From: Gemmataceae bacterium
GTDB taxonomy: Bacteria; Planctomycetota; Planctomycetia; Gemmatales; Gemmataceae
DNA length: 64,000 bases
Direction: 5' to 3'
Assembly (NCBI GenBank): GCA_019636445.1
Contig: JAHBXO010000008.1
Location: 62,001 to 126,000, forward strand
Each line of letters opens with the position of its first letter. Position 1 is the stretch's first letter. Position numbers and translations under genes: made by a program. The notes below the pieces were generated by a model. The model ran no database searches. It was not told the origin of the DNA and saw nothing but the letters and a program-made list of their open reading frames with translations. This document shows, in pieces, positions 1-64,000 of the stretch.

Positions 1-1003
1 CCGCCCAATCGGGCTTCTCGCCGACCACCTTGTCCAGGAACTGCGCCCCGTTCGTGTAGCAGCGCATCCAGAGGTACGGCCCCCAGTTCAGCTTCATCGC
101 GTCCAGCGTGCCGGACTTCGGCGCGGTGTCGGCGGACGAATTCACGACGGCGGAATTGCCGAGGATGATCGCCACCTGCCCCGCGTCGACGGCGCCGCCG
201 CCGACAAGCCCGGCCGCCTGGTCGTCGAGCGTCGGGAAGAACAGCGGCCGCGCCTCGAACAGCCCGGCGTTCTCGGCCGCGGAGTCCGAGAGCGGACCGA
301 TCGGCTCGTTCATGTCCACGATCTTCGGCAGGTGCTTCCAGGCCCGTTCGCGATGCGCCGGATCGGCGAGCGCGTCCAGCATCCCCTTGCTCCAGGCGTT
401 GGTGCGCAGGTCCATGAGGCCGGTCGAGGCGGCGGCCGAGACGGACGTGCAATCGAACCGTCCCGTGAGGAACCCCGCCGCCGCCGGACCGTGCGGCAGC
501 ATCACCTTCGTCCGTTCCCAGTCGGCATTCGAAAGCGTCGATTCGTCCTTCACGAGGTGGCTGAGCGAATAGCGCACGGCCCACGGGCCGCCGATCAGGT
601 CCTTCACGCGATCTTGTCCGCCGAGGCGCGCCAGCCCTTCCGTGTGGTATTTCGCCAGCGTCTGGTCGTTCCAGCAGATCATGCGGCGGACCTGCACGGC
701 GTTTGCGTCCAGCAGGCCGGCGGTGTGGTGCGTGGCCGAGATGCCGGCGGCGAGCCATTTCTCCGGGTCGGCGTGCGTCTTCAGCCACGCGCCGAGCGTG
801 CGGGTGGCGGCGAACGCTTGGCCTTCGAGCTGCAGGAAGCTCAACTCGCTGACGCCGCCGTCGGTCCAGAGGTCCGTCGGCAGCCGGACTTCGTGCAGCA
901 CGTTCCCCTTCGGATCGAAGGCGAGCGCTTTCACGGAGCCGGTGCTGAAGTCGTAGCCGACGACGATGGCGTCGTCCGGCACGTGGCGGAGCGGTTCGGA
1001 CAT
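1..1003 (-). CDS. FGGY-family carbohydrate kinase (xylulokinase-like), 3' end cut by window edge
   Basis: The reading frame stays open from an ATG at 1001-1003 to the window edge, giving about 334 residues of an FGGY sugar kinase, an ATP-dependent cytoplasmic enzyme phosphorylating a pentose or related sugar. The N-terminus contains the phosphate-binding stretch VGYDFSTGSVKALAF. Later come ATHHTAG, WNDQT, the substrate-region DDQAAGLVGGG and the beginning of the second domain (ILGNSAVVNSS). The C-terminal ATP-binding part lies outside the window. Substrate cannot be fixed; xylulokinase is the closest guess from the WND and DDQ motifs. A sugar ABC transporter lies about 34 kb away (35554-39210), too far to link. 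A hydrolase/CotH gene lies 71 bp upstream on the same strand. Confidence 0.85.
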   Translation of the reverse strand, partial: MSEPLRHVPDDAIVVGYDFSTGSVKALAFDPKGNVLHEVRLPTDLWTDGGVSELSFLQLEGQAFAATRTLGAWLKTHADPEKWLAAGISATHHTAGLLDANAVQVRRMICWNDQTLAKYHTEGLARLGGQDRVKDLIGGPWAVRYSLSHLVKDESTLSNADWERTKVMLPHGPAAAGFLTGRFDCTSVSAAASTGLMDLRTNAWSKGMLDALADPAHRERAWKHLPKIVDMNEPIGPLSDSAAENAGLFEARPLFFPTLDDQAAGLVGGGAVDAGQVAIILGNSAVVNSSADTAPKSGTLDAMKLNWGPYLWMRCYTNGAQFLDKVVGEKPDWA

Positions 1004-1074
1004 GGCGGAGTTCCGGAGAGGTTGGACGGGAATGGTTTCGTCGGGCGCGAAGCCTTCGGCAAGAGGCGACCGCG

Positions 1075-3888
1075 TCAGCGGACCGTGACGAGCACCGGGG
1101 CGCTCCAGTGGCCGCAGCGGCCGGTGGCATCGCGCCAGCGCGCCCGGACGCGGTATTCGCCCGCTTCGTTGAACGTCTCGGCGGGGATGGTCGTCGCGCG
1201 GTCGGTCTTCGATTCGCCCTTCCAGTGGTCGGTCAGTTCGTACCAGCCGTTTTTCCCGATTCGGCCGACGCGCCACTCGAGCGCGGCCGGTGTGGCTTTC
1301 GCCGGCGATGCGAACGCCGACGCCTCGAATGCGAAACCGTCCTTGCGCGCGACCGTGGGTGTGGCCGGAATGAGCGCGTCCTTCGCCTCGTTCGCGAGGT
1401 AGCCCCAGCCGTAGCCGCGCTGGTCGCCGTCGTTCGGGGCGTAGTTCTTCGTCGGGCGGGAATCGGTGCAGAAGTCCACGATGTACTTGCGGAACCCGGC
1501 GAAGTCGTTCGTGGCGAGGGTGCGCTTGAAGCCGCCGCCGAAGTAACCGGCTTCGATCGGGTTGACGTAGTACGAGCCTTTCTGGTTCATGCGCGGGTGG
1601 CGGTTCCAGACGGCTTCGTCGAGCCGCGACCAGTCGACGGCGTGGCCCTTCGGCGTGAGCGCGGCCGCGAGGTCGGCGGCGAACTGCCCGATCTGCCCGC
1701 CGCGCTCGCTGCCGTCGGAGGCAAAAAGATCGAGGATCTCGCGTGCCCGGTTCCGGTATTCGAGCGCGAGCGCCGGCCGATCGAGGCAGCGGATCGCTTC
1801 GATGTGCCCCGGCTGGTGGTGGCGCGGCACGAGGACCATGTCGTTGTCCCACGGGATCGGTGCCCAGCGCCCGTCGGGGTGGCGGTAGTAGCCGTGATTG
1901 CCGTCCGGCCGGAGGTCGACGTTGCCGATCAGGCGGTTGATCGCGTGGAAGCTGTAGTAGGCGGGGAGGTCGAGGTTCTTGCGCCACCAGGCTTCATTCG
2001 GATTCGAGCGCATGCCGTTGAGGAACGCCTCCCATTCCTTCTGCGGATCGTAGAGGCTTTTGGGCGCGTGCTTGATGCCGCTCTGGGCGCTGACCGTCAG
2101 GCCATCGGGGAGGCGGCGGTCGGCGAGTTGCTTCGGTTCCATCTCGCCCATCGCCACGTACAGCCCCCACAGGTCGCCGGCGTACTGGTCCTTCGCGTTC
2201 GCCTCCTCGGAGCCGGTGACGACGCGCCACTGCACCCACGTCGCGGGCGGGCTGGGCACGCCGGCCAACCGATAGGCGCGCATCGAAAGCACTTCATCCA
2301 GCCCCGCGATGCCGCGATGCACCGGCAGGTACGGCGTCGAGCCGCCGGGGTTCAGGTTGATGCTGTCGAGTTCGTCCGGGAACGGCTTCCCCTCGTGGTC
2401 GACGAACGGGAGGTCGTGGCCGCGGGCGAACTTGATCCCCCACTTGTTCTTGCCCGAGATGTACGTGCTCCCCTGGCCGCGATTGCTGTACTGCACGTGG
2501 TCGTACACGACTCCGCGATAGATGGCCGTGCCCCAGTGCTTCTGCTTGTAGAAGTTGCCGTCCCACTGGCTGCGGGCGACATCCTCGGCGCGAGCGACGA
2601 GGTGCAGGCTTTGCAGGGTGCCGAGGAATTCCGTCGAGAAGGCGAGCTTCGGGGATTGGCCGGGGTCGCGGGCACCGGTCCACGGAGCGGGGCCGGCGTC
2701 GCACCACCAGGCGAAGTTCGGGCAAGTGTCGTCAACTGCCGGTGCGACCGATTCCCCCGCGACGATGCGATACCGAATCAGGTGGCGATGCTTCTGAATG
2801 GTTTCGGGGATGCGCACGGAATAGATGCCATCGCCGGCGGTCGCGTCGCCGTCCTTCCCGTCGTCGCGCATCGGGACGTCGATCCAGTTCTTTTCGTAGT
2901 CGGCGTCGATCCTGCGGACGTATTTCCCCGGCTCGACGACTTGCATCTTCAACACCGGATTCGCCGCACCGACGAGGCGCGCGCTGACGACGACGGCGAT
3001 GTCGGGCTTCGGCTGCGCCGGTTCGTGGCGCACATCGCGGATCGTCGCAGTGCGCGCCGCCTCGGCGAGGCGAGCCGCCTCGAAGAACTTCACTGCGACC
3101 GACACATCCTTGAGGCCGTGCGGGTGGTGGTCCATCCCCGGCTTCACGACACGCTCGACCGGCCCGCCGAGCGCCCGGTAGCGCTCGACGACGCGCTCGC
3201 CGTTCTCGGCGTGCGGCACGACGGCGTCCTTGTCGCCGTAGACGACGAGTAGCGGAATCTTCGCCTTCGCGAGCGGGGCGAGGTTGTCGACGGGGTTGAG
3301 CTTGTGCGCGATCGCCTCGGCGTCGGATTTGAAGTCGTGGGCGGCGAGGAGTTTCTTCCACTCCGGCGGCGAGCCTTTGCCGGTGCCGAGGCCGAGCGGC
3401 TGCCCGCCGGGCCAGCTCTTGAAATCGCACACGGCATTGTCGAGGTAGACGGCGAGCGTGCGGTCCGGGTGCGCCGCCGCCCAGTTCATGCAATAGAGTC
3501 CGCCGCGGCTCAGTCCGATCAGCCCGGGCTTCGGATGAAGTTGATGCTCGGTGGTGAGCAGTTTGTGGAACGCCTCCCACTTCGCGATGGCCTTCGGCGA
3601 CCCGAACAGATCCGGCACGCCGAGGTACGCGAGGTGCCAGCCGTCCTTCACGAGCGCGACGTCGGCGTCGGCGAAGGCACCGAAGAACTCGCCGCGCCAG
3701 ACCCACGGCCGACCGGTGCGTGCTTTCGCCGGCACGACGACCGTCGCGTTCGCGCCGTCCACCTTGAAGTCGTGCTTCGCGAAGCCGTTCCACTGCGTCG
3801 GCGCGCCGGGGAACGGCTTCGGGGGCGCGGCGACGAGCGTCTGAGACAACGCGAGAAGAACACCAATCGCGAGCCATCGCGCGGCCAT
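1075..3888 (-). CDS. Secreted alpha/beta-hydrolase fused to CotH-kinase-like domain
   Basis: A 937-residue protein. The ATG at 3886-3888 was chosen because GGAGGAGG lies just upstream and a signal peptide (MAARWLAIGVLLALSQTLVA) follows; an in-frame extension to 4203 runs into repeat DNA and is rejected. Residues about 40-275 are an alpha/beta hydrolase with nucleophile motif GLSRGG (Ser127), acid in VVYGDKD (around 219) and a His in MDHHPHG (about 254-257). The middle and C-terminal part resemble CotH kinases, with the signature GNHGYYRHPDGRW followed by PIPWDNDM. The last 90 residues look like an Ig-like domain. CotH proteins phosphorylate secreted protein in Bacillus spores; the substrate here is unknown. 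The hydrolase may act on esters or peptides. Confidence 0.8.
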   Translation of the reverse strand: MAARWLAIGVLLALSQTLVAAPPKPFPGAPTQWNGFAKHDFKVDGANATVVVPAKARTGRPWVWRGEFFGAFADADVALVKDGWHLAYLGVPDLFGSPKAIAKWEAFHKLLTTEHQLHPKPGLIGLSRGGLYCMNWAAAHPDRTLAVYLDNAVCDFKSWPGGQPLGLGTGKGSPPEWKKLLAAHDFKSDAEAIAHKLNPVDNLAPLAKAKIPLLVVYGDKDAVVPHAENGERVVERYRALGGPVERVVKPGMDHHPHGLKDVSVAVKFFEAARLAEAARTATIRDVRHEPAQPKPDIAVVVSARLVGAANPVLKMQVVEPGKYVRRIDADYEKNWIDVPMRDDGKDGDATAGDGIYSVRIPETIQKHRHLIRYRIVAGESVAPAVDDTCPNFAWWCDAGPAPWTGARDPGQSPKLAFSTEFLGTLQSLHLVARAEDVARSQWDGNFYKQKHWGTAIYRGVVYDHVQYSNRGQGSTYISGKNKWGIKFARGHDLPFVDHEGKPFPDELDSINLNPGGSTPYLPVHRGIAGLDEVLSMRAYRLAGVPSPPATWVQWRVVTGSEEANAKDQYAGDLWGLYVAMGEMEPKQLADRRLPDGLTVSAQSGIKHAPKSLYDPQKEWEAFLNGMRSNPNEAWWRKNLDLPAYYSFHAINRLIGNVDLRPDGNHGYYRHPDGRWAPIPWDNDMVLVPRHHQPGHIEAIRCLDRPALALEYRNRAREILDLFASDGSERGGQIGQFAADLAAALTPKGHAVDWSRLDEAVWNRHPRMNQKGSYYVNPIEAGYFGGGFKRTLATNDFAGFRKYIVDFCTDSRPTKNYAPNDGDQRGYGWGYLANEAKDALIPATPTVARKDGFAFEASAFASPAKATPAALEWRVGRIGKNGWYELTDHWKGESKTDRATTIPAETFNEAGEYRVRARWRDATGRCGHWSAPVLVTVR

Positions 3889-4010
3889 CCGAACCTCCTC
3901 CGCGGGTCGCATTTCGGCGTTCCTGAGCATGGAACCGACAACACCGAATCGCGTCATCCGTACTTCGCGACGCCTTCGACAGTCTCTTGGCCCCGGCAGG
4001 GGCCGCGGGC

Positions 4011-4170
4011 TGTAGCCACGGGTGGAGCGCAGCGCAACCCGTGGACGCGATGTCGTTCCCACCGACCCCGAACGGGGTCGCGGAATTAGGGATCGCCCCG
4101 TCGCCCCGTCCGGGGCGAGTGTTTCACGTATCGACCCCACGGGTTGCGCTGCGCTCCACCCGTGGCTACA
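4011..4170. repeat. Perfect 34-bp inverted repeat around a GC-rich spacer
   Basis: The arms at 4011-4044 and 4137-4170 are exact reverse complements over 34 bp (core GGGTGGAGCGCAGCGCAACC). The spacer contains further short inverted stretches (GACCCCGAACGGGGTC and CGCCCCGTCCGGGGCG). A related but diverged copy lies at 60636-60795. This fills the 372-bp gap 3889-4260 between two minus-strand genes. The type resembles dispersed intergenic repeats of planctomycete genomes; no transposase is present. Confidence 0.85.
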
Positions 4171-4260
4171 ACCCATTGCCCCATTCGGGGCAAAAGAAAC
4201 CAAACTCGATCACTTCGATTATTTCTCAAGCACAAGATGCCGACTCGTCATTTGTCGCAG

Positions 4261-7200
4261 CTACTTCCCGAACACCGGGTGCTTCGGATCGCCGCGCGAC
4301 AGCAGGTACGCGAGCAGGTCCAGCAGTTCGTTCTCGTTCAACGGGTCGACGAGCTTGTCCGGCATGAGCGACGCCGTCGACGGCTTCACGCTTTCCACGT
4401 CGTCCTTCGCCACCTCGACGACCTTGCTGGAATCTTCCGGATCGGCGACGATCACGAGCTTGCCGCCGGCCTCGGAGACGATGCGCCCCGTGACGGTCTT
4501 GCCGTCGGACTTGTTGACGACGGAGGCCTTGTACTGGTCCGAGATCACCTTGCTTGGTTCGACGATCGCCTCGGCGAGGTCCTTGAGGGCGAAGCGGCCG
4601 GCGAGTTGCGTGAGGTCCGGCCCGGTCGCGCCGCCTTCGCCGCCGAAGCGATGGCACACGACGCAGCGCGTCGCCGCGAACGCCTTCTGGCCATTCTTGA
4701 AATTCCGGCCGCCCTTCAGCTTCGGCTCGAGCGCGAGCAGGTCCGCGACCGTGTAGGCCTTGCCCGGCCCCGTCGGCTTCGGCAGCACCGGCGGCTTGTA
4801 CGCCGGCCGCAGCTTCGCCGCCTCGATCGCCAGCCGGTCCGCGTCCCCGACGTTCGCATAGGCGTCCGCCTCGATGTTCGCCAGGAACTTCTGGTAACTC
4901 GCTCCGCCCGCCTTCGTCCGCGCCTCCGCAAGGAAGCCGTAGTAGACCTTCCAGCGGTCGAGTGTCCAGCCGACGGTCGCGTTGCGGAGCGTGAAGAAGT
5001 ACGAGAGCTTCTGCTGATCGGCGGCGTTCTGGATGATGTTCCCGACCGTGCCGCCGTAGCCGCGGTTCCGCAGGATCAGCTCGTTAAGCCCTTCGGTGGA
5101 CAGCGGCTTCGAGGGTTTCTTCAACTCGTCGCACACCTTGGCCACGATCGTCGGGGACTTCAAGTAAACGAGCAACTGCGCCAGTTCACGGTTGAGGTTG
5201 TCGGACTTCGCGGGGAAGTGCGGGTCGAATGTCTTCCCGAGGGACTCGGCTTGCTCCGTGCTGGGCGGCCCCATGCGAATGAACACGAGCTGGTAAGCCC
5301 GAAGCAGGTCGAGTTGATCGCTCTCCGGCAATGAGGAGAACGGGATGCGCCCAAGGGCTTCCAGGATACGCGGCTTCAATTCCTTGCTTCCCTGATGAGC
5401 CAGAGCGATCGACCCTTCGATGAGCAGTTTGGGATCGGTCTTGCGAAGAACCTCATCTTCCCACTTGCCCACGGGCTGGTGTTCGAGGGCAACCCGGGCG
5501 GCGTACCGCACGAACCGGTCCGCGTGGCCGAGGTACTGCACGAGGCCATGAACTTCCGACGCACCCGGGAATGGTTTGTGCAGCTCCTCGATGAAATTGC
5601 GGAGTTTCCGTTCCGGGGTGACACGTGTTGTCGCGTCCGCCTTTTCGGTGCTTTCCTTCCCGACGTACGTCACACGGTACAGTTCGCTGCCGGTACCGCG
5701 GCCGCCGATCGTGAAGTACATCGCGCCGTCGGCGGGATTGATGCAAACGTCCGTCAACGGCAGCGGCGTGCGGCTGAGGAACTCTTCCTTCGTTCCCTTG
5801 TACGTGCTGCCGTGCGGCTCGGTGTGGATCGCGTACATGGTCCCGAAGGTCCAGTCGCAGATGTAGAGCGCCTTCTGGTATTTCGCGGGGAATTTGGCCC
5901 CATAGCCGAAATCGACGCCGACGGGCGAGCCGGGGCCGATGTCGACCATGGCGGGCAGGCTGTCGGGGTAGTAGGTCGGCCATTTGCCGGTGCCGGAGCG
6001 CCAGCCCAGTTCGCTGCCGCTGGTGGCATGGTTGACGCGCGTGGGCCGGTACCAGGGCATGCCCATGTCCCACTCCATGTCGGCGTCGTAGACGAACATC
6101 TCGCCGTCGGCGTTGAAGGCGAAGTCGTACGGGTTGCGGTAGCCGGCGGTGAAGATCTCCCAGGTCTTGCCGTCGAAGTCGGTCTTGGCGACGTAGCCGC
6201 CGGGGGCGAGGATGCCGCGGGCATGGCCGTTCGCGTCCCACTGGCGCGGCAGGAGGTGGTCTTCGCTCCAGTTCTTCGGCAGCCGGCTGTGCTGGAAGCC
6301 CTGCGGCGGCTGCGTGTGGTTCCCGCAAATGACGTAGAGCGATTTTCCATCCGGCGCAAGGCGTACGGCGTGCGGGCCGTGCTCGCCGCCGCCCTGCAAT
6401 GCCTTCAGTTTCTCGACCGTGTCCAGCGTGTCGTCCTTCTTGCTGCTGGTCACGCGGTACAGTCCGCTGCCCGGCCCGCCGTTGCAGACGACGTAGAGCG
6501 TTCCGTTGTGCCAGAGCAGCCCTTGCGCGGCACTGATCTTCGCAGGAATCTTCTCGACCTTCGTCTCGTCGCTGCTGCCGATCTTCGGCGGCGTGATGCG
6601 CACGAGGCCCTTGCCCTCCTGATCGCTGGCGATGAGCCGGCCCTGGTCGTCGGCCGTGAGGCAGACCCACGAACCCAGTTCCGCCTTTGGAACCGTGAAG
6701 AGCTTTTCGACCTGGAAGCCCGGCAGCAGCACGAACGTATTCGCGGGCACCTTCGATCCGCCGCCGGCCGCCGCGTCGAAGACGTTCCCCCACGGCCCGT
6801 CGCCGTACTTCCCGACGGACTTCGCCGCGACGGCGTCGCCCTTCTTCGCCGACGCCTTCCAGGTCGTATCGGAAACGACCGACACTTCCGCCTTGTCGGT
6901 GGCGAGTTGCAGGAGGAACCCGGCGATTCCGCCCTGGTTCTCCGCCTTCGCCACGAGCGTGTTCTCGCCCGGCACGAGCAGCTTTGTCACGTCGACTTCC
7001 ACCGGTTGCTGCCACTCGGACGACGAACCGACCGGTTTGCCGTTCAAGGTCAGCGTGACGGCGTTGTCGCAGGTGAAGCGGACGCGCGCCTCGGTCGCGG
7101 TACCGCGGTCGAAGGTCTTCGTCAGCGTGTAGTTCGTGTTATTGTTCGCGCCCCAGATCCATTGCGGCTTGGGCGCGGCGGCGAAGCGCGCGGGCCATGC

Positions 7201-7338
7201 CGCGGCCGGTTTCGGCGCCTCCGTCGGGGCCGCGTCCCGCAGCACCGACGGCGCGACTTCCGGCTTCTGCGTGTACGGGTCCGCCGCGTACGCGGCGGCG
7301 CCGAGGGCTAGAGTGAGGACAACCGAAAGGAATCGCAT
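4261..7338 (-). CDS. Secreted PVC-type membrane-bound dehydrogenase with C-terminal c-type haem domain
   Basis: A 1025-residue exported protein with signal peptide MRFLSVVLTLALGAAAYA. Residues about 55-170 form a jelly-roll, glycoside-hydrolase-2-like carbohydrate-binding region (TLNGKPVGSS). Residues about 215-560 form a beta-propeller of the Pirellula/Verrucomicrobium dehydrogenase type. A helical HEAT-like segment follows. The C-terminus has a single CVVCH haem motif (around residue 893) with GPDLTQLAGRF after it, matching the planctomycete haem-binding domain. Such proteins are thought to oxidise sugars or alcohols in the periplasm and pass electrons to cytochromes; substrate unknown. It is followed 372 bp downstream on the same strand by the CotH gene, with a repeat between. 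Confidence 0.85.
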   Translation of the reverse strand: MRFLSVVLTLALGAAAYAADPYTQKPEVAPSVLRDAAPTEAPKPAAAWPARFAAAPKPQWIWGANNNTNYTLTKTFDRGTATEARVRFTCDNAVTLTLNGKPVGSSSEWQQPVEVDVTKLLVPGENTLVAKAENQGGIAGFLLQLATDKAEVSVVSDTTWKASAKKGDAVAAKSVGKYGDGPWGNVFDAAAGGGSKVPANTFVLLPGFQVEKLFTVPKAELGSWVCLTADDQGRLIASDQEGKGLVRITPPKIGSSDETKVEKIPAKISAAQGLLWHNGTLYVVCNGGPGSGLYRVTSSKKDDTLDTVEKLKALQGGGEHGPHAVRLAPDGKSLYVICGNHTQPPQGFQHSRLPKNWSEDHLLPRQWDANGHARGILAPGGYVAKTDFDGKTWEIFTAGYRNPYDFAFNADGEMFVYDADMEWDMGMPWYRPTRVNHATSGSELGWRSGTGKWPTYYPDSLPAMVDIGPGSPVGVDFGYGAKFPAKYQKALYICDWTFGTMYAIHTEPHGSTYKGTKEEFLSRTPLPLTDVCINPADGAMYFTIGGRGTGSELYRVTYVGKESTEKADATTRVTPERKLRNFIEELHKPFPGASEVHGLVQYLGHADRFVRYAARVALEHQPVGKWEDEVLRKTDPKLLIEGSIALAHQGSKELKPRILEALGRIPFSSLPESDQLDLLRAYQLVFIRMGPPSTEQAESLGKTFDPHFPAKSDNLNRELAQLLVYLKSPTIVAKVCDELKKPSKPLSTEGLNELILRNRGYGGTVGNIIQNAADQQKLSYFFTLRNATVGWTLDRWKVYYGFLAEARTKAGGASYQKFLANIEADAYANVGDADRLAIEAAKLRPAYKPPVLPKPTGPGKAYTVADLLALEPKLKGGRNFKNGQKAFAATRCVVCHRFGGEGGATGPDLTQLAGRFALKDLAEAIVEPSKVISDQYKASVVNKSDGKTVTGRIVSEAGGKLVIVADPEDSSKVVEVAKDDVESVKPSTASLMPDKLVDPLNENELLDLLAYLLSRGDPKHPVFGK

Positions 7339-7427
7339 GGAGGAGACACTCGCGCGGGAGGGAACCGGTCCCGTTGAGTGTCGGACACCACCGCGGCGGG
7401 GTCAAGCGGCGAGCGAAGAATTCGCCG

Positions 7428-9182
7428 TCACTTGATGAAGCCGATGCGATCGAGCGGGAAGAAGACGAACGACGCCTTGCCGAGCATGAGGCGTTCGGGC
7501 ACGGAGCCCCAGACGCGACCGTCGGAGCTTTGCGCGCTGTTGTCGCCGAGGCAGAAGTAATGGCCGGGCTGCACGTAGAACGTATCGGCGATTTCGGCGA
7601 CGCGGAAGCCGCTCGAGACGGGCGTGAAATAGGTGTCGCGCCAGAGCTTGATCCTGGCGACTTCGACACCGTGGCTCGCGCCGATGCTCGCGGGGGATTC
7701 GATGTCGTTGGCCTGCGTCCAGCCTTCGCCGCGCGTGTCGTTCGGATCGTACTCCTTCGGCGCCGGGGACGGGTCGTAGTCGCCGGCCGTGCCGAAGTCG
7801 ATCTTCCGACCGTCGACCCAAACGCGCAGCGAGCAGTCGATGTTGGCGAACTTGAGCCGGCGCACGCCGGCGCCGGAGATGCCGCTGGGCTTCACGGCGA
7901 GTTCCTTGCCGTTCGGACCGGTGCGGAGCAGCGTGACGTTGCCGCCGGCGAACTTGGCGAGGTAGCGGTGCTCCCCCTTGGAAAGCTCCAGCGAAACCTC
8001 GGCGTTCGGATCGGCGAACGTCGCCTGGCACTCGATCATCAGGTCGCCGACCCAGTAGGGTTGGTGGCCGCGGTTGTGGTTGTAGCCGAGGTGGTTGTCG
8101 ATCGGCAGGGCGGGGACGACGGGCTTGCCGGCCACCACGGGAATCGCGTTGAAGTCCTCGACCGCGAGGTGGCGGTAGCGGAGCCAGCCGAGGTTCGGGC
8201 CGGCGTGCTTGAAGCTGCGGGGCATGGTCGCGTTGTCGGCGGTCCAGTCGTCGGTCTGTGCCTTCCAGCGCGGCGGCACGCCGGCGTTCGCCAGGTACTT
8301 CGACTGATGATCGGAGTCGTAGACGATCCGCTTCATGGCATCGAGGACGACGTCGGACTTGCGGACGAGTCGGAAGCCGCCGGGGTCGCGGAACCCGGCC
8401 TCCTGCGAGGCCTGGAAGCGTTCGAGCGCGGCGGAGGCGTTCCGGTCCCGCTGTTCGTCATGCCGTTCCAGTGCCTGGGACAGGTGGAAATCCGGCGCCC
8501 ACTCGCTGGCGTTGTAGTCCCTGCGCGTGGCGCGCTTGTTGTAGCAGAAGTCGTTGAGCCAGTGGTCTTCGGCGCGCGGGTAGCCGTTCTCGTCCGGTGC
8601 CGGGGGCGGGAAGGACAGGCTGTCGCAGACGTACACGTCGCCGCGCCACAGGGCGATCGTTTCCCCGCCGAGGCCCCAGAGCCGCTTGATGTAGTTCTGG
8701 GCGCCGAGGTACTTCTGCGGCGCGACGGGGTACTTGAAGACCACGACATCGCCCCGCTGCGGTGGGTACTTGTGGTACTGAGCCTTGTGGACGAGTACCC
8801 GGTCGCCGGAGCTGTTGTCAGGGCGGGGTTCCCGGTCCTTGAACCGATGCTTGTAGAGGCAGTTGGGGCAGCAATAGCCGTCAATGGCGTGAAGCATGCC
8901 GCGGCCATCGCCTTCGACTTCCTCGCTGGAGTTCACGGGGAAGGTGTAACCGCATTCGGGGCAGTCGATGTTCTTCTGGTATCCGTAGAGCGTCTCGGCC
9001 ATTGAACCGGTGGGGATGACGAACGCTTCGACGACGAACTGCTTGAGAAGGAAGACGAGGACGACGACGAAGACGATCGTCTCGAGGCTCTCGCGGATCT
9101 GATCGCGCGCGGGCTTCTTCTCGGGCGTCTGGCCGGGCTTCGCGGCGTTCGGCACGGAGTGGGCGGTCGTCGGTTCCGGCAT
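7428..9182 (-). CDS. lepB: Signal peptidase I, enlarged, with inserted zinc ribbon
   Basis: This is membrane-bound leader peptidase of family S26, which removes signal peptides from exported proteins. A single membrane segment (about 34-50) precedes the nucleophile in PTGSMAETL (Ser60). The catalytic Lys is in NYIKRLWGLGGET (Lys166), and the C-terminal box is GDNSAQSSDGRVWG (around 546). At 584 residues it is far longer than the usual 200-320. Two insertions explain this. A CPEC/CPNC zinc-ribbon candidate (Cys74, 77, 105, 108) sits between the Ser and Lys boxes. A segment of about 340 residues follows, part of which looks beta-rich (about 390-480). The ATG at 9180-9182 is the natural start. 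Confidence 0.9.
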   Translation of the reverse strand: MPEPTTAHSVPNAAKPGQTPEKKPARDQIRESLETIVFVVVLVFLLKQFVVEAFVIPTGSMAETLYGYQKNIDCPECGYTFPVNSSEEVEGDGRGMLHAIDGYCCPNCLYKHRFKDREPRPDNSSGDRVLVHKAQYHKYPPQRGDVVVFKYPVAPQKYLGAQNYIKRLWGLGGETIALWRGDVYVCDSLSFPPPAPDENGYPRAEDHWLNDFCYNKRATRRDYNASEWAPDFHLSQALERHDEQRDRNASAALERFQASQEAGFRDPGGFRLVRKSDVVLDAMKRIVYDSDHQSKYLANAGVPPRWKAQTDDWTADNATMPRSFKHAGPNLGWLRYRHLAVEDFNAIPVVAGKPVVPALPIDNHLGYNHNRGHQPYWVGDLMIECQATFADPNAEVSLELSKGEHRYLAKFAGGNVTLLRTGPNGKELAVKPSGISGAGVRRLKFANIDCSLRVWVDGRKIDFGTAGDYDPSPAPKEYDPNDTRGEGWTQANDIESPASIGASHGVEVARIKLWRDTYFTPVSSGFRVAEIADTFYVQPGHYFCLGDNSAQSSDGRVWGSVPERLMLGKASFVFFPLDRIGFIK

Positions 9183-9277
9183 GGTCGTTCACCGTCGGGA
9201 TAAAGAGTATTCGCTCCAACGACGCGGGGATTTGGGATTCGGCCCCCGCGCTCCGCTCCGAAGACGCCGCGTCGCGG

Positions 9278-10612
9278 CTAAACTTTCAACTCGTCCGGCA
9301 TCTCGCCGCTGTAGCTGGCCCACAGCGCGTCCACCGGGTGGGCGCACCACACGTCGGGCACCACGCTCTTCAAATGCCGGGCGATCTGCATCAGGCAACC
9401 GACGTTGCCGATGAATACCGCCTTCGCGCCGGTGGTGCGGATGTTCTCCGCCTTGCGGTCGCCGAGTTTCCCGGCCATCTCCGGCTGCGTCAGGTTGTAG
9501 CTGCCGGCCGCGCCGCAGCAGAGTTCGCTCTCGCCCAGCGGCACCAGCTTCATGCCCGGAATCAGTTCCAGCAGGCTCCGCGGCTGCTTCTGGATCTGCT
9601 GCGCGTGCCGGAGGTGGCAGGCGTCGTGGTATGTCGCGGTGATATTCAAGGGGTGCGTCGGTTTCACCGGGCCGAGGTCGTACAGGAACTCGCTGATGTC
9701 GCGGACCTTGGAATTGAACCGGACCGCGGCCTCTTCGGCCGGGTGGCCGTGCATCATGTGCGCATAGTCCTTGAGCATCGCCCCGCAGCCGGCGGCGTTC
9801 GTCACGATCGCGTCGAGATCGTCCGGCATGCCGTTTCCGAACCCGAAGATCTCGCAGTTCTTCGCGGCGAGTTCGCGCGCCTGGGGTTCCATCGCGCTGT
9901 GATAGTGCAGGGCACCGCAGCACTGCTGGGCACGGGGAATCCAGACTTCGACGCCGTTCTTCTGGAGGACGCGGGCGGTATTGAGCTGGGTGCCGGGATA
10001 GAGCGCGTCCGCGACGCAGCCGAGGAAGAGGCCGACGCGGGCGCGGCGTTTTCCCTCGGCCGGCAGCACTTCGGGCAGGCTCCCGTAGTGCGGCTTCAGT
10101 TTCGGCAGCATCGCCTTCATGCGGCGCAAGGACGGCGGTAGCAGCTTCGTCAAGCCGACGGTTTCGGCGAGCCAGTCCAGACCGGAGATTTGTGCGAGCC
10201 GCGCCGGCGCGAGCGCGAGCCGGGTGCGCAGACGCGAGGGGAAGATGCGAAAGAGCATGAAGCGCTGAAGCGCGTTCAGGTTCGCGGCGGACCGGCCCGG
10301 CTCCTTCTCTTCCATGTGGACGCGGAACGGCTCGATGAGCTTGCCGTACTGCACGCCGGACGGGCAGGCGGTTTCGCAGGCCCGGCAGTTCAGGCAGAGA
10401 TCGAGGTGCCCTTTCACGGTGTCGTCGAGTTTCAGGGCGCCGTCGATCACCTGACGCATGAGATAGATGCGCCCGCGCGGCGAATCGGCCTCGTTCCCGG
10501 TCTCGACGTAAGTGGGGCAGCTCGCGGTACAAAGGCCGCAGTGCACGCAATCGAGAACGAGTTCGTAATCGAGATTCGGTTTTCCGTCGGCGAGCGGCAG
10601 TGCGGTGGCCAT
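9278..10612 (-). CDS. glcF: Glycolate oxidase iron-sulfur subunit GlcF
   Basis: A 444-residue two-cluster Fe-S protein of the GlcF/CCG family, which moves electrons from glycolate (or lactate) oxidation to the quinone pool. The N-terminal half has two 4Fe-4S motifs, CVHCGLCTASCP and CLNCRACETACP. The C-terminal half has two Cys-rich CCG repeats, QQCCGALHYH and ELCCGAAGSYN. Length fits the family (about 400-440). The FAD subunits GlcD and GlcE are not next to it; the neighbours are lepB and a secreted hydrolase-like gene on the same strand. GlcF is the best call, but a generic CCG-domain heterodisulfide-type protein cannot be excluded. Confidence 0.85.
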   Translation of the reverse strand: MATALPLADGKPNLDYELVLDCVHCGLCTASCPTYVETGNEADSPRGRIYLMRQVIDGALKLDDTVKGHLDLCLNCRACETACPSGVQYGKLIEPFRVHMEEKEPGRSAANLNALQRFMLFRIFPSRLRTRLALAPARLAQISGLDWLAETVGLTKLLPPSLRRMKAMLPKLKPHYGSLPEVLPAEGKRRARVGLFLGCVADALYPGTQLNTARVLQKNGVEVWIPRAQQCCGALHYHSAMEPQARELAAKNCEIFGFGNGMPDDLDAIVTNAAGCGAMLKDYAHMMHGHPAEEAAVRFNSKVRDISEFLYDLGPVKPTHPLNITATYHDACHLRHAQQIQKQPRSLLELIPGMKLVPLGESELCCGAAGSYNLTQPEMAGKLGDRKAENIRTTGAKAVFIGNVGCLMQIARHLKSVVPDVWCAHPVDALWASYSGEMPDELKV

Positions 10613-10692
10613 GGAGCGTATCGGTGGGTGCGGTGGGCGTGTTCGGGAATTGTAGGGAATGATCGACCGATGGCGGTGGGACAGGCCCTCCG

Positions 10693-13566
10693 CTATCGGG
10701 TCGCCATCTCTTCGATGCGCACGTCGTCGAAGTAGGCTTCGCCGAAGCCGGTGAGAGCGAACGTGACGGCGAGCTTCCCGTTCGCGGGCACCTGTCGGTA
10801 CAGGTAGTACTGCCGCCAGCCGCCGCCGTAAAGGCGCACGGAGAGCGGTTCGCTGCCGGCGCTATCGAAGACGAGCGCGCCGTCGGCGGTCGCGCCGACG
10901 TTCGCCTTGGCCCAGAAACCGATCCGCGCCCAACTCCCCGGCGGCAGGTCGACCGCGGGCGTATCCACCGCCAGCGACACACGCTCGAGCGCGACCGGGG
11001 GACGATAGTCTTTCGCGGCGTTCGCCGGCCGCTTTGGCGTGACTTCGAGTTTGAGGCAGTGTTTGCCGAGCGACTGGCCGGACGCGGCACCGGCGCGAAT
11101 CCGGTCGTCCACGGCGACGATGGCGGCGACCGGCGTCGCGGGATCGAGGTGCGTCTCGCGTGCGGTCCAACCGGGCAGCGAGCCGACGGCGGCACCGCGG
11201 GCGGGCGGATCCTGGCTGAGTTCGAAGGTGCCGTTGCGGAGGACGTTGCCGCCGGGCCGCGCGGACCGCATGCGGGCGGCGAGTTCCCAGTGCTGGGGCA
11301 GGGTGTAGAAGCCGATGGCGTAGGGGCTGGCGGTCGGCGCGCTCAGGCCGGCGGTCGCGTTGCGCCAGTGTTCGCGCATGATGATGCGCAGCGGTCGGAG
11401 TGCCGCGCGGGCATCGCGATAGGACACATCGGGTTGGTTGTTGGCCATCGCCTTGGCGGAGCGTTCCAGCGATTGCCGGGCCTGAGTGAACAGGTCGTCC
11501 GCGCCGCGGACGGGCGGGGCGACGCCGGCGAGCTGGTCGTGCACGCCGCGGACTTTCTCATGGATCTCGCGCGCCTGTTCGAGGGCGAGCTGGGCGGCGC
11601 GTTTCGCGGAGCCGTTGCGGATGTTGTCCTGCCAGCGGACGACGAGGCCATCGGGCGCGAGGTCGTTGGTGAAGACGACGGCGGCGGTGAGGTCGAATTT
11701 GGGAATCGTGATTTCGACGCCGCCGGGGACGGCGCGGACGCCGCCGGTGGAGCGCAGGTTCTCGAAGGTCGCGGGGGTGAGCAGCCACGGGTCCGCGCCG
11801 TCGGGCACGAGGGGCACGACGATTTTCAGGCCGTCGACGGCGCCCTGATCGGGGCAGTGCTGCGAGCCGTTACCGATCCAGACCGGCATCGCGACGATCC
11901 CCTTTTTGCCGCGGATGACCGCGGCCTTCACGGAGGGGTGCGACGTGTTCACCCACATCGTCTTTTCGTCGTCGGCGCCGAAGAGGACCGGTTCGAGCAG
12001 TTCGATCTCGGTGTTGAGCAAGTAGAGTTCGATCATCCGGTCGCGGCCGATCGCGCCGTATTCGGGCGAGAGGAATTGATCCGTCCAGAAACCGAGGCCG
12101 CGATAGCCGGACGCGAGGCCGAGGTAGGTGAGTAGTCGGATCTGTTCCGGCTGCGGGCCGAGGGGGAAATCGAGTTTCTCCGGGTTCGGCCGACCGGTGG
12201 CGAGGGCCAGGTACCAGTCGGGCATGTGGGTCTGCACCCAGGTCCACATCAGTTTGCCGGGCGAGGTGAGGGCGCGGCGTTGGAGGAGCCATTCGCGGTA
12301 TTTGTCGAGTTCGAGGCTGGTGAAGAGCGGCCAGCGATGGGAGCCGATGACGTCGAGGTACTCGGAGTAGGCGGAGTAGCCGTCCCAGAGGTCCACGGCA
12401 CGGGGCCGGCGGGGATCGTATTCGCGGAGGATGTCGGCGGTGCGCGCGACCTGGCGGAGTTGTTCGGTGGTGCGGCCGGCGCCGAGGTCCCACATCAACA
12501 CGCCGTCGCCGGAGCGGAAGCGGCGGAAGTGTTCGACCATGCGGTCGGCGTCGCGGCCGACGTTGGCGGCCGTGTCGGTCCCCACTTCACCCGTGCCGAG
12601 CACCGGAACTTCCGCGATGACCATGAACGAATGGTTCACCACCGCGTCGTCCACCAGGGCCGCGTCCACGTTGGCCGGAAAGGCGATCGCGTTGAAGTTG
12701 AAGTCGCGCAGCCCCTTGAGCGATTGCCCCGCGTGGCGGACGGCGCGCAGGAAGAACGGCCGCTTGTCGATGAGGATGCGCCCGGCCACGAACTCGACGG
12801 CATACGGATGCGCGACCTCGGCCGGCAGAGTCCCCGGGATCGTGGAATTCTTGGCGCGGCTGACCGGACGGCCGATCCCCTTCAGCGGCTTCCGGGGGTC
12901 CGGCGTGCACGGGCCGATATCCAGATCGTCGATCCAGACTTCGCTCGGTCCGGGGCCCGAATAGACGTTCAGCACCAACCGGTCGATATAGGCGTCGGTC
13001 GGGTCGATCTCGCGGCCGAGTTGCGCCCGCAGCACCGGCAGCACTTTCTTGAGCGCATCCGCGGGTTTGCCCAGCGTCAGCCGGTGCCACGAGCGCACGC
13101 GTTCCTCCGGGTAGGTATCGCCGACGATCAGCGTCGTCAGCATCGCCTCCGGCGTCTTCGGGTCGCGTTCCTTCGGCAGCACCACACGGGCTCGCAGTTG
13201 GATGCCAGCGCGGAAGCTTTTCACCCACACGCTCGCCGTCGAGTCTTCGCCGGTGGTCGGTTTGATCGGACAGGGGGGCGTGTCGTAGACGTAATGCACG
13301 AATTCCGAATCGGCCTTGCCCGGGTTCGGCTGGCATTCGATCTTCAGATATTCGGACGACGGCGCGTTGAAATAGGAATTCGCGACGATGCGATGGTCCT
13401 TCTCTTCGACCTTTTGATTCGTGTCGGCGAGGACCCACGCCGGTTCGCGTCCGGCGAATCCATCCCGGTGGACCTGCCCGCGCGTCGCGTCCGGGGCCTG
13501 CGCGGCCACCCACGCCGCCAGACCGATGGTCAGCCCCGCGATTCCGACAACGACGCACCTGCGCAT
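10693..13566 (-). CDS. Secreted TIM-barrel (beta-galactosidase-like) hypothetical protein
   Basis: About 957 residues. The ATG at 13564-13566 was chosen since it begins a signal peptide (MRRCVVVGIAGLTIGLAAWV); the longer frame to 13860 would run through the opposite-strand small basic protein gene. An N-terminal beta-sandwich ends in EVWIDDLDIG. A middle region (VEFVAGRILIDKRPFFLRAV, then a barrel-like alternation) resembles the start of glycoside hydrolases of the beta-galactosidase fold. A C-terminal carbohydrate-binding-like sandwich ends in AYFDDVRIEEM. I cannot point to paired catalytic acids, so enzymatic activity is not claimed. It is transcribed away from 13745. Confidence 0.6.
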   Translation of the reverse strand: MRRCVVVGIAGLTIGLAAWVAAQAPDATRGQVHRDGFAGREPAWVLADTNQKVEEKDHRIVANSYFNAPSSEYLKIECQPNPGKADSEFVHYVYDTPPCPIKPTTGEDSTASVWVKSFRAGIQLRARVVLPKERDPKTPEAMLTTLIVGDTYPEERVRSWHRLTLGKPADALKKVLPVLRAQLGREIDPTDAYIDRLVLNVYSGPGPSEVWIDDLDIGPCTPDPRKPLKGIGRPVSRAKNSTIPGTLPAEVAHPYAVEFVAGRILIDKRPFFLRAVRHAGQSLKGLRDFNFNAIAFPANVDAALVDDAVVNHSFMVIAEVPVLGTGEVGTDTAANVGRDADRMVEHFRRFRSGDGVLMWDLGAGRTTEQLRQVARTADILREYDPRRPRAVDLWDGYSAYSEYLDVIGSHRWPLFTSLELDKYREWLLQRRALTSPGKLMWTWVQTHMPDWYLALATGRPNPEKLDFPLGPQPEQIRLLTYLGLASGYRGLGFWTDQFLSPEYGAIGRDRMIELYLLNTEIELLEPVLFGADDEKTMWVNTSHPSVKAAVIRGKKGIVAMPVWIGNGSQHCPDQGAVDGLKIVVPLVPDGADPWLLTPATFENLRSTGGVRAVPGGVEITIPKFDLTAAVVFTNDLAPDGLVVRWQDNIRNGSAKRAAQLALEQAREIHEKVRGVHDQLAGVAPPVRGADDLFTQARQSLERSAKAMANNQPDVSYRDARAALRPLRIIMREHWRNATAGLSAPTASPYAIGFYTLPQHWELAARMRSARPGGNVLRNGTFELSQDPPARGAAVGSLPGWTARETHLDPATPVAAIVAVDDRIRAGAASGQSLGKHCLKLEVTPKRPANAAKDYRPPVALERVSLAVDTPAVDLPPGSWARIGFWAKANVGATADGALVFDSAGSEPLSVRLYGGGWRQYYLYRQVPANGKLAVTFALTGFGEAYFDDVRIEEMATR

Positions 13567-13744
13567 GGGACCGCTCCGGACGGAAAAACCCGCCGATCCT
13601 ATACCCTCCCCGGCCGTTCGGCGAAAGCCGAACTCCGACGTTTTGACGGACCGGGTGGACACCCCGGTGCTGCGCCGTATCATGCCAGTTCCGCCGGCGC
13701 GCCCGCGCCCGGCCACCGAATCACCCGAATCCTCGGTTGTAGCC
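13567..13744. promoter_or_regulatory. Divergent intergenic region
   Basis: The 178 bp between the secreted TIM-barrel-like gene (minus) and the small basic protein gene (plus) must hold both promoters. I see no clear -35/-10 pair and no Shine-Dalgarno before 13745, as is common in planctomycetes. Confidence 0.4.
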
Positions 13745-13981
13745 ATGTCCATCGACAAGAGCCTGAAGCGCAAGGGCGGCATGACCCGCACCCGCTGCGT
13801 CATGAAGCGATCGGAACGCATCCTGAAGATGATGGCGGATGGAAAGTGGTCCGACGCCAACAGCCCTTACGGGCTGCCCAAGACGCGCGTCATCAAGGTC
13901 GCCATCAAGAAGAAGGCCAAGAAGGAAGCCGCCGAAGGCGATGCTGCCGCTGCGCCGGCCGCCGCCGCCGCCAAGAAGTAA
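13745..13981 (+). CDS. PVC small basic protein
   Basis: A 78-residue, very basic protein beginning MSIDKSLKRKGGMTRTRC, followed by VMKRSERILKMM and a central YGLPKTRVIKVAIKKKAKKE, then an Ala-rich tail ending in AAAKK. This matches the small basic protein conserved in Planctomycetes, Verrucomicrobia and Chlamydiae, whose function is unproven; its charge suggests binding to RNA or the ribosome. The start is set by the conserved N-terminus; the longer in-frame extension to 13421 overlaps the opposite gene. A strong hairpin follows the stop. It supports placement of the host in the PVC superphylum. Confidence 0.85.
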   Translation: MSIDKSLKRKGGMTRTRCVMKRSERILKMMADGKWSDANSPYGLPKTRVIKVAIKKKAKKEAAEGDAAAAPAAAAAKK

Positions 13982-14009
13982 TCCGCCGGCCCCCAGGCCG
14001 ATCCGTACA

Positions 14010-14040
14010 ACAGACCGCGACGCGGACCGTCGCGGTCTGT
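14010..14040 (+). terminator. Intrinsic-type terminator after the small basic protein gene
   Basis: A 13-bp perfect stem (14010-14022 with 14028-14040, arm ACAGACCGCGACG) with a 5-nt loop, followed by the moderately T-rich TCATTTCTTCC. It lies 28 bp after the stop codon and before folK. Confidence 0.75.
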
Positions 14041-14065
14041 TCATTTCTTCCACCGGCCGGACCCC

Positions 14066-15352
14066 ATGCCTTTCATCCCCATCGCCCTCGGCAGCAACCT
14101 CGGCGACCGGCGCGGCTTCCTCGACGCCGCGATCCGCCGGCTCCGCGCCGAACCGGGAATCCGCGTCGTCGCCGTGTCCCCCTACTACGACACGCCCCCC
14201 GTCGGCGGCACGCTCGAGTCCGAAAACTACCTCAACGCCGCCGCCCTGCTCGAAACCGAACTGCCGCCCCAGACCGTCCTCCGAACCTTGCTGGAAATCG
14301 AACTCCAGTTCGGGCGACAACGATCCGCGACCGCACGCAGTGCCGGCCTGTACGACCCCCGCACACTCGACCTCGATCTGTTGCTCTATGGCGAACAAAT
14401 CTGGGATTCGCCCGAATTGATCCTGCCCCACCCGCGCATGCACGAACGGTCGTTCGTCCTGAAGCCGCTCGCCGACATCGCGCCGGACATGATTCATCCG
14501 GTCCTGCGGCGAACCGTGGCGAACCTGCTCGCGGATCGACCGGCCGAGGAACGCGACGCCGTCCGCGTGCCCGCGCAGCCCGCCGGCGCGGAACGCCGTC
14601 AGTTCGAGCACGTCCGCGTCCTCGTCACGGGGTCCACCAGCGGCATCGGCCGCGCCATCGCCACCGCCTTCGCCGAACGCGGCGCCGACGTCATCGTCCA
14701 CGGCTACCGCTCGCGCGAGACCGCCGACATGGTCGCCCAGCAACTCCGCATCCACGGCGGCGACTGCCGCGCCGTCCTCGCCGACCTTCGCCAACCCTCC
14801 GAAGTCGACCGCCTCGCCAAGGAATCCTGGGACGTGCTCGGCGACGGCCTCGGCGTGCTCGTCTGCAACGCCGGCGCCGACACCCTGACCGGTCCCGGGG
14901 CCGCGATGTCCTTCGACGGCAAGCTCGACGCCCTGTTGCAAGTGGACCTGAAAGCGACGATGCGGCTCGCCCGCGCCGTCGGCGACAAGATGAAGCTCAT
15001 GGGTCGCGGCGTCATCCTCACCATGGGCTGGGACCAGGCCGAGACGGGCATGGAGGGCGACAGCGGTCAACTCTTCGCCGCCGTGAAGGGCGCGATCATG
15101 GCGTTCTCGCGCAGCCTCGCCGTCAGCCTCGCACCCCACGTGCGCGTCAACTGCATCGCGCCCGGCTGGATCCGCACCGCCTGGGGCGAGACCGCCACGC
15201 CGGCCTGGCAGGAGCGCGTCCGCCGCGAAACTCCCCAAAAGGTCTGGGGACTGCCCGACGACGTCGCCGCCGCCGCCGCCTGGCTCGCGTCGCCCGGGGC
15301 ATCCTTCATCACCGGCCAGACACTCGCCGTCAACGGCGGCGCCATCCGCTGA
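14066..15352 (+). CDS. folK: HPPK (FolK) fused to a short-chain dehydrogenase/reductase domain
   Basis: A 428-residue two-domain protein. Residues 1-160 are 6-hydroxymethyl-7,8-dihydropterin pyrophosphokinase (folate synthesis), with IALGSNLGDR, NYLNAAALLET, LYDPRTLDLDLLLYG and LILPHPRMHERSFVL. After a short linker, residues 181-428 are an SDR domain with the NAD(P) motif TGSTSGIGRA and VCNAG. The catalytic YxxxK is Phe337-AAV-Lys341, and the usual Ser position is occupied by GWDQ. Pteridine reductases (FolM/PTR1) are SDRs, so a reductase role in the same pathway is an inference, but loss of the Tyr questions ordinary activity. The rhodanese gene starts 7 bp after the stop. Confidence 0.85.
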   Translation: MPFIPIALGSNLGDRRGFLDAAIRRLRAEPGIRVVAVSPYYDTPPVGGTLESENYLNAAALLETELPPQTVLRTLLEIELQFGRQRSATARSAGLYDPRTLDLDLLLYGEQIWDSPELILPHPRMHERSFVLKPLADIAPDMIHPVLRRTVANLLADRPAEERDAVRVPAQPAGAERRQFEHVRVLVTGSTSGIGRAIATAFAERGADVIVHGYRSRETADMVAQQLRIHGGDCRAVLADLRQPSEVDRLAKESWDVLGDGLGVLVCNAGADTLTGPGAAMSFDGKLDALLQVDLKATMRLARAVGDKMKLMGRGVILTMGWDQAETGMEGDSGQLFAAVKGAIMAFSRSLAVSLAPHVRVNCIAPGWIRTAWGETATPAWQERVRRETPQKVWGLPDDVAAAAAWLASPGASFITGQTLAVNGGAIR

Positions 15353-15359
15353 TTCCCAT

Positions 15360-15686
15360 ATGATCCCGCAAATCCACCCGAACGACGTGAAAGCGAAGCT
15401 CGACGCCGGCGAACCGGTCGTCCTGCTCGACGTGCGCCAGCCGAACGAATACGCGTACTGCCGACTGGAACCGAGCGAGCACATTCCGCTGCACGAATTG
15501 CCGGGGCGATGGGAGGAACTGGACGTGCCGGCCGACGCGCTCGTCGTGGTCTACTGCCACCACGGCGTCCGCAGCCTGAGCGGCGCCGCGATCCTGATGC
15601 AGGCCGGCATCAAAAACGTCGCCTCGATGTCCGGCGGCATCGAGGCGTGGAGCCTGCTCGTCGATCCGACCGTGCGGCGCTATTGA
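15360..15686 (+). CDS. Single-domain rhodanese-like sulfurtransferase
   Basis: A 108-residue protein with one rhodanese domain: LLDVRQPNEYAYC near the start, active-site loop CHHGVRS with the catalytic Cys, and SGGIEAWS near the end. Such proteins carry sulfane sulfur (thiosulfate or persulfide to an acceptor) in the cytoplasm. The gene starts 7 bp after the folK-SDR stop, so the two are probably one transcript, though no functional link is obvious. Its 3' end overlaps the converging C45 gene by 7 bp. No Shine-Dalgarno is visible before the ATG. Confidence 0.85.
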   Translation: MIPQIHPNDVKAKLDAGEPVVLLDVRQPNEYAYCRLEPSEHIPLHELPGRWEELDVPADALVVVYCHHGVRSLSGAAILMQAGIKNVASMSGGIEAWSLLVDPTVRRY

Positions 15687-16837
15687 GCCTTCGTCGATTG
15701 TTCGCCCTTGAACAGCTTGCCCAGGTCCAGCGTCGTCGCCTTCATCACCGTCGCGCTCTTCACCGTATCGCCGAGCTTCAGGTGCAGCATCCGCGCCTTC
15801 GGCTCGAAGACCATCGCCTGCAGCGTGAACTTCCCGGCGTTCACCGCGTGCAGGCTCTGGAAGACATCCTCGATTCCGAGTTTCTCCTCGGTGCCTTGCA
15901 GCGCCTCCAGCTTCGGCAGCCGGTCGCACTTCTGGCCGATCCCCAATTCGTCCGTGCAGAAGTGGTTCGTGCAGCAGCAGACATCGTTTTTCGCCTTCCG
16001 CGCCACGATCGTCTTCGGCGTGATCTCGAACACCGCCCCGCCCTTCGCGTCGCACGCCGTCATGCACGAGGTCGACGTCCGTTCCGCCTTCCGTAACAGC
16101 GCCTCGGCCTCCGCAACGGTCGAGCATTCCTCCAGCACGCGCCGGAACAGTGCCAATGTCGGCGTCCCCTTCCAGTTGAAGCTCGGCTTGTCCTTCGATT
16201 GCTTCAGGTGGATCTCGTTGATCGTCACCGCCAGGCCGTCCTCGTTCATCCCGCTCACGCACCCCGACAGCGGGCTGATGGTGATCGTCGCGAACGCCTT
16301 CTTCCCCTTCGGCTTCCAGACCACCACCAGGGTGTGCCGGTCGATCCCCTTCGAATTCATCCAGTCGAAGTTCCGCGCGAAGATCGTATTGCCGGTGGCG
16401 CTGCGCCCCGGCTCCACGATCACCGTCGAGCAACCCATCCCGCTCGACAAGTCGTACACCGTGTTCGCGAAGTAGAGCAGGTCCGGCTCACGGCCCGCCG
16501 CCTTGGCCGCCGCGTCCATCTCGGTCAGGTGGTCCTTCGGCAGGTTCTTCTTCAGTTGCTTCGAGAGCACCTTGATCCCCTCGAAGGCCTCCTCCTGCTT
16601 CGTGTCCTTGAGGAACTGCGCCAGCAGGGCGTCGATACCCGGCGCGTTCTTGATGGCGAGCACGCCGAACTGCTCGCCGATCTCTTCCGGCGCGCCCTGC
16701 ACGGTGAGCACCGGCAGCCCCGCGACGTGTGCAAGCTTGCCGCCCTTGTGCGTGGCTTCGGGGAACGTGGGCGCTTGCGCGAGTGCGGCCGGAACGACGG
16801 CCAGCAGAAGCGCGAGGACCAGGAATCGGCGGAGCAT
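15680..16837 (-). CDS. Secreted C45-type autoproteolytic acyltransferase/hydrolase
   Basis: A 385-residue protein with signal peptide MLRRFLVLALLLAVVPAALA. It resembles the Ntn-hydrolase family C45 (isopenicillin N acyltransferase-like). The probable processing site and nucleophile is Cys136 in SSGMGCSTV, followed by ARNFDW and a conserved NEDGLAVTINEIH. If active, it would cut itself before Cys136 and hydrolyse or transfer an acyl group from an amide. Substrate unknown. The DVCCCTNHFC cluster at about 288-297 is unusual and could form disulfides. It converges on the rhodanese gene with a 7-bp overlap. Confidence 0.8.
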   Translation of the reverse strand: MLRRFLVLALLLAVVPAALAQAPTFPEATHKGGKLAHVAGLPVLTVQGAPEEIGEQFGVLAIKNAPGIDALLAQFLKDTKQEEAFEGIKVLSKQLKKNLPKDHLTEMDAAAKAAGREPDLLYFANTVYDLSSGMGCSTVIVEPGRSATGNTIFARNFDWMNSKGIDRHTLVVVWKPKGKKAFATITISPLSGCVSGMNEDGLAVTINEIHLKQSKDKPSFNWKGTPTLALFRRVLEECSTVAEAEALLRKAERTSTSCMTACDAKGGAVFEITPKTIVARKAKNDVCCCTNHFCTDELGIGQKCDRLPKLEALQGTEEKLGIEDVFQSLHAVNAGKFTLQAMVFEPKARMLHLKLGDTVKSATVMKATTLDLGKLFKGEQSTKAQ

Positions 16838-16918
16838 GGCGGAATCCGGGAAGGGGAAGTTGTGGACGATGATACGCTTGTACCCGAAATTGCACCACAG
16901 AGCAAGTTGGGAGTTCGG

Positions 16919-17296
16919 TCAACGGCTGCGGTAGAACGTCAGCCCGTTGCCATCGGGGTCGAAGAATGCGAATTCCCGCGTGCCCCACGGCGTGTCCCGC
17001 ACGGTTTTCCCTTCCGGCACGACGCCTTGCTTCTGGTACTCCTCGAAAAGCGCATCGGGGTTATCGACCACGAATCGCAGCATGAGCGTATCCGATTCGA
17101 GACTGCGGAAGTCGGCCGCGTCGTGCCACTGGAGGTGCAGTTCGACGCCGTTGCGATTCACGGCCGCATATCGGGGCGAAGCGGGATCGTCCGCGAACGA
17201 GCATCGAAACCCAAGGCGCTCGTAGAAGCGGATCGCCGCCGGCACGTCGCGCACGGGGAGCACGGGTTGGACGGCGTGGAACATGAGCGAGTACAT
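16919..17296 (-). CDS. VOC (glyoxalase/bleomycin-resistance-like) protein
   Basis: A 125-residue single-domain protein of the vicinal oxygen chelate superfamily, with QPVLPVRDVPAAIRFYERLGF at the start and FAFFDPDGNGLTFYR at the end. VOC members include glyoxalases, dioxygenases and antibiotic-binding proteins; the sequence does not say which. The ATG at 17296 has GAGAG at a suitable distance; an internal ATG at 17284 is possible. It lies 66 bp downstream of the Fic gene on the same strand and may be co-transcribed. Confidence 0.8.
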   Translation of the reverse strand: MYSLMFHAVQPVLPVRDVPAAIRFYERLGFRCSFADDPASPRYAAVNRNGVELHLQWHDAADFRSLESDTLMLRFVVDNPDALFEEYQKQGVVPEGKTVRDTPWGTREFAFFDPDGNGLTFYRSR

Positions 17297-17362
17297 TCGC
17301 GACTCTCAAACCTTTAACGATATCCGCGTCGTCGGTCGTCGCAACCAACCGCCCCTCGTTCG

Positions 17363-18556
17363 TCATGGCCGTGTCGTCGATTCTCTTGTATTCTCGCTGA
17401 ACAAATCGATGTAAGGCTGATACCGGAACAAACGATTGCGCGACTGGCCGGTGATCTCGCGGAGGATGCCTTGCTCGGTCATGCGGGCGACGAGCGTGTT
17501 CGCCGCTGGATAAGTCGTTCCAATTAGATCCTTGACATCCGCCACGGAGACGATCGGTCGTTCGTAAAGCGATTCCAACACTCGGTGGCCGTTGCCGGCG
17601 GCTCGCCCGAGATGATTCGCTATGATCTCCCGGTGCTGTTCCCTCAAAGCAAGAATGCGCCGGGCGGTGTCGGTCGCCTCGCGGCTGACCTCTTCGACGC
17701 CGCGCACGAAAAAGGCGAGCCACTCTTCCCACGCTCCCGCGTCGCGGACCGCTTGCAGTCGCTCGTAGTACTCCGCGCGGTGGCGCTTGAAGTAGTGGGA
17801 GAGATAGAGGACCGGCTTGAGCAGAACCTTTTGTTCGCAGAGCAGGAACGTGATGAGCAGTCGCCCGACGCGACCGTTCCCGTCCAGGAACGGGTGGATC
17901 GTCTCGAAATGAGCGTGGGCGATGCCGATTTTCACGAGGAGCGGCAAGGTCGATGGCGTGTGGATGAACCGCTCGAGATCGGCGAGCGCTCCGTGGACTT
18001 CGCCCGGCGGCGGCGGAACAAAGATCGCGTCGTGCAGCGTGCAGTTCGGCGGCCCGATCCAATTCTGAGACGTACGGAGATCGCCCGGCGTCAGATGCGA
18101 GCCGCGCACGCCGTCGAGGAGTTTCCCGTGAATCTCCCGGATCAGTCGAACGGAGACGGGTAACTCCGGCAAGCGCTTCAGGCCATGATTCATCGCCTCG
18201 ACGTAGTTCACGACTTCCGAGACGTCCAACGGCCGAGTGGACGAAAGGATCTTCGCCTCCGCCGAGAGCAGGTCTTGCAACGAGCTTTGGGTCCCCTCGA
18301 TCTGGCTGGAAAGCACCGCCTCTTTGCGAACGTACATGTACACGAACAGGTCGGGATTCGGTAGCGTTTGAATCGAACCGTCCAAGCGACCCAGCGCACG
18401 ATCCGCTTCGGACAATCTGACTTGGAGTTCCCCGTCGATTTGTATCGGCGGTTCCGGGGGAAGTTTCGCGGGTATGAACGCACGGTAGCCGGTCGGTTGA
18501 CCGATGTATCGACCGGCGCGTGTCGAGTGTCCAATTGTTGGGTTCGTCTGGGTCAT
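17363..18556 (-). CDS. Fic-domain AMP-transferase with C-terminal winged helix
   Basis: A 397-residue class II Fic protein. It has the N-terminal Fic domain, the inhibitory helix SSQIEGT (83-89), the active-site motif HPFLDGNGRVGR (from 221), and a C-terminal region (about 320-390, VADVKDLI, ANTLVARMTEQGIL) that looks like a winged helix-turn-helix. Fic proteins usually transfer AMP to protein hydroxyls; the inhibitory Glu keeps this form silent until relieved. The ATG at 18556 is preferred; a GTG at 18589 would add 11 residues. Two AAAGG-type palindromes sit 45-97 bp upstream, consistent with autoregulation by the C-terminal domain (inference). Confidence 0.88.
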   Translation of the reverse strand: MTQTNPTIGHSTRAGRYIGQPTGYRAFIPAKLPPEPPIQIDGELQVRLSEADRALGRLDGSIQTLPNPDLFVYMYVRKEAVLSSQIEGTQSSLQDLLSAEAKILSSTRPLDVSEVVNYVEAMNHGLKRLPELPVSVRLIREIHGKLLDGVRGSHLTPGDLRTSQNWIGPPNCTLHDAIFVPPPPGEVHGALADLERFIHTPSTLPLLVKIGIAHAHFETIHPFLDGNGRVGRLLITFLLCEQKVLLKPVLYLSHYFKRHRAEYYERLQAVRDAGAWEEWLAFFVRGVEEVSREATDTARRILALREQHREIIANHLGRAAGNGHRVLESLYERPIVSVADVKDLIGTTYPAANTLVARMTEQGILREITGQSRNRLFRYQPYIDLFSENTRESTTRP

Positions 18557-18600
18557 GTTTCGTCGTCTCTTTAATACACACGTCAACACCGGCCGTTATG

Positions 18601-18653
18601 AAAGGCTACCTTTACTATAGACGGGAATCCGAGCCTTGCGAAAGGCTGCCTTG
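18601..18653. promoter_or_regulatory. Pair of AAAGG-N3-CCTTT sites upstream of fic
   Basis: AAAGGCTACCTTT (18601-18613) is a perfect 5+3+5 palindrome. AAAGGCTGCCTTG (18641-18653) matches it at 11 of 13 positions. The centres are 40 bp apart, about four helical turns. A third overlapping match, AGCCTTGCGAAAGGCT, lies between. The region is locally more AT-rich and lies between fic and the divergent sulfatase. An operator role is inferred. Confidence 0.55.
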
Positions 18654-18775
18654 CTTACGATTTACCCGATTGCCACACGTTGATACGGGCGAGAAGGCTT
18701 CCGGCTTTGGACGGCGTCGAGTTCGGGCGTGCGGTTACGCCTATAACACTCGCAATCCCTCCCCCGGAGTCCGCC

Positions 18776-20563
<1,788 letters not shown>

Positions 20564-20593
20564 AATCGGCCCCGGCGTAGGCCGGGGCCGATT
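20564..20593. terminator. Bidirectional terminator between convergent genes
   Basis: A 13-bp perfect stem (20564-20576 with 20581-20593, arm AATCGGCCCCGGC) and a 4-nt loop. It starts immediately after the sulfatase stop codon. On the minus strand it is followed by TTCATTTCG, serving the converging FG-GAP gene best. Confidence 0.75.
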
Positions 20594-20610
20594 CGCGGAT
20601 TCCCGTTCGA

Positions 20611-23600
20611 TCAGCCGACCCAGGCGCCGTTGGTGCTGGCGAAGTCGGCGTAGAGTACCTGGTCGTCGATCAGGTTCGGCACGTTGGCCGAATTCAGTTT
20701 GCCGCCCGAGAAGGTGCGGACGCGGGAGATATTTCCCGCCCCTTCGCCGACGATCAGGTCGGCCGTCGAGTCGCCATCGACGTTCTTCACGCTGACGCGG
20801 ACGCCGTTGCGGGAGGTCGGATCGAAGGCGAAGAAGTTGACGAGCGTGGTGGGAGCGGAAGGAGTCAGGACCAGCGATTTGGTCTCGAAGACCTGAACGC
20901 GGGGTCCGCCGCCGGGGCCGCCGCCGGCCACGATGTCGTCGAGGGCGTCGCGGTTGAAGTCGCCGCCGCCGACGTACACGCCATTGCGGAGCGTGAGTTC
21001 GAAGGCGAAGAAGTCGGTGATCCGCGAGATCTGGTTTTTGGAGGTGGCGACGCCGTCGAGAACCGAAATGCGGGGTCCGCCGCCGATGCCCGCGCCGGCG
21101 ATGATGTCGGGTACGCCATCGTCGAAGGAGGAACCAGCACCGGTACCGGTGATGGAGCCGATGAACCCGGTGGCGACCCGGACGCCGCCGCGGAAGGCCG
21201 GTTCGAAGATGAAGAAGTCCGCCATCGTATTGCCGGTCTGACCGCTGATCACTTTCACGCGCGGCCCGCCGCCCACGTCCGCGGCGACGACGATGTCGGC
21301 GAAGCCGTCGGAGTCGATGTCGGCCGCGGCGACGTTGAGGCCGCCGGTGAAGGTGGGTTCGAAGACGACAATGTCGCGGATGATCTTGCCGCTGGCGCCA
21401 TCGATGACGACGACGCGGGGCAGCAGTCCCGGCCCGGGCGCGATGATCATGTCGGGGGTGGCGTTGCCGTCGTTATTCACATCGGCGGTGGCGACGCGGA
21501 GTTCACCGGTGAAGCCGGGGAACGGGGTGAAGCGCGAGCCGAGCACGATTTCGTTGGAGCTGCCGAAGGTCACGTAAGACGCCGAAGCCTGCGAGCCGCC
21601 GGAGACCGCGCCGATGCGCGGCGCCTTCAGCGGCGGGTCGCCGCTGCCGCCGCCGGCGAGGGGCAGGATCGTCACGTAGACGTCGGTATTTCCGGGTGTG
21701 ATCGGGAACAACGTATCGAGGTTGGTGGACGAACTCGTGAAGACCACGCGGCCGTTCTGACCGATGTTGCCGACGAAGGCACCGAAGGACGCGCCGTTGC
21801 CGGTCGACGCGCCGTTGGCGATGGTGCTGATGTAGGCCGTCGTCTTGGTCGCCCGGTCGCGGAGGAGCACGTCGAGGGCGCCGTTCGTGTCGGAGGTCGT
21901 GGCGGCGGCGACGTAATCGGAGCCCGTGCTTTGGAAGGTCACGTAGCGCCCGTCGGGACCGATGAACGGTCGGACGGCGGCCTGGGTGCCGGTCTGCTTG
22001 CCGCTCGGGATCACGCTGACGACTTCGACGGCGTTGTTCGTCAGGTCCTTGACGAAGATGTCGTTGGCGTTGTTCGTGTCCTTGACCGTCGCGGCCGGGA
22101 AGATGTTGGACGACGTCGAGGTGAAGACGACGGCGCCCGCGCCCGCGCTGATCTGGTACGAGAGCGGATCGACGCGGTTGTTGATGATGTCGCCGATGGG
22201 CAGGATTCCGTTGCCCGGCGTCGTGAGCGAACCGTTGATGGCGGTCACGAGGATGGCGGTATCGGAGATTTCGCCGTTGACCCGGCGGAAGTAGAGTTCC
22301 TGCTGGCTGGGGTCGCCGCCGAAGCCGGTGACGATCTGGCTGCCGGCCGTGTTGCCGACGCTCGTGGTGAAGAGGACGGCGGAGGTATCGCTGCCGGCGA
22401 GGATGGAGTTCTGGGCGCGACCGCCGCCGGCACCGGAGGAATTCACCACGCCGGTGGTGGTCGTGTCGGAGCCGATCGTCACGAGGCGGACGAGGTTCGC
22501 GGGGTCGGTGGTGGAGCCGAACTGGGTCCACCAGACGTTTTCGCTGGTGCTGGCGGCATAGGTTCGTTTGGTCTGGGTGCCGCCGGCCTGGCTGCGGAGG
22601 TTGAGGGTGGCGGCGTCGACGTTGCTGACGAAGGTGGCGGTCAGGCCGTCGCCGCCGAGGTAACGGCCGGCGGGGTCGTAGCGGACTTGCGTGGTGCTCA
22701 GGGCGCCGAACGTGGTGAAGCCGGGCACGCGCGCCAGCACGGCGGTTTTACCCGTGGCGGTGTCGAAGTCCAGCACGAGCACGTCGCCGCTGAAGATCTT
22801 CGACATCACGGTCGTGAAGAAGAAACCGGTGTTTTCCGTGGTGGGCACGAACGTCGGCTGGCCGATGTCCGTGAGGTCGGTCATGAAGATGTCGGCGGTG
22901 GTGTCGCCGTTGTCGAACGCGAGGAACTCGGCACCGTTGGTATTGCGGATGACGCCGGCGAGCGGGGCCGGGAACGTGCGCTGCGGCAGGGCGTTCTGCG
23001 CGTTGTAGTTGGAAACGAACGAGACGCGGCTGCCGTCGGACGAGATCCCCGGATTGACCGAATCGACCCGTCGGCCGAACGCCTCGTTCGGATTACCCGC
23101 GTTGGCACCGTTGAAGAAGGTCCGGCTGACGAGCTTGGTGTCGCCCGTCTGCGCGGACCAGCGGAACACGTCGAAGGTCGAATTGCCGCGGTCCGGCGCC
23201 GTCGTGCGCGTGATGTCGGTGGAGTTCGGCGAGATGGCCTTGGTGATGTAGAGGCCGTCGATGAGGGCCGCGTCGAGCTTCGAGCTGAACGCGACGAACT
23301 TGCCGTCGGCGCTGAGGCGCGCCTCGCCGAACGAATCGACGCCGGGGATCGCCTTGCTGTAGGTGGTCTTGCGGTCGAAGTCGTAGCGCGTCAGGTTCGT
23401 CGTGCCGTCGATCAGCACCGTGGGCAGGTTCGTGACGAGCCGGATTTCGTTGGTGAGCAGGTCGGTCCAGAACAGGTCGTTGGTGCCCGGAATGTCGACC
23501 TGGCCCTGGATCAGGTCCGTCGCCGCGGACGAGAAGATCGCGTAGCGGCCGTCGTCGCTCATGTCGAGGACGGTCGCGGGGGCGTTGCCCGACCCCAGCA

Positions 23601-23742
23601 ACGTGGAGTTGCGGTCCACAAGACCGGCCGCCGGCACGCTGCGGTCTTCCAGATGCTGAACGGTCAGCCCGGCGGATTTGGGGCGGGCCGCCTTCTGCGG
23701 TTTGCCGGGGCGGAACAGGCTGGCGATCGACACGAACGGCAT
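20611..23742 (-). CDS. FG-GAP/TolB-type repeat protein with N-terminal LEDRSVPA motif
   Basis: A 1043-residue protein. The N-terminus is basic and lacks a clear hydrophobic signal; it carries LEDRSVPA at 31-38, a motif type shared with the proteins at 24306 and 45682. Residues about 50-700 hold TolB-like propeller repeats (SDDGRYAIFSS, SADGKFVAFSS, GPDGRYVTFQS). The C-terminal third has about five FG-GAP/VCBS units of about 60 residues, with acidic calcium-loop-like turns (DIDSDGFAD, DFNRDALDD) and GGGPRVKV strands. A cell-surface or extracellular adhesive role is likely by family; no enzymatic motif is seen. Confidence 0.75.
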   Translation of the reverse strand: MPFVSIASLFRPGKPQKAARPKSAGLTVQHLEDRSVPAAGLVDRNSTLLGSGNAPATVLDMSDDGRYAIFSSAATDLIQGQVDIPGTNDLFWTDLLTNEIRLVTNLPTVLIDGTTNLTRYDFDRKTTYSKAIPGVDSFGEARLSADGKFVAFSSKLDAALIDGLYITKAISPNSTDITRTTAPDRGNSTFDVFRWSAQTGDTKLVSRTFFNGANAGNPNEAFGRRVDSVNPGISSDGSRVSFVSNYNAQNALPQRTFPAPLAGVIRNTNGAEFLAFDNGDTTADIFMTDLTDIGQPTFVPTTENTGFFFTTVMSKIFSGDVLVLDFDTATGKTAVLARVPGFTTFGALSTTQVRYDPAGRYLGGDGLTATFVSNVDAATLNLRSQAGGTQTKRTYAASTSENVWWTQFGSTTDPANLVRLVTIGSDTTTTGVVNSSGAGGGRAQNSILAGSDTSAVLFTTSVGNTAGSQIVTGFGGDPSQQELYFRRVNGEISDTAILVTAINGSLTTPGNGILPIGDIINNRVDPLSYQISAGAGAVVFTSTSSNIFPAATVKDTNNANDIFVKDLTNNAVEVVSVIPSGKQTGTQAAVRPFIGPDGRYVTFQSTGSDYVAAATTSDTNGALDVLLRDRATKTTAYISTIANGASTGNGASFGAFVGNIGQNGRVVFTSSSTNLDTLFPITPGNTDVYVTILPLAGGGSGDPPLKAPRIGAVSGGSQASASYVTFGSSNEIVLGSRFTPFPGFTGELRVATADVNNDGNATPDMIIAPGPGLLPRVVVIDGASGKIIRDIVVFEPTFTGGLNVAAADIDSDGFADIVVAADVGGGPRVKVISGQTGNTMADFFIFEPAFRGGVRVATGFIGSITGTGAGSSFDDGVPDIIAGAGIGGGPRISVLDGVATSKNQISRITDFFAFELTLRNGVYVGGGDFNRDALDDIVAGGGPGGGPRVQVFETKSLVLTPSAPTTLVNFFAFDPTSRNGVRVSVKNVDGDSTADLIVGEGAGNISRVRTFSGGKLNSANVPNLIDDQVLYADFASTNGAWVG

Positions 23743-24305
23743 AACGACCTCGGCTGTGCGGTCTGGGGCGGCCGGGAGCTTCGCGGAATCGGACGCGCGG
23801 CCACTACCGATCCGACGTTTGGGCCGGACCGAAAGTTTGTCGGCGGCGGAATCTCCTCCGCCTCCGACGACTCTACACGCCCCCGTAAACTCCGGGAAGC
23901 AATCCTATCTGAAATCGGCGAACTCATGCTCCGCCACGAAAGTGTTTCCCGGCATTTCCCCGTCCGTTATTCCGGCGCGCTTTCGTCATCCTTCGAGTCC
24001 GTTCTGTTGGCATCCCGCGAAAACCCGTTCTAGGTGTTAGTGCAGTTACAATCGGACGAGTCACCGTAAGCCCCCAAGTGCGTCCCACCCGCACATCCCC
24101 CCCCGGGCCGAACCGGCGACCCGACCGCGGTCCCCCTAATCGCCGCGATCGTTCGATCCCCCGACCTGCGAACTTCACCCCCGCGCGCCGTCGCGCGGAC
24201 TCCCGGCTGAACCGTGCCGGACCGTGTCGCCGCGCCACCGCACGGCCTCGGTCCCCGTGCGCGCCGGGCCTGGGCCTCCCCGAACCACCGAACGAGTCGA
24301 GCGTC
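23743..24305. other. Divergent intergenic region between two FG-GAP genes
   Basis: The 563 bp separating two divergently read FG-GAP repeat genes. It is GC-rich with no convincing coding sequence, no long inverted repeat and no recognisable RNA. It must contain the promoters of both genes; I cannot place them. Confidence 0.5.
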
Positions 24306-26243
24306 ATGATGAGCCGCCGCCAACCGATGCTTTCACTGGAATCGCTCGATGCCCGCATCGTGCCCGCGCTCACGGTCCAGTTCAATTATTCGCTCGATGC
24401 TTCGGGCTTCTTCAGCGATCCCACCCGCCGCGCGGCGCTCGAAGCGGCGACTCAACAACTCGTCTCCCGGCTCGATGCCGATTTCGATCCGATCGTGCCG
24501 CACCTGGGGAACACTTGGGGTCTACTCCTCAACAGCCCGTCGTCGGGGCAGCAAGTCGAAATACCGAACCCGAGCATCCCGGCGAATACCATCGTGATCT
24601 ACGCCGGCGCCTACGACCTCGGCGGTGCCGAGGCCGGTGAAGGGGGCTTCGGCGGCTATCGGGCCGGCGGCGATTCCAACTGGCTGAACTCCATTCAGAC
24701 CCGCGGTACCACTGGATTTACGCTCTGGGGCGGTTCCCTCGCCTTCGACATCGATCAGAACTGGAATTTCACCTCGGCCCCGCCTTCCGCCGGCCAGGTC
24801 GATTTCTTTACTGTCGCGACCCACGAAATCGGCCACCTGCTCGGTTTCGGAACTGCGGATCAGTATTACCGATTGGTCTCCAACGGTTACTTCGTCGGCG
24901 CGAACGCGACGGCCGCCAACGGCGGCACGCCACCGCGCGTCTCCGCCGACCGCGCCCACTGGGCCCAGGGCACGCACGACGACGGCCACGAAACGTCGCT
25001 TCAGCCGATGATCGTCAACGGCCAGCGTTACGGATTCAGCGACCTCGATTACGCCGTGCTCCAGGATATCGGCTGGACGGTGCTGTCCACCGCGACCGGG
25101 CCGAACACGGGCACGGCACCGATCGTGTCCGCGCCGCCGGTCGGTTCGACCCCCGTCGTGCCGCCAATCGTGCCGCCTGTTGTGACCCCGACGGTCCCGA
25201 CCGTTCCGACCGTGCCGCCGACGATTCCCGCCGGGCAGGCCGCCATCACCTCCGACCTGATGGCGGTCAGCAAGCCCGATGGATCGGTGCAGATGTACCG
25301 CCTGAACTCGTCCGGCCAGACGGTGCCGGTCGGCGCGGCATACTATCCGTTCGGCGGATTCGGCGGCTCCGTCCGCACCACCACGGCCGACCTGAACGGG
25401 GACAAGACGCCCGATCTGGTGTTCGTCGCGGGGGCCGGTGCCGGCTCGCAGATCCGCGCCATCGACGGCAAGACCGGCGCGGACATCGGCGGAATCTTCT
25501 CCGCCTTCGAAGCCGGCTACACCGGCGGCCTGTTCGTCGCGACCGCCGATCTGAACGGCGACGGCCGGCAGGATGTGATCGTCTCGCCCGACCAGGGCGG
25601 CGGCGGCCGCGTCACCGCCTTCAGCTTCGCCAACGGCACGCCCCGCGTCATCGCCAACTTCTTCGGCATCGAAGACACGAATTTCCGCGGCGGCGCCCGC
25701 GTCGCCGCGGCCGACGTCGACGGCGACGGCAAAGCCGAAATCATCGTCGGTGCCGGCTACGGCGGCGGACCCCGCGTCGCCATCTTCGACGGACGAAGCC
25801 TCACCGGCACGCCCCGCAAGCTCGTGAACGACTTCTACGCCTTCGACGGCGTCGACCGCTCCGGTCTCCGGAATGGCATCTACGTCGCCGCCGGCGATCT
25901 CAACGGCGACGGCAAGGCCGAAGTCGTCTTCGGCGGCGGTCCCGGCGGCGGTCCCCGCGTCCTCGTCCTCGACGGCGCGCAACTCGCCCGCAACACCCAA
26001 TCGCCGATCGCCAACTTCTTCGCCTTCGGCGAGAACGAACGTGGCGGCGTCCGGCCGGCCATCAAGGATGTGGACAAGGACGGGAAACTCGACCTGCTCG
26101 TCGCCAGCGGCGAACGCGTCCCGGCCGCGCTCCGCGTGTTCATCGGCGCGGCCAGCGCCTGGACCGGCGGTGCCCCGGGTGTCGGCACCTATTCCGAACC
26201 GTTCGGCTTCAGCCCGCTCGCCGACGGCGTTTACGTCGGCTAA
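24306..26243 (+). CDS. Matrixin-like metalloprotease with FG-GAP repeats and N-terminal LDARIVPA motif
   Basis: A 645-residue protein. The start at 24306 (MMSRRQPMLS) is chosen because LDARIVPA follows at 14-21, as in the two other FG-GAP proteins; there is no ordinary signal peptide. Residues about 25-265 are a metallopeptidase with HEIGHLLGFGT and a C-terminal PMIVNGQRYGFSDLDYAVLQ segment ending in DIGW, like bacterial matrixins. A Pro/Thr/Val-rich linker (VPTVPTVPPT) leads to about five FG-GAP units (DLNGDGKAEV, GGGPRVLV). Zinc-dependent proteolysis outside the cell is likely; substrate unknown. Repeats start directly after the stop. Confidence 0.8.
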   Translation: MMSRRQPMLSLESLDARIVPALTVQFNYSLDASGFFSDPTRRAALEAATQQLVSRLDADFDPIVPHLGNTWGLLLNSPSSGQQVEIPNPSIPANTIVIYAGAYDLGGAEAGEGGFGGYRAGGDSNWLNSIQTRGTTGFTLWGGSLAFDIDQNWNFTSAPPSAGQVDFFTVATHEIGHLLGFGTADQYYRLVSNGYFVGANATAANGGTPPRVSADRAHWAQGTHDDGHETSLQPMIVNGQRYGFSDLDYAVLQDIGWTVLSTATGPNTGTAPIVSAPPVGSTPVVPPIVPPVVTPTVPTVPTVPPTIPAGQAAITSDLMAVSKPDGSVQMYRLNSSGQTVPVGAAYYPFGGFGGSVRTTTADLNGDKTPDLVFVAGAGAGSQIRAIDGKTGADIGGIFSAFEAGYTGGLFVATADLNGDGRQDVIVSPDQGGGGRVTAFSFANGTPRVIANFFGIEDTNFRGGARVAAADVDGDGKAEIIVGAGYGGGPRVAIFDGRSLTGTPRKLVNDFYAFDGVDRSGLRNGIYVAAGDLNGDGKAEVVFGGGPGGGPRVLVLDGAQLARNTQSPIANFFAFGENERGGVRPAIKDVDKDGKLDLLVASGERVPAALRVFIGAASAWTGGAPGVGTYSEPFGFSPLADGVYVG

Positions 26244-26335
26244 AGCCCGACGTTAGCCCGACGTTAGCCCGACGCGCCAGCGAGGGCGATTTCACGGAGA
26301 GCTGACTCGCCCTCGCTGGCGCGTCGGGCTCTAAC
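26244..26335. repeat. 11-bp tandem plus long inverted repeat after the matrixin gene
   Basis: AGCCCGACGTT is repeated head to tail from 26244 to about 26274. The last copy runs into a 26-bp arm (26264-26289) whose reverse complement returns at 26307-26334 with a 2-bp insertion. The same 26-bp arm occurs again at 32336-32361. The hairpin could also end transcription. Confidence 0.85.
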
Positions 26336-26368
26336 ACTAAGGCGTTCGGAACAACAGAGTTTCCCCAT

Positions 26369-26428
26369 CGTAGGACGGACTTCTAGTCCGTCTTTCCTGG
26401 CTCGGACGGACTAGAAGTCCGTCCTACG
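26369..26428. repeat. 22-bp inverted repeat
   Basis: Arms 26369-26390 and 26407-26428 are perfect reverse complements; each arm also contains a smaller internal palindrome (GGACTTCTAGTCC). It lies between the convergent matrixin and topA genes. The rest of 26244-26505 has no coding sequence. Confidence 0.85.
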
Positions 26429-26505
26429 AGAAATTCATCTCGTGCCGCTCGCCTAACACTTTCGCAGACCCGACCGACGACCGATGCGAGGCTTCGATCG
26501 TCGGA

Positions 26506-29388
26506 TCAGACTGCCGCCAGTTCCGCCTTCTGAATGGCCTCTTCGAGCGCGGGGTACATTTTCTTCGTCCCCTTGCACTTCGGATACTTCGTACAGCCGA
26601 GGAAGAACTTCCCGCCGAAGCGCGACTTCTGCAAGCGCATCGGTCCCTCGCACTCCGGGCAGGTGTCCGGGATGTCGACCTTCGGCATCTCCTTCTTCGG
26701 CGGCGGGGCCGGGATCTGATCCTTCAACTGCTCCTTCAACTCGGCCGTGAGGGCCTTGGCGTTGCGGCACTTCGGATAGGCGGTGCAGGCGAGGAACGGG
26801 CCGCGCGGGCCGCGCTTGATCGTCATCGGCGACTGGCACTTGTCGCAGTTGATCCCCGTCTCGACCGGCTTGGCCGGTTTGCCGTCGGGGCCCATGTCGA
26901 CGATGTTCTTGCACTTCGGATAGGCCGTGCAGCCGAAGAACGGCCCGCGGCTCCCTTCGCGCTTCGCCATCGGCGCGCCGCACTTCTCGCACTTGTATTC
27001 CGTCTCGACCGATGACAGCACCGGCTTGCCGTCGGGGCCGAAGTTCATGGTCGTCTTGCACTCCGGGTAGCCGGAACAGCCGAGGAACGGGCCGGTCTTG
27101 CCGACGCGCTTCAGCATGAACTTCCCGCACTTCGGGCACGGGATATCCGTGACCTCCGGCTCGACGACGCCGACGATGTACCGGCACGGGGCCGTCTCAT
27201 CCGCGTAGCCGGAGCAGCCGACGAACGGCTTCTTGGTCTTTCGCGAAATCAGTTCGAGCAGCGGTCGACCGCACTTCGGGCACTTCTCGCCCGTCTCGAT
27301 GCCGCCGCGGCGCTGGGGCATTTCCCCCTTTGCCGCTTCCAGTTCCTTGGCGAAGTCGCCCCAGAACTCGTTCAGCACCTGCTCGTACTGGAACTTGCCC
27401 GTTTCGATGTCGTCGAGTTCCTCTTCGAAGTGGCTCGTGAACTTGTAGTCCATGATCTTCGGGAAGTGGGCCTTGAGCAGCTCGGTGACGACCTTGCCGA
27501 GGCCGGTGGCGTGGAAGCGCCGGTCCTTCTGCATCACGTAGCCGCGGTCCTGGATCGTCTGGATGATGCTGGCGTAGGTGCTCGGCCGGCCGATGCCTTC
27601 CTTCTCGAGCATGCGCACGAGCGAGCCGTCGTTGAATCGCGGCGGCGGCTGGGTGAAATGCTGCGTGCTGAACAGGTCGAGTTTCGTAAGGGCCTGCTTT
27701 TCGGCGAGGTTCGGCAGTTCGGTATCTTCGCGCTTGCCGGGGGGCAGCACCTTCTGGTAGCCGTCGAACTTGAGGATGCGGCCGGTGGTGCGGAAGAGGC
27801 CCGGTCCGGCGGTGATCTCGACGTTCGTGACGGCGAAGATCGCGGGTGTCATCTGGCTGGCGACGAAGCGGTTGTAGATGAGCGTGTAGAGGCGCAGTTG
27901 GTCGGCGGCGAGGCCGAGCGATTGCGCCCGCTGCGGGGTCATCTCCACGTCCGTCGGCCGTACGCACTCGTGCGCCTCCTGCGCCGACTTGCCGCTGGCG
28001 TAGAAGTTCGGCTTCGGCGGGAGGTAGCGCTCGCCGTAGGCCGATTGGATGCGGCCGCGCACGGCGGTCAGGGCGTCCGCCGAGATGCGCGTGCTGTCGG
28101 TCCGCATGTAGGTGATGAGCGCGGTCGGTCCGAGGCCGGTCAGTTCCACGCCTTCGTAGAGCCGCTGGGCCGTGTCCATCGTCCGCTTGGCGGTGAAGCG
28201 CAGCCGCTGGTTCGCGTCCTGCTGCAACGTGCTCGTGGTGAACGGAGCCTTCGGCCGCGACTGCTGGTCCTTCTGCTCGACCTTCGTGATGACGAACGGC
28301 TTGTCGGCGAGATCCCTCAGCACGGCATCGATGTCGGCCTCGGACTTGAGCGCCGCGTCGGCGTCGTTCCACTTCGCCAGCTCGGCCGTGAACGCACCCT
28401 CCGGCGCATCCGGGATACCGGGCTTTTCCTCCTCGTCGTCCGCCGGCGTTTCGGCCCCCTCGGACGATTCGGGTTTCGCATCCGGCGCGGGTTCCGGCTT
28501 CTCGCCCTTCTTCTTCGCGAAGATCTTCGCCTTGGCCGGGTTCGCCGTCCACGCGACGCCGCTGCCCTCGGGCGTGAGCAGCGCCGTCAGCTTCCAGTAT
28601 TCCTCGCTCTTGAAGGCTTCGATCTCCAGCTCGCGTTCGACGATGAGGCGTACGGCGACGGACTGCACGCGGCCGGCGGAGAGGCCGTACTGCACCTTCT
28701 CGCCGAGCAGATTCGAGAGCGGGAAGCCGACGACGCGATCCATCGCCCGGCGCGCTTCCTGCGCCTTCACGCGATCCATGTTGATCGCTTCGGGGTGCGC
28801 GAGCGCGTTCTGGATGGCGGACTTCGTGATTTCCTGGAAGGTGATGCGGTAGGTGTTCGCCGGATCGAGTTGCAACTCGTCGGCGATGTGCCAGGCGATC
28901 GCTTCCCCTTCGCGGTCGGGGTCGCTCGCCAGCAGGACGCGGTTCGCCTTCTTCGCGGCGGCTTCGAGTTCGTTCAAAATCTCCTGCTGCGTCCGACGGC
29001 CGCGGCGGACCTTGTTCTTGCTGCCGGCGTCGACGACGTAGCGCAGTTTCCAGCCGTTCGCGATGTTGATGCCCTGCACTTCCTCGTCCTTGATCCCCTT
29101 CTTGTTGGTGGCGAGGTCGCGGACGTGGCCGTAGCTGGCGAGCACCTTGTAGTTGTTGCCGAGGTATTTGTTGATCGTCTTCGCTTTCGCCGGCGATTCG
29201 ACGATGACGAGGTCGTATTTCCCCGCGCCGCCGGCGGTCGGCGTGGAGCGCTTGGCGCGGGCCGCGACCGGTTCGACGGCGGTCGTCTCCTTGGCCTTGC
29301 GCGGCGCGGCCTTCTTCGCGGGCGCCTTCTTCGCGGGCGCCGCCTTCTTGGCTTTCGGTTCGGCGGGCTTCTTGCGTGGGGTGGGCAC
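26506..29388 (-). CDS. topA: DNA topoisomerase I with five C-terminal zinc ribbons
   Basis: About 960 residues of type IA topoisomerase, which relaxes negative supercoils. The GTG at 29386-29388 is the likely start, since GGGGAG lies 8 bp upstream and a Lys/Ala/Pro-rich basic tail follows (PAKKAPAKKAAPRK). The Toprim domain has LVIVESPAKAKTI and DPDREGEAIAWHI. The catalytic Tyr is in ALITYMRTDSTRI. A charged, low-complexity loop (about 290-345) interrupts the core. The C-terminus has five Cys4 ribbons (CPKCGRP, CPKCGKF, CEKCGAP, CDKCQSP, CPECEGP) instead of the three of E. coli. It is read divergently from 29553. Confidence 0.95.
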   Translation of the reverse strand: MPTPRKKPAEPKAKKAAPAKKAPAKKAAPRKAKETTAVEPVAARAKRSTPTAGGAGKYDLVIVESPAKAKTINKYLGNNYKVLASYGHVRDLATNKKGIKDEEVQGINIANGWKLRYVVDAGSKNKVRRGRRTQQEILNELEAAAKKANRVLLASDPDREGEAIAWHIADELQLDPANTYRITFQEITKSAIQNALAHPEAINMDRVKAQEARRAMDRVVGFPLSNLLGEKVQYGLSAGRVQSVAVRLIVERELEIEAFKSEEYWKLTALLTPEGSGVAWTANPAKAKIFAKKKGEKPEPAPDAKPESSEGAETPADDEEEKPGIPDAPEGAFTAELAKWNDADAALKSEADIDAVLRDLADKPFVITKVEQKDQQSRPKAPFTTSTLQQDANQRLRFTAKRTMDTAQRLYEGVELTGLGPTALITYMRTDSTRISADALTAVRGRIQSAYGERYLPPKPNFYASGKSAQEAHECVRPTDVEMTPQRAQSLGLAADQLRLYTLIYNRFVASQMTPAIFAVTNVEITAGPGLFRTTGRILKFDGYQKVLPPGKREDTELPNLAEKQALTKLDLFSTQHFTQPPPRFNDGSLVRMLEKEGIGRPSTYASIIQTIQDRGYVMQKDRRFHATGLGKVVTELLKAHFPKIMDYKFTSHFEEELDDIETGKFQYEQVLNEFWGDFAKELEAAKGEMPQRRGGIETGEKCPKCGRPLLELISRKTKKPFVGCSGYADETAPCRYIVGVVEPEVTDIPCPKCGKFMLKRVGKTGPFLGCSGYPECKTTMNFGPDGKPVLSSVETEYKCEKCGAPMAKREGSRGPFFGCTAYPKCKNIVDMGPDGKPAKPVETGINCDKCQSPMTIKRGPRGPFLACTAYPKCRNAKALTAELKEQLKDQIPAPPPKKEMPKVDIPDTCPECEGPMRLQKSRFGGKFFLGCTKYPKCKGTKKMYPALEEAIQKAELAAV

Positions 29389-29552
29389 CGGCGGATACTC
29401 CCCGCGAGGCGTTGTTGCGACCCGCGAATTCCGTACAATCGATTGTTCGGACGGCGTCAAAACTCCGTCACCGTAGTACAGCGATATACGGCCCGTCAAG
29501 GGACTAGCCAACGCCGCGGGGGAAATTCCCCGCCGCAAATCGAGGCAGGACA

Positions 29553-32288
29553 ATGGCCTACAACCCGTTCGATTTCTTCCGCCGAAACCAGAAGACCGCC
29601 TTCGCGGCACTCACCGTCTTCGTCATGTTCACCTTCGTCCTCTCCTTCGGCCAAGGGGACTTTTTCCAGTGGCTGCCCGGCTGGCTCGGCAGCTTCAAAC
29701 AGCGCGGCAAGGACGTCATGGCCACCATCGACGGCCGCAAACTCTACGACGCCGAACTCTTCAAACACGACGACGACCGCGCCCTCGCCGACGAGTTCAT
29801 GAAGTCGCTGCTCGTCAAAGTCGCCGAGCAGAAGGAAGACGAACTCCGCGAATCCGTCAAGTCCGCCAGCAAGGAAGCCAAGCCCGCGCTCGAGGAATTC
29901 CTGCGCCAGCGGCCCAACTACATCGACATGAACCTGCTCCGCATGTTCCAGCAGCAGAACATTCCGATCTCGCAGTCGGACATCCTGAACATGCAGCAGA
30001 ACAACAAGCAGCGCGTCCGCACCGGCCTCCTGCAACTGCAATCCCTGCCCGGCGGCACCACCGCCGACAAGGACCTCGCCGACACCGCCCGCGAACTCAT
30101 GCGGCTCGACGACCGCGCCGAAGGCCTCGGCCGCGACGGCAACTACTTCGGCTACCCCGGCCGCGCCCGCTCCAACGAAGACCGACTCGAATACGTCCTC
30201 TGGCTCCGCAAGGCCGAAAAACTCGGCGTCGTCATCCGCCCCGAAGACGCCCCCGGACTCGCCAAGGACGACCTCGGCAACGGCGTCACGCCCGAAGTCT
30301 GGAGCGCCGTCGAGAAGTCCTTCGCTTCCAAGATCAACTTCAGCCGCTCCCGCCTCCTCGCCGCCCTCGCCGACGAGTTCCGCGTCCGCGCCGCCGTCGA
30401 GGTCGTCATGGGCAAGGACTACGTCTCCGGCCGCGTGCCCTACCCGACCACGCCCTTCGACACCTACCAGTTCTTCAAGGACCAGTGCGACGCCGCAACC
30501 TACACGATCATGTCCGTGCCGGCGGAGAACTTCCTGGACAAGGTGAAGGAAACGCCGACGGACGGCGAACTCCGCGCCCTGTTCGACAAGTACAAGGGCG
30601 TGGAACCGGCGCCGGACCGCGAACTGCCCGGCTTCCGCGAACCCCGCAAGCTCAAGCTCGCGTGGCTCGAAGTCCGCGGCGAAGAGCCTTACTACAAGAA
30701 GGCCAGCGACGAAGTCTGGAAACTCGGCGAAGCCGGCGTACGGCTCGCGGGCCTCGGATTCGACGCCTTCGCCCCCGTCACGAGCGCCTTGACGAGCACG
30801 CTGCCCGACCCGGCACTCCAGGCGGCCTACGCCGACTACCGTGCCCGCTTCGCCGTCAGCATCGATACGAAATGGTACCCGTTCCGCGCCACCACCGACG
30901 AAATCCTCGATAGCAGCGTCGTCCGACCGCAGAACGTCGCCGCCGCGCTCGCCACGCTCGTCGGCTCCGGCCTCACCAAAGGCTCGCCCCTCACCGCCGG
31001 ACTCGTCGTCAAGGAACGCTCCTCCCAGAACGAACGCAACGACCGCGCCCGCGTCCTCGGGCTGATGCTCGCCCCCAGTACGGCGGCCGGTTCGAACCTC
31101 CTCGGCAACGTCCTCGCCGCCGGAGCCGCCATGCCGGCGCCGCCGCCCCTCGCCGTCGTCCGCAACGACCTGATCGATGGCGTCAAGAACGCCCTCGCCC
31201 GCAGCCGCGCCGAGAAGGACCTCCGCGAGTTCGCCACCGAACTCGCCCGCCTCGGCCAGAAAAAGGACAAATCCGACGCCCGCGCCCTCGTCGACAAGTT
31301 CGTCTCCGAGCGCGGCCTGAAGATCGGCGGATCCACCGAGTTCCGCGACCAGTACACCATGGACGAAGACCCCGGACTCGCCGTCCTCGCCGACAAGAAG
31401 GAACGCGGCCACGGCATGAGCGACGTGAACGTCCGCTTCGGCCCGCGCTTCTTCGTCAACCCCCGCGACCCCCGCGCTTCCGCGACCAACCTCAGCTTCT
31501 ACGAGCCGGTCACCTACCCCGACCACGGCCCCGGTTCCTTCGTCACGCTGCGCCCGAACGAGCCGACCTACCTCGCCTGGCGGACCGAAACCGAAGAGCC
31601 GAAGTCCCCGCGCGAGTTGAAGGACGTGCGGGCGAAGGTCGAAGCCGCCTGGAAGCGCGCCAAGGCGCGCGAGCTGGCGAAGGCCGCCGCCGAAGACCTC
31701 CGCAAGCGGATCGACGAGAAGATCAAGGAAGAGAAGGCCGAGGACGCCCGCGGCAAGATCACGCAGGTCGTCAGCGATACGCACACGAAGTTCCAGATCG
31801 AAACCTACGGCAATGGTGCCGACGCGGTCGACAAGATGCTCCGCGCGAAGTACTTCTTCGTGGATAAGGTCACGCCGATCCGCGCCGAACGCAACATCTT
31901 CGACGTGCGCGGGCAGGACGAGCAACCCGTGCCGTTCCAGCTGACGCACCTCGAGAAGAAGGACATGCCGTACCCGTCCGTCGAGCTGGCGAACGCCCTT
32001 CTGGAGAACAAGGGGAAGACGCTCGGCACGACGGTCGCCGGCACCGACCGCGCCAAGGACGTGCACTACGTCGCCGTGCTGGTGGATCGCGACCGGCACG
32101 GGCAGGAGGACTTCCGCGCCAAGGGGATCGCCGAAGGCCGCACGCCGCTGGCCGGCGCCGTCCGCGATCGCGAGATGCGGACTTCGCTCGGCAAGCTCCG
32201 CGAGAACACCGTCGCGCTCCTCAAGGCGGAGTTCAAGGTGGCCAACGAATCCGAGAAGCTGAAAGAGAAGACGTCGTCCGCCGAGTGA
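29553..32288 (+). CDS. Membrane-anchored SurA/PpiD-like N-terminal domain protein
   Basis: A 911-residue protein. A short cytoplasmic start (MAYNPFDFFRRNQK) is followed by one membrane helix (about 15-33), then a long, charged, mostly helical outer part. The opening after the helix (VMATIDGRKLYDAELF) matches the SurA-type N-terminal chaperone domain, as in PpiD; I see no parvulin (PPIC) active-site segment. A role in folding exported proteins is plausible from architecture only. The intergenic region with divergent topA is 164 bp. A repeat and a strong terminator follow. Confidence 0.65.
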   Translation: MAYNPFDFFRRNQKTAFAALTVFVMFTFVLSFGQGDFFQWLPGWLGSFKQRGKDVMATIDGRKLYDAELFKHDDDRALADEFMKSLLVKVAEQKEDELRESVKSASKEAKPALEEFLRQRPNYIDMNLLRMFQQQNIPISQSDILNMQQNNKQRVRTGLLQLQSLPGGTTADKDLADTARELMRLDDRAEGLGRDGNYFGYPGRARSNEDRLEYVLWLRKAEKLGVVIRPEDAPGLAKDDLGNGVTPEVWSAVEKSFASKINFSRSRLLAALADEFRVRAAVEVVMGKDYVSGRVPYPTTPFDTYQFFKDQCDAATYTIMSVPAENFLDKVKETPTDGELRALFDKYKGVEPAPDRELPGFREPRKLKLAWLEVRGEEPYYKKASDEVWKLGEAGVRLAGLGFDAFAPVTSALTSTLPDPALQAAYADYRARFAVSIDTKWYPFRATTDEILDSSVVRPQNVAAALATLVGSGLTKGSPLTAGLVVKERSSQNERNDRARVLGLMLAPSTAAGSNLLGNVLAAGAAMPAPPPLAVVRNDLIDGVKNALARSRAEKDLREFATELARLGQKKDKSDARALVDKFVSERGLKIGGSTEFRDQYTMDEDPGLAVLADKKERGHGMSDVNVRFGPRFFVNPRDPRASATNLSFYEPVTYPDHGPGSFVTLRPNEPTYLAWRTETEEPKSPRELKDVRAKVEAAWKRAKARELAKAAAEDLRKRIDEKIKEEKAEDARGKITQVVSDTHTKFQIETYGNGADAVDKMLRAKYFFVDKVTPIRAERNIFDVRGQDEQPVPFQLTHLEKKDMPYPSVELANALLENKGKTLGTTVAGTDRAKDVHYVAVLVDRDRHGQEDFRAKGIAEGRTPLAGAVRDREMRTSLGKLRENTVALLKAEFKVANESEKLKEKTSSAE

Positions 32289-32335
32289 TGCCGACGATGA
32301 TCGAGCTGTTCCCGAGTCGGTGTAGTGAATTCTGG

Positions 32336-32361
32336 TTAGCCCGACGCGCCAGCGAGGGCGA
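32336..32361 (+). repeat. Second copy of 26-bp repeat arm
   Basis: Identical over 26 bp to 26264-26289. Here only one arm is present, so it cannot form the hairpin of the first locus. Confidence 0.85.
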
Positions 32362-32412
32362 ATCAGCTCCTGGTTAGTCAGCCCACCTTGGGAACCGTTC
32401 TCGAACCCCGAA

Positions 32413-32438
32413 ACCGCCGGCTTTGGCCGGCGGTTTTG
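32413..32438 (+). terminator. Intrinsic terminator
   Basis: GAAACCGCCGGC...GCCGGCGGTTTT pairs perfectly with a short TTTG-type loop, followed by TTTTGTCATTT. It lies about 125 bp after the SurA/PpiD-like gene. Confidence 0.85.
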
Positions 32439-32668
32439 TCATTTCTACCGATGGGCGGCGCGACCGGGAAAGCTGGCGAATCTCCGTGTGGCCGCTTTGT
32501 TCCTTTCCGTCCATTCGACCCCGGAAAAGACTCGACAACGCCTCCGGGGCACGTTATGTCCCGCCTCTCGCACGGGCGACAAGTGTCCGTTCACTCGAAG
32601 CGGCCGAGACGGAGGGGATTTCGCCCCGGTCGGGTCGGGTGGCGCGGGCCTTGTCGGGGGCGCGTCGG

Positions 32669-32698
32669 ATGCGGGATTGTGGGGGCACAATCCCGCAT
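32669..32698. repeat. 13-bp perfect inverted repeat with GGGG loop
   Basis: Arms 32669-32681 and 32686-32698 (arm ATGCGGGATTGTG) are exact reverse complements. There is no T-tract after either side, so it is not a standard terminator. It lies 356 bp before the sigma gene; role unknown. Confidence 0.8.
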
Positions 32699-33053
32699 TC
32701 CCGGCCGCCCCAATCGACAGGGTCGACCCGTTCGGATGGGGACTTTGCAGAGTTTACATCAAGGATGTGAAGTTCCGATCCGATAAACGCGATGAAGGCA
32801 CCGGTCCGTCCCGACCGGCGCCATGGGGGGACGCTGGCACGCATGCGCGGAACCGCGCTTTCGGACGACGACCGCTTGCCCGGTGCCGAACGATTGGGGA
32901 GTCGCAAGGCTCCCGGGCGGCGGACGTTCGAATCTCCGAAAGCCGGGGCTACCGGTTCGATCGACGCGGGCGAGGGGTATTGATCACCACCGCCCGCTTC
33001 GGAACCGACGGCGTTCCGGTCCCGCAGCTTGCCGGACATCAGGGAGGATTTCG

Positions 33054-33833
33054 ATGGTGGGCACCCGCAACGAGACCGACATCCAGCAGGTCTGGCAGGA
33101 CTATCGGGCGAACCCGACCCTGGACTTGCGGAATCGGTTGGTTGAGAACTACATGCCGTTGGTCAAATACAACGGTGAGCGCATCTGGGCGAGATTGCCC
33201 GATGGCGTCGAACTCGACGACCTCATCAGCGCCGGCATCTTCGGACTCCTCGACGCCATCGAAGCGTTCGACCTCAACCGCGGGGTCAAGTTCGAAACCT
33301 ACTGCGTGCCCCGCATCCGCGGCGCCATGCTCGACGAACTCCGCACCATGGACTGGGTGCCCCGGCTCGTCCGCTCCAAACAGAGCAAGTACGACGCCGC
33401 CAGCAAGGAACTCGAGACCGCCCTCGGCCGCAAGCCCACCGCCGAGGAACTCGCCAAGCGGCTCCAGATCCCGATCGAGGAAGTCGAGAAGTACGTCGCC
33501 GAGGCCACGGCCGTCAGCCTGGTGAGCCTGAACAAGAAGTGGTACGAGACCGACAGCTACAAGGACGTCCGCGAGATCGACATCCTCGAGGACAAGAAGG
33601 CCGAGGACCCGACCCACCGCCTGCAGAACCGCGACCTGATGCGGCTGGTGACGCGCGGCCTGAACCGCAACGAGCGCCTCATCGTGATCCTCTACTACTA
33701 CGAGGAGATGACGATGAAGGAGATCGGCGCGACGCTGAACCTGAGCGAGAGCCGCGTGAGCCAGATGCACAGCAGCATCGTGACACGCCTCCAGACCCAG
33801 CTCTGCAAGCGCCGCCCGGAATTCAGCAACTGA
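33054..33833 (+). CDS. FliA/WhiG-type alternative sigma factor
   Basis: A 259-residue sigma-70 family protein. The ATG at 33054 follows AGGGAGGATTTCG, a clear ribosome-binding site. Region 2 reads LVENYMPLVKY, DLISAGIFGLLDAIEAFD and RIRGAMLDELRTMDWVPR; region 3 has GRKPTAEELAKRL; region 4 has MTMKEIGATLNLSESRVSQMHSSIVTRL. That arrangement and the MDWVPR stretch place it with FliA/WhiG/SigB-like group 3 sigmas. No flagellar or anti-sigma gene is adjacent, so its regulon cannot be read from context. A strong terminator follows. Confidence 0.92.
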   Translation: MVGTRNETDIQQVWQDYRANPTLDLRNRLVENYMPLVKYNGERIWARLPDGVELDDLISAGIFGLLDAIEAFDLNRGVKFETYCVPRIRGAMLDELRTMDWVPRLVRSKQSKYDAASKELETALGRKPTAEELAKRLQIPIEEVEKYVAEATAVSLVSLNKKWYETDSYKDVREIDILEDKKAEDPTHRLQNRDLMRLVTRGLNRNERLIVILYYYEEMTMKEIGATLNLSESRVSQMHSSIVTRLQTQLCKRRPEFSN

Positions 33834-33871
33834 GTCCGTTGGCCACTATCGAAATCATTGGCCACCATCGA

Positions 33872-33902
33872 AGCCGGGGGACGAACGTCCCCCGGCTTTT
33901 TG
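33872..33902 (+). terminator. Intrinsic terminator of the sigma factor gene
   Basis: AGCCGGGGGACG pairs with CGTCCCCCGGCT across a short AA-type loop and is followed by TTTTTGATT, 39 bp after the stop codon. Confidence 0.9.
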
Positions 33903-33989
33903 ATTCGTCAAACCGTGGACGCAGCTCAATTCATTGAGCTGTGTCCATTTTCATTTCCCAGTGTCGCAACAAATGCAAAAACTTCTTCC

Positions 33990-34012
33990 TTGACAAATTC
34001 GCAAAATGCGAA
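33990..34012 (+). promoter_or_regulatory. Candidate higBA promoter element with operator-like palindrome
   Basis: TTGACA at 33990-33995 matches a -35 box. TTCGCAAAATGCGAA (33998-34012) just after it is a perfect 6+3+6 palindrome in the spacer position. A good -10 at standard spacing is not visible; GATAAT at 34040-34045 is an alternative. The 200-bp stretch is clearly more AT-rich than the surroundings. Confidence 0.5.
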
Positions 34013-34116
34013 GAAACTACAGTGTTCCATATCGGAAGGGATAATCCTGTATTGCATCGCGCAGTGTCAGGCTGGGTTAGGCAGGAGGCCAACTGTGATT
34101 CAAGGTAGTGTAACCC

Positions 34117-34407
34117 ATGCACGTTATCTCCAAGAAGAAGCTCCGTGAGTTCTGGGAGGTGCATCCGAAGGCTCGTTCTCCGCTCGAAGCGTGGTACCAG
34201 ATCACGCGCCACGCCGAATGGACAAGCTTCGCCGAAGTTCGCAAGACGTTTCCGGCCGCCGATCAGGTTGGGAAGTTTAGCGTCTTCGACATCGGCGGGA
34301 ACAAGTATCGCCTGATCGCGGCGATCCATTTCAACCGGAGCAAACTCTACGTCCGGCACGTGCTGACGCATGCCGAGTACGACAACGACGACTGGAAGGA
34401 CGAATGA
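34117..34407 (+). CDS. higB: HigB-type toxin (RelE-superfamily mRNA interferase)
   Basis: A 96-residue protein typical of HigB toxins: starts MHVISKKKLREFWEVHP, then LEAWYQITRHAEW, FDIGGNKYRLIAAIHFN and LYVRHVLTHAEYDNDDW. HigB cuts mRNA on the ribosome and is neutralised by HigA. Toxin precedes antitoxin, as usual for this family, and the stop overlaps the antitoxin start (ATGA). The locus sits in a locally AT-rich stretch, suggesting acquisition by transfer. Confidence 0.9.
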   Translation: MHVISKKKLREFWEVHPKARSPLEAWYQITRHAEWTSFAEVRKTFPAADQVGKFSVFDIGGNKYRLIAAIHFNRSKLYVRHVLTHAEYDNDDWKDE

Positions 34408-34841
34408 CCACGGGCAGTGCCGCCATCCGCAAACTTTACGGCAAGACCGAAGACCGCTATCTCGATCTGGTCCGCCGGTTCCCGCTGCGCCCGCTGCGCT
34501 CGGAGGCCGATCTCGACGCGGCCGTGGCGATGGTCGACGAACTCCTGGATCGGGACACGCTGTCCCGGCCGGAACAGGACTACCTCGACGTGCTGGCCGA
34601 TCTCGTCGAAGCTTACGAGGCCGAGGCCGTACCGATGCGGCCCGCGAGCGATGCGGAGTTGCTGCGGTTCCTGCTTCAAAACAAGGGCGTGACGCAGTCC
34701 GAGGCAGCCGCGAAATCGGGCCTCGCCGAATCGGTCGTGTCCGAAATCCTGTCCGGCAAGCGGAAGCTCAACCGAACGCAAATCGGCAAATTGTCCCGCT
34801 ATTTCCACGTTGAACCAGGCGCGTTCCTCTCCGACGCATAA
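34404..34841 (+). CDS. higA: HigA-type antitoxin with HTH domain
   Basis: A 145-residue partner of the toxin above, overlapping it by 4 bp. The N-terminal two thirds (PLRSEADLDAAVAMVDELL) is the helical toxin-associated part. The C-terminal Xre-type helix-turn-helix reads LLQNKGVTQSEAAAKSGLAESVVSEILSG. By family it binds and blocks HigB and represses its own promoter, most likely through the palindrome at 33998-34012. Confidence 0.9.
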   Translation: MTTGSAAIRKLYGKTEDRYLDLVRRFPLRPLRSEADLDAAVAMVDELLDRDTLSRPEQDYLDVLADLVEAYEAEAVPMRPASDAELLRFLLQNKGVTQSEAAAKSGLAESVVSEILSGKRKLNRTQIGKLSRYFHVEPGAFLSDA

Positions 34842-34904
34842 ACGGTACGACGGCGAAAAGGACGCCGACAATATTCGTGGAATTTGCCGCGTCCCCTTCT
34901 TCTC

Positions 34905-35390
34905 TCATCGCTCCCTTCGCTCCCAAAGCAGCGCTTCGCGGACTCGCGTGAGGGCTTCCCCGAGCAGGTTCAACCCCTGCCACTGTGCCCGATCGTTCGC
35001 GCGGGGATCATCGGCCGCCAGGCCGATGCCCCAGACGCGGTCGTGCGGAGAGGCTTCCACGAGCGTCGTGCCGCGCGTGGCGAACAGGAGCTCCCGCTGG
35101 TCCGCGTTCTGATCGAATCGGGCGTAGTTGCCGGCGAAGACGATCCCCTCCCGGAAGAGCATCCAGACCGATTCGTCGAATCCCCGCACCGTGCGGCCGA
35201 TCGCCTGCTGCTCCCGGGGCGATTCGGCTGCGAGAATCCGCTCGGCCGCGTCGCGGTCGCCGAAGAGCATCGCCTTCGCGTACATCATGTATTGCTCGGC
35301 GCAGTTGAACGCGATGCCCCCGACGACGAACCGCGCCGGGTGCCACTGGCTGAGGCGATGCTTCCAGAAGAACGTGAACGCTTCCGCCAT
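34905..35390 (-). CDS. NADAR-domain protein (YbiA/DUF1768 family)
   Basis: A 161-residue protein starting FTFFWKHRLSQWHPARF with FNCAEQYMMYAKAMLFGD, then GRTVRGFDESVW, ANYARFDQN-like and the C-terminal DRVWGIGLAADDP. These are the hallmarks of NADAR N-glycosidases, which in characterised members hydrolyse early riboflavin-pathway intermediates or ADP-ribose-related compounds. The ATG at 35390 has GGGAG upstream. It converges on higA with 63 bp between; no riboflavin gene is near. Confidence 0.85.
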   Translation of the reverse strand: MAEAFTFFWKHRLSQWHPARFVVGGIAFNCAEQYMMYAKAMLFGDRDAAERILAAESPREQQAIGRTVRGFDESVWMLFREGIVFAGNYARFDQNADQRELLFATRGTTLVEASPHDRVWGIGLAADDPRANDRAQWQGLNLLGEALTRVREALLWERRER

Positions 35391-35553
35391 CGCCGCGTCT
35401 CCCTTCCGGCCTGCCTTTCCATGGTACGGGCGCGAGGCGGAACGCGGTCGGAATCGCCGTAAGTCCTTACGGGGCTATGGCGCTTCCGGAAATCGGGAGT
35501 CATTCCGCGGAAGGGTGGCGCAGTGGCGGCGGAGAGACGATTCGCGCCGGCCA

Positions 35554-36543
35554 CTACTTCCGCGCCGCGTTGCGCCGTCGGAGCAGTTCGTCGATGATCG
35601 TGCCGAGGAGCAGCGTGAGGCCGATGACGGCGGGGATGCCGTCGCTCTTCATGCCGTTCAGGTTCACGAAATTGTCCACGACGGGCATGACCATCGCGCC
35701 GAGCACCATGCCGATGGCGGTGCCCTCGCCGCCGCGGAGGCTGCACCCGCCGAGCACGGCACCGAGGATGGCGAAGAGCTCCCAGCTCGAGCCGCCGGCG
35801 TCGGCCTGGATCGACGGCATGTTCAGGAAGAGCAGCATGCCGGCAAGGGATGCGAGCGTGGAGCAGATGACGTAGACGATCACGCGCTGGCGGTCGACGT
35901 TCACGCCGGCGTACTTGGCGGCGAGTTCGTTGTGGCCGATGGCGTACCAGTAGCGGCCGTAGGCGGTGCGGTGCAGGAAGAAGCCGAGGACGAGGGCGAG
36001 CAGGATGAGCAGGACGAATTCGCCGGGGAAGACGAGTTCGCCGAGGAAGTCCTTGCCGACGAGTCCGGAGCGGAGATTGCGGATGGGCGTATCGAATTCG
36101 GGGTGGGCGGTGGGGTCGCGGGGGTCGGTGACCCAGGTACGGCTTACGGTGCCGCCGATGAGGCGGGCGAGGCCGCGGTAGACGAACATGCCGCAGAGGG
36201 TGACGAGGAACGCCTGGAGTTTCAGGCGTGTGATGAGCAGGCCATTGACGAGGCCGACGGTGGCTCCGAAGGCGAGGACGAGGGGCAGGGCGGCGTAGGG
36301 GTGGACGCCGGACTTCATGGTGACGCCGAAGAGCACGGCGGAGCAGCCGACGACGGAGCCGATGGAGAGGTCGATCCCGCCGACGATGATGACGAGGGCG
36401 GCGCCGAGCGTGATGATGCCGTACTGCCCTTGCAGGTTGGCGACGTCCATGAGGTTCCCGACGTCGCGGGCGGAGGGAGTGGTGAGGAGGAGGGCCGCGT
36501 AGAGCGCGGAGACGAGGCCCACGATGCCAAGGATGCGCGTCAC
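35554..36543 (-). CDS. Sugar ABC transporter permease (RbsC-like)
   Basis: A 329-residue integral membrane protein of the ribose/xylose-type permease family, with about eight to ten membrane helices. GGIDLSIGSVVG and AKYAGVNVDRQRVIVYVIC are family signatures. The start is a GTG at 36541-36543 that overlaps the stop of the ATPase gene (GTGA); the longer frame lies inside that gene and is rejected. It forms the membrane channel for the proteins at 36540 and 38110. The substrate, probably a pentose or hexose, cannot be told. Confidence 0.9.
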   Translation of the reverse strand: MTRILGIVGLVSALYAALLLTTPSARDVGNLMDVANLQGQYGIITLGAALVIIVGGIDLSIGSVVGCSAVLFGVTMKSGVHPYAALPLVLAFGATVGLVNGLLITRLKLQAFLVTLCGMFVYRGLARLIGGTVSRTWVTDPRDPTAHPEFDTPIRNLRSGLVGKDFLGELVFPGEFVLLILLALVLGFFLHRTAYGRYWYAIGHNELAAKYAGVNVDRQRVIVYVICSTLASLAGMLLFLNMPSIQADAGGSSWELFAILGAVLGGCSLRGGEGTAIGMVLGAMVMPVVDNFVNLNGMKSDGIPAVIGLTLLLGTIIDELLRRRNAARK

Positions 36544-38048
36544 GTCGAGCCTCCGGTCGCCAGCCGCATGACGGCTTCTTCGGTGAGTTGGGGTTTCGCC
36601 AGTTCGCCGGCGATGCGGCCCTCGTGCATGACGAGCACGCGGTCGGACATGCCGAGGAGTTCTTCCATGTCGGATGTAATCATCCAAACGGCGACGCCGT
36701 TGCCGGCGAGCTCGTCGATAAGGGCATAGATCTCGGCCTTGGCGCCGACGTCGACGCCGCGGGTCGGTTCGTCGAGGATGAGGAGTTTCGGCCCGCGCGC
36801 CAGCCACTTGCCGTAGACGACCTTCTGCTGATTGCCGCCGGAGAGCAGGCCGACGGTTTGCCGGGCGCTGGGCGTTTTGACGCGGAGTTTATCGATCCAG
36901 GCGGCGTGGAGTTCGGCCTCGGCGGCGCGGCGGGTGCCGAACAGGCCACCGAGGCGGTCGAGGTTCGGCAGGCTGAGGTTGAAGCCGACCGATTCGGGGA
37001 CGACGAGGCCGTGGAGGCGGCGGTCTTCGGGGACGAGGAAGACGCCGGCGTCGATGGCGTCCTGCGGTCGGCGGATGCGGAGATCCTGCCCGTTGAGAGT
37101 GAGCGTGCCGCTGGCGAGGGGGCGGACGCCGAAGACGGCCTCGGCGAGTTCGGTGCGGCCGGCGCCGACGAGGCCCGCCATACCGAGAATCTCGCCGGCA
37201 CGGACGTCGAAGCTGGCGGATGTGGCAGGGCCGTTGCGGTAGCGGAGGTCGCGCACTTGAAAGATCGGTTCGCCGCCGCCCTTGCGGTGATCCTTGGGGT
37301 AGAACTGTTTGAGGTCGCGGCCGACCATGAGGCGGACCATGTTCTCGTGGTCGATCTCGTGCTTGGCGAGTTCGCCGGCGTTGCGGCCGTCGCGGAGGAC
37401 GACGACGCGGTCGGCGACACGTTTCACCTCGGCGAGGCGGTGCGAGATGTAGAGGACGGAAACGCCGTCGGCCTTGAGGCCGTCGATCACGCCATAGAGC
37501 GTTTCGGTTTCGCGCTGCGTGAGGCTGGAGGTCGGTTCGTCCATGATGAGGATGCGAACCTTCAGGCCGAGGGCGCGGGCGATCTCGACGAGTTGCTTCT
37601 CGCCGGGAGGAAGTGCGCCGACGCGTGCCGTGGCGCGGCTGGCGGGTAGGCCGACGCGTGTGAGCAGTTCGGCGGCGCGGGCCTTCGCCGTCGATTTGTC
37701 GAGAATGCGGAGCGGTCCGCCGTAGGTGCGCTCGCGGCCGAGAAAGAGGTTGTCCGCGACCGAGAGATTTTCGGCGAGGTTGAGTTCCTGGTGAATGAGG
37801 CTCACGCCGGCGGCGATGGCGTCGCCGGGGGTGGTGAATTCGATCGGTTCGCCGTCGAGCGTCATCGTGCCTTCGTCGCGCCGGTAGACACCGGCGACGA
37901 TTTTCATGAGCGTCGACTTCCCCGCGCCGTTCTCACCGACGACGGCGAGGACTTCGCCCGGCGCGAGTGTCAGCGAGACCCCGTCGAGCGCGAGAACGCC
38001 GGGAAACTGCTTGCGGGCATTCTCAATGGCGAGGCGGGGTGGGGGCAT
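36540..38048 (-). CDS. Sugar ABC transporter ATP-binding protein (RbsA/XylG-like, two domains)
   Basis: A 502-residue protein with two fused nucleotide-binding domains. The first has Walker A GENGAGKST, signature LPPGEKQLVEIARAL and Walker B ILIMDEPTS. The second has the degenerate A site LVGAGRTELAE typical of this subfamily, then LSGGNQQKVVYGKWL and LLILDEPTRGVDVGAK. It powers sugar uptake on the cytoplasmic side. It lies between the binding protein (61 bp upstream) and the permease (overlapping), forming one operon. Confidence 0.93.
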   Translation of the reverse strand: MPPPRLAIENARKQFPGVLALDGVSLTLAPGEVLAVVGENGAGKSTLMKIVAGVYRRDEGTMTLDGEPIEFTTPGDAIAAGVSLIHQELNLAENLSVADNLFLGRERTYGGPLRILDKSTAKARAAELLTRVGLPASRATARVGALPPGEKQLVEIARALGLKVRILIMDEPTSSLTQRETETLYGVIDGLKADGVSVLYISHRLAEVKRVADRVVVLRDGRNAGELAKHEIDHENMVRLMVGRDLKQFYPKDHRKGGGEPIFQVRDLRYRNGPATSASFDVRAGEILGMAGLVGAGRTELAEAVFGVRPLASGTLTLNGQDLRIRRPQDAIDAGVFLVPEDRRLHGLVVPESVGFNLSLPNLDRLGGLFGTRRAAEAELHAAWIDKLRVKTPSARQTVGLLSGGNQQKVVYGKWLARGPKLLILDEPTRGVDVGAKAEIYALIDELAGNGVAVWMITSDMEELLGMSDRVLVMHEGRIAGELAKPQLTEEAVMRLATGGST

Positions 38049-38109
38049 GGAGAGAGGTGGAACCGAAGCCCGGCGGCAATAGCGCAGGGCGTTCGATGGG
38101 AATGGGAAC

Positions 38110-39210
38110 CTACTTCTTCACGCTGGCAAGGTCGTCCCGGATCTTCTTTTCGAAGTCCACGGCCTTCGGGAACTTGATGAGCAAGCCGTTGATCGTCTGG
38201 TCCGGTCCGCCGTCCTTCGTGATGACCTGGTACGGCGTCTGGCCCTTGCCGAGGAGCTTCGACTTGTCGCCGCGGGCGACGGCGGCGAGGATCTCGACCG
38301 ACTTGTAGCCGTAGTTGAACGGGTCCTGGACGACGGTGCCCTCGATCTCGCCGGTGGCGATCGACTTGAGGGTTTCGAGGTTCTCGTCGAAGCCGACGAT
38401 CTTGATCTTGCCGACGAGGGACTTGGCGCGGGCGGCTTCGAGGATGGCGGGCGGGTTGTAGGCGTAGAGGCCGATCATGCAGATGTCGGAGACGCCGTCG
38501 AGCCGGCCGAGCACGTCACGGGCGTTCGTGACGGCCTTCTCGCCGGGGCCGCCGTCGGTCTTGGCTTCGCCGTCGACGAGGAAGTACTTGCCGTAATACT
38601 TGCCGGAAACGTCCTTCTTGGTCGGGTGGGTGCCGGGCTTGCCGTCGGCGTCGGGCGTCTTGAGTTCGTCCAGCACGCCGCCGCTGCGGTCGATGGCGTT
38701 CGCCGACGAATTGTTTCCGATGAACATCGCGATCGTGCCGCCGTTCGGCAGCACCTTCTTGACGAGGCGCCCCACGGCGCGGCCGGCCTCGCGATTGTCC
38801 ACGCCCACATAGCACAGCCGGCCCGTGCTCTCGGCTGCGTCATTGTCCATCGTGATCAGACTGACCTTCTTGGCGATCCGCGTCAGGTCTTCTTCCTGGC
38901 CCTTCGGGTCGATGACACTCACGGCGATGCCGTTGACGCCCTGCTTCACCCAAGCTTCGATGATTGGCATCTGGATGGCGGCGTCGAGCTTTTCGGGTTG
39001 GCGAAAGAGCAGTTCGACGTTGTGGTCCTTCGCGGCCTTGTTGGCACCGGCTTCGCAAAGGTCCCAGAATGGGTCGGTGCAATTCGTGACGACGGCGATC
39101 TTTGGCCGATCACCGCCTGCGACGTTCGGGGCATTGGAGGCGCTATTGCCGCCGCCGCAGCCGGCGAGCGCGAGGCAGGTGAACGCGAGGTACACAAGAC
39201 GAAGGGCCAC
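38110..39210 (-). CDS. Sugar-binding lipoprotein of the ABC transporter (RbsB-like)
   Basis: A 366-residue periplasmic-binding protein of type I. A GTG start at 39208-39210 gives a lipoprotein signal with lipobox LALAGC, then a Gly/Ser/Asn spacer. The core reads KIAVVTNCTDPFWDLCEAGAN, ITMDNDAAES and CMIGLYAYNPPA, ending with KIKIVGFDENLETLKSI and GTVVQDPFNYGY, all matching ribose/galactose-type binding proteins. It delivers the ligand to the permease and ATPase encoded downstream. Ligand identity is not readable. Confidence 0.92.
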   Translation of the reverse strand: MALRLVYLAFTCLALAGCGGGNSASNAPNVAGGDRPKIAVVTNCTDPFWDLCEAGANKAAKDHNVELLFRQPEKLDAAIQMPIIEAWVKQGVNGIAVSVIDPKGQEEDLTRIAKKVSLITMDNDAAESTGRLCYVGVDNREAGRAVGRLVKKVLPNGGTIAMFIGNNSSANAIDRSGGVLDELKTPDADGKPGTHPTKKDVSGKYYGKYFLVDGEAKTDGGPGEKAVTNARDVLGRLDGVSDICMIGLYAYNPPAILEAARAKSLVGKIKIVGFDENLETLKSIATGEIEGTVVQDPFNYGYKSVEILAAVARGDKSKLLGKGQTPYQVITKDGGPDQTINGLLIKFPKAVDFEKKIRDDLASVKK

Positions 39211-39356
39211 GACGCACCCGCTTTCGGAAGGGGAGGGAATTCCTAAGGGTTGTGGAGAAAATGTACGCCGAAAGGAAAAGTCGGCAACATTCGCTGCGAA
39301 TTGAAGTAGGAATTACGTCGGGGAACGGCGAGCGAATCGCAGGGGAAGAGACAGGA

Positions 39357-40031
39357 TCAGTTCGACCATTCCGGTTTTTGGGCGCCGCCATCGAGTTGTT
39401 GCACGACGTCGCGATTCTTGTTCAAACCGCGGAACAACGGCTCGGCGCGGGTGTAATGGGATTCGTCGAAACCCGTTGTCTTGAGCAGCTCGACGGCGAT
39501 TTTGCGCGGGTCGGTCGTCTCGGCGAGGACGCGGTCGACGGTCTTCTTCGGCGTACGTTTTTCGACCGCAGCCAGCTCGGCGAGGCGGAACTGGTCGCCC
39601 GTGATGCCGCCGATCTCGCCATTGTTCGAGTGCGTCACGTCCAAGAGCGGTTCGGCATAGCCCATCCGTGCCGCGTTCCGCTTCTCGGCGATCATGCGGC
39701 CGAGTTCATGGCAGAGAACGGCCGCCAGTTCCTCGTCCGTCTTGCAACGATCGACGAGCGAATCGGAGATGAACACACTCTGCTGGCCGCGATGGAACAA
39801 GAGCGGCTCGCGATGGCCGACGGTCTGGAACGACGTGTCCACGCCGCAGAAGATGTTGGCGGAGAGGATCTGCCGGCCAATCTGGTCGACGCGCGCCGCG
39901 GCGGCGAGCGATGGTTCCTTCGCGTCCGGCACCGCGATCGGCTTGTTCACGAGGTTCCGCGCGCCCCGGAAAAATCGATTGTCGTCGCACCCTGCGAGGG
40001 CCGCGAGAACGAACATCGCCGCGATGCGCAT
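39357..40031 (-). CDS. M48-like lipoprotein with degenerate zinc site
   Basis: A 224-residue putative lipoprotein: ATG at 40029-40031 with GGAGGAG upstream, then signal and lipobox LAALAGC. The central part resembles M48 peptidases (LFHRGQQSVFISDSLVDRC, then EELAAVLCHELGRMI), but the zinc motif is HELGR (His108 to Arg112) instead of HExxH. The second metal ligand is therefore lost and the protein is probably not a protease of the usual kind. It might act as a binding or scaffold protein. It is transcribed toward the sugar-binding lipoprotein, but no joint role is evident. Confidence 0.65.
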   Translation of the reverse strand: MRIAAMFVLAALAGCDDNRFFRGARNLVNKPIAVPDAKEPSLAAAARVDQIGRQILSANIFCGVDTSFQTVGHREPLLFHRGQQSVFISDSLVDRCKTDEELAAVLCHELGRMIAEKRNAARMGYAEPLLDVTHSNNGEIGGITGDQFRLAELAAVEKRTPKKTVDRVLAETTDPRKIAVELLKTTGFDESHYTRAEPLFRGLNKNRDVVQQLDGGAQKPEWSN

Positions 40032-40091
40032 GCGGACTCCTCCGGTTCGCGAATCGCGGCGAGATAGCATGGCGTTACCGCCGTGTCGAGC

Positions 40092-41618
40092 CTACTTCTT
40101 CACGCGGATCTCGTAGTGCCGGTTCGCCCGCGGGTCGACGGGCTGGTAGCTGGCGACACCTCCTGAGAGCGTGGCAACGCCATCGCGGACGGTGTAGTCG
40201 AACGGTTTGAGCGTTGTCGGGTCGAGCGGGATCGGCACGGTGCAATCGGCGAGCTTCGCGGGCAACCGGCCGCCGTGTTCGTGAGCGTACAGGCGGACGG
40301 CTTCCACTACGCGGAGATAGGCGACCCGCTGCTGAATTCGCGCCAACGCAGCCACGACCTTGCGGTTCGTCGGAATGAAGAACTGCGCGATCGGTCCGCC
40401 CTCGTCCTTCAATCGCTTCTCGGCCGCCTCCCCAGCTTTCATCGCGTCCGGGAACGGCAGGGAGCCGGTGATGAGCACCTCGTCGAGTAGCAACTCGTAC
40501 TTGCGGATATCCGCCGTGACGATCGCCTGCAGGTCGGAGAAGGATTTGACATGGTCGGCCTTCATACCGGTATCGACGAGCAGTTTCCGGGCGGCGGCGA
40601 CCTTCTTTGCGTCGGTCGAGCGGATCGGCGCGTCCAGGTTGTACTTCAACCGGCTGACGCCCGACGTGTTCATGACTTCCGTCATCGAGCCGGCCACGTC
40701 GTACAGCTTCATGAGGCGGTAGATCTCGCTTTCCGGCATCGGCCCGGTCGCGTCGGTGAACGGTTTGAACATGGTGTCGGAGAGGATTCGTTCGCCGCCG
40801 TGAGCCTGTCGGCTATCGAGAACGTGCGCGGGGATTTCGGTCAGCGACCAGTACAGGTTCGGGCAGTTCGGTTGCTGGATCATTTCCTCGACAGCATCCA
40901 AACAGATCGATTGGATGGCGATGCCGACGAGGAGACCGATGAGCGTGGGATGCGTTTCGAAGGATGACGCGAGACCGTAGAAGGTGCGGGCGGTGTAGGC
41001 GGCTTTTTCAAAGTCGCCGGTGCCAAGTTCGTATCGCATGCGGATTTTGAGTAGTGTGGCGTGCTCGCGCATCTTTTGGACTTCCGGCAGCAGGGTTCCG
41101 ATGCCGTCTTCGCGGATGTTGAACCAGATCTGCCAGTCGGCGGTGAGTTGGCGGGCGCCTTCGTCCACGTCGCCGAGCGGTCGACCGCGGGTGTAGAAGA
41201 GCTGGTCTCCATCGAGCTTGCGATACGCGAGGCCGCCGATGATCATCGCCGATCCCAGTTCGCGGTTGCCCTTGATCTGCGCGACGAGGTCTTCGAGGAC
41301 GAGGTCTCCAAGAATGTCCCGCTTCTCACGCAGTTCGCGGGTATAGAAGTTGTCCTGCTCCATGTAGGCGCGCATAAAGGTCGGCACGCGGTTGCCCGGC
41401 TTCATCTCGCTGTACTGCGGCGTGAGGTAGAATCGCGAGAGCGGGATCTTGACGCCCATCGGGTGCAGTGTCATCGGGATGGTCAGCTTGCCGTCCTTTG
41501 GCTCTCGGACGACCTTGCGGTATTGCTGGTCGTCTTTCGGTGGCGCCCAAAGGGCTTCCTTCTTGGGCTGTGCCTGTAGTGAGAGACTGCTCAACAGCAT
41601 TACGACGATGGCACGCAT
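40092..41618 (-). CDS. Secreted hypothetical protein downstream of an ECF sigma pair
   Basis: About 508 residues. ATG at 41616-41618, with GGAG 6-9 bp upstream, begins the signal peptide MRAIVVMLLSSLSLQA. The rest is helix-rich and has no motif I recognise; LHPMGVKIPLSRFYLTP near the start and a C-terminal VRLYAHEHGGRLPAKLAD-like stretch, as in planctomycete proteins that prepare rows of data, stand out. Its promoter-proximal partners are a sigma factor and a small membrane protein, so it may be the regulated output of that unit. Confidence 0.55.
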   Translation of the reverse strand: MRAIVVMLLSSLSLQAQPKKEALWAPPKDDQQYRKVVREPKDGKLTIPMTLHPMGVKIPLSRFYLTPQYSEMKPGNRVPTFMRAYMEQDNFYTRELREKRDILGDLVLEDLVAQIKGNRELGSAMIIGGLAYRKLDGDQLFYTRGRPLGDVDEGARQLTADWQIWFNIREDGIGTLLPEVQKMREHATLLKIRMRYELGTGDFEKAAYTARTFYGLASSFETHPTLIGLLVGIAIQSICLDAVEEMIQQPNCPNLYWSLTEIPAHVLDSRQAHGGERILSDTMFKPFTDATGPMPESEIYRLMKLYDVAGSMTEVMNTSGVSRLKYNLDAPIRSTDAKKVAAARKLLVDTGMKADHVKSFSDLQAIVTADIRKYELLLDEVLITGSLPFPDAMKAGEAAEKRLKDEGGPIAQFFIPTNRKVVAALARIQQRVAYLRVVEAVRLYAHEHGGRLPAKLADCTVPIPLDPTTLKPFDYTVRDGVATLSGGVASYQPVDPRANRHYEIRVKK

Positions 41619-41629
41619 GGGAACTCCGA

Positions 41630-41998
41630 TCAAGGTTGGTAGTCGCGGGTGAATGCCAACAGGGGCGGTCGTAGGGGATTCTGGGAATCGGGCGCGGCAC
41701 TGAGCGGTTCGGGGTTGCGGCGCAGCGCGAGCAGGCTGTACGGGTCGGCGACGGGAATCGGGGGTTCTTCGACGTCGTTCGGCGGAACGACGAACGTCGT
41801 CGGCTCAAGCTTTGGTTGTTGATTTGGAACGAACCATAGCCCGAGCGTGATTGCCTGCGTGACGGCGAGCGCGCCGGCGAGTCGCTTCCAACCCGACGAC
41901 GGCTTCACTGATGAACGCCCGGCAGCGAACAGCAGCGCGTCGCGGTCCACGGCCGAAGGTGTGAAGGATTCCAGTTTGCCGATCACATCTTCGGGCAT
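41630..41998 (-). CDS. Single-pass membrane protein, putative anti-sigma
   Basis: A 122-residue protein starting MPEDVIGKLESFTPSAVDRDALLFAAGR, with one hydrophobic helix (about 40-57, LAGALAVTQAITLGLWFV) and a Pro-rich outer tail. Its start overlaps the sigma factor gene by 16 bp, the typical arrangement for an ECF sigma and its membrane anti-sigma. No zinc-binding HxxxCxxC is present, so it is not a ZAS-type anti-sigma. The role is inferred from position and topology. Confidence 0.55.
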   Translation of the reverse strand: MPEDVIGKLESFTPSAVDRDALLFAAGRSSVKPSSGWKRLAGALAVTQAITLGLWFVPNQQPKLEPTTFVVPPNDVEEPPIPVADPYSLLALRRNPEPLSAAPDSQNPLRPPLLAFTRDYQP

Positions 41999-42459
41999 GC
42001 CGCACCGAGCCTTTCCCGCAATACCGCGATCCCGGCCTCATAGCGCCGATGCGCCGTGCTGACGGAGCATCCTGTGGCCACCGCCACTTGTTCCAGCGTC
42101 AGACCACCCCAGAGCCGCGCGACGATGACCTCGCGAGGCTCGGCCGGCAGCGCCTCAAGCGCCGCGACTGCAGCTTCTGCGTCCAACCCGTCGATTTCCC
42201 TCTCGGCGAACCATTCGACCTTCGCGACGCGCCCCTCGCGGGCCCGGCGACGGCGCTCGGTCTTGCCTGCGTCGATTGCGAGGTTTCGAACGACGCGGAA
42301 GAGCCAGGCAGTGGGATCGACCGGCGGCGGGCTTTGCAAGACGTACCGGCAGAACGCGTCCTGGACGACGTCTTCGGGCGCGGTACACCATTGCCGGGCG
42401 AAGAGCGCGAGCGCCGCCGCGTGTCGGTCGATCAATTCGGCGAGCGGCCGGACGGTCAT
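41983..42459 (-). CDS. ECF-type RNA polymerase sigma factor
   Basis: A 158-residue sigma-70 family protein with region 2 (LFARQWCTAPEDVVQDAFCR, WLFRVVRNLAIDAG) and region 4 (ALPAEPREVIVARLWGGLTL, then VAVATGCSVSTAHRRYEAGI). It directs RNA polymerase to a small regulon and is probably held by the overlapping downstream membrane protein. It is read away from a 113-bp gap that holds the rpsI terminator further right. Confidence 0.88.
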   Translation of the reverse strand: MTVRPLAELIDRHAAALALFARQWCTAPEDVVQDAFCRYVLQSPPPVDPTAWLFRVVRNLAIDAGKTERRRRAREGRVAKVEWFAEREIDGLDAEAAVAALEALPAEPREVIVARLWGGLTLEQVAVATGCSVSTAHRRYEAGIAVLRERLGAACPKM

Positions 42460-42526
42460 TTCGGAAGGGAGACGACGCGGGACGGGAGATTTTCCGCTCG
42501 TTTAGATGGTTGGAGAAAAAAGAAAA

Positions 42527-42547
42527 GGGCCGAGCAAAGCTCGGCCC
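42527..42547 (-). terminator. Intrinsic terminator of rplM-rpsI
   Basis: GGGCCGAGC pairs with GCTCGGCCC across an AAA loop; on the minus strand it is followed by TTTTCTTTTTTC. It lies 25 bp after the rpsI stop. Confidence 0.93.
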
Positions 42548-42572
42548 TGATCGAGTGGTCGATTCGTCGCGA

Positions 42573-43208
42573 TTAGCGCTTCGAGAACTGCGTGCCGCGA
42601 CGGGCGCCGCGGAGACCATACTTCTTGCGTTCCTTCATGCGGCTGTCGCGGGTGAGGAACTTGCCTTCGCGGAGCTTGCGGACGATGCCGATAGCGGGAT
42701 CTTCCGGCGGCGCGGCGGGGACGGCTGGAGCGTCGACCTTCACGCCCTTCGGGGGGAGTGCCTGCTTGACTCCGCCGACCATGATCGGCGCGGGCAGGGC
42801 CGGCTTCGGCGCGGGCGGCAGCGGCTTGGGCTGGTTGAGTTCGCCCTTGACTTCTTTCTTCCAAGCGCGGACGGCGGTGACGTTGCCGACGGTGACGGAC
42901 TTGCGTTCGGTGGGCGGCGCGAACATCACCTTGATCGCGCGGGCGATGCCCTGGCGGACGGCGTCGGCCTGGCCGGTGATGCCGCCACCTTGTGCCTTCA
43001 CCGTCACGTCGAGCCGGTTGCCGAGGTCGGTGGCGACCAATGGGCCTCGCACTGCGGCGCGGTCCTTGTCTTCCGTGAAGTAGTTCTCGAGCGGACGGCC
43101 GTTGATCTGGATGCCGCCCTTGCCGTCGGAGATGCGAACACGCGCCACGGCAGTCTTCCGCCGGCCCGTGCCCAAGTAGTAGGTCTTTGCTTCTTTCTCT
43201 TTCGCCAT
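42573..43208 (-). CDS. rpsI: 30S ribosomal protein uS9 with large internal insertion
   Basis: A 211-residue uS9; the usual length is about 130. The N-terminal fold (YYLGTGRRKTAVARVRI, GGGITGQADAVRQGIARAI) and the C-terminal tail that reaches the tRNA in the P site (FLTRDSRMKERKKYG, ending QFSKR) are canonical. Between them about 80 residues (97-176) form a Pro/Ala/Lys-rich insertion not found in ordinary uS9. The gene follows rplM by 19 bp, the conserved L13-S9 operon. Confidence 0.95.
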   Translation of the reverse strand: MAKEKEAKTYYLGTGRRKTAVARVRISDGKGGIQINGRPLENYFTEDKDRAAVRGPLVATDLGNRLDVTVKAQGGGITGQADAVRQGIARAIKVMFAPPTERKSVTVGNVTAVRAWKKEVKGELNQPKPLPPAPKPALPAPIMVGGVKQALPPKGVKVDAPAVPAAPPEDPAIGIVRKLREGKFLTRDSRMKERKKYGLRGARRGTQFSKR

Positions 43209-43227
43209 GATCTTGCAGTGCCTCGGA

Positions 43228-43665
43228 TTAGATCGCTTCGAGCTTGAATTCGACCGGTTGCTGCGCCTGATGGTCGTGCTGCGGACCGGCGAACAGCTTC
43301 AACTTCTTGATCTGCTTGTAGCCCATCGGTCCGCGCGGGACCATTCGCTTCACCGCGAGGCGGAGGATTTCCTCCGGCTTCTTGCGGAGCATTTCCTTGG
43401 CCGGGATGATCTTTTGGCCGCCCGCGTAGTGCGAGTACGTCTGGTAGGACTTCGTTTCCCACTTGTTGCCGGTGAACTTCACCTTGTCGGCGTTCACGAC
43501 GATCACGAAATCGCCGGTATCGGCGTGCGGGGTAAACGTCGGCTTGTGCTTGCCGCGGAGCAGATTCGCGATGACAACGGCGAGTCGGCCGACCACCTGG
43601 TCGGCGGCGTCGATGACGAGCCACTGCGGCTGCGCCGTTTGCGCGTTGGCCATATACGTGGACAT
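43228..43665 (-). CDS. rplM: 50S ribosomal protein uL13
   Basis: About 145 residues from the ATG at 43663-43665 (MSTYMANAQTAQPQWL). This gives the expected length; the frame could extend to 43716 but that would add 17 unconserved residues. VIDAADQVVGRLAVVIANLL, GDFVIVVNADKVKFTGNK and AVKRMVPRGPMGYKQIKKL are uL13 signatures. It is an early assembly protein of the large subunit. First gene of the rplM-rpsI operon. Confidence 0.95.
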   Translation of the reverse strand: MSTYMANAQTAQPQWLVIDAADQVVGRLAVVIANLLRGKHKPTFTPHADTGDFVIVVNADKVKFTGNKWETKSYQTYSHYAGGQKIIPAKEMLRKKPEEILRLAVKRMVPRGPMGYKQIKKLKLFAGPQHDHQAQQPVEFKLEAI

Positions 43666-43826
43666 GGGAGCAAAAACCTTCCGAAACGGATCATCTTCAA
43701 ACCAGACAGATATCATAAACCCGCGCCGCGCAACGGCAAGGGCGCGATGTGGGAAAGTTCCGCGCCCCGCAGGCGAACAATCTTGTAGTAGTAGCGAAAC
43801 CCCGAAGACTCCCTGGAGGACCTGCC

Positions 43827-44459
43827 ATGGCGCATGTCCAGACCACCAATCTCCCCCCGCTGAAACCCCACGAGATCCGGCACCCTTTCGGCTTGCCGCT
43901 CGGTTCCGTCCGCGGTTTGATGTCGATCCTCATCTGTCTCTTTTTCTGGATTCTCCTGCTGCTACCGGCCGAAACCCCGGCCAAGGCGGTCCTCGCCCAT
44001 TTCTTCCTTCTAGGCCTGGTTCTACTGGCGTTCGCGTCGTCCCCGCGGCTCTCCGACAAGGACGAGTCTCCCTTCCTTCCGTGGCTCATGCGACTGATCT
44101 TCGTGGGTGGATCGATCGCCGTCGTCGCGTTTGTACTATTCACCCGAGATCCGTCGATCATTCAACAACGTCTAACCCCCGATCCGGACGAGGTCCGCAT
44201 GTGGTGGATTCCGTTCCTCGGTTCGCTCGCGGGCGGGTTCAGCCTGGGTCTGGTGCTGCGGTTTTTGCTCGGGCCGCTCAATCATGTCTTTCAATCGATG
44301 CGGGCCTGGTTTTCCGTTATGGGCCTGATCATGCTGGCGTGCGAATTGGCGATCTTCTTCGCGCTCGCCAGCGGGGCCGGGAAAGTGGACGAGTTCCTGC
44401 ACTACTGCCAGTGCGTGACGCTCGTGATCGTGAGCGCGTACTTCGGCACCCGCGCCTGA
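43827..44459 (+). CDS. Polytopic membrane protein of unknown function
   Basis: A 210-residue protein. The ATG at 43827 has GGAGG upstream. After an N-terminal PLKPHEIRHPFGLPLGSVRG come about six hydrophobic segments (SILICLFFWILLLLP, AVLAHFFLLGLVLLAFA, LIFVGGSIAVVAFVLF, IPFLGSLAGGFSLGLVL, WFSVMGLIMLACELAIFF, CVTLVIVSAYFG). No charged or catalytic motif inside the membrane suggests a transporter. It is divergent from rplM. I do not recognise the family. Confidence 0.65.
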   Translation: MAHVQTTNLPPLKPHEIRHPFGLPLGSVRGLMSILICLFFWILLLLPAETPAKAVLAHFFLLGLVLLAFASSPRLSDKDESPFLPWLMRLIFVGGSIAVVAFVLFTRDPSIIQQRLTPDPDEVRMWWIPFLGSLAGGFSLGLVLRFLLGPLNHVFQSMRAWFSVMGLIMLACELAIFFALASGAGKVDEFLHYCQCVTLVIVSAYFGTRA

Positions 44460-44467
44460 ACGCGGGG

Positions 44468-44498
44468 CCGCGACGGCGGTAGCCCCCTGCCGTCGCGG
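44468..44498. terminator. Hairpin between convergent genes
   Basis: CCGCGACGGC pairs with GCCGTCGCGG across 11 nt, between the membrane protein and the converging FG-GAP gene. No T-tract follows, so termination is probable but not certain. Confidence 0.5.
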
Positions 44499-44506
44499 TC
44501 GGCTTG

Positions 44507-45682
44507 CTACTGACTCACGAACACCCCGCCGCGGAAGTTCGGATCGAAGAGCAGGTTGTAGACGACCTGGCGTTGAAGGAATCCGGCTCCGAAGAGGAAC
44601 TGGGAAACTTCCGCCTGGCCGAACAAACCCTGCCCCCCGGTGCCGACGATGAGCAGGCCGTTGTTCACGCCGTTCGGGATGATGGCCGCGCCCACGCTGA
44701 CGCCATTCGAGTAGTTGCTGATGAACTCCTGTGTCAGGATGTCGCCGGCCCGGTTGCCCGAGAAGTTGCCGGCTAGTACGGAAGCGCCGCTATACACGGT
44801 GAACGCGCCGGTGACGCCGCGACCGGTGCCGACGGCGAGGTCGACGAAGCCGTCGCGATTGAAGTCCGCCGCCGCGACCGACAGCCCGCTGCGGATCGAC
44901 GGATCGAACGCGAAGAAGTCCGCGATCGTTTGATTCGGATCGAAGCTGGTGTATTGCAATCCGCGCTGGGCGATTTGTGCGCCGCTGAGCACGCGGACGC
45001 GCGGTCCGCCACCGAAACCGGGTGCCACGACCAGGTTGGAGAATTCCAGCCCGCCGAACGGCGTGGGGCTGGCGGCCACGGAGACCCCGTTCCGGAAGCT
45101 GGGTTCGAACGCGAAGAAATTCGCGACCGTATCGCCTTCCCGATCGCTCGTGAAGTTGCGGCCCTGGAATGTCACGGCGGCACCGTCCAGAATGCGGATG
45201 CGCGGTCCGCCGCCCGGTCCGGCGCCGATCACCAGTTCCGCGTTCCCCGCGCCGGCGAAGTTGCCGGCCGCCACGTTCGTACCGCCGCGCTGTGTCGACT
45301 CGAAGGCGAAGAAGTCGGCGACCACGATCGCGTCGGGAACGGCCCCCACACCATCGAGCGGGGCGGTCGGGAATCCGAACCCCGGCGCGAACGCACGGCC
45401 ATCGAAGACGCGTACCCGCGGCCCCCCGCCGACGCCGGCGCCGACGATCACATCCGCGACGTTGTCCCCGGTTACGTCGCCGATGGCGGCGTTCACGCCG
45501 CCCGTGAACGAATTCTCGAACGCCAGAAAGTCCGCGACCTTCACGCCGGTCGTCACGTTGAAGATCTGCAGCCGTGGCGGGCCGCCCGAACCGCTTCCGA
45601 CCGCGAAGATCGACGCCGCCGCCGGCGTCTCGCGTGTTTCCAACTGTTCCGAGTTCAATCGGACCGACGGTGTGTTCTTCAT
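44507..45682 (-). CDS. FG-GAP repeat protein with N-terminal LETRETPA motif
   Basis: A 391-residue protein. The N-terminus has LETRETPA at 14-21 and no hydrophobic signal. The remainder is about five FG-GAP/VCBS units of about 60-70 residues, each with GGGPRVRV-like strands and a VADFFAFE segment, with calcium-loop-like DVTGDNVAD and DFNRDGFVD. It is a short relative of the proteins at 20611 and 24306, lacking their extra domains. A predicted beta-propeller on the cell surface or outside the cell; ligand unknown. Confidence 0.78.
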   Translation of the reverse strand: MKNTPSVRLNSEQLETRETPAAASIFAVGSGSGGPPRLQIFNVTTGVKVADFLAFENSFTGGVNAAIGDVTGDNVADVIVGAGVGGGPRVRVFDGRAFAPGFGFPTAPLDGVGAVPDAIVVADFFAFESTQRGGTNVAAGNFAGAGNAELVIGAGPGGGPRIRILDGAAVTFQGRNFTSDREGDTVANFFAFEPSFRNGVSVAASPTPFGGLEFSNLVVAPGFGGGPRVRVLSGAQIAQRGLQYTSFDPNQTIADFFAFDPSIRSGLSVAAADFNRDGFVDLAVGTGRGVTGAFTVYSGASVLAGNFSGNRAGDILTQEFISNYSNGVSVGAAIIPNGVNNGLLIVGTGGQGLFGQAEVSQFLFGAGFLQRQVVYNLLFDPNFRGGVFVSQ

Positions 45683-45807
45683 GGCGCAGTTCCCCGTACG
45701 AGCGATGCGGCGCTTATATCCCGCCCATCCGTTGCGGCAAGCCGAACACGGCCCGCATGCAAGGTTCGGATTGTCGGACCGCCCGCGCGCGGTTATAGGC
45801 TCCCCCC

Positions 45808-46836
45808 ATGAACCGCGCCTCCTGGCTCCTCTTCGCTCTCTTCGCCGGTGCCGCTTCCGCGAACGGCCAGTCGCCGAAAAACCAGGTCGTCGTCCTCGAC
45901 GACGGCACCGTGCTCGAAGGCGTCGTGCAGACCGCGGACAAGATCGTCCGTGTTTCGCCGGTAAAGGGAGTCGCCCGAGTCGTCACGGCGGCGCAGGTGT
46001 CCTTCATCGGCGATTCGCGCGAGTCCGCCTATGACTTCGTCGCGAAGAACGTCGATGCGAACACGCCCGACGGCGCGCGACGCCTGGCCGTATGGTGCGA
46101 AAAGGCCGGCCTGCCGGACAAAGCTCTCGTTCACGCCAAATCCTACGCGGTCCTTGCGCCCAACGACTCCGCCGTACGGGACTGGATCGCCACTCTTGAA
46201 AAGCGGTCTACCACGAAGCCGGTTGAAACGAACCGATCGGCGACTTCCGTGCGGGCGCCCGTCGAACTCGCAAGTGGTTCGGCGGTCGCTTTCGCCGCGC
46301 GTATCCAACCGATTCTCTCGAATCAGTGCGCAAGCTGCCACGCCGCGAAAGATTATTCGGGAGCCTTTCAACTGGGCCGTGTCGCTCAGGGTTATGCAAA
46401 CCCGGAAGTTGCCGCGGCGAATCTCAAGGTGGCGACATCCCAACTCGAGGTCGATGATCCGGCCAACAGTCCTTTACTGAAGTACGCGCTTACGGCGCAC
46501 GGCGGGCAGAAACGACCTGCGTTCCCGAACCGCGACGCCATCGCCTATCGCCATCTCGAAGCGTGGGTGTTCGAGACGCTTCCGAAGAGGGATACGACGA
46601 GAGGCTTCGCGACAGAGTCGAAGCCCGCGGCCAAGCACGAACCGGTCGACGCGCCGACGGCGCTGCCCGGCGCTGTGGTCGGCGAGTTGGGGCGACCGGC
46701 GGTCGTTTCGACAGCGACCGTTCCCGCCCACGTCGTACCACGACCGGTACCCACGGTACCCAAGTCCGCCGCGAACGCGAACGACCCGTTCGACCCGACC
46801 GAGTTCAATCGTCGGCCCAAGTCGTCCGCAAAATAA
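45808..46836 (+). CDS. Secreted protein with c-type haem motif
   Basis: A 342-residue protein with signal peptide (MNRASWLLFALFAGAASA). Residues about 25-140 hold a small beta-rich part (VVVLDDGTVLEGVVQ) and a helical region. At about 160-260 is a planctomycete-type cytochrome-like domain with FAARIQPILSNQCASCH. The C-terminal 70 residues are Pro/Ala/Val-rich. An electron-transfer or haem-anchoring role in the periplasm is likely. Divergent from the FG-GAP gene, 125 bp apart; followed by 46851 after 14 bp. Confidence 0.72.
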   Translation: MNRASWLLFALFAGAASANGQSPKNQVVVLDDGTVLEGVVQTADKIVRVSPVKGVARVVTAAQVSFIGDSRESAYDFVAKNVDANTPDGARRLAVWCEKAGLPDKALVHAKSYAVLAPNDSAVRDWIATLEKRSTTKPVETNRSATSVRAPVELASGSAVAFAARIQPILSNQCASCHAAKDYSGAFQLGRVAQGYANPEVAAANLKVATSQLEVDDPANSPLLKYALTAHGGQKRPAFPNRDAIAYRHLEAWVFETLPKRDTTRGFATESKPAAKHEPVDAPTALPGAVVGELGRPAVVSTATVPAHVVPRPVPTVPKSAANANDPFDPTEFNRRPKSSAK

Positions 46837-46850
46837 CGTAACATGACGGC

Positions 46851-47753
46851 ATGGACTTCCTCGACCGATTCGCCGTACCGCTGCCTGTCCGGCCAGCGTC
46901 GTTTCAGATTCTCTTCGACGATCTTTCAGACCTGTCCGCCGATGGTTTGTCCGCGGCCCTGCGCGACTACCACCCGGAACTAGCCGCCGCAACCGTGGAA
47001 TTCGTATCGGCGGCGGCGTTTCCGGTCGACTCCATCGGCTTGGCCCCCGACGGCCCGCCACCGGCGATCCTCGGTCTCGCGGAGTGGGGCGAACATTCGA
47101 TCCGGCTCGTGGCGTACGACGCGCCCATGCCATCGAACGCCGTCGAAGCGTGCCTGAAACCCGCGCTCCTGCCGCCGGAATTTAAGGCCCGTGCCCGGGC
47201 ACACCGCGCCCACATCTTGCTCTATTACGCCGGCCGTGCCGCCGACCCGCTCGAACAGCGCGTCGCGCTCGGTTGCGTCGCCGGCTCGCTCGCGCACTTC
47301 GGTGCCATCGTCACCCTCAACGAGGAAGCCCGCGCCGCCATTGCCAGCTTCGCTCTCACCGCGGACGACGATGACGAGGACATGCTCGCCACGCTGCGCA
47401 CGCTCCCCGTGCCGTTCCTCTACGGCGGCTTTGCGAAAATGGAACTCACCGGCGTGCCCGGCGTCTGGATCCGCACGTTCGCGTCCCCGCGCATCGGCTT
47501 GCCCAACCTTGCCTATCATGCCGATGGCCACGCCGACGGCGAACGCGTCTTCCAACTCTTCGGTGCCGTGCTCGGCTACCTGCGCGAGACCGGCGTACCG
47601 CTCGAATCCGGTGAACGCATCGGCGTGGACGACGACCGTCAGCTCGCCGTCCGCGCCCCCGACGACCGCGAATGGTGGCTTGACGGCGATGGGCCGATGT
47701 GGGTTTTGGAAGAAATTCGGAACGCGGAATTCGGAATGCGGAGTCAAGAATGA
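46851..47753 (+). CDS. DUF4261-like hypothetical protein with repeat-encoded tail
   Basis: A 300-residue cytoplasmic-looking protein. The middle (KARARAHRAHILLYYAGRA, DPLEQRVALGCVAGSLAHFG) and the C-terminal FQLFGAVLGYLRETG fit DUF4261-type proteins of unknown function. The last 17 residues, EEIRNAEFGMRSQE and neighbours, are coded by a short degenerate repeat (ATTCGGAA units) and look like an accidental extension of the frame. The stop overlaps the next start by ATGA. Confidence 0.6.
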   Translation: MDFLDRFAVPLPVRPASFQILFDDLSDLSADGLSAALRDYHPELAAATVEFVSAAAFPVDSIGLAPDGPPPAILGLAEWGEHSIRLVAYDAPMPSNAVEACLKPALLPPEFKARARAHRAHILLYYAGRAADPLEQRVALGCVAGSLAHFGAIVTLNEEARAAIASFALTADDDDEDMLATLRTLPVPFLYGGFAKMELTGVPGVWIRTFASPRIGLPNLAYHADGHADGERVFQLFGAVLGYLRETGVPLESGERIGVDDDRQLAVRAPDDREWWLDGDGPMWVLEEIRNAEFGMRSQE

Positions 47754-48961
47754 AAACCAGCATGACGTTATTCGCGTTACTCGTGATTTCGTCGCCGGTG
47801 TTTGCCGGGTTGCACTATTCCGGGGAGACGCTCAACGCCCTGCCGGCGAAGTGGCGCGGCTTCCTCACGGATCACCGCGCGCTGCGGCTGCTCGCCGCCC
47901 CGAAGGCGGCATCGATCGTCGCCGAGACCTACGCCGAAGCGTTGAACAAGCTGGAAGGGGCGGTCCGCACGCGGAAGCTCTCGGCCGACGAGACCGCCGA
48001 CCTGGGCGCGATACTCGTCCGTCTTGGCAAACCCGATCAGGCGGTCGAACTCCTACGCCCGGCGGCGCGCCAGCACCCCCGGCACTTCCGCCTCGCGGCG
48101 AACCTCGGCACCGCGTGGCAGCTTGCCGGGGACCTCGAACAGGCCGAACTCGCCCTCGCCGACGCGCTCGAACTCGCTCCCGCCGAATTGCGCTCCGCCG
48201 AGGCCGCCCACCTCAAACTCGTCCGGCTCCGCCGCAAGGAAGGCAAGGCACCGGCCGATGCCCCGGATGCGCTCTTCGAGAAATCGCCCGACGCCGCCGT
48301 CGTCCAGCGGCTCGCCCTTTGGCTCCCGGCCGACGGTCGCATCCTCTGGCAACTCGCCGAAATCGCTCACGCCGCCGGCGACCTCCGCACCGCCGCCGCC
48401 ATGCTCGACGGCTGTGTCGTCGAGTTCGGCATGAAGTCCGAAACGCTGCGGAAAAAACGGATAGAGTGGCGCGCCGCCGTCGACGAGCTGGACCGCCGCG
48501 GTCACAATACCGCCGATCGTGGCACCCTCGCCTTCAAGTCAACGCGCCCGATCGCGCGGACCTTCGACGAATCCCGTCTTCCGGCTATCAACCCGAACGG
48601 CCCGACCGAACTGCCCTGGCCCGCGCTCGCGGAAACGACGCTCGGCAAGGCGTTCACGCCCAAACACCTGAAGTTCGTCGATGCGCTCGACGGCAAATCG
48701 GTGTCGATCGTGGGCCATGTCCGCCCCACGACCGCGGACACCGAACTGACCGCGTTTTTGTTTACCGAGTTTCCGATCGGCTGCTGGTTTTGTGAACTGC
48801 CGGAACCGACGGGTCTGATCGCCGTGGAACTGGCCGATGGAAAGACGACGGACGCGGTCAAGACGCCCGTGAAGGTGACGGGAACGCTCAAGTTGAATCG
48901 CAACGACCCGGAGGCTTACCTCTTCTCGATCGTCGAAGCCCGCGTCGGCGCGGCGGATTGA
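47750..48961 (+). CDS. Secreted TPR-type protein of unknown function
   Basis: A 403-residue protein starting at 47750 with signal peptide MKTSMTLFALLVISSPVFAG. Residues about 60-210 contain TPR-like helices (LGAILVRLGKPDQAVELLRP, LAANLGTAWQLAGDLEQAE, LWQLAEIAHAAGDLRTAAA). The C-terminal 130 residues form a beta-domain with SVSIVGHVRPTT and TVKVTGTLKL-like strands, and a GCWFCELPEP motif. Both parts suggest protein binding. Its ATGA overlap with the preceding gene points to translational coupling. It converges on the PQQ gene with 4 bp between. Confidence 0.6.
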   Translation: MKTSMTLFALLVISSPVFAGLHYSGETLNALPAKWRGFLTDHRALRLLAAPKAASIVAETYAEALNKLEGAVRTRKLSADETADLGAILVRLGKPDQAVELLRPAARQHPRHFRLAANLGTAWQLAGDLEQAELALADALELAPAELRSAEAAHLKLVRLRRKEGKAPADAPDALFEKSPDAAVVQRLALWLPADGRILWQLAEIAHAAGDLRTAAAMLDGCVVEFGMKSETLRKKRIEWRAAVDELDRRGHNTADRGTLAFKSTRPIARTFDESRLPAINPNGPTELPWPALAETTLGKAFTPKHLKFVDALDGKSVSIVGHVRPTTADTELTAFLFTEFPIGCWFCELPEPTGLIAVELADGKTTDAVKTPVKVTGTLKLNRNDPEAYLFSIVEARVGAAD

Positions 48962-48965
48962 CCGG

Positions 48966-51900
48966 TCACTCCGCCGGATTTGGTAGCAGGATCACGGAAC
49001 CATCGAGCATCGGCACCATTAGCATCTTTCCGTTGCCGACCGGTGTGGCAGGCTGGCGAGGCAACAGGTCCGCGTTCTCGGAGCGGATCGAACCCAGCTT
49101 GTCGCCGGTTGTCTGATCGTAAGCCACGATTCCGCCACCGATGTCGGTGACGAGAAACGCGGACTTGTGAGCAACGATGCCGAGCGTGTCTGCGGCCCCG
49201 AGGCGGCGGGCGATCCAGATTGGTTTGTCGGCTGCGGGTGCGATGGCGACGATGTGGCGGTTCTCCACGGAGTAGGCGACGACCAGCCCGGCCGGCCCCC
49301 TTCCAACCACGAACCCCGTACTCGGTTTCCCGGCGGGGATGGAATTGTCCGGGTCCTCCTTGTCGGTACGCCAGCGGCGCATCGGTTCGCCGACGGCGTC
49401 GCCATCGTACATCCAAACGTTGCCGGCGGGATCGGCGACGAAGAGCCGACGCTCGTTCGCGCCGATCGATACGAGCAGCGGCGCGAAGGGAATCCGTTCG
49501 CGGAGGATCCAGGGCCCGGCCACCGCCTTCCAGTCGGTGGCCGTCGTCCATTTCCATCGCGTGACGCGCCCCCCGCCGTCGGTCGCGAGGAATTCGTCGT
49601 TGGAGAAGGAGGAGACGTGGCACGGTTCGGAGGCTGGCACGCCCTCCCCGCGCCACATCGGCCCTTGCAGGAGCTTGGTCGCGCCGGGTTCAAAGCGGTA
49701 AAGGAAGCCGTCGGCGCAGGGGAAGACGACGCCCTTGCCGGTCGGCACGGGGGCACCGGCGAGTTTGTCGGCGAGCTGAACGAGTTCGTCCGGGTCGGCT
49801 TTTCCGCTGCCAATTCGTCGGACGCGCAATCGCAGCGAGTCCTTCTCGCCGCGCTCGGCGACGAGTGCCCAGAGGGTCTGGCCATCCTCCGTCGCGCAGA
49901 CTTTCGCCGGGGCGATCGGTTCGGCGGTCGGTGGCGCGAGGGTCCACGCCGATTGTGCCGTGGTCGTCGAGCGGGAGAACGAATCGAGCGCGGCGTTGGG
50001 CACGGCGTAGACGCCGGCGTCCTCGTCAGCGAGGAGGTTTGCGTCTCCGAGGGGGATGGGCCGGGCGGGCGGGGCGAGCCCGAGCTTGCGCTGCCAGCGC
50101 GGCCGACCGTCTCGCGTGTCGAACGCCAGGGCGCGAACCCCGTCGGAATCGTCGGATCGCACGACCACGAACGCGATCTCGCGTGCGAGATTCAGTTGTG
50201 GCGACTGCACGGGGATCCCGGCCGTCAACGGCAGCCCCGCGGTGTTCACCATCAAGCCGAGCTGTGGGGACACGCCCAGACGGAGCCGGTGCAGTTTCGA
50301 ACGGGACAGCGCCCAATATGTATCTTCCTCCGCGGAGATACTCAGTCCGGCTATCGGCATCTTTGGATCGGTTGGCAGCGGCACGGACGGGATCGCGTAG
50401 ATGTTCGCGTCCAGGTTGCCTGGCTGGTTCGTTCCGAACAGCCCGAACGCGCCCGAATCGGTGACAACGGCGACGCGCTCGCCGTCGGTGTGCGGCGGGA
50501 AGACGACGTGACCGGACATGGTGACGGAGCCGGCGAGTGGCGGCGCGATCTCCGGCGGGCCGACGGCGGGATCGAACGCTTCGGCCGGCGTGATGGGGAA
50601 TCCGCGCAGCCGCGTCGTCTGCGTGCCGTCGGTTTGCGCGAGGATCAGGTAGCGGTTCGCCTTCGACTCGCCGGCCGGGCCGGTGATGACCGGCGGCACC
50701 TTGAGCGAGAGGTCGGGGTGATCGGTGGAAAGGACCTGCACACAGCGCACCGGCTGGCGATTGCCTTCGGAATCGTAAGGTTCGGTCTGAATGGCGAAGA
50801 CGCGACGGGCCTCGGCGGCGACGAAGATCGTACCCGACCCCGGCTGGCGGACGCCGCCCGGCCCGATGCGCTGGCGAAGCTGGATTCGGCTCAGTCGGCT
50901 GCCGGTGCCGGCATCGATCTCGACGACCGTGCCGAGTTCGTCTCGCAATGGCAGGTAGACGCGACTGTTGACCACGATCGGCCGCCCGGCAATGGGGGCT
51001 TCGAGGGGCTGGAACCACTTCGGTTCCCCGGTTCGGGCCGCGAAAGCTGCCAGTCCGAATCCGCTCCGGTCGATCGGTACGAGAACCAGTTCGGGAATGC
51101 CCGGTCGTTCCGACACGCGTGCCGGAACATCCTTAATCGACCGCCCGACCCGTATTGCCCACAACAGGTTCCCGCTCGGCGGGTCGAACGCGTACAGGAT
51201 TCCCCGCGCCGTGGCAAAGAACACCTCGGGCGGCGCATCCGGCGGCACGATGACTGGCAGCGTCGATTGACCGACCGGCGATGCCGTGAAGAGGAGTCCG
51301 CCGGCCGTGTCCGCGGGCATCTCCTGCGGCGGTCGGAAGTCCACGATTCCGCGGATCAGCCGACGAAGTTCCGCCTTCGCCTCGACGATCAGTTGCAGGG
51401 CTTCGGCGTCGGTCTCGAAACGGTGCTGCTTGAGGCTCGCGACGAACTCGGCGATGCGTTGGTCCGTCGGCTCCTTCGCGAGATCGCGATAGGGATCGAT
51501 GACGCCGAGGCGTTCGCGTTCGCGCAGGAACAGCGCGGTCAGATCCTCGAAGCGCTTGCGCTGATCGTCCAGCGGCTTCACGTCCTTGATGCGGTATTTC
51601 TCGACAAGCGGGATGAGCCGCCGGCCCTTGTCCACCGACTCCTCGGCGGCGTCGAGCAGTTCCCGCTTCGCCCGTTTCGGCAGGAAGTTCTTGTGGTTCC
51701 AGTCGGCGTTGTCCGCGTAGGCGTCCACGACCTTGCGGCCGGCCTCGAAGACGTCGTACCCATAGCCAGTGTCAGTCGGCTTCGCGAGCGGCGAGTCGCC
51801 GTACTCCTTCAGGAACTCCTCGAACTTCTTCTGCCCCTCGCCGGGGTTTTCCCGGATGATGACCGTGGAAACCGTTGTGTGGACGTCGCTGAGTTTGCCG

Positions 51901-52712
51901 AAGAAGACGTACTTCGCGATCTCCTCGCTGGCGGGGAAGTCCGTCTGGAGTTGGTCGTAGAGCTTCTTCGCCTCGACGTAGCCCTGGTTCTTGAATTCCT
52001 TGTCGGCCTTCTCGACGAGCATCTTCTCCTTGTTGATTTCGTTGAGGTACTGCTGGACGACGGCATAGACGATGGTACCGAAGACGGCGAGGATCAAGCC
52101 GAGCAGCGCCCACATCCAGACGCCGTACCCGCGGCGGGGCTTGATGCCGAAATCCTCTTCGCTGTCGGTTTCGTCGCGGCGGGGTTTCTTGCGTTCGGTC
52201 GGTGCTTCGACCGGGACGGGCGGCGGGGCTTGTCGGCGCCAGTTCGCCTCGCGCGGGGAATCGACGACTTCCGCCACCACGTCGGCCATGACTTCTGGCG
52301 CCGCCTCGGGGCCGATATCGAACCGGGTCGGTTCGAGACCCTGTGGCGCCTTCGGTGCCTTTGGTGCCTTTGGTGCCTTCGGCGAGCGGCGCGGCCGATC
52401 GACCGGTTCGGGCGCGGGTCCGGCCGATTCGCCTTCCAGAATTGGTACCAACGGTTCGTCCTGAATGCGCGATTCCGGTAGCGGTTTGGGATCGTCCGTC
52501 AGGATCGGTTCGAGAAGTTCCGTCACGACGGTAGGTGCCGATTCTCCTTCGAGGATCGGCACGAGGGGTTCTTCAACCGCAGGCGGAGCGACGGCGCGGA
52601 CCGTGAAGATCTCCCGGCAGTCCCCGTTCGGGCACCGCATGGATTTCCCGGCGAGGTCGGGTTGGAGATTGAACCGGCTTTCGCAATGCGGACATTCAAC
52701 GACAATCGTCAC
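48966..52712 (-). CDS. Zinc-ribbon, transmembrane and PQQ-propeller protein
   Basis: A 1248-residue membrane protein with a GTG start at 52710-52712. The N-terminus is an MJ0042-type zinc ribbon (CPHC at 7-10, CPNGDC at 27-32). A low-complexity region follows, with two copies of EPLVPILEGES and four KAP units. One membrane helix lies at about 196-219 (VWMWALLGLILAVFGTIVYA). Outside are a TPR-like helical part and a PQQ/WD-like propeller (GGLLFTASPVGQSTLPVIVP, FFATARGILYAFDP). It probably links a cytoplasmic metal-binding head to a periplasmic binding domain; function unknown. Confidence 0.7.
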   Translation of the reverse strand: MTIVVECPHCESRFNLQPDLAGKSMRCPNGDCREIFTVRAVAPPAVEEPLVPILEGESAPTVVTELLEPILTDDPKPLPESRIQDEPLVPILEGESAGPAPEPVDRPRRSPKAPKAPKAPKAPQGLEPTRFDIGPEAAPEVMADVVAEVVDSPREANWRRQAPPPVPVEAPTERKKPRRDETDSEEDFGIKPRRGYGVWMWALLGLILAVFGTIVYAVVQQYLNEINKEKMLVEKADKEFKNQGYVEAKKLYDQLQTDFPASEEIAKYVFFGKLSDVHTTVSTVIIRENPGEGQKKFEEFLKEYGDSPLAKPTDTGYGYDVFEAGRKVVDAYADNADWNHKNFLPKRAKRELLDAAEESVDKGRRLIPLVEKYRIKDVKPLDDQRKRFEDLTALFLRERERLGVIDPYRDLAKEPTDQRIAEFVASLKQHRFETDAEALQLIVEAKAELRRLIRGIVDFRPPQEMPADTAGGLLFTASPVGQSTLPVIVPPDAPPEVFFATARGILYAFDPPSGNLLWAIRVGRSIKDVPARVSERPGIPELVLVPIDRSGFGLAAFAARTGEPKWFQPLEAPIAGRPIVVNSRVYLPLRDELGTVVEIDAGTGSRLSRIQLRQRIGPGGVRQPGSGTIFVAAEARRVFAIQTEPYDSEGNRQPVRCVQVLSTDHPDLSLKVPPVITGPAGESKANRYLILAQTDGTQTTRLRGFPITPAEAFDPAVGPPEIAPPLAGSVTMSGHVVFPPHTDGERVAVVTDSGAFGLFGTNQPGNLDANIYAIPSVPLPTDPKMPIAGLSISAEEDTYWALSRSKLHRLRLGVSPQLGLMVNTAGLPLTAGIPVQSPQLNLAREIAFVVVRSDDSDGVRALAFDTRDGRPRWQRKLGLAPPARPIPLGDANLLADEDAGVYAVPNAALDSFSRSTTTAQSAWTLAPPTAEPIAPAKVCATEDGQTLWALVAERGEKDSLRLRVRRIGSGKADPDELVQLADKLAGAPVPTGKGVVFPCADGFLYRFEPGATKLLQGPMWRGEGVPASEPCHVSSFSNDEFLATDGGGRVTRWKWTTATDWKAVAGPWILRERIPFAPLLVSIGANERRLFVADPAGNVWMYDGDAVGEPMRRWRTDKEDPDNSIPAGKPSTGFVVGRGPAGLVVAYSVENRHIVAIAPAADKPIWIARRLGAADTLGIVAHKSAFLVTDIGGGIVAYDQTTGDKLGSIRSENADLLPRQPATPVGNGKMLMVPMLDGSVILLPNPAE

Positions 52713-52808
52713 GGCGAATCCCCGACCAAAGACGTGCGGGAGGCGGCCACGGTAAAAGTTTACGCGAAACCGTCGACGGACGAAATGGCGAATCCCGCGG
52801 ATCGGGAC

Positions 52809-54383
52809 TCAGCGTGCGGCCGGAGCCTTCACGACCGGCGGGATGTGGGGCGCGGAGTGGCGGGCGCGGTCCCAGACCATTTGCGGGTACAGGCCGATTG
52901 CGAGCGTGGCGACGGCACAGACCACCGCCGCGAATAACGCGGAACCGCCACGACCGGGAGCCTCGGGTCGCAGTGGGCTGCGGAGGAATACGGCCCCGAG
53001 GATGCGAAGGTACACCACCGCGCCGATGGCCGCGTTGATCGCGGCGACCACGACAAGGATCCGGTAGGCGGTGCCCATGCCGTTCACGGTGGGGGCGTCG
53101 AACAGGCCCACGAAGAGGGCCAATTTGCCGGAGAATCCGGCGGTCAGTGGCATGCCGACCATGCTCAGCAGGGCGATGAGCAGGACGGCGGCTGACACGG
53201 GATGGGTGCGGTGGAGGCCGGCAAGGTCGTCGACCGATTCGGCGCCGCCCTCATCGTCGGATCGGTGGATCAGAACCGCGAAGACCGCGAGGGTCATGAG
53301 GGCATAGGCGACGAGGTAGAAGAGGATCGCGTCGAAGCCGTTCGAGTAGCGGGGCCGGTCGTCGCCGGTGAAGGCGGTGGCCGTCACGAGGCCGAGGAGC
53401 ATATAGCCGGCGTGCGCGACGCCGGAATAGGCGAGGACACGCTTGAGGTTGTCTTGGAGGAGCGCCATCGCGTTACCGAGCGTCATGGTCGCCGCGGCGA
53501 GCACCCAGAACATCAGGGGTACCTGCGTAGCGACGGGGAAGGGCAGGTCGCCGAACGGCCGTTGATTCAAACCGAACAGGTTCGCGAGCGCGAAGAACCC
53601 GGCGATCTTCGGGAGGACGGCGAGTTGGGCGGCGACGGACGTCGGCGCGCCCTGATAGACGTCCGGGGCGTAGTAATGGAACGGCACGGCTGTGATTCGG
53701 AACGCAATTCCGGCGACGGCGAACACGGCCGCGAGCACGCCGAGGGGCGAGATCGCCTGCGCGTTCGCGGTGGCGAAGGCCGATCCGATCGCGGTGAGGT
53801 TCGTGCTGCCAGCGAGACCGTAGAGGTAGCTGAACCCGAACAGGGTCACGGCCGACGACAAAACACTGAGGAGAAAGTACTTGACCGCGGCTTCCTGCCC
53901 CGGCTTGCCGCGCGTGGGCAAGTAGAGCAGGACGTAGGTCGGGATGCTGATCATTTCGAGGGCGAGGTACAGAAACACGAGATCGTTGGAGCGGGCGACC
54001 AACGACGTGCCGGCGAGCGCGACGAGCAGGCAGCCGAAGTATTCGGCGGCGATTCCCCGTGTTTCACGTAGCGAGAGGAAAACGAGGACGAACCCGACGC
54101 CCATCACCAGCCAGCGAGCGAAGACGGCGGCCGGTCCCGCCAGGATCGGCGTGTAGACGGCGGGGGCCGTGACGGCGGGCAGGGCGGCGTCTTCAAGGAA
54201 CGCGAGGGCTGCCGCGGCGGTCAGTCCGCCGAGTGCGATCACGGCGTGCAGGAAGCGGTTTGACGCGAACAGTCCGGCCAGGAAGAGCAGGCACGCGGTG
54301 CCCACGAGCGCGATCTCGGGCAGGACCAGCTCGAAAAGCCCGGTCAAAGCATGGATCCGCGCGGGGTCGGTCAGCGGGTTCAC
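52809..54383 (-). CDS. nuoN: NADH-quinone oxidoreductase subunit N
   Basis: A 524-residue antiporter-like membrane subunit of complex I, starting with GTG at 54381-54383. It has about 14 helices with EMISIPTYVLLYL (essential Glu), AVKYFLLSVLSSAVTLFGFS (conserved Lys) and IAFRITAVPFHYYAPDVYQGAP. It pumps protons in the distal arm. Last gene of the nuo run here, 12 bp after nuoM. No clear terminator is seen in the 96 bp before the PQQ gene. Confidence 0.95.
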   Translation of the reverse strand: MNPLTDPARIHALTGLFELVLPEIALVGTACLLFLAGLFASNRFLHAVIALGGLTAAAALAFLEDAALPAVTAPAVYTPILAGPAAVFARWLVMGVGFVLVFLSLRETRGIAAEYFGCLLVALAGTSLVARSNDLVFLYLALEMISIPTYVLLYLPTRGKPGQEAAVKYFLLSVLSSAVTLFGFSYLYGLAGSTNLTAIGSAFATANAQAISPLGVLAAVFAVAGIAFRITAVPFHYYAPDVYQGAPTSVAAQLAVLPKIAGFFALANLFGLNQRPFGDLPFPVATQVPLMFWVLAAATMTLGNAMALLQDNLKRVLAYSGVAHAGYMLLGLVTATAFTGDDRPRYSNGFDAILFYLVAYALMTLAVFAVLIHRSDDEGGAESVDDLAGLHRTHPVSAAVLLIALLSMVGMPLTAGFSGKLALFVGLFDAPTVNGMGTAYRILVVVAAINAAIGAVVYLRILGAVFLRSPLRPEAPGRGGSALFAAVVCAVATLAIGLYPQMVWDRARHSAPHIPPVVKAPAAR

Positions 54384-54395
54384 TCGTCGGTCTCG

Positions 54396-56381
54396 CTACT
54401 TCGGGGGGGCGGAATTCGCGGTCACGGGGCGGATGCCACCGTCGACGCGCGGGGCGTTTGGCGCGGGGGCGAATACCGTCTCGGTTTCATAAACCGGCTT
54501 GGCGTTCGGGTCCAATCGAAACCGGGCCCGATCGACGATTCCGGCCAGCCGCCTCGCTTCAGGTGAGATCACGTCGAGAAGCGGCTGCGGGAACAGTCCC
54601 AAGCCCACGCAGAGCGCGGCCAGGGCGGCGATCGGGATGAGTTCGCGGGAGTGAACGTCGCCGGTGGGCGGGACGCCATCGGTGGCCGCGGGAGGTTCGT
54701 GAACCGGACCGAAGAACACGCGCCGCAGCATGGTGAAGGTGTACCACGAAGCGAGCAGCACGCCGACTGCGGCGACAACCGCGAGGCCATAGCCGGCGAT
54801 GGCGATATTGCGTGGATCGAACAGGCCGGCGAGCATGAGCATTTCGCTGACGAAGTTGCAAAGGCCGGGGAGGCCGACGCTGGCGAGGGCGATGACGATG
54901 GAGTAGAAGGCGTATCGCGGATATTTCGCCCAGAGGCCGCCATACTGGTTCGCGTCCAAGGTCCGGTATCGGCGGGCGAGGAAGGCCAGCAATACGAAGA
55001 GCGCTCCGGCGGTGAGGCCGTGGTTGACCATGTGGAGGACCGATCCGGAGATCCCCTCCCGGTTTAGGGCGAACAGCCCGATCGTGAGGAAGCCGAGGTG
55101 GGACACGCTGCTATAGGCGGCGAGGAGCTTGAGGTCGCGCTGGGCATAGGCGCACAAGGCGGCATAAATCACCCCGATCGCGCCAAGCGTGCCGAACCAG
55201 GGCAGACCGTACAGCACGCACATTTCCGGGGTGAGCGGGATCACGATGCGGACGATGCCGAACGTGCCGAGCTTCGCGAGGATGGCGGAAAAGACCATCG
55301 TCACCGCGAGCGGAGCCTCGCCATACGCCGAGGGAAGCCAGGTATGGAACGGCACAATGGGGATCTTCACGGCGAAGCCGGCCATGAGGGCGAGGAAGAT
55401 CCAGAACTGCAGGGAACGTCGTTGGGATTGCGAGTCCCGTGCGGCGGCGAGTTCTTTTTCGGCCGCAACTCGCTGGCCGGGTGTCGCTTTCGCCAGACGT
55501 CCCTCCGCGTGCTGAACCGAGTGGTGAGCCATGGAGTCCCACATGCTGACGTTTTTCATCAGGATGGGAATCGAGAAAGTGACCGTTCCGGGCTTGCCGT
55601 TGAAGTAGGCGTTCTCGGCCATCTCGCGGGAGGAGCTAGCCATGCCACGCGCCGTCGGTTCGAAGTAGAAAGGCTTGTTGGTGGTCGGGTGGATCGGGAT
55701 CGGATTGGTGAGGACGACGCCGATGATGCCGACGAGCGTAAACAAGCTTCCGAAGAGTGTGTAGAGGACGAACTTGCGGGCCGCGTCGCGTCGCGCGCCG
55801 CCGGTGCCCCACTGGCCGATCAGGAAGTACGAAGGCACGAGAGTGAGTTCGAAGAAGATGTAGAACAAGACGATGTCGAAGGAGGCGAACGCGCCGCCGA
55901 CGGCCGACTGGAGCGCGAACAGCCATGCGTAGAACGATGCCGGCCGTTCGTGAATCGTGCCCCACCCCACGAGCACGGCGAAGAAGAACATCAGGCTCGT
56001 CAGGCCCAGCAACAGGATGTTCAGGCCATCCAGACCAACGAAGAATTGGACGGCCGGGGCCGAGACGCCGTCCGGCGCGAGCGACATCAGGATCCAGTTG
56101 GTCCCGTAGGTAAAGACGTCCGAGTTCGTCGCGCTGCCGGGGTCGCCCGGCACGATCTTGGGTTGAAACTGGAAGGAGAGCATGGTTTCGTGTTGGACGA
56201 AACCGGCATAGAGCACGAAGAGGGCGACGGTGAGCAGGACGTGCGTCGCGGAGGCCACGATAGCCGTGCGTCGTGCGGCCGCCGGACCCGCTCGCCCCGC
56301 CAGCAGGACGATCGCGGCGGCTCCCAGCGGTGCGAACAGCACCGCGAGGAGGAGCGATCCGAGAAGAAAGTTCATCGTCAT
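54396..56381 (-). CDS. nuoM: NADH-quinone oxidoreductase subunit M with a hydrophilic insertion
   Basis: A 661-residue antiporter-like subunit; the usual length is about 500. Canonical segments are FYIFFELTLVPSYFLIG (Glu178), RKFVLYTLFGSLFTLVG and GFAVKIPIVPFHTWLP. Between about 228 and 322 lies an extra, mainly hydrophilic stretch (TTNKPFYFEPTARG to LAAARDSQSQRR) that is absent in most NuoM. The ATG at 56379-56381 lies 19 bp after nuoL. A proton-pumping subunit of the membrane arm. Confidence 0.94.
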   Translation of the reverse strand: MTMNFLLGSLLLAVLFAPLGAAAIVLLAGRAGPAAARRTAIVASATHVLLTVALFVLYAGFVQHETMLSFQFQPKIVPGDPGSATNSDVFTYGTNWILMSLAPDGVSAPAVQFFVGLDGLNILLLGLTSLMFFFAVLVGWGTIHERPASFYAWLFALQSAVGGAFASFDIVLFYIFFELTLVPSYFLIGQWGTGGARRDAARKFVLYTLFGSLFTLVGIIGVVLTNPIPIHPTTNKPFYFEPTARGMASSSREMAENAYFNGKPGTVTFSIPILMKNVSMWDSMAHHSVQHAEGRLAKATPGQRVAAEKELAAARDSQSQRRSLQFWIFLALMAGFAVKIPIVPFHTWLPSAYGEAPLAVTMVFSAILAKLGTFGIVRIVIPLTPEMCVLYGLPWFGTLGAIGVIYAALCAYAQRDLKLLAAYSSVSHLGFLTIGLFALNREGISGSVLHMVNHGLTAGALFVLLAFLARRYRTLDANQYGGLWAKYPRYAFYSIVIALASVGLPGLCNFVSEMLMLAGLFDPRNIAIAGYGLAVVAAVGVLLASWYTFTMLRRVFFGPVHEPPAATDGVPPTGDVHSRELIPIAALAALCVGLGLFPQPLLDVISPEARRLAGIVDRARFRLDPNAKPVYETETVFAPAPNAPRVDGGIRPVTANSAPPK

Positions 56382-56400
56382 GGCGGGGCCGGTTGCGGGA

Positions 56401-58423
<2,023 letters not shown>

Positions 58424-58431
<8 letters not shown>

Positions 58432-58840
58432 CGGCTGCCTCCTGGGGTTTCTTGCCGGCCACCGGCAGTTTCGGATCGTCGGCCAATTCCGGCAGGGAGG
58501 CGGGCAGCCGTTCGGGGTCGATCGTCGCCGGCACCCCGGTCTCGCGGAGCGACTGCCATACGGTGGCGTCCAAGGATTTCGAACGCCGGTAGAGGGCGAT
58601 GAACAACGCCATCGCCAGCCCCGCTTCGCACGCGGCCACTGCGACCACGAAGAGTGCGAACGACTGCCCCGAAAGGTTCGCGTGGAAACGCGAGAACGCC
58701 AACAGGTTGATGACCACGCCCTGCAGCATCAGTTCCGCGGACAGGAACATGGTGATGAGGTTTCGCCGCGTGAGGAACCCCACGAGACCCAACGCGAACA
58801 GGACGGCCGCGACCGCCAGATAGTGCCACACCGAGATCAC
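58424..58840 (-). CDS. nuoK: NADH-quinone oxidoreductase subunit K
   Basis: A 138-residue subunit with three membrane helices: LAVAAVLFALGLVGFL, NLITMFLSAELMLQGVVINL (essential Glu) and FALFVVAVAACEAGLAMALF (second Glu). Part of the central proton path. It is about 35 residues longer than usual because of a hydrophilic tail (ATIDPERLPASLPELADDPK). The start overlaps nuoJ by 4 bp. Confidence 0.95.
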
Positions 58841-59961
58841 GCCGGGGCCCCCTTCCGGCCTGCGATCACCACCGCGCCGATCGTGGCCACGAGCAGGATC
58901 GTCCCGGCCAGTTCAACGGCGAGCAGGTAGTCGGTGTAGAGCGCATAACCGAGGCTCGCGACATTTCGGGCCGGAAGCTCGCCCCGCGCCGCCAGCAACA
59001 CTGTCGACTCTCGCAGCGCCGCCAGTTCCTTCGTCGCAGCCGCCAGTTCCTCGGCGGTCGCGGTGGGCTTGACCGACAGGTTTTCAACGGCGTCGAACGT
59101 CGCCCGAGCCTGGGTCCGCAGTTCCTCCGCGTTCTTGCGGATCGAAACGGAATTCGGATCGACGAGCAGGGACAGGCGTTCGGGAATCGAGCGATCGGCA
59201 CCCAGGGTCTTGTCTTCGACCGTTGCGAGTGGAAAACCGAGCCGGTCCGCGAACGCGTCCCGCAGGCCGCGAGTCTTCTCGTGGAGTTCGTCCTTCGTCT
59301 TCGCCGTCGCGGCCTCGCGCAATTGTTCGCCGAGTGCGAGCAGCGCCGCGCGATCCTCCGCCGTCAGCGGTCGTGCCGGCAGCGGCAGCGTTGGCTGCCC
59401 AGCGTCCGCTGCCGCCGTCGGGCTACCGAGGTACAAGGCGAACAGTACCAGACCGAGGAAGGCGAACCCCGCCAGGCTGCCGAGCATCGGCTCGCGGGAA
59501 CGGTCGTTTTCGTCCGAGGATCCGCTCGATTGCGAGAGCATCAGCACGAACAGAAACGTGACGATGATCGCCCCGGCGTAAATGACGATCGTCGCCGCCA
59601 TCAGGAACGGCGCGGCGAGCAACAGGAACAGCCCGCAGACGGAAACGATGACGAACGCGAACGCGATCGCACCGCGGGCCGGATTCCGCTGGGTGACGAA
59701 CACCGTCGCGAAGAAACACGCCCCGCCCGCAAAGAGCCAGAACAGGATTTGCTCGACCGTGCCTTTTGCCGGATCGCCGAACTGTCGAAGCGTCCAAGAG
59801 ACGAGCACGACAGCGGAGGCGATGGCGGCGAACACGCCGAACGCGATCGAACGTCCCTTCGGCTTGGGCAGCAGCGAAAAAATCGCCAGCGCGCCGAGCA
59901 CTGCCGCGGCGGCCAGTTGGCCGACGGCGTTCCCGGATGTCGTGGCGGCAAGAAGATTCAT
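58837..59961 (-). CDS. nuoJ: NADH-quinone oxidoreductase subunit J with a long hydrophilic insertion
   Basis: A 374-residue NuoJ; the usual length is 170-200. The conserved membrane part is LFWLFAGGACFFATVFVTQR, GAIAFAFVIVSVCGLFLLL, and AATIVIYAGAIIVTFLFVLM. After a further helix (about 161-178) an insertion of about 150 residues (182-331), helical and charged, separates it from the terminal helix (YLLAVELAGTILLVATIGAV). Two extra helices at the N-terminus precede the canonical part. It follows nuoI after 65 bp. Confidence 0.92.
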   Translation of the reverse strand: MNLLAATTSGNAVGQLAAAAVLGALAIFSLLPKPKGRSIAFGVFAAIASAVVLVSWTLRQFGDPAKGTVEQILFWLFAGGACFFATVFVTQRNPARGAIAFAFVIVSVCGLFLLLAAPFLMAATIVIYAGAIIVTFLFVLMLSQSSGSSDENDRSREPMLGSLAGFAFLGLVLFALYLGSPTAAADAGQPTLPLPARPLTAEDRAALLALGEQLREAATAKTKDELHEKTRGLRDAFADRLGFPLATVEDKTLGADRSIPERLSLLVDPNSVSIRKNAEELRTQARATFDAVENLSVKPTATAEELAAATKELAALRESTVLLAARGELPARNVASLGYALYTDYLLAVELAGTILLVATIGAVVIAGRKGAPA

Positions 59962-60026
59962 ATCTGGCTCGTGTAAAGATTCACAAGCAACGCGGGGGAG
60001 TTATACGACTGCGACCGCCTGTTGTC

Positions 60027-60590
60027 TTACGCACCCGGCGGCGGCTCCGACGCCGGGCCCAGCGCCCCAGCCCGTGTCCGCACCGGGTCCGTCCCGGCTT
60101 TCGTCGTCACGTCGAAGACACTCAAGAGCTTTTCCTTGTCGAAGATCATCTGTTCGCGGCTCAGGCCGGTGAGGTCGTAGAGCGTCGTCAGCTCGATCGC
60201 GTCCACGGGGCAGGCTTCCTCGCACATGCCGCAGTAGATGCAACGGAGTTCGTCGATGACGAACGTCTCGGGATATTTTTCGCGATCCTTCCACGTCGCC
60301 GGGGCCGGGGCCGCGACGATGTCGATACAGTGCGCCGGGCACGCCGTCGCGCACATGTAGCAGGCGACGCACTTCGTGCGGCCTTCGTGATCGCGGTTCA
60401 GTCGATGCACGCCGCGATAGTTGCCGGGCAGTTTCGGCTCCTGCTCCGGGTACTGCTCGGTCAGCGTCGGTTTGAACATGTGGCCGACGGTGGTGCGCAA
60501 CCCGTCCGCAATGGCGGGGAGGTAGAGCTGCCCGAGGAGTCCGAGCTTCGGCTCCTGCAGCCACACCACGTCTTTTTCGGCGATCGGCAT
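60027..60590 (-). CDS. nuoI: NADH-quinone oxidoreductase subunit I (two 4Fe-4S)
   Basis: A 187-residue ferredoxin-type subunit. The ATG at 60588-60590 (MPIAEKDVVWLQEP) gives the normal length; a longer frame to 61961 runs through nuoH on another frame and the repeat, and is rejected. CVACYMCATACP and CIYCGMCEEACP bind clusters N6a and N6b, which pass electrons to N2. The gene is separated from nuoH by a 239-bp repeat region, the widest gap in this run. Confidence 0.95.
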   Translation of the reverse strand: MPIAEKDVVWLQEPKLGLLGQLYLPAIADGLRTTVGHMFKPTLTEQYPEQEPKLPGNYRGVHRLNRDHEGRTKCVACYMCATACPAHCIDIVAAPAPATWKDREKYPETFVIDELRCIYCGMCEEACPVDAIELTTLYDLTGLSREQMIFDKEKLLSVFDVTTKAGTDPVRTRAGALGPASEPPPGA

Positions 60591-60635
60591 ACTGGTACCG
60601 CCACTTAGCGTCTTCGCCCCGGAGGGGCGCTCGAA

Positions 60636-60795
60636 TGTAGCCACAGGTGGAGCGAAGCCCAACCCGTGGATGTCGTCGGCCACCGCATCGCCCCGGAGGG
60701 GCGAAGGGGCGCACCATCGTCCATCTGCCCCTAACGGGGCAGAAAGACCATCACAACTCGACCACGGGTTCCGCTTCGCTCCACCCGTGGCTACA
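60636..60795. repeat. Diverged copy of the 34-bp inverted repeat inside the nuo operon
   Basis: Arms 60636-60669 and 60762-60795 are related to those at 4011-4170 and imperfectly inverted to each other, again flanked by GC-rich short palindromes (GCCCCGGAGGGGC). It fills 60591-60829 between nuoH and nuoI. No coding sequence is seen in it. Confidence 0.8.
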
Positions 60796-60829
60796 ATCCC
60801 CGGCCCCATCCGGGGCCGAGAACGAAAAC

Positions 60830-62068
60830 CTAAACCACGCCCGCTGGCAACCCGGGCGGCAGCTTCGTCACCTTCCGTTTCGGAGCCGTCACATTGCCGC
60901 CCGTCACCACCCCCCAGAATCCGGCGCCGACGAACAACCCCACGTTCGCCACCGTCATGCTCCACAAGGGCAGGGCGAACTGTAGGATCAACAGCGCGCC
61001 GACGAGGTTCAAGAGCGCGAGCGGAATCATCACCTTCCACGCGAGGCTCATCAGTTGGTCGAAGCGGAATCGCGGGATCGTCCAGCGGACGAGCAGGAAC
61101 AGACCGATGAACGCGAACATCTTCGCCGCCAGCACCACCAGCTTCAGGACCACGCCGACGATCGACGTGTCGGCCGCACTCGTGACGCCGGGTAGGTGCC
61201 AACCACCGAAGAACAGGCAGCTCATCAGGAAGCTCGTCGTGATCATGTGGGCGTACTCGGCCAGCAGCAGCATGCCGAGCTTCAAGGACGAATATTCGGT
61301 GTGATAGCCGCCGACGAGTTCCTGTTCCGATTCCGGCAGGTCGAACGGCAGACGGTTGCACTCGGCGAAGACGCTGACGAGGAACAGCAGGAACGCGAGC
61401 GGCATCAGGAAGACGTTCCAGGTGCCGTTGATCTGCTGGTTGATGATCGTCTCGGGGTTCAGCGACCCGGCGAGCAGGACGACGCCGAGGATGCTCATGC
61501 CGAGCGGGATCTCGTAGCTGATGATCTGGGCCGACGACCGCAGCGAGCCTAGCAGGGCGTACTTGTTGTTGGCGCTCCACCCGGCGAGGATGACGCCGTA
61601 CACGGCCAGCGAGCCGACGGCGAACGTGTAGAGGATGCCGATGTCGAGGCCCGGCGCGATCGCGAAGCTGAATTGCTCCGAGTACGCCTGCTGGGCCGCC
61701 TCGTACTGTGCGAGCGGCGTCGAGCCTTCGACTTTGGCGGTCAGAGTGGGGGGCGGGGCGGGCACGGTGCCGCCGACCGGCACGACGGCAATGGCGAGCA
61801 TGGCCGTGCCGAACGCCACCATCGGCGCGAGCAGGAAGAAGACCTTGTCCACGTGCGCCGGGATGACGTCCTCCTTGAGGAACATCTTCCCGCCGTCGAC
61901 GATCGGCTGGAGCAGGCCCCACGGCCCGACGCGGTTCGGCCCGAGCCGGTCCTGCACCCACGCCGCGACCTTTCGCTCGGCGAGGATCAGGTACGCGACG
62001 GTACCGAGCACGACGGCGACCACGCCGCCGATGATGAGGGCCGTAAACAGGGGATTGAACGTCGGCAT
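60830..62068 (-). CDS. nuoH: NADH-quinone oxidoreductase subunit H
   Basis: A 412-residue subunit at the quinone site. The ATG at 62066-62068 (MPTFNPLFTALIIGG) is preferred; a longer frame to 62143 is built from repeat DNA. AERKVAAWVQDRLGPNRVG, IISYEIPLGMSIL, FAECNRLPFDLPESEQELVG and GGYHTEYSS are diagnostic. An extra hydrophilic loop lies at about 100-140 (GTVPAPPPTLTAKVEGS). It couples quinone reduction to proton pumping. Confidence 0.95.
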   Translation of the reverse strand: MPTFNPLFTALIIGGVVAVVLGTVAYLILAERKVAAWVQDRLGPNRVGPWGLLQPIVDGGKMFLKEDVIPAHVDKVFFLLAPMVAFGTAMLAIAVVPVGGTVPAPPPTLTAKVEGSTPLAQYEAAQQAYSEQFSFAIAPGLDIGILYTFAVGSLAVYGVILAGWSANNKYALLGSLRSSAQIISYEIPLGMSILGVVLLAGSLNPETIINQQINGTWNVFLMPLAFLLFLVSVFAECNRLPFDLPESEQELVGGYHTEYSSLKLGMLLLAEYAHMITTSFLMSCLFFGGWHLPGVTSAADTSIVGVVLKLVVLAAKMFAFIGLFLLVRWTIPRFRFDQLMSLAWKVMIPLALLNLVGALLILQFALPLWSMTVANVGLFVGAGFWGVVTGGNVTAPKRKVTKLPPGLPAGVV

Positions 62069-62165
62069 CAGAAAACCCAGAGTGTCAGTTGCCAGTGTCG
62101 GTGTCAGGAAATCCGTTTTCTGGATCTTCTCTTGGCTAATCACAAGCCACTGACACTGACACTAT
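62069..62165. repeat. TGACACTGACACT-type repeat between nuoG and nuoH
   Basis: The 97-bp gap contains AGTGTCAGTTGCCAGTGTC near its left end and the opposite-strand type CACTGACACTGACACT near its right end, forming an imperfect inverted pair. It supplies the false extension of the nuoH frame. Confidence 0.65.
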
Positions 62166-63866
62166 TCAAACCGTCGCCAGTTCCATCCGCTTACCGGCCG
62201 ACGGTTTCAGCTCGGCCAGCGCCGCGTACTCCGGCAGCGCCTTGGCCAGATCCTTGCGGACGGTGGCGACGGTCGCCAGCCCTTTGCGGTTCCCCAGGTC
62301 GAACGCCAGTTGCAGCTCGCCACGCGCCTCGACCGGCGGTTTCGCGGCGCGGGGGAACGGCTGCACGTATCCGGCGTGATTCACGAACGTGCCGTCCTTC
62401 TCGAACGCCGCCGTCGCCGGGAGGACAAACGCCGCGGCCTCGGCGAGCTTCGTCAGGAAGAAGTCCTGCACCACCAGCAGCGCCGGCGGCGAGTGCGGCG
62501 CCTTCACGGCGTCGTTCACCCACTCGGCATTCGGATAGCCGCCGGCGAACCAGACCGCCGCGAGCGAACCGAACTCCGGCAGCACCGCCGAGAACGGAAT
62601 CACTTCGCCTTGGAGTTTCGCGAGCACCGCCTCGACACCCTTGCGGTTCGGGCACTTCTCGGCGCGGATCGTGAATTTCGCCGGCGTGACCGGGTTGCCC
62701 TTCACGTCCTTCGGGTAGCTGTCGTCCTCGCCGACGACCGGCACCGGGCCGAGCACGAGGCGAACGAACGGGGACATCTTCTTGAACGCCGAGCCGGTGG
62801 CGAACGCCTCTTCCACCGTCAGGAACGGCGAGAGCACGACGACGACGCGCTTCGGGCTCATCAGCACCGCTTCGTCGATGGCGTACTTGAGCTTCGGAAG
62901 CAGATCCGTCCATGCCGCCGGCTTCCACGCGCCAGCGTCCTTCACCAGCGGCCGGACGACGCGCTCCGGCGAGCGGACGTAGTGGTAGCCCCAGCGCCCC
63001 TCGTCGCAGATCCAGTAGCCCTGGTTGTCGAGGTTTTCGCGGGCGCGGATCCGCTGGACCACGTCCTTGTTCACGTCGGTGTGGATGCTGCAGCCGGTGG
63101 AGCAGCCGGGGCAGACGTTATCGGCGGTCTTGAGGTACCAGACTCGCTGCGTGTAGAGGAAATCCTTGGAGCCGAGGGCGCCGACCGGGCAGAGGTCGAC
63201 GACGTTGCCGGAGAGCTTGTTCTCGAGCGGCCGGCCAGGGAAGACGTCGATCTCCTCGTGGTGCCCGCGGCCGACGACTTGCAACTCGGCCGTGCCGGAG
63301 ATCTCGCGGGTGAAGCGGACGCAGCGGGTGCAGAGAATGCAGCGGTCGGTGAACAGCGTGATCTTGCTCGAAAGCTCGGGCTTGTTCGGCGGCGTGTTCT
63401 TCTCGTCGACGAGCCGGCTCTGTGAGCGGCCGAACTGGTACGAGTAGTCCTGGAGCTTGCACTCGCCGGCCTTGTCGCAGACGGGGCAGTCGAGCGGGTG
63501 GTTCAGCAGCAGGCCTTCGAGCGTGTCGGCCTGGCTCTTCTTCGCGCGGTCGCCCGGCTTGTAGGCCGCGTCGTACGCCAGTTTCGGCGTCTTCGGGTCG
63601 CGCTTCTCGTAATCCCCCGTGACGATCACGTCCCCGTCCTTCACCGGCGTCTGGCAGCCGGGGAAGACCTTCGGGATCATCGTCACCTTGCCGTCCTTCA
63701 GCGTGCCCATCTCGACGAGGCACATCCGGCACGAGGCGACGACCGACAGGCCCGGGTGGTAGCAGTAGTGCGGAACCAGCGTGCCCGCGAGTTCCGCGAC
63801 CTGCACGCAGTTCAGCTTCTGGCTGCCGATCTCGACCGGCTTGTCGTTCACGTAAACGGTAGGCAT
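62166..63866 (-). CDS. nuoG: NADH-quinone oxidoreductase subunit G
   Basis: A 566-residue Fe-S subunit of the peripheral arm. The ATG at 63864-63866 starts MPTVYVNDKPVEIG; an extension to 63953 is repeat DNA. The N-terminal 2Fe-2S site is YCYHPGLSVVASCRMCLVE, then HPLDCPVCDKAGECKLQDY (N5 region), CILCTRCVRF and CPVGALGSKDF. The molybdopterin-like part is shorter than in E. coli (566 against about 900), as in many bacteria, and contains the CPGCSTGC stretch. Upstream nuo genes must lie beyond 64000 if the operon is complete. Confidence 0.94.
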   Translation of the reverse strand: MPTVYVNDKPVEIGSQKLNCVQVAELAGTLVPHYCYHPGLSVVASCRMCLVEMGTLKDGKVTMIPKVFPGCQTPVKDGDVIVTGDYEKRDPKTPKLAYDAAYKPGDRAKKSQADTLEGLLLNHPLDCPVCDKAGECKLQDYSYQFGRSQSRLVDEKNTPPNKPELSSKITLFTDRCILCTRCVRFTREISGTAELQVVGRGHHEEIDVFPGRPLENKLSGNVVDLCPVGALGSKDFLYTQRVWYLKTADNVCPGCSTGCSIHTDVNKDVVQRIRARENLDNQGYWICDEGRWGYHYVRSPERVVRPLVKDAGAWKPAAWTDLLPKLKYAIDEAVLMSPKRVVVVLSPFLTVEEAFATGSAFKKMSPFVRLVLGPVPVVGEDDSYPKDVKGNPVTPAKFTIRAEKCPNRKGVEAVLAKLQGEVIPFSAVLPEFGSLAAVWFAGGYPNAEWVNDAVKAPHSPPALLVVQDFFLTKLAEAAAFVLPATAAFEKDGTFVNHAGYVQPFPRAAKPPVEARGELQLAFDLGNRKGLATVATVRKDLAKALPEYAALAELKPSAGKRMELATV

Positions 63867-63887
63867 ATCGCCAAACTCGCCTCGGTT

Positions 63888-64000
63888 AGCCCGACTTCCG
63901 AAGTCCGGCTTCGACTTCGGAAGTCGAAGCGGGACCGGAACGTTTCGGGGCACAGGTTTTCCGTGTCGCCCGACCTCCGAAGTCGAAACCGGACTTCGGA
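63888..64000. repeat. Palindromic GACTTCGGAAGTC repeats upstream of nuoG
   Basis: Repeated copies of GACTTCGGAAGTC and CTTCCGAAGTC lie at 63893-63930 and 63970-64000 in both orientations, able to form hairpins. They run off the window edge. No gene is seen here. Confidence 0.7.

Follow-up and report, generated by a model that had tools for sequence, protein, structure and literature searches.

A FolK-fused short-chain dehydrogenase with phenylalanine at the catalytic tyrosine position is a candidate pterin reductase of tetrahydromethanopterin biosynthesis in Planctomycetota

Introduction

Two unrelated forms of dihydromethanopterin reductase have been described: the DHFR-like DmrA and the flavin-dependent DmrX/AfpA/DmrB (PMC6193120). 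DmrA was identified in Methylobacterium and, in 2016, AfpA was reported as not recognized in planctomycete genomes; how planctomycetes complete tetrahydromethanopterin (H4MPT) is a stated gap in the same report (PMC5020050). The methylene-H4MPT dehydrogenase step is carried out in planctomycetes by MtdC (PMC3505017). In the folate branch, a TGX3RXG motif marks the short-chain dehydrogenases (SDRs) FolM and PTR1, and known DHFR is often missing in organisms with ThyX (PMC1971073). A literature search, with most subscription papers beyond its reach, found no paper that had already connected an SDR with the H4MPT pathway.

A 64,000-nucleotide stretch of a Gemmataceae contig (hereafter the window) encodes an HPPK (FolK) domain joined to an SDR domain. 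The original prediction, made from the sequence alone, held that the SDR domain has an intact cofactor loop and lacks the catalytic Tyr and Ser, compared it with the FolM and PTR1 pteridine reductases of the folate pathway, and proposed either a different chemistry or a regulatory NAD(P)-binding role.

Domain organization of the fusion protein

The fusion protein is encoded by a 428-amino acid open reading frame running from ATG to stop. The following features were assigned:

14066..15352, + strand: HPPK-SDR fusion open reading frame
14066..14545, + strand: HPPK (FolK) domain, residues 1-160 (PF01288, TIGR01498)
14546..14605, + strand: interdomain linker, residues 161-180, without family match and with low pLDDT
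14606..15349, + strand: SDR domain without catalytic Tyr, residues 181-428 (PF13561, AlphaFold)
14627..14650, + strand: TGSTSGIG dinucleotide-binding loop of TGX3GXG form, residues 188-195 (145-homologue alignment)
14870..14893, + strand: AGADTLTG family signature, residues 269-276 (homologues and gammaproteobacterial sister group)
14945..14947, + strand: Asp294 at the Asn position of the catalytic tetrad (Asp in 145/145)
15026..15037, + strand: GWDQ replacing the catalytic Ser motif, residues 321-324 (GWD in 145/145, Q in 142/145)
15074..15076, + strand: Phe337, aligned with the catalytic Tyr (Phe in 143/145, Tyr in 2/145)
15086..15088, + strand: Lys341, the retained catalytic/cofactor Lys (Lys in 145/145)

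The N-terminal half matched Pfam HPPK (PF01288) over residues 6-140 (1.9e-36; 125.4 bits against a cut-off of 25.7) and NCBIfam folK (TIGR01498) with 120.2 bits against a cut-off of 54.1. The SDR half scored above the cut-offs of both PF00106 and PF13561 (adh_short_C2; residues 185-425, 4.2e-44), and the family search returned no match of the fusion protein to families other than HPPK and SDR/Rossmann. In the window genome the fusion protein was the one HPPK match. The metal-binding pair Asp102 and Asp104 of the DLDLL motif was invariant among 22 fused proteins, as were several HPPK Arg, His, and Asn residues. All HPPK tests applied identify the fusion protein as an HPPK.

AlphaFold, run on alignments that combined the window protein and related sequences, returned two folded domains for the full-length protein (pLDDT 88.7, pTM 0.77), with pLDDT falling to about 63 across linker residues 171-180. 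Modeling of the SDR domain, which had been recommended with the original prediction, gave a confident structure (pLDDT 94.5). The HPPK-SDR fusion is real: both family matches are present and relatives carry homologous full-length fusions.

Active-site residues and their conservation

Conservation was counted over 145 distinct planctomycete homologue sequences. G189, G193, I194, and G195 of the cofactor loop were present in all 145. Within the family signature A269 and G270 were likewise invariant, and D272, L274, and T275 were each found in 144 of 145 sequences. By alignment, the Asn-Ser-Tyr-Lys tetrad of ordinary SDRs is replaced by Asp, Trp-Asp, Phe, and Lys; Asp294 aligns with the Asn of most other SDRs. 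Assignment of the Ser position is ambiguous, as a small insertion lies between beta-5 and the Phe, and either Trp322 or Asp323 may occupy the Ser site. The predicted loop and the predicted loss of Tyr and Ser were thus borne out.

The YxxxK motif reads FxxxK in 143 homologues and YxxxK in two. An earlier, smaller alignment had Phe in all fused and stand-alone sequences. A search for Tyr-bearing homologues, which might have marked Phe337 as a sequencing or lineage oddity, recovered only two sequences with Tyr, L104 (genome G170; 10279-11019) and L162 (8001-8750), and that explanation was ruled out by Phe in the remaining sequences. Phe337 is characteristic of the family. GWDQ is intact in both Tyr carriers, and the Trp-Asp pair, Asp294, and Lys are invariant throughout; from these alignments the protein therefore looks able to do without the Tyr hydroxyl, but not without the Trp-Asp, Asp294, and Lys.

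FabG and other classical SDRs ranked at the top of Foldseek and VIA-align comparisons, which did not indicate a substrate; the lists did not include PTR1, which is no evidence either way. FabG-type classical SDRs share the fold (about 30% identity, Z about 34) but have Asn-Ser-Tyr-Lys where the window SDR has Asp-(Trp-Asp)-Phe-Lys, and the window protein fell short of the FabG model TIGR01830 (147.4 bits against a cut-off of 297.75). Fold and cofactor loop make the domain an SDR, yet it departs from the classical type in the defining catalytic residues.

Distribution of the fusion and of the stand-alone SDR

The fusion was sought in 59 genomes. It was found full length, at 46-98% identity, in nearly every sampled genome of the window's order, comprising most genomes of the window's family (f1) and seven of seven from a second, sister family of that order (f2); residue 337 aligned as Phe throughout. 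The fusion may have a single origin. Four f1 drafts (G008, G015, G018, and G025) had neither the fusion nor any HPPK match, so the fusion gene as a whole is probably absent from these assemblies. Among the remaining orders of the class, the orthologue of the SDR half stands alone and is 46-61% identical to the window SDR, while other SDRs of those genomes are about 35% identical to it.

Gene neighborhoods of the SDR

Stand-alone SDR copies adjoin genes of H4MPT synthesis and use. Neighbors assigned by family search were Mch, Ftr, Fhc subunit C, CitG-like, PTPS, PCD, DUF447, RFAP synthase, and TIGR03123, the "H4MPT-linked C1 transfer pathway protein". Further neighbors were a RimK-type ATP-grasp protein nearest MptN, a PabB/TrpE-type protein, and a TIGR00284 dihydropteroate-synthase-like protein; the names MptN, TIGR00284, MfnF, and PabB are approximate, as these matches were under curated cut-offs. 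At least one H4MPT-specific gene lay inside the fetched stretch in 44 of 84 stand-alone loci, about half being without one, and the TIGR00284-like gene was within 700 bp of the SDR in 40 of the 84. Among fused lineages, H4MPT-type neighbors (MfnB-, MfnE-, and MfnF-like) occurred in 5 of 18 loci examined. The window contains no further gene of the H4MPT neighbor set besides the fusion.

Outside Planctomycetia, loci L101-L104 form a compact apparent operon of mch, ATP-grasp, CitG-like, PTPS, and SDR genes, sometimes with added PCD, dihydropteroate-synthase-like, and pabB genes. This operon is a candidate gene set for H4MPT biosynthesis.

Co-occurrence with Mch in Planctomycetota

The SDR was called across 292 Planctomycetota genomes by a wide gap in match score (1e-85 or better for the family, 1e-52 or weaker for other SDRs); one partial match (G315, 3e-55) was counted as present. 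In total, 41 genomes carried the SDR and all 41 carried Mch (p = 5e-48), while Mch without the SDR was found in only two genomes, G212 and G314. Because 35 of the 41 SDR genomes belong to one class, these events are non-independent, and fewer independent ones underlie the data than the p-values suggest. Outside the class, Mch was present in six of six SDR genomes and in 2 of 249 others (p = 8e-11), and in four of the six the SDR and Mch both lay within 2.4-3.6 kb. Inside the class, both genomes of family f8 had neither gene.

The two exceptions, G212 (L107, G212:C49) and G314 (L108, G314:C1), belong to family f61, and both have a DHFR-family gene. These two genomes must rely on something other than the SDR; given the DHFR-family gene, a DmrA-like enzyme may serve there.

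Gammaproteobacterial sister group

A scan of contigs recovered two proteins from gammaproteobacterial MAGs, L198 and L201, with AGADILTG, VDL, [ST]WD, and MFAAVK motifs and Phe at the Tyr position; the WD of GWDQ is retained in this group. In a quick tree the planctomycete and gammaproteobacterial SDRs formed a single clade that excluded other SDRs (SH-aLRT 99). Members of the sister group (L198:8001-8744, L201:8001-8765, and L211-L220) had [STA]WDLA together with Phe, and were frequently located near an adenine phosphoribosyltransferase-like gene.

Among 53 genomes of one gammaproteobacterial order the SDR and Mch were each found in 42; 39 genomes had both and 8 had neither, so that the two agreed in 47 of 53 (p = 2.5e-5), repeating the link outside the Planctomycetota. 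In the gammaproteobacterial genomes read, the SDR lay outside the H4MPT cluster. The clusters carried Fae and an Mpt_N methylene-H4MPT dehydrogenase, so the SDR is not needed for the dehydrogenase step; no AfpA was found in these clusters in about 20 kb read from a few genomes.

Proposed function

Strong evidence from the neighborhoods and from co-occurrence with Mch places the SDR in the H4MPT pathway. Context fixes the pathway and not the step, since another reduction in H4MPT biosynthesis, such as that of ribose to ribitol, would give the same pattern. On balance the SDR domain appears to reduce a pterin with NAD(P)H during H4MPT biosynthesis, and its most likely identity is the dihydromethanopterin reductase of the last step. 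We infer this exact step because AfpA is reported as unrecognized in planctomycetes, the window genome has no DHFR-family match, the gene is linked to H4MPT, and FolK is its fusion partner, which together make the SDR a natural candidate. The suggestion that the HPPK-fused reductase acts on a pterin is supported by these observations.

In the proposed mechanism the FolK half would supply the pterin diphosphate precursor, the SDR being fused to FolK in the window's order. NAD(P)H, bound by the Rossmann loop and Lys341, would deliver a hydride to reduce the C6=N5 bond of the dihydropterin. Asp294 and the invariant Trp-Asp pair would keep the pterin in place, with water or an Asp giving the proton to N5. 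Unlike carbonyl reduction, reduction of C6=N5 would require no Tyr acid. The hydride step and the pterin hold are proposed from what is generally known of pterin reductases.

Against the two described forms, the proposed enzyme would have the reaction and the H4MPT pathway in common. DmrA of Methylobacterium extorquens also uses NADPH without flavin (PMC6193120), but is a DHFR homologue, whereas the window SDR has an unrelated fold; no DHFR-family match was found in the fusion protein or in the window genome. AfpA/DmrB and DmrX differ in being FMN proteins of another family. The cut-off of TIGR02700 was reached in none of 41 genomes; matches below it occurred in nearly every genome, mostly over a short C-terminal stretch, and these are read as the ferredoxin-like part.

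Whether the family forms a third, non-homologous class of dihydromethanopterin reductase is evenly poised. Such a class would consist of SDRs with Tyr, Ser, and Asn changed to Phe, Trp-Asp, and Asp, common to Planctomycetota and a gammaproteobacterial order, and forming a FolK-fused bifunctional enzyme in one planctomycete order. If so, dihydromethanopterin reduction arose three or more times on folds unrelated to one another, and the classical SDR fold was rebuilt for dihydropterin reduction without its usual defining catalytic Tyr. The SDR provides one testable candidate gene for the planctomycete gap, and the sister group allows testing in gammaproteobacteria too.

Alternative explanations

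Most relatives lack FolA, which gave rise to the idea that the SDR stands in for it as a dihydrofolate reductase: 45 of 59 genomes, the window genome included, had no match to PF00186 (DHFR family), so something must reduce dihydrofolate in them, and the FolK fusion would fit. We consider this improbable. The SDR and DHFR were uncorrelated over the 292 Planctomycetota genomes (two-by-two counts 12/29/94/157, p = 0.38), and FolA instead followed the type of thymidylate synthase, occurring mostly in genomes without ThyX (11/2/1/45 among the 59, p = 3e-9). The SDR was kept in 11 genomes with FolA matches, and G052 and G319, without H4MPT and without FolA, also lacked the SDR. A side activity on dihydrofolate is possible. 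The folate branch suggested by the original prediction was not upheld, since the gene follows H4MPT genes rather than FolA status. Kinship with FolM/PTR1 was not upheld either. FolM and PTR1 resemble the window SDR in fold, pterin pathway context, and NAD(P)H use, but the window SDR has TGX3GXG in place of TGX3RXG (G193 being invariant) and no catalytic Tyr, and the pteridine reductase/TmpR models were missed (NF006598, 123 bits against 288; NF012208, 120 against 325).

The SDR might act instead at another reduction of H4MPT biosynthesis, for example where the ribofuranosyl moiety becomes the ribitol chain, or at a reductive step around the dihydropteroate-synthase-like enzyme. SDRs commonly use sugars and polyols, and the usual immediate neighbor is the TIGR00284 protein, near whose step the SDR would act. 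This reading is unlikely, though it keeps an appreciable chance: the SDR is joined to a pterin enzyme, the lost Tyr acid suits imine reduction better than keto-sugar chemistry, and the gap reported in planctomycetes is the dihydromethanopterin reductase (PMC5020050). Catalytic death, with a role left only in NAD(P) sensing or in structure, would account for changes at three of the four classical catalytic positions and is quite improbable. The changes are uniform rather than decayed (145/145 at three positions), the gene is independent in most lineages, and the Lys and cofactor loop are invariant. The regulatory domain offered by the original prediction is accordingly doubtful, the same substitutions being uniform in more than 140 homologues and recurring in the gammaproteobacterial sister group. 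Co-occurrence with and proximity to Mch could also point to a methylene-H4MPT dehydrogenase or other enzyme of one-carbon transfer outside biosynthesis. That role is highly improbable, because the step is already covered by MtdC in planctomycetes (PMC3505017) and by the Mpt_N dehydrogenase in the gammaproteobacterial cluster, and the closest neighbors of the SDR are biosynthetic.

FolA and flanking genes

Among genomes G000-G058, FolA (PF00186) was almost confined to ThyX-negative genomes, and planctomycetes with ThyX had no PF00186 match. An apparent complementarity of SDR and FolA among Mch genomes without the SDR (G015, G018, G212, and G314, each with FolA) was set aside: G015 and G018 are ThyX-negative and, like G008 and G025, without any HPPK match, and these assemblies probably lack the fusion gene altogether.

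In the window, a rhodanese-domain gene (15360-15686, + strand) begins 8 bases past the fusion stop and adjoins the fusion only in the closest relatives. A gene on the opposite strand (15680-16837, - strand) encodes a C45-family autoproteolytic acyltransferase/hydrolase, which scored above the NF040521 cut-off.
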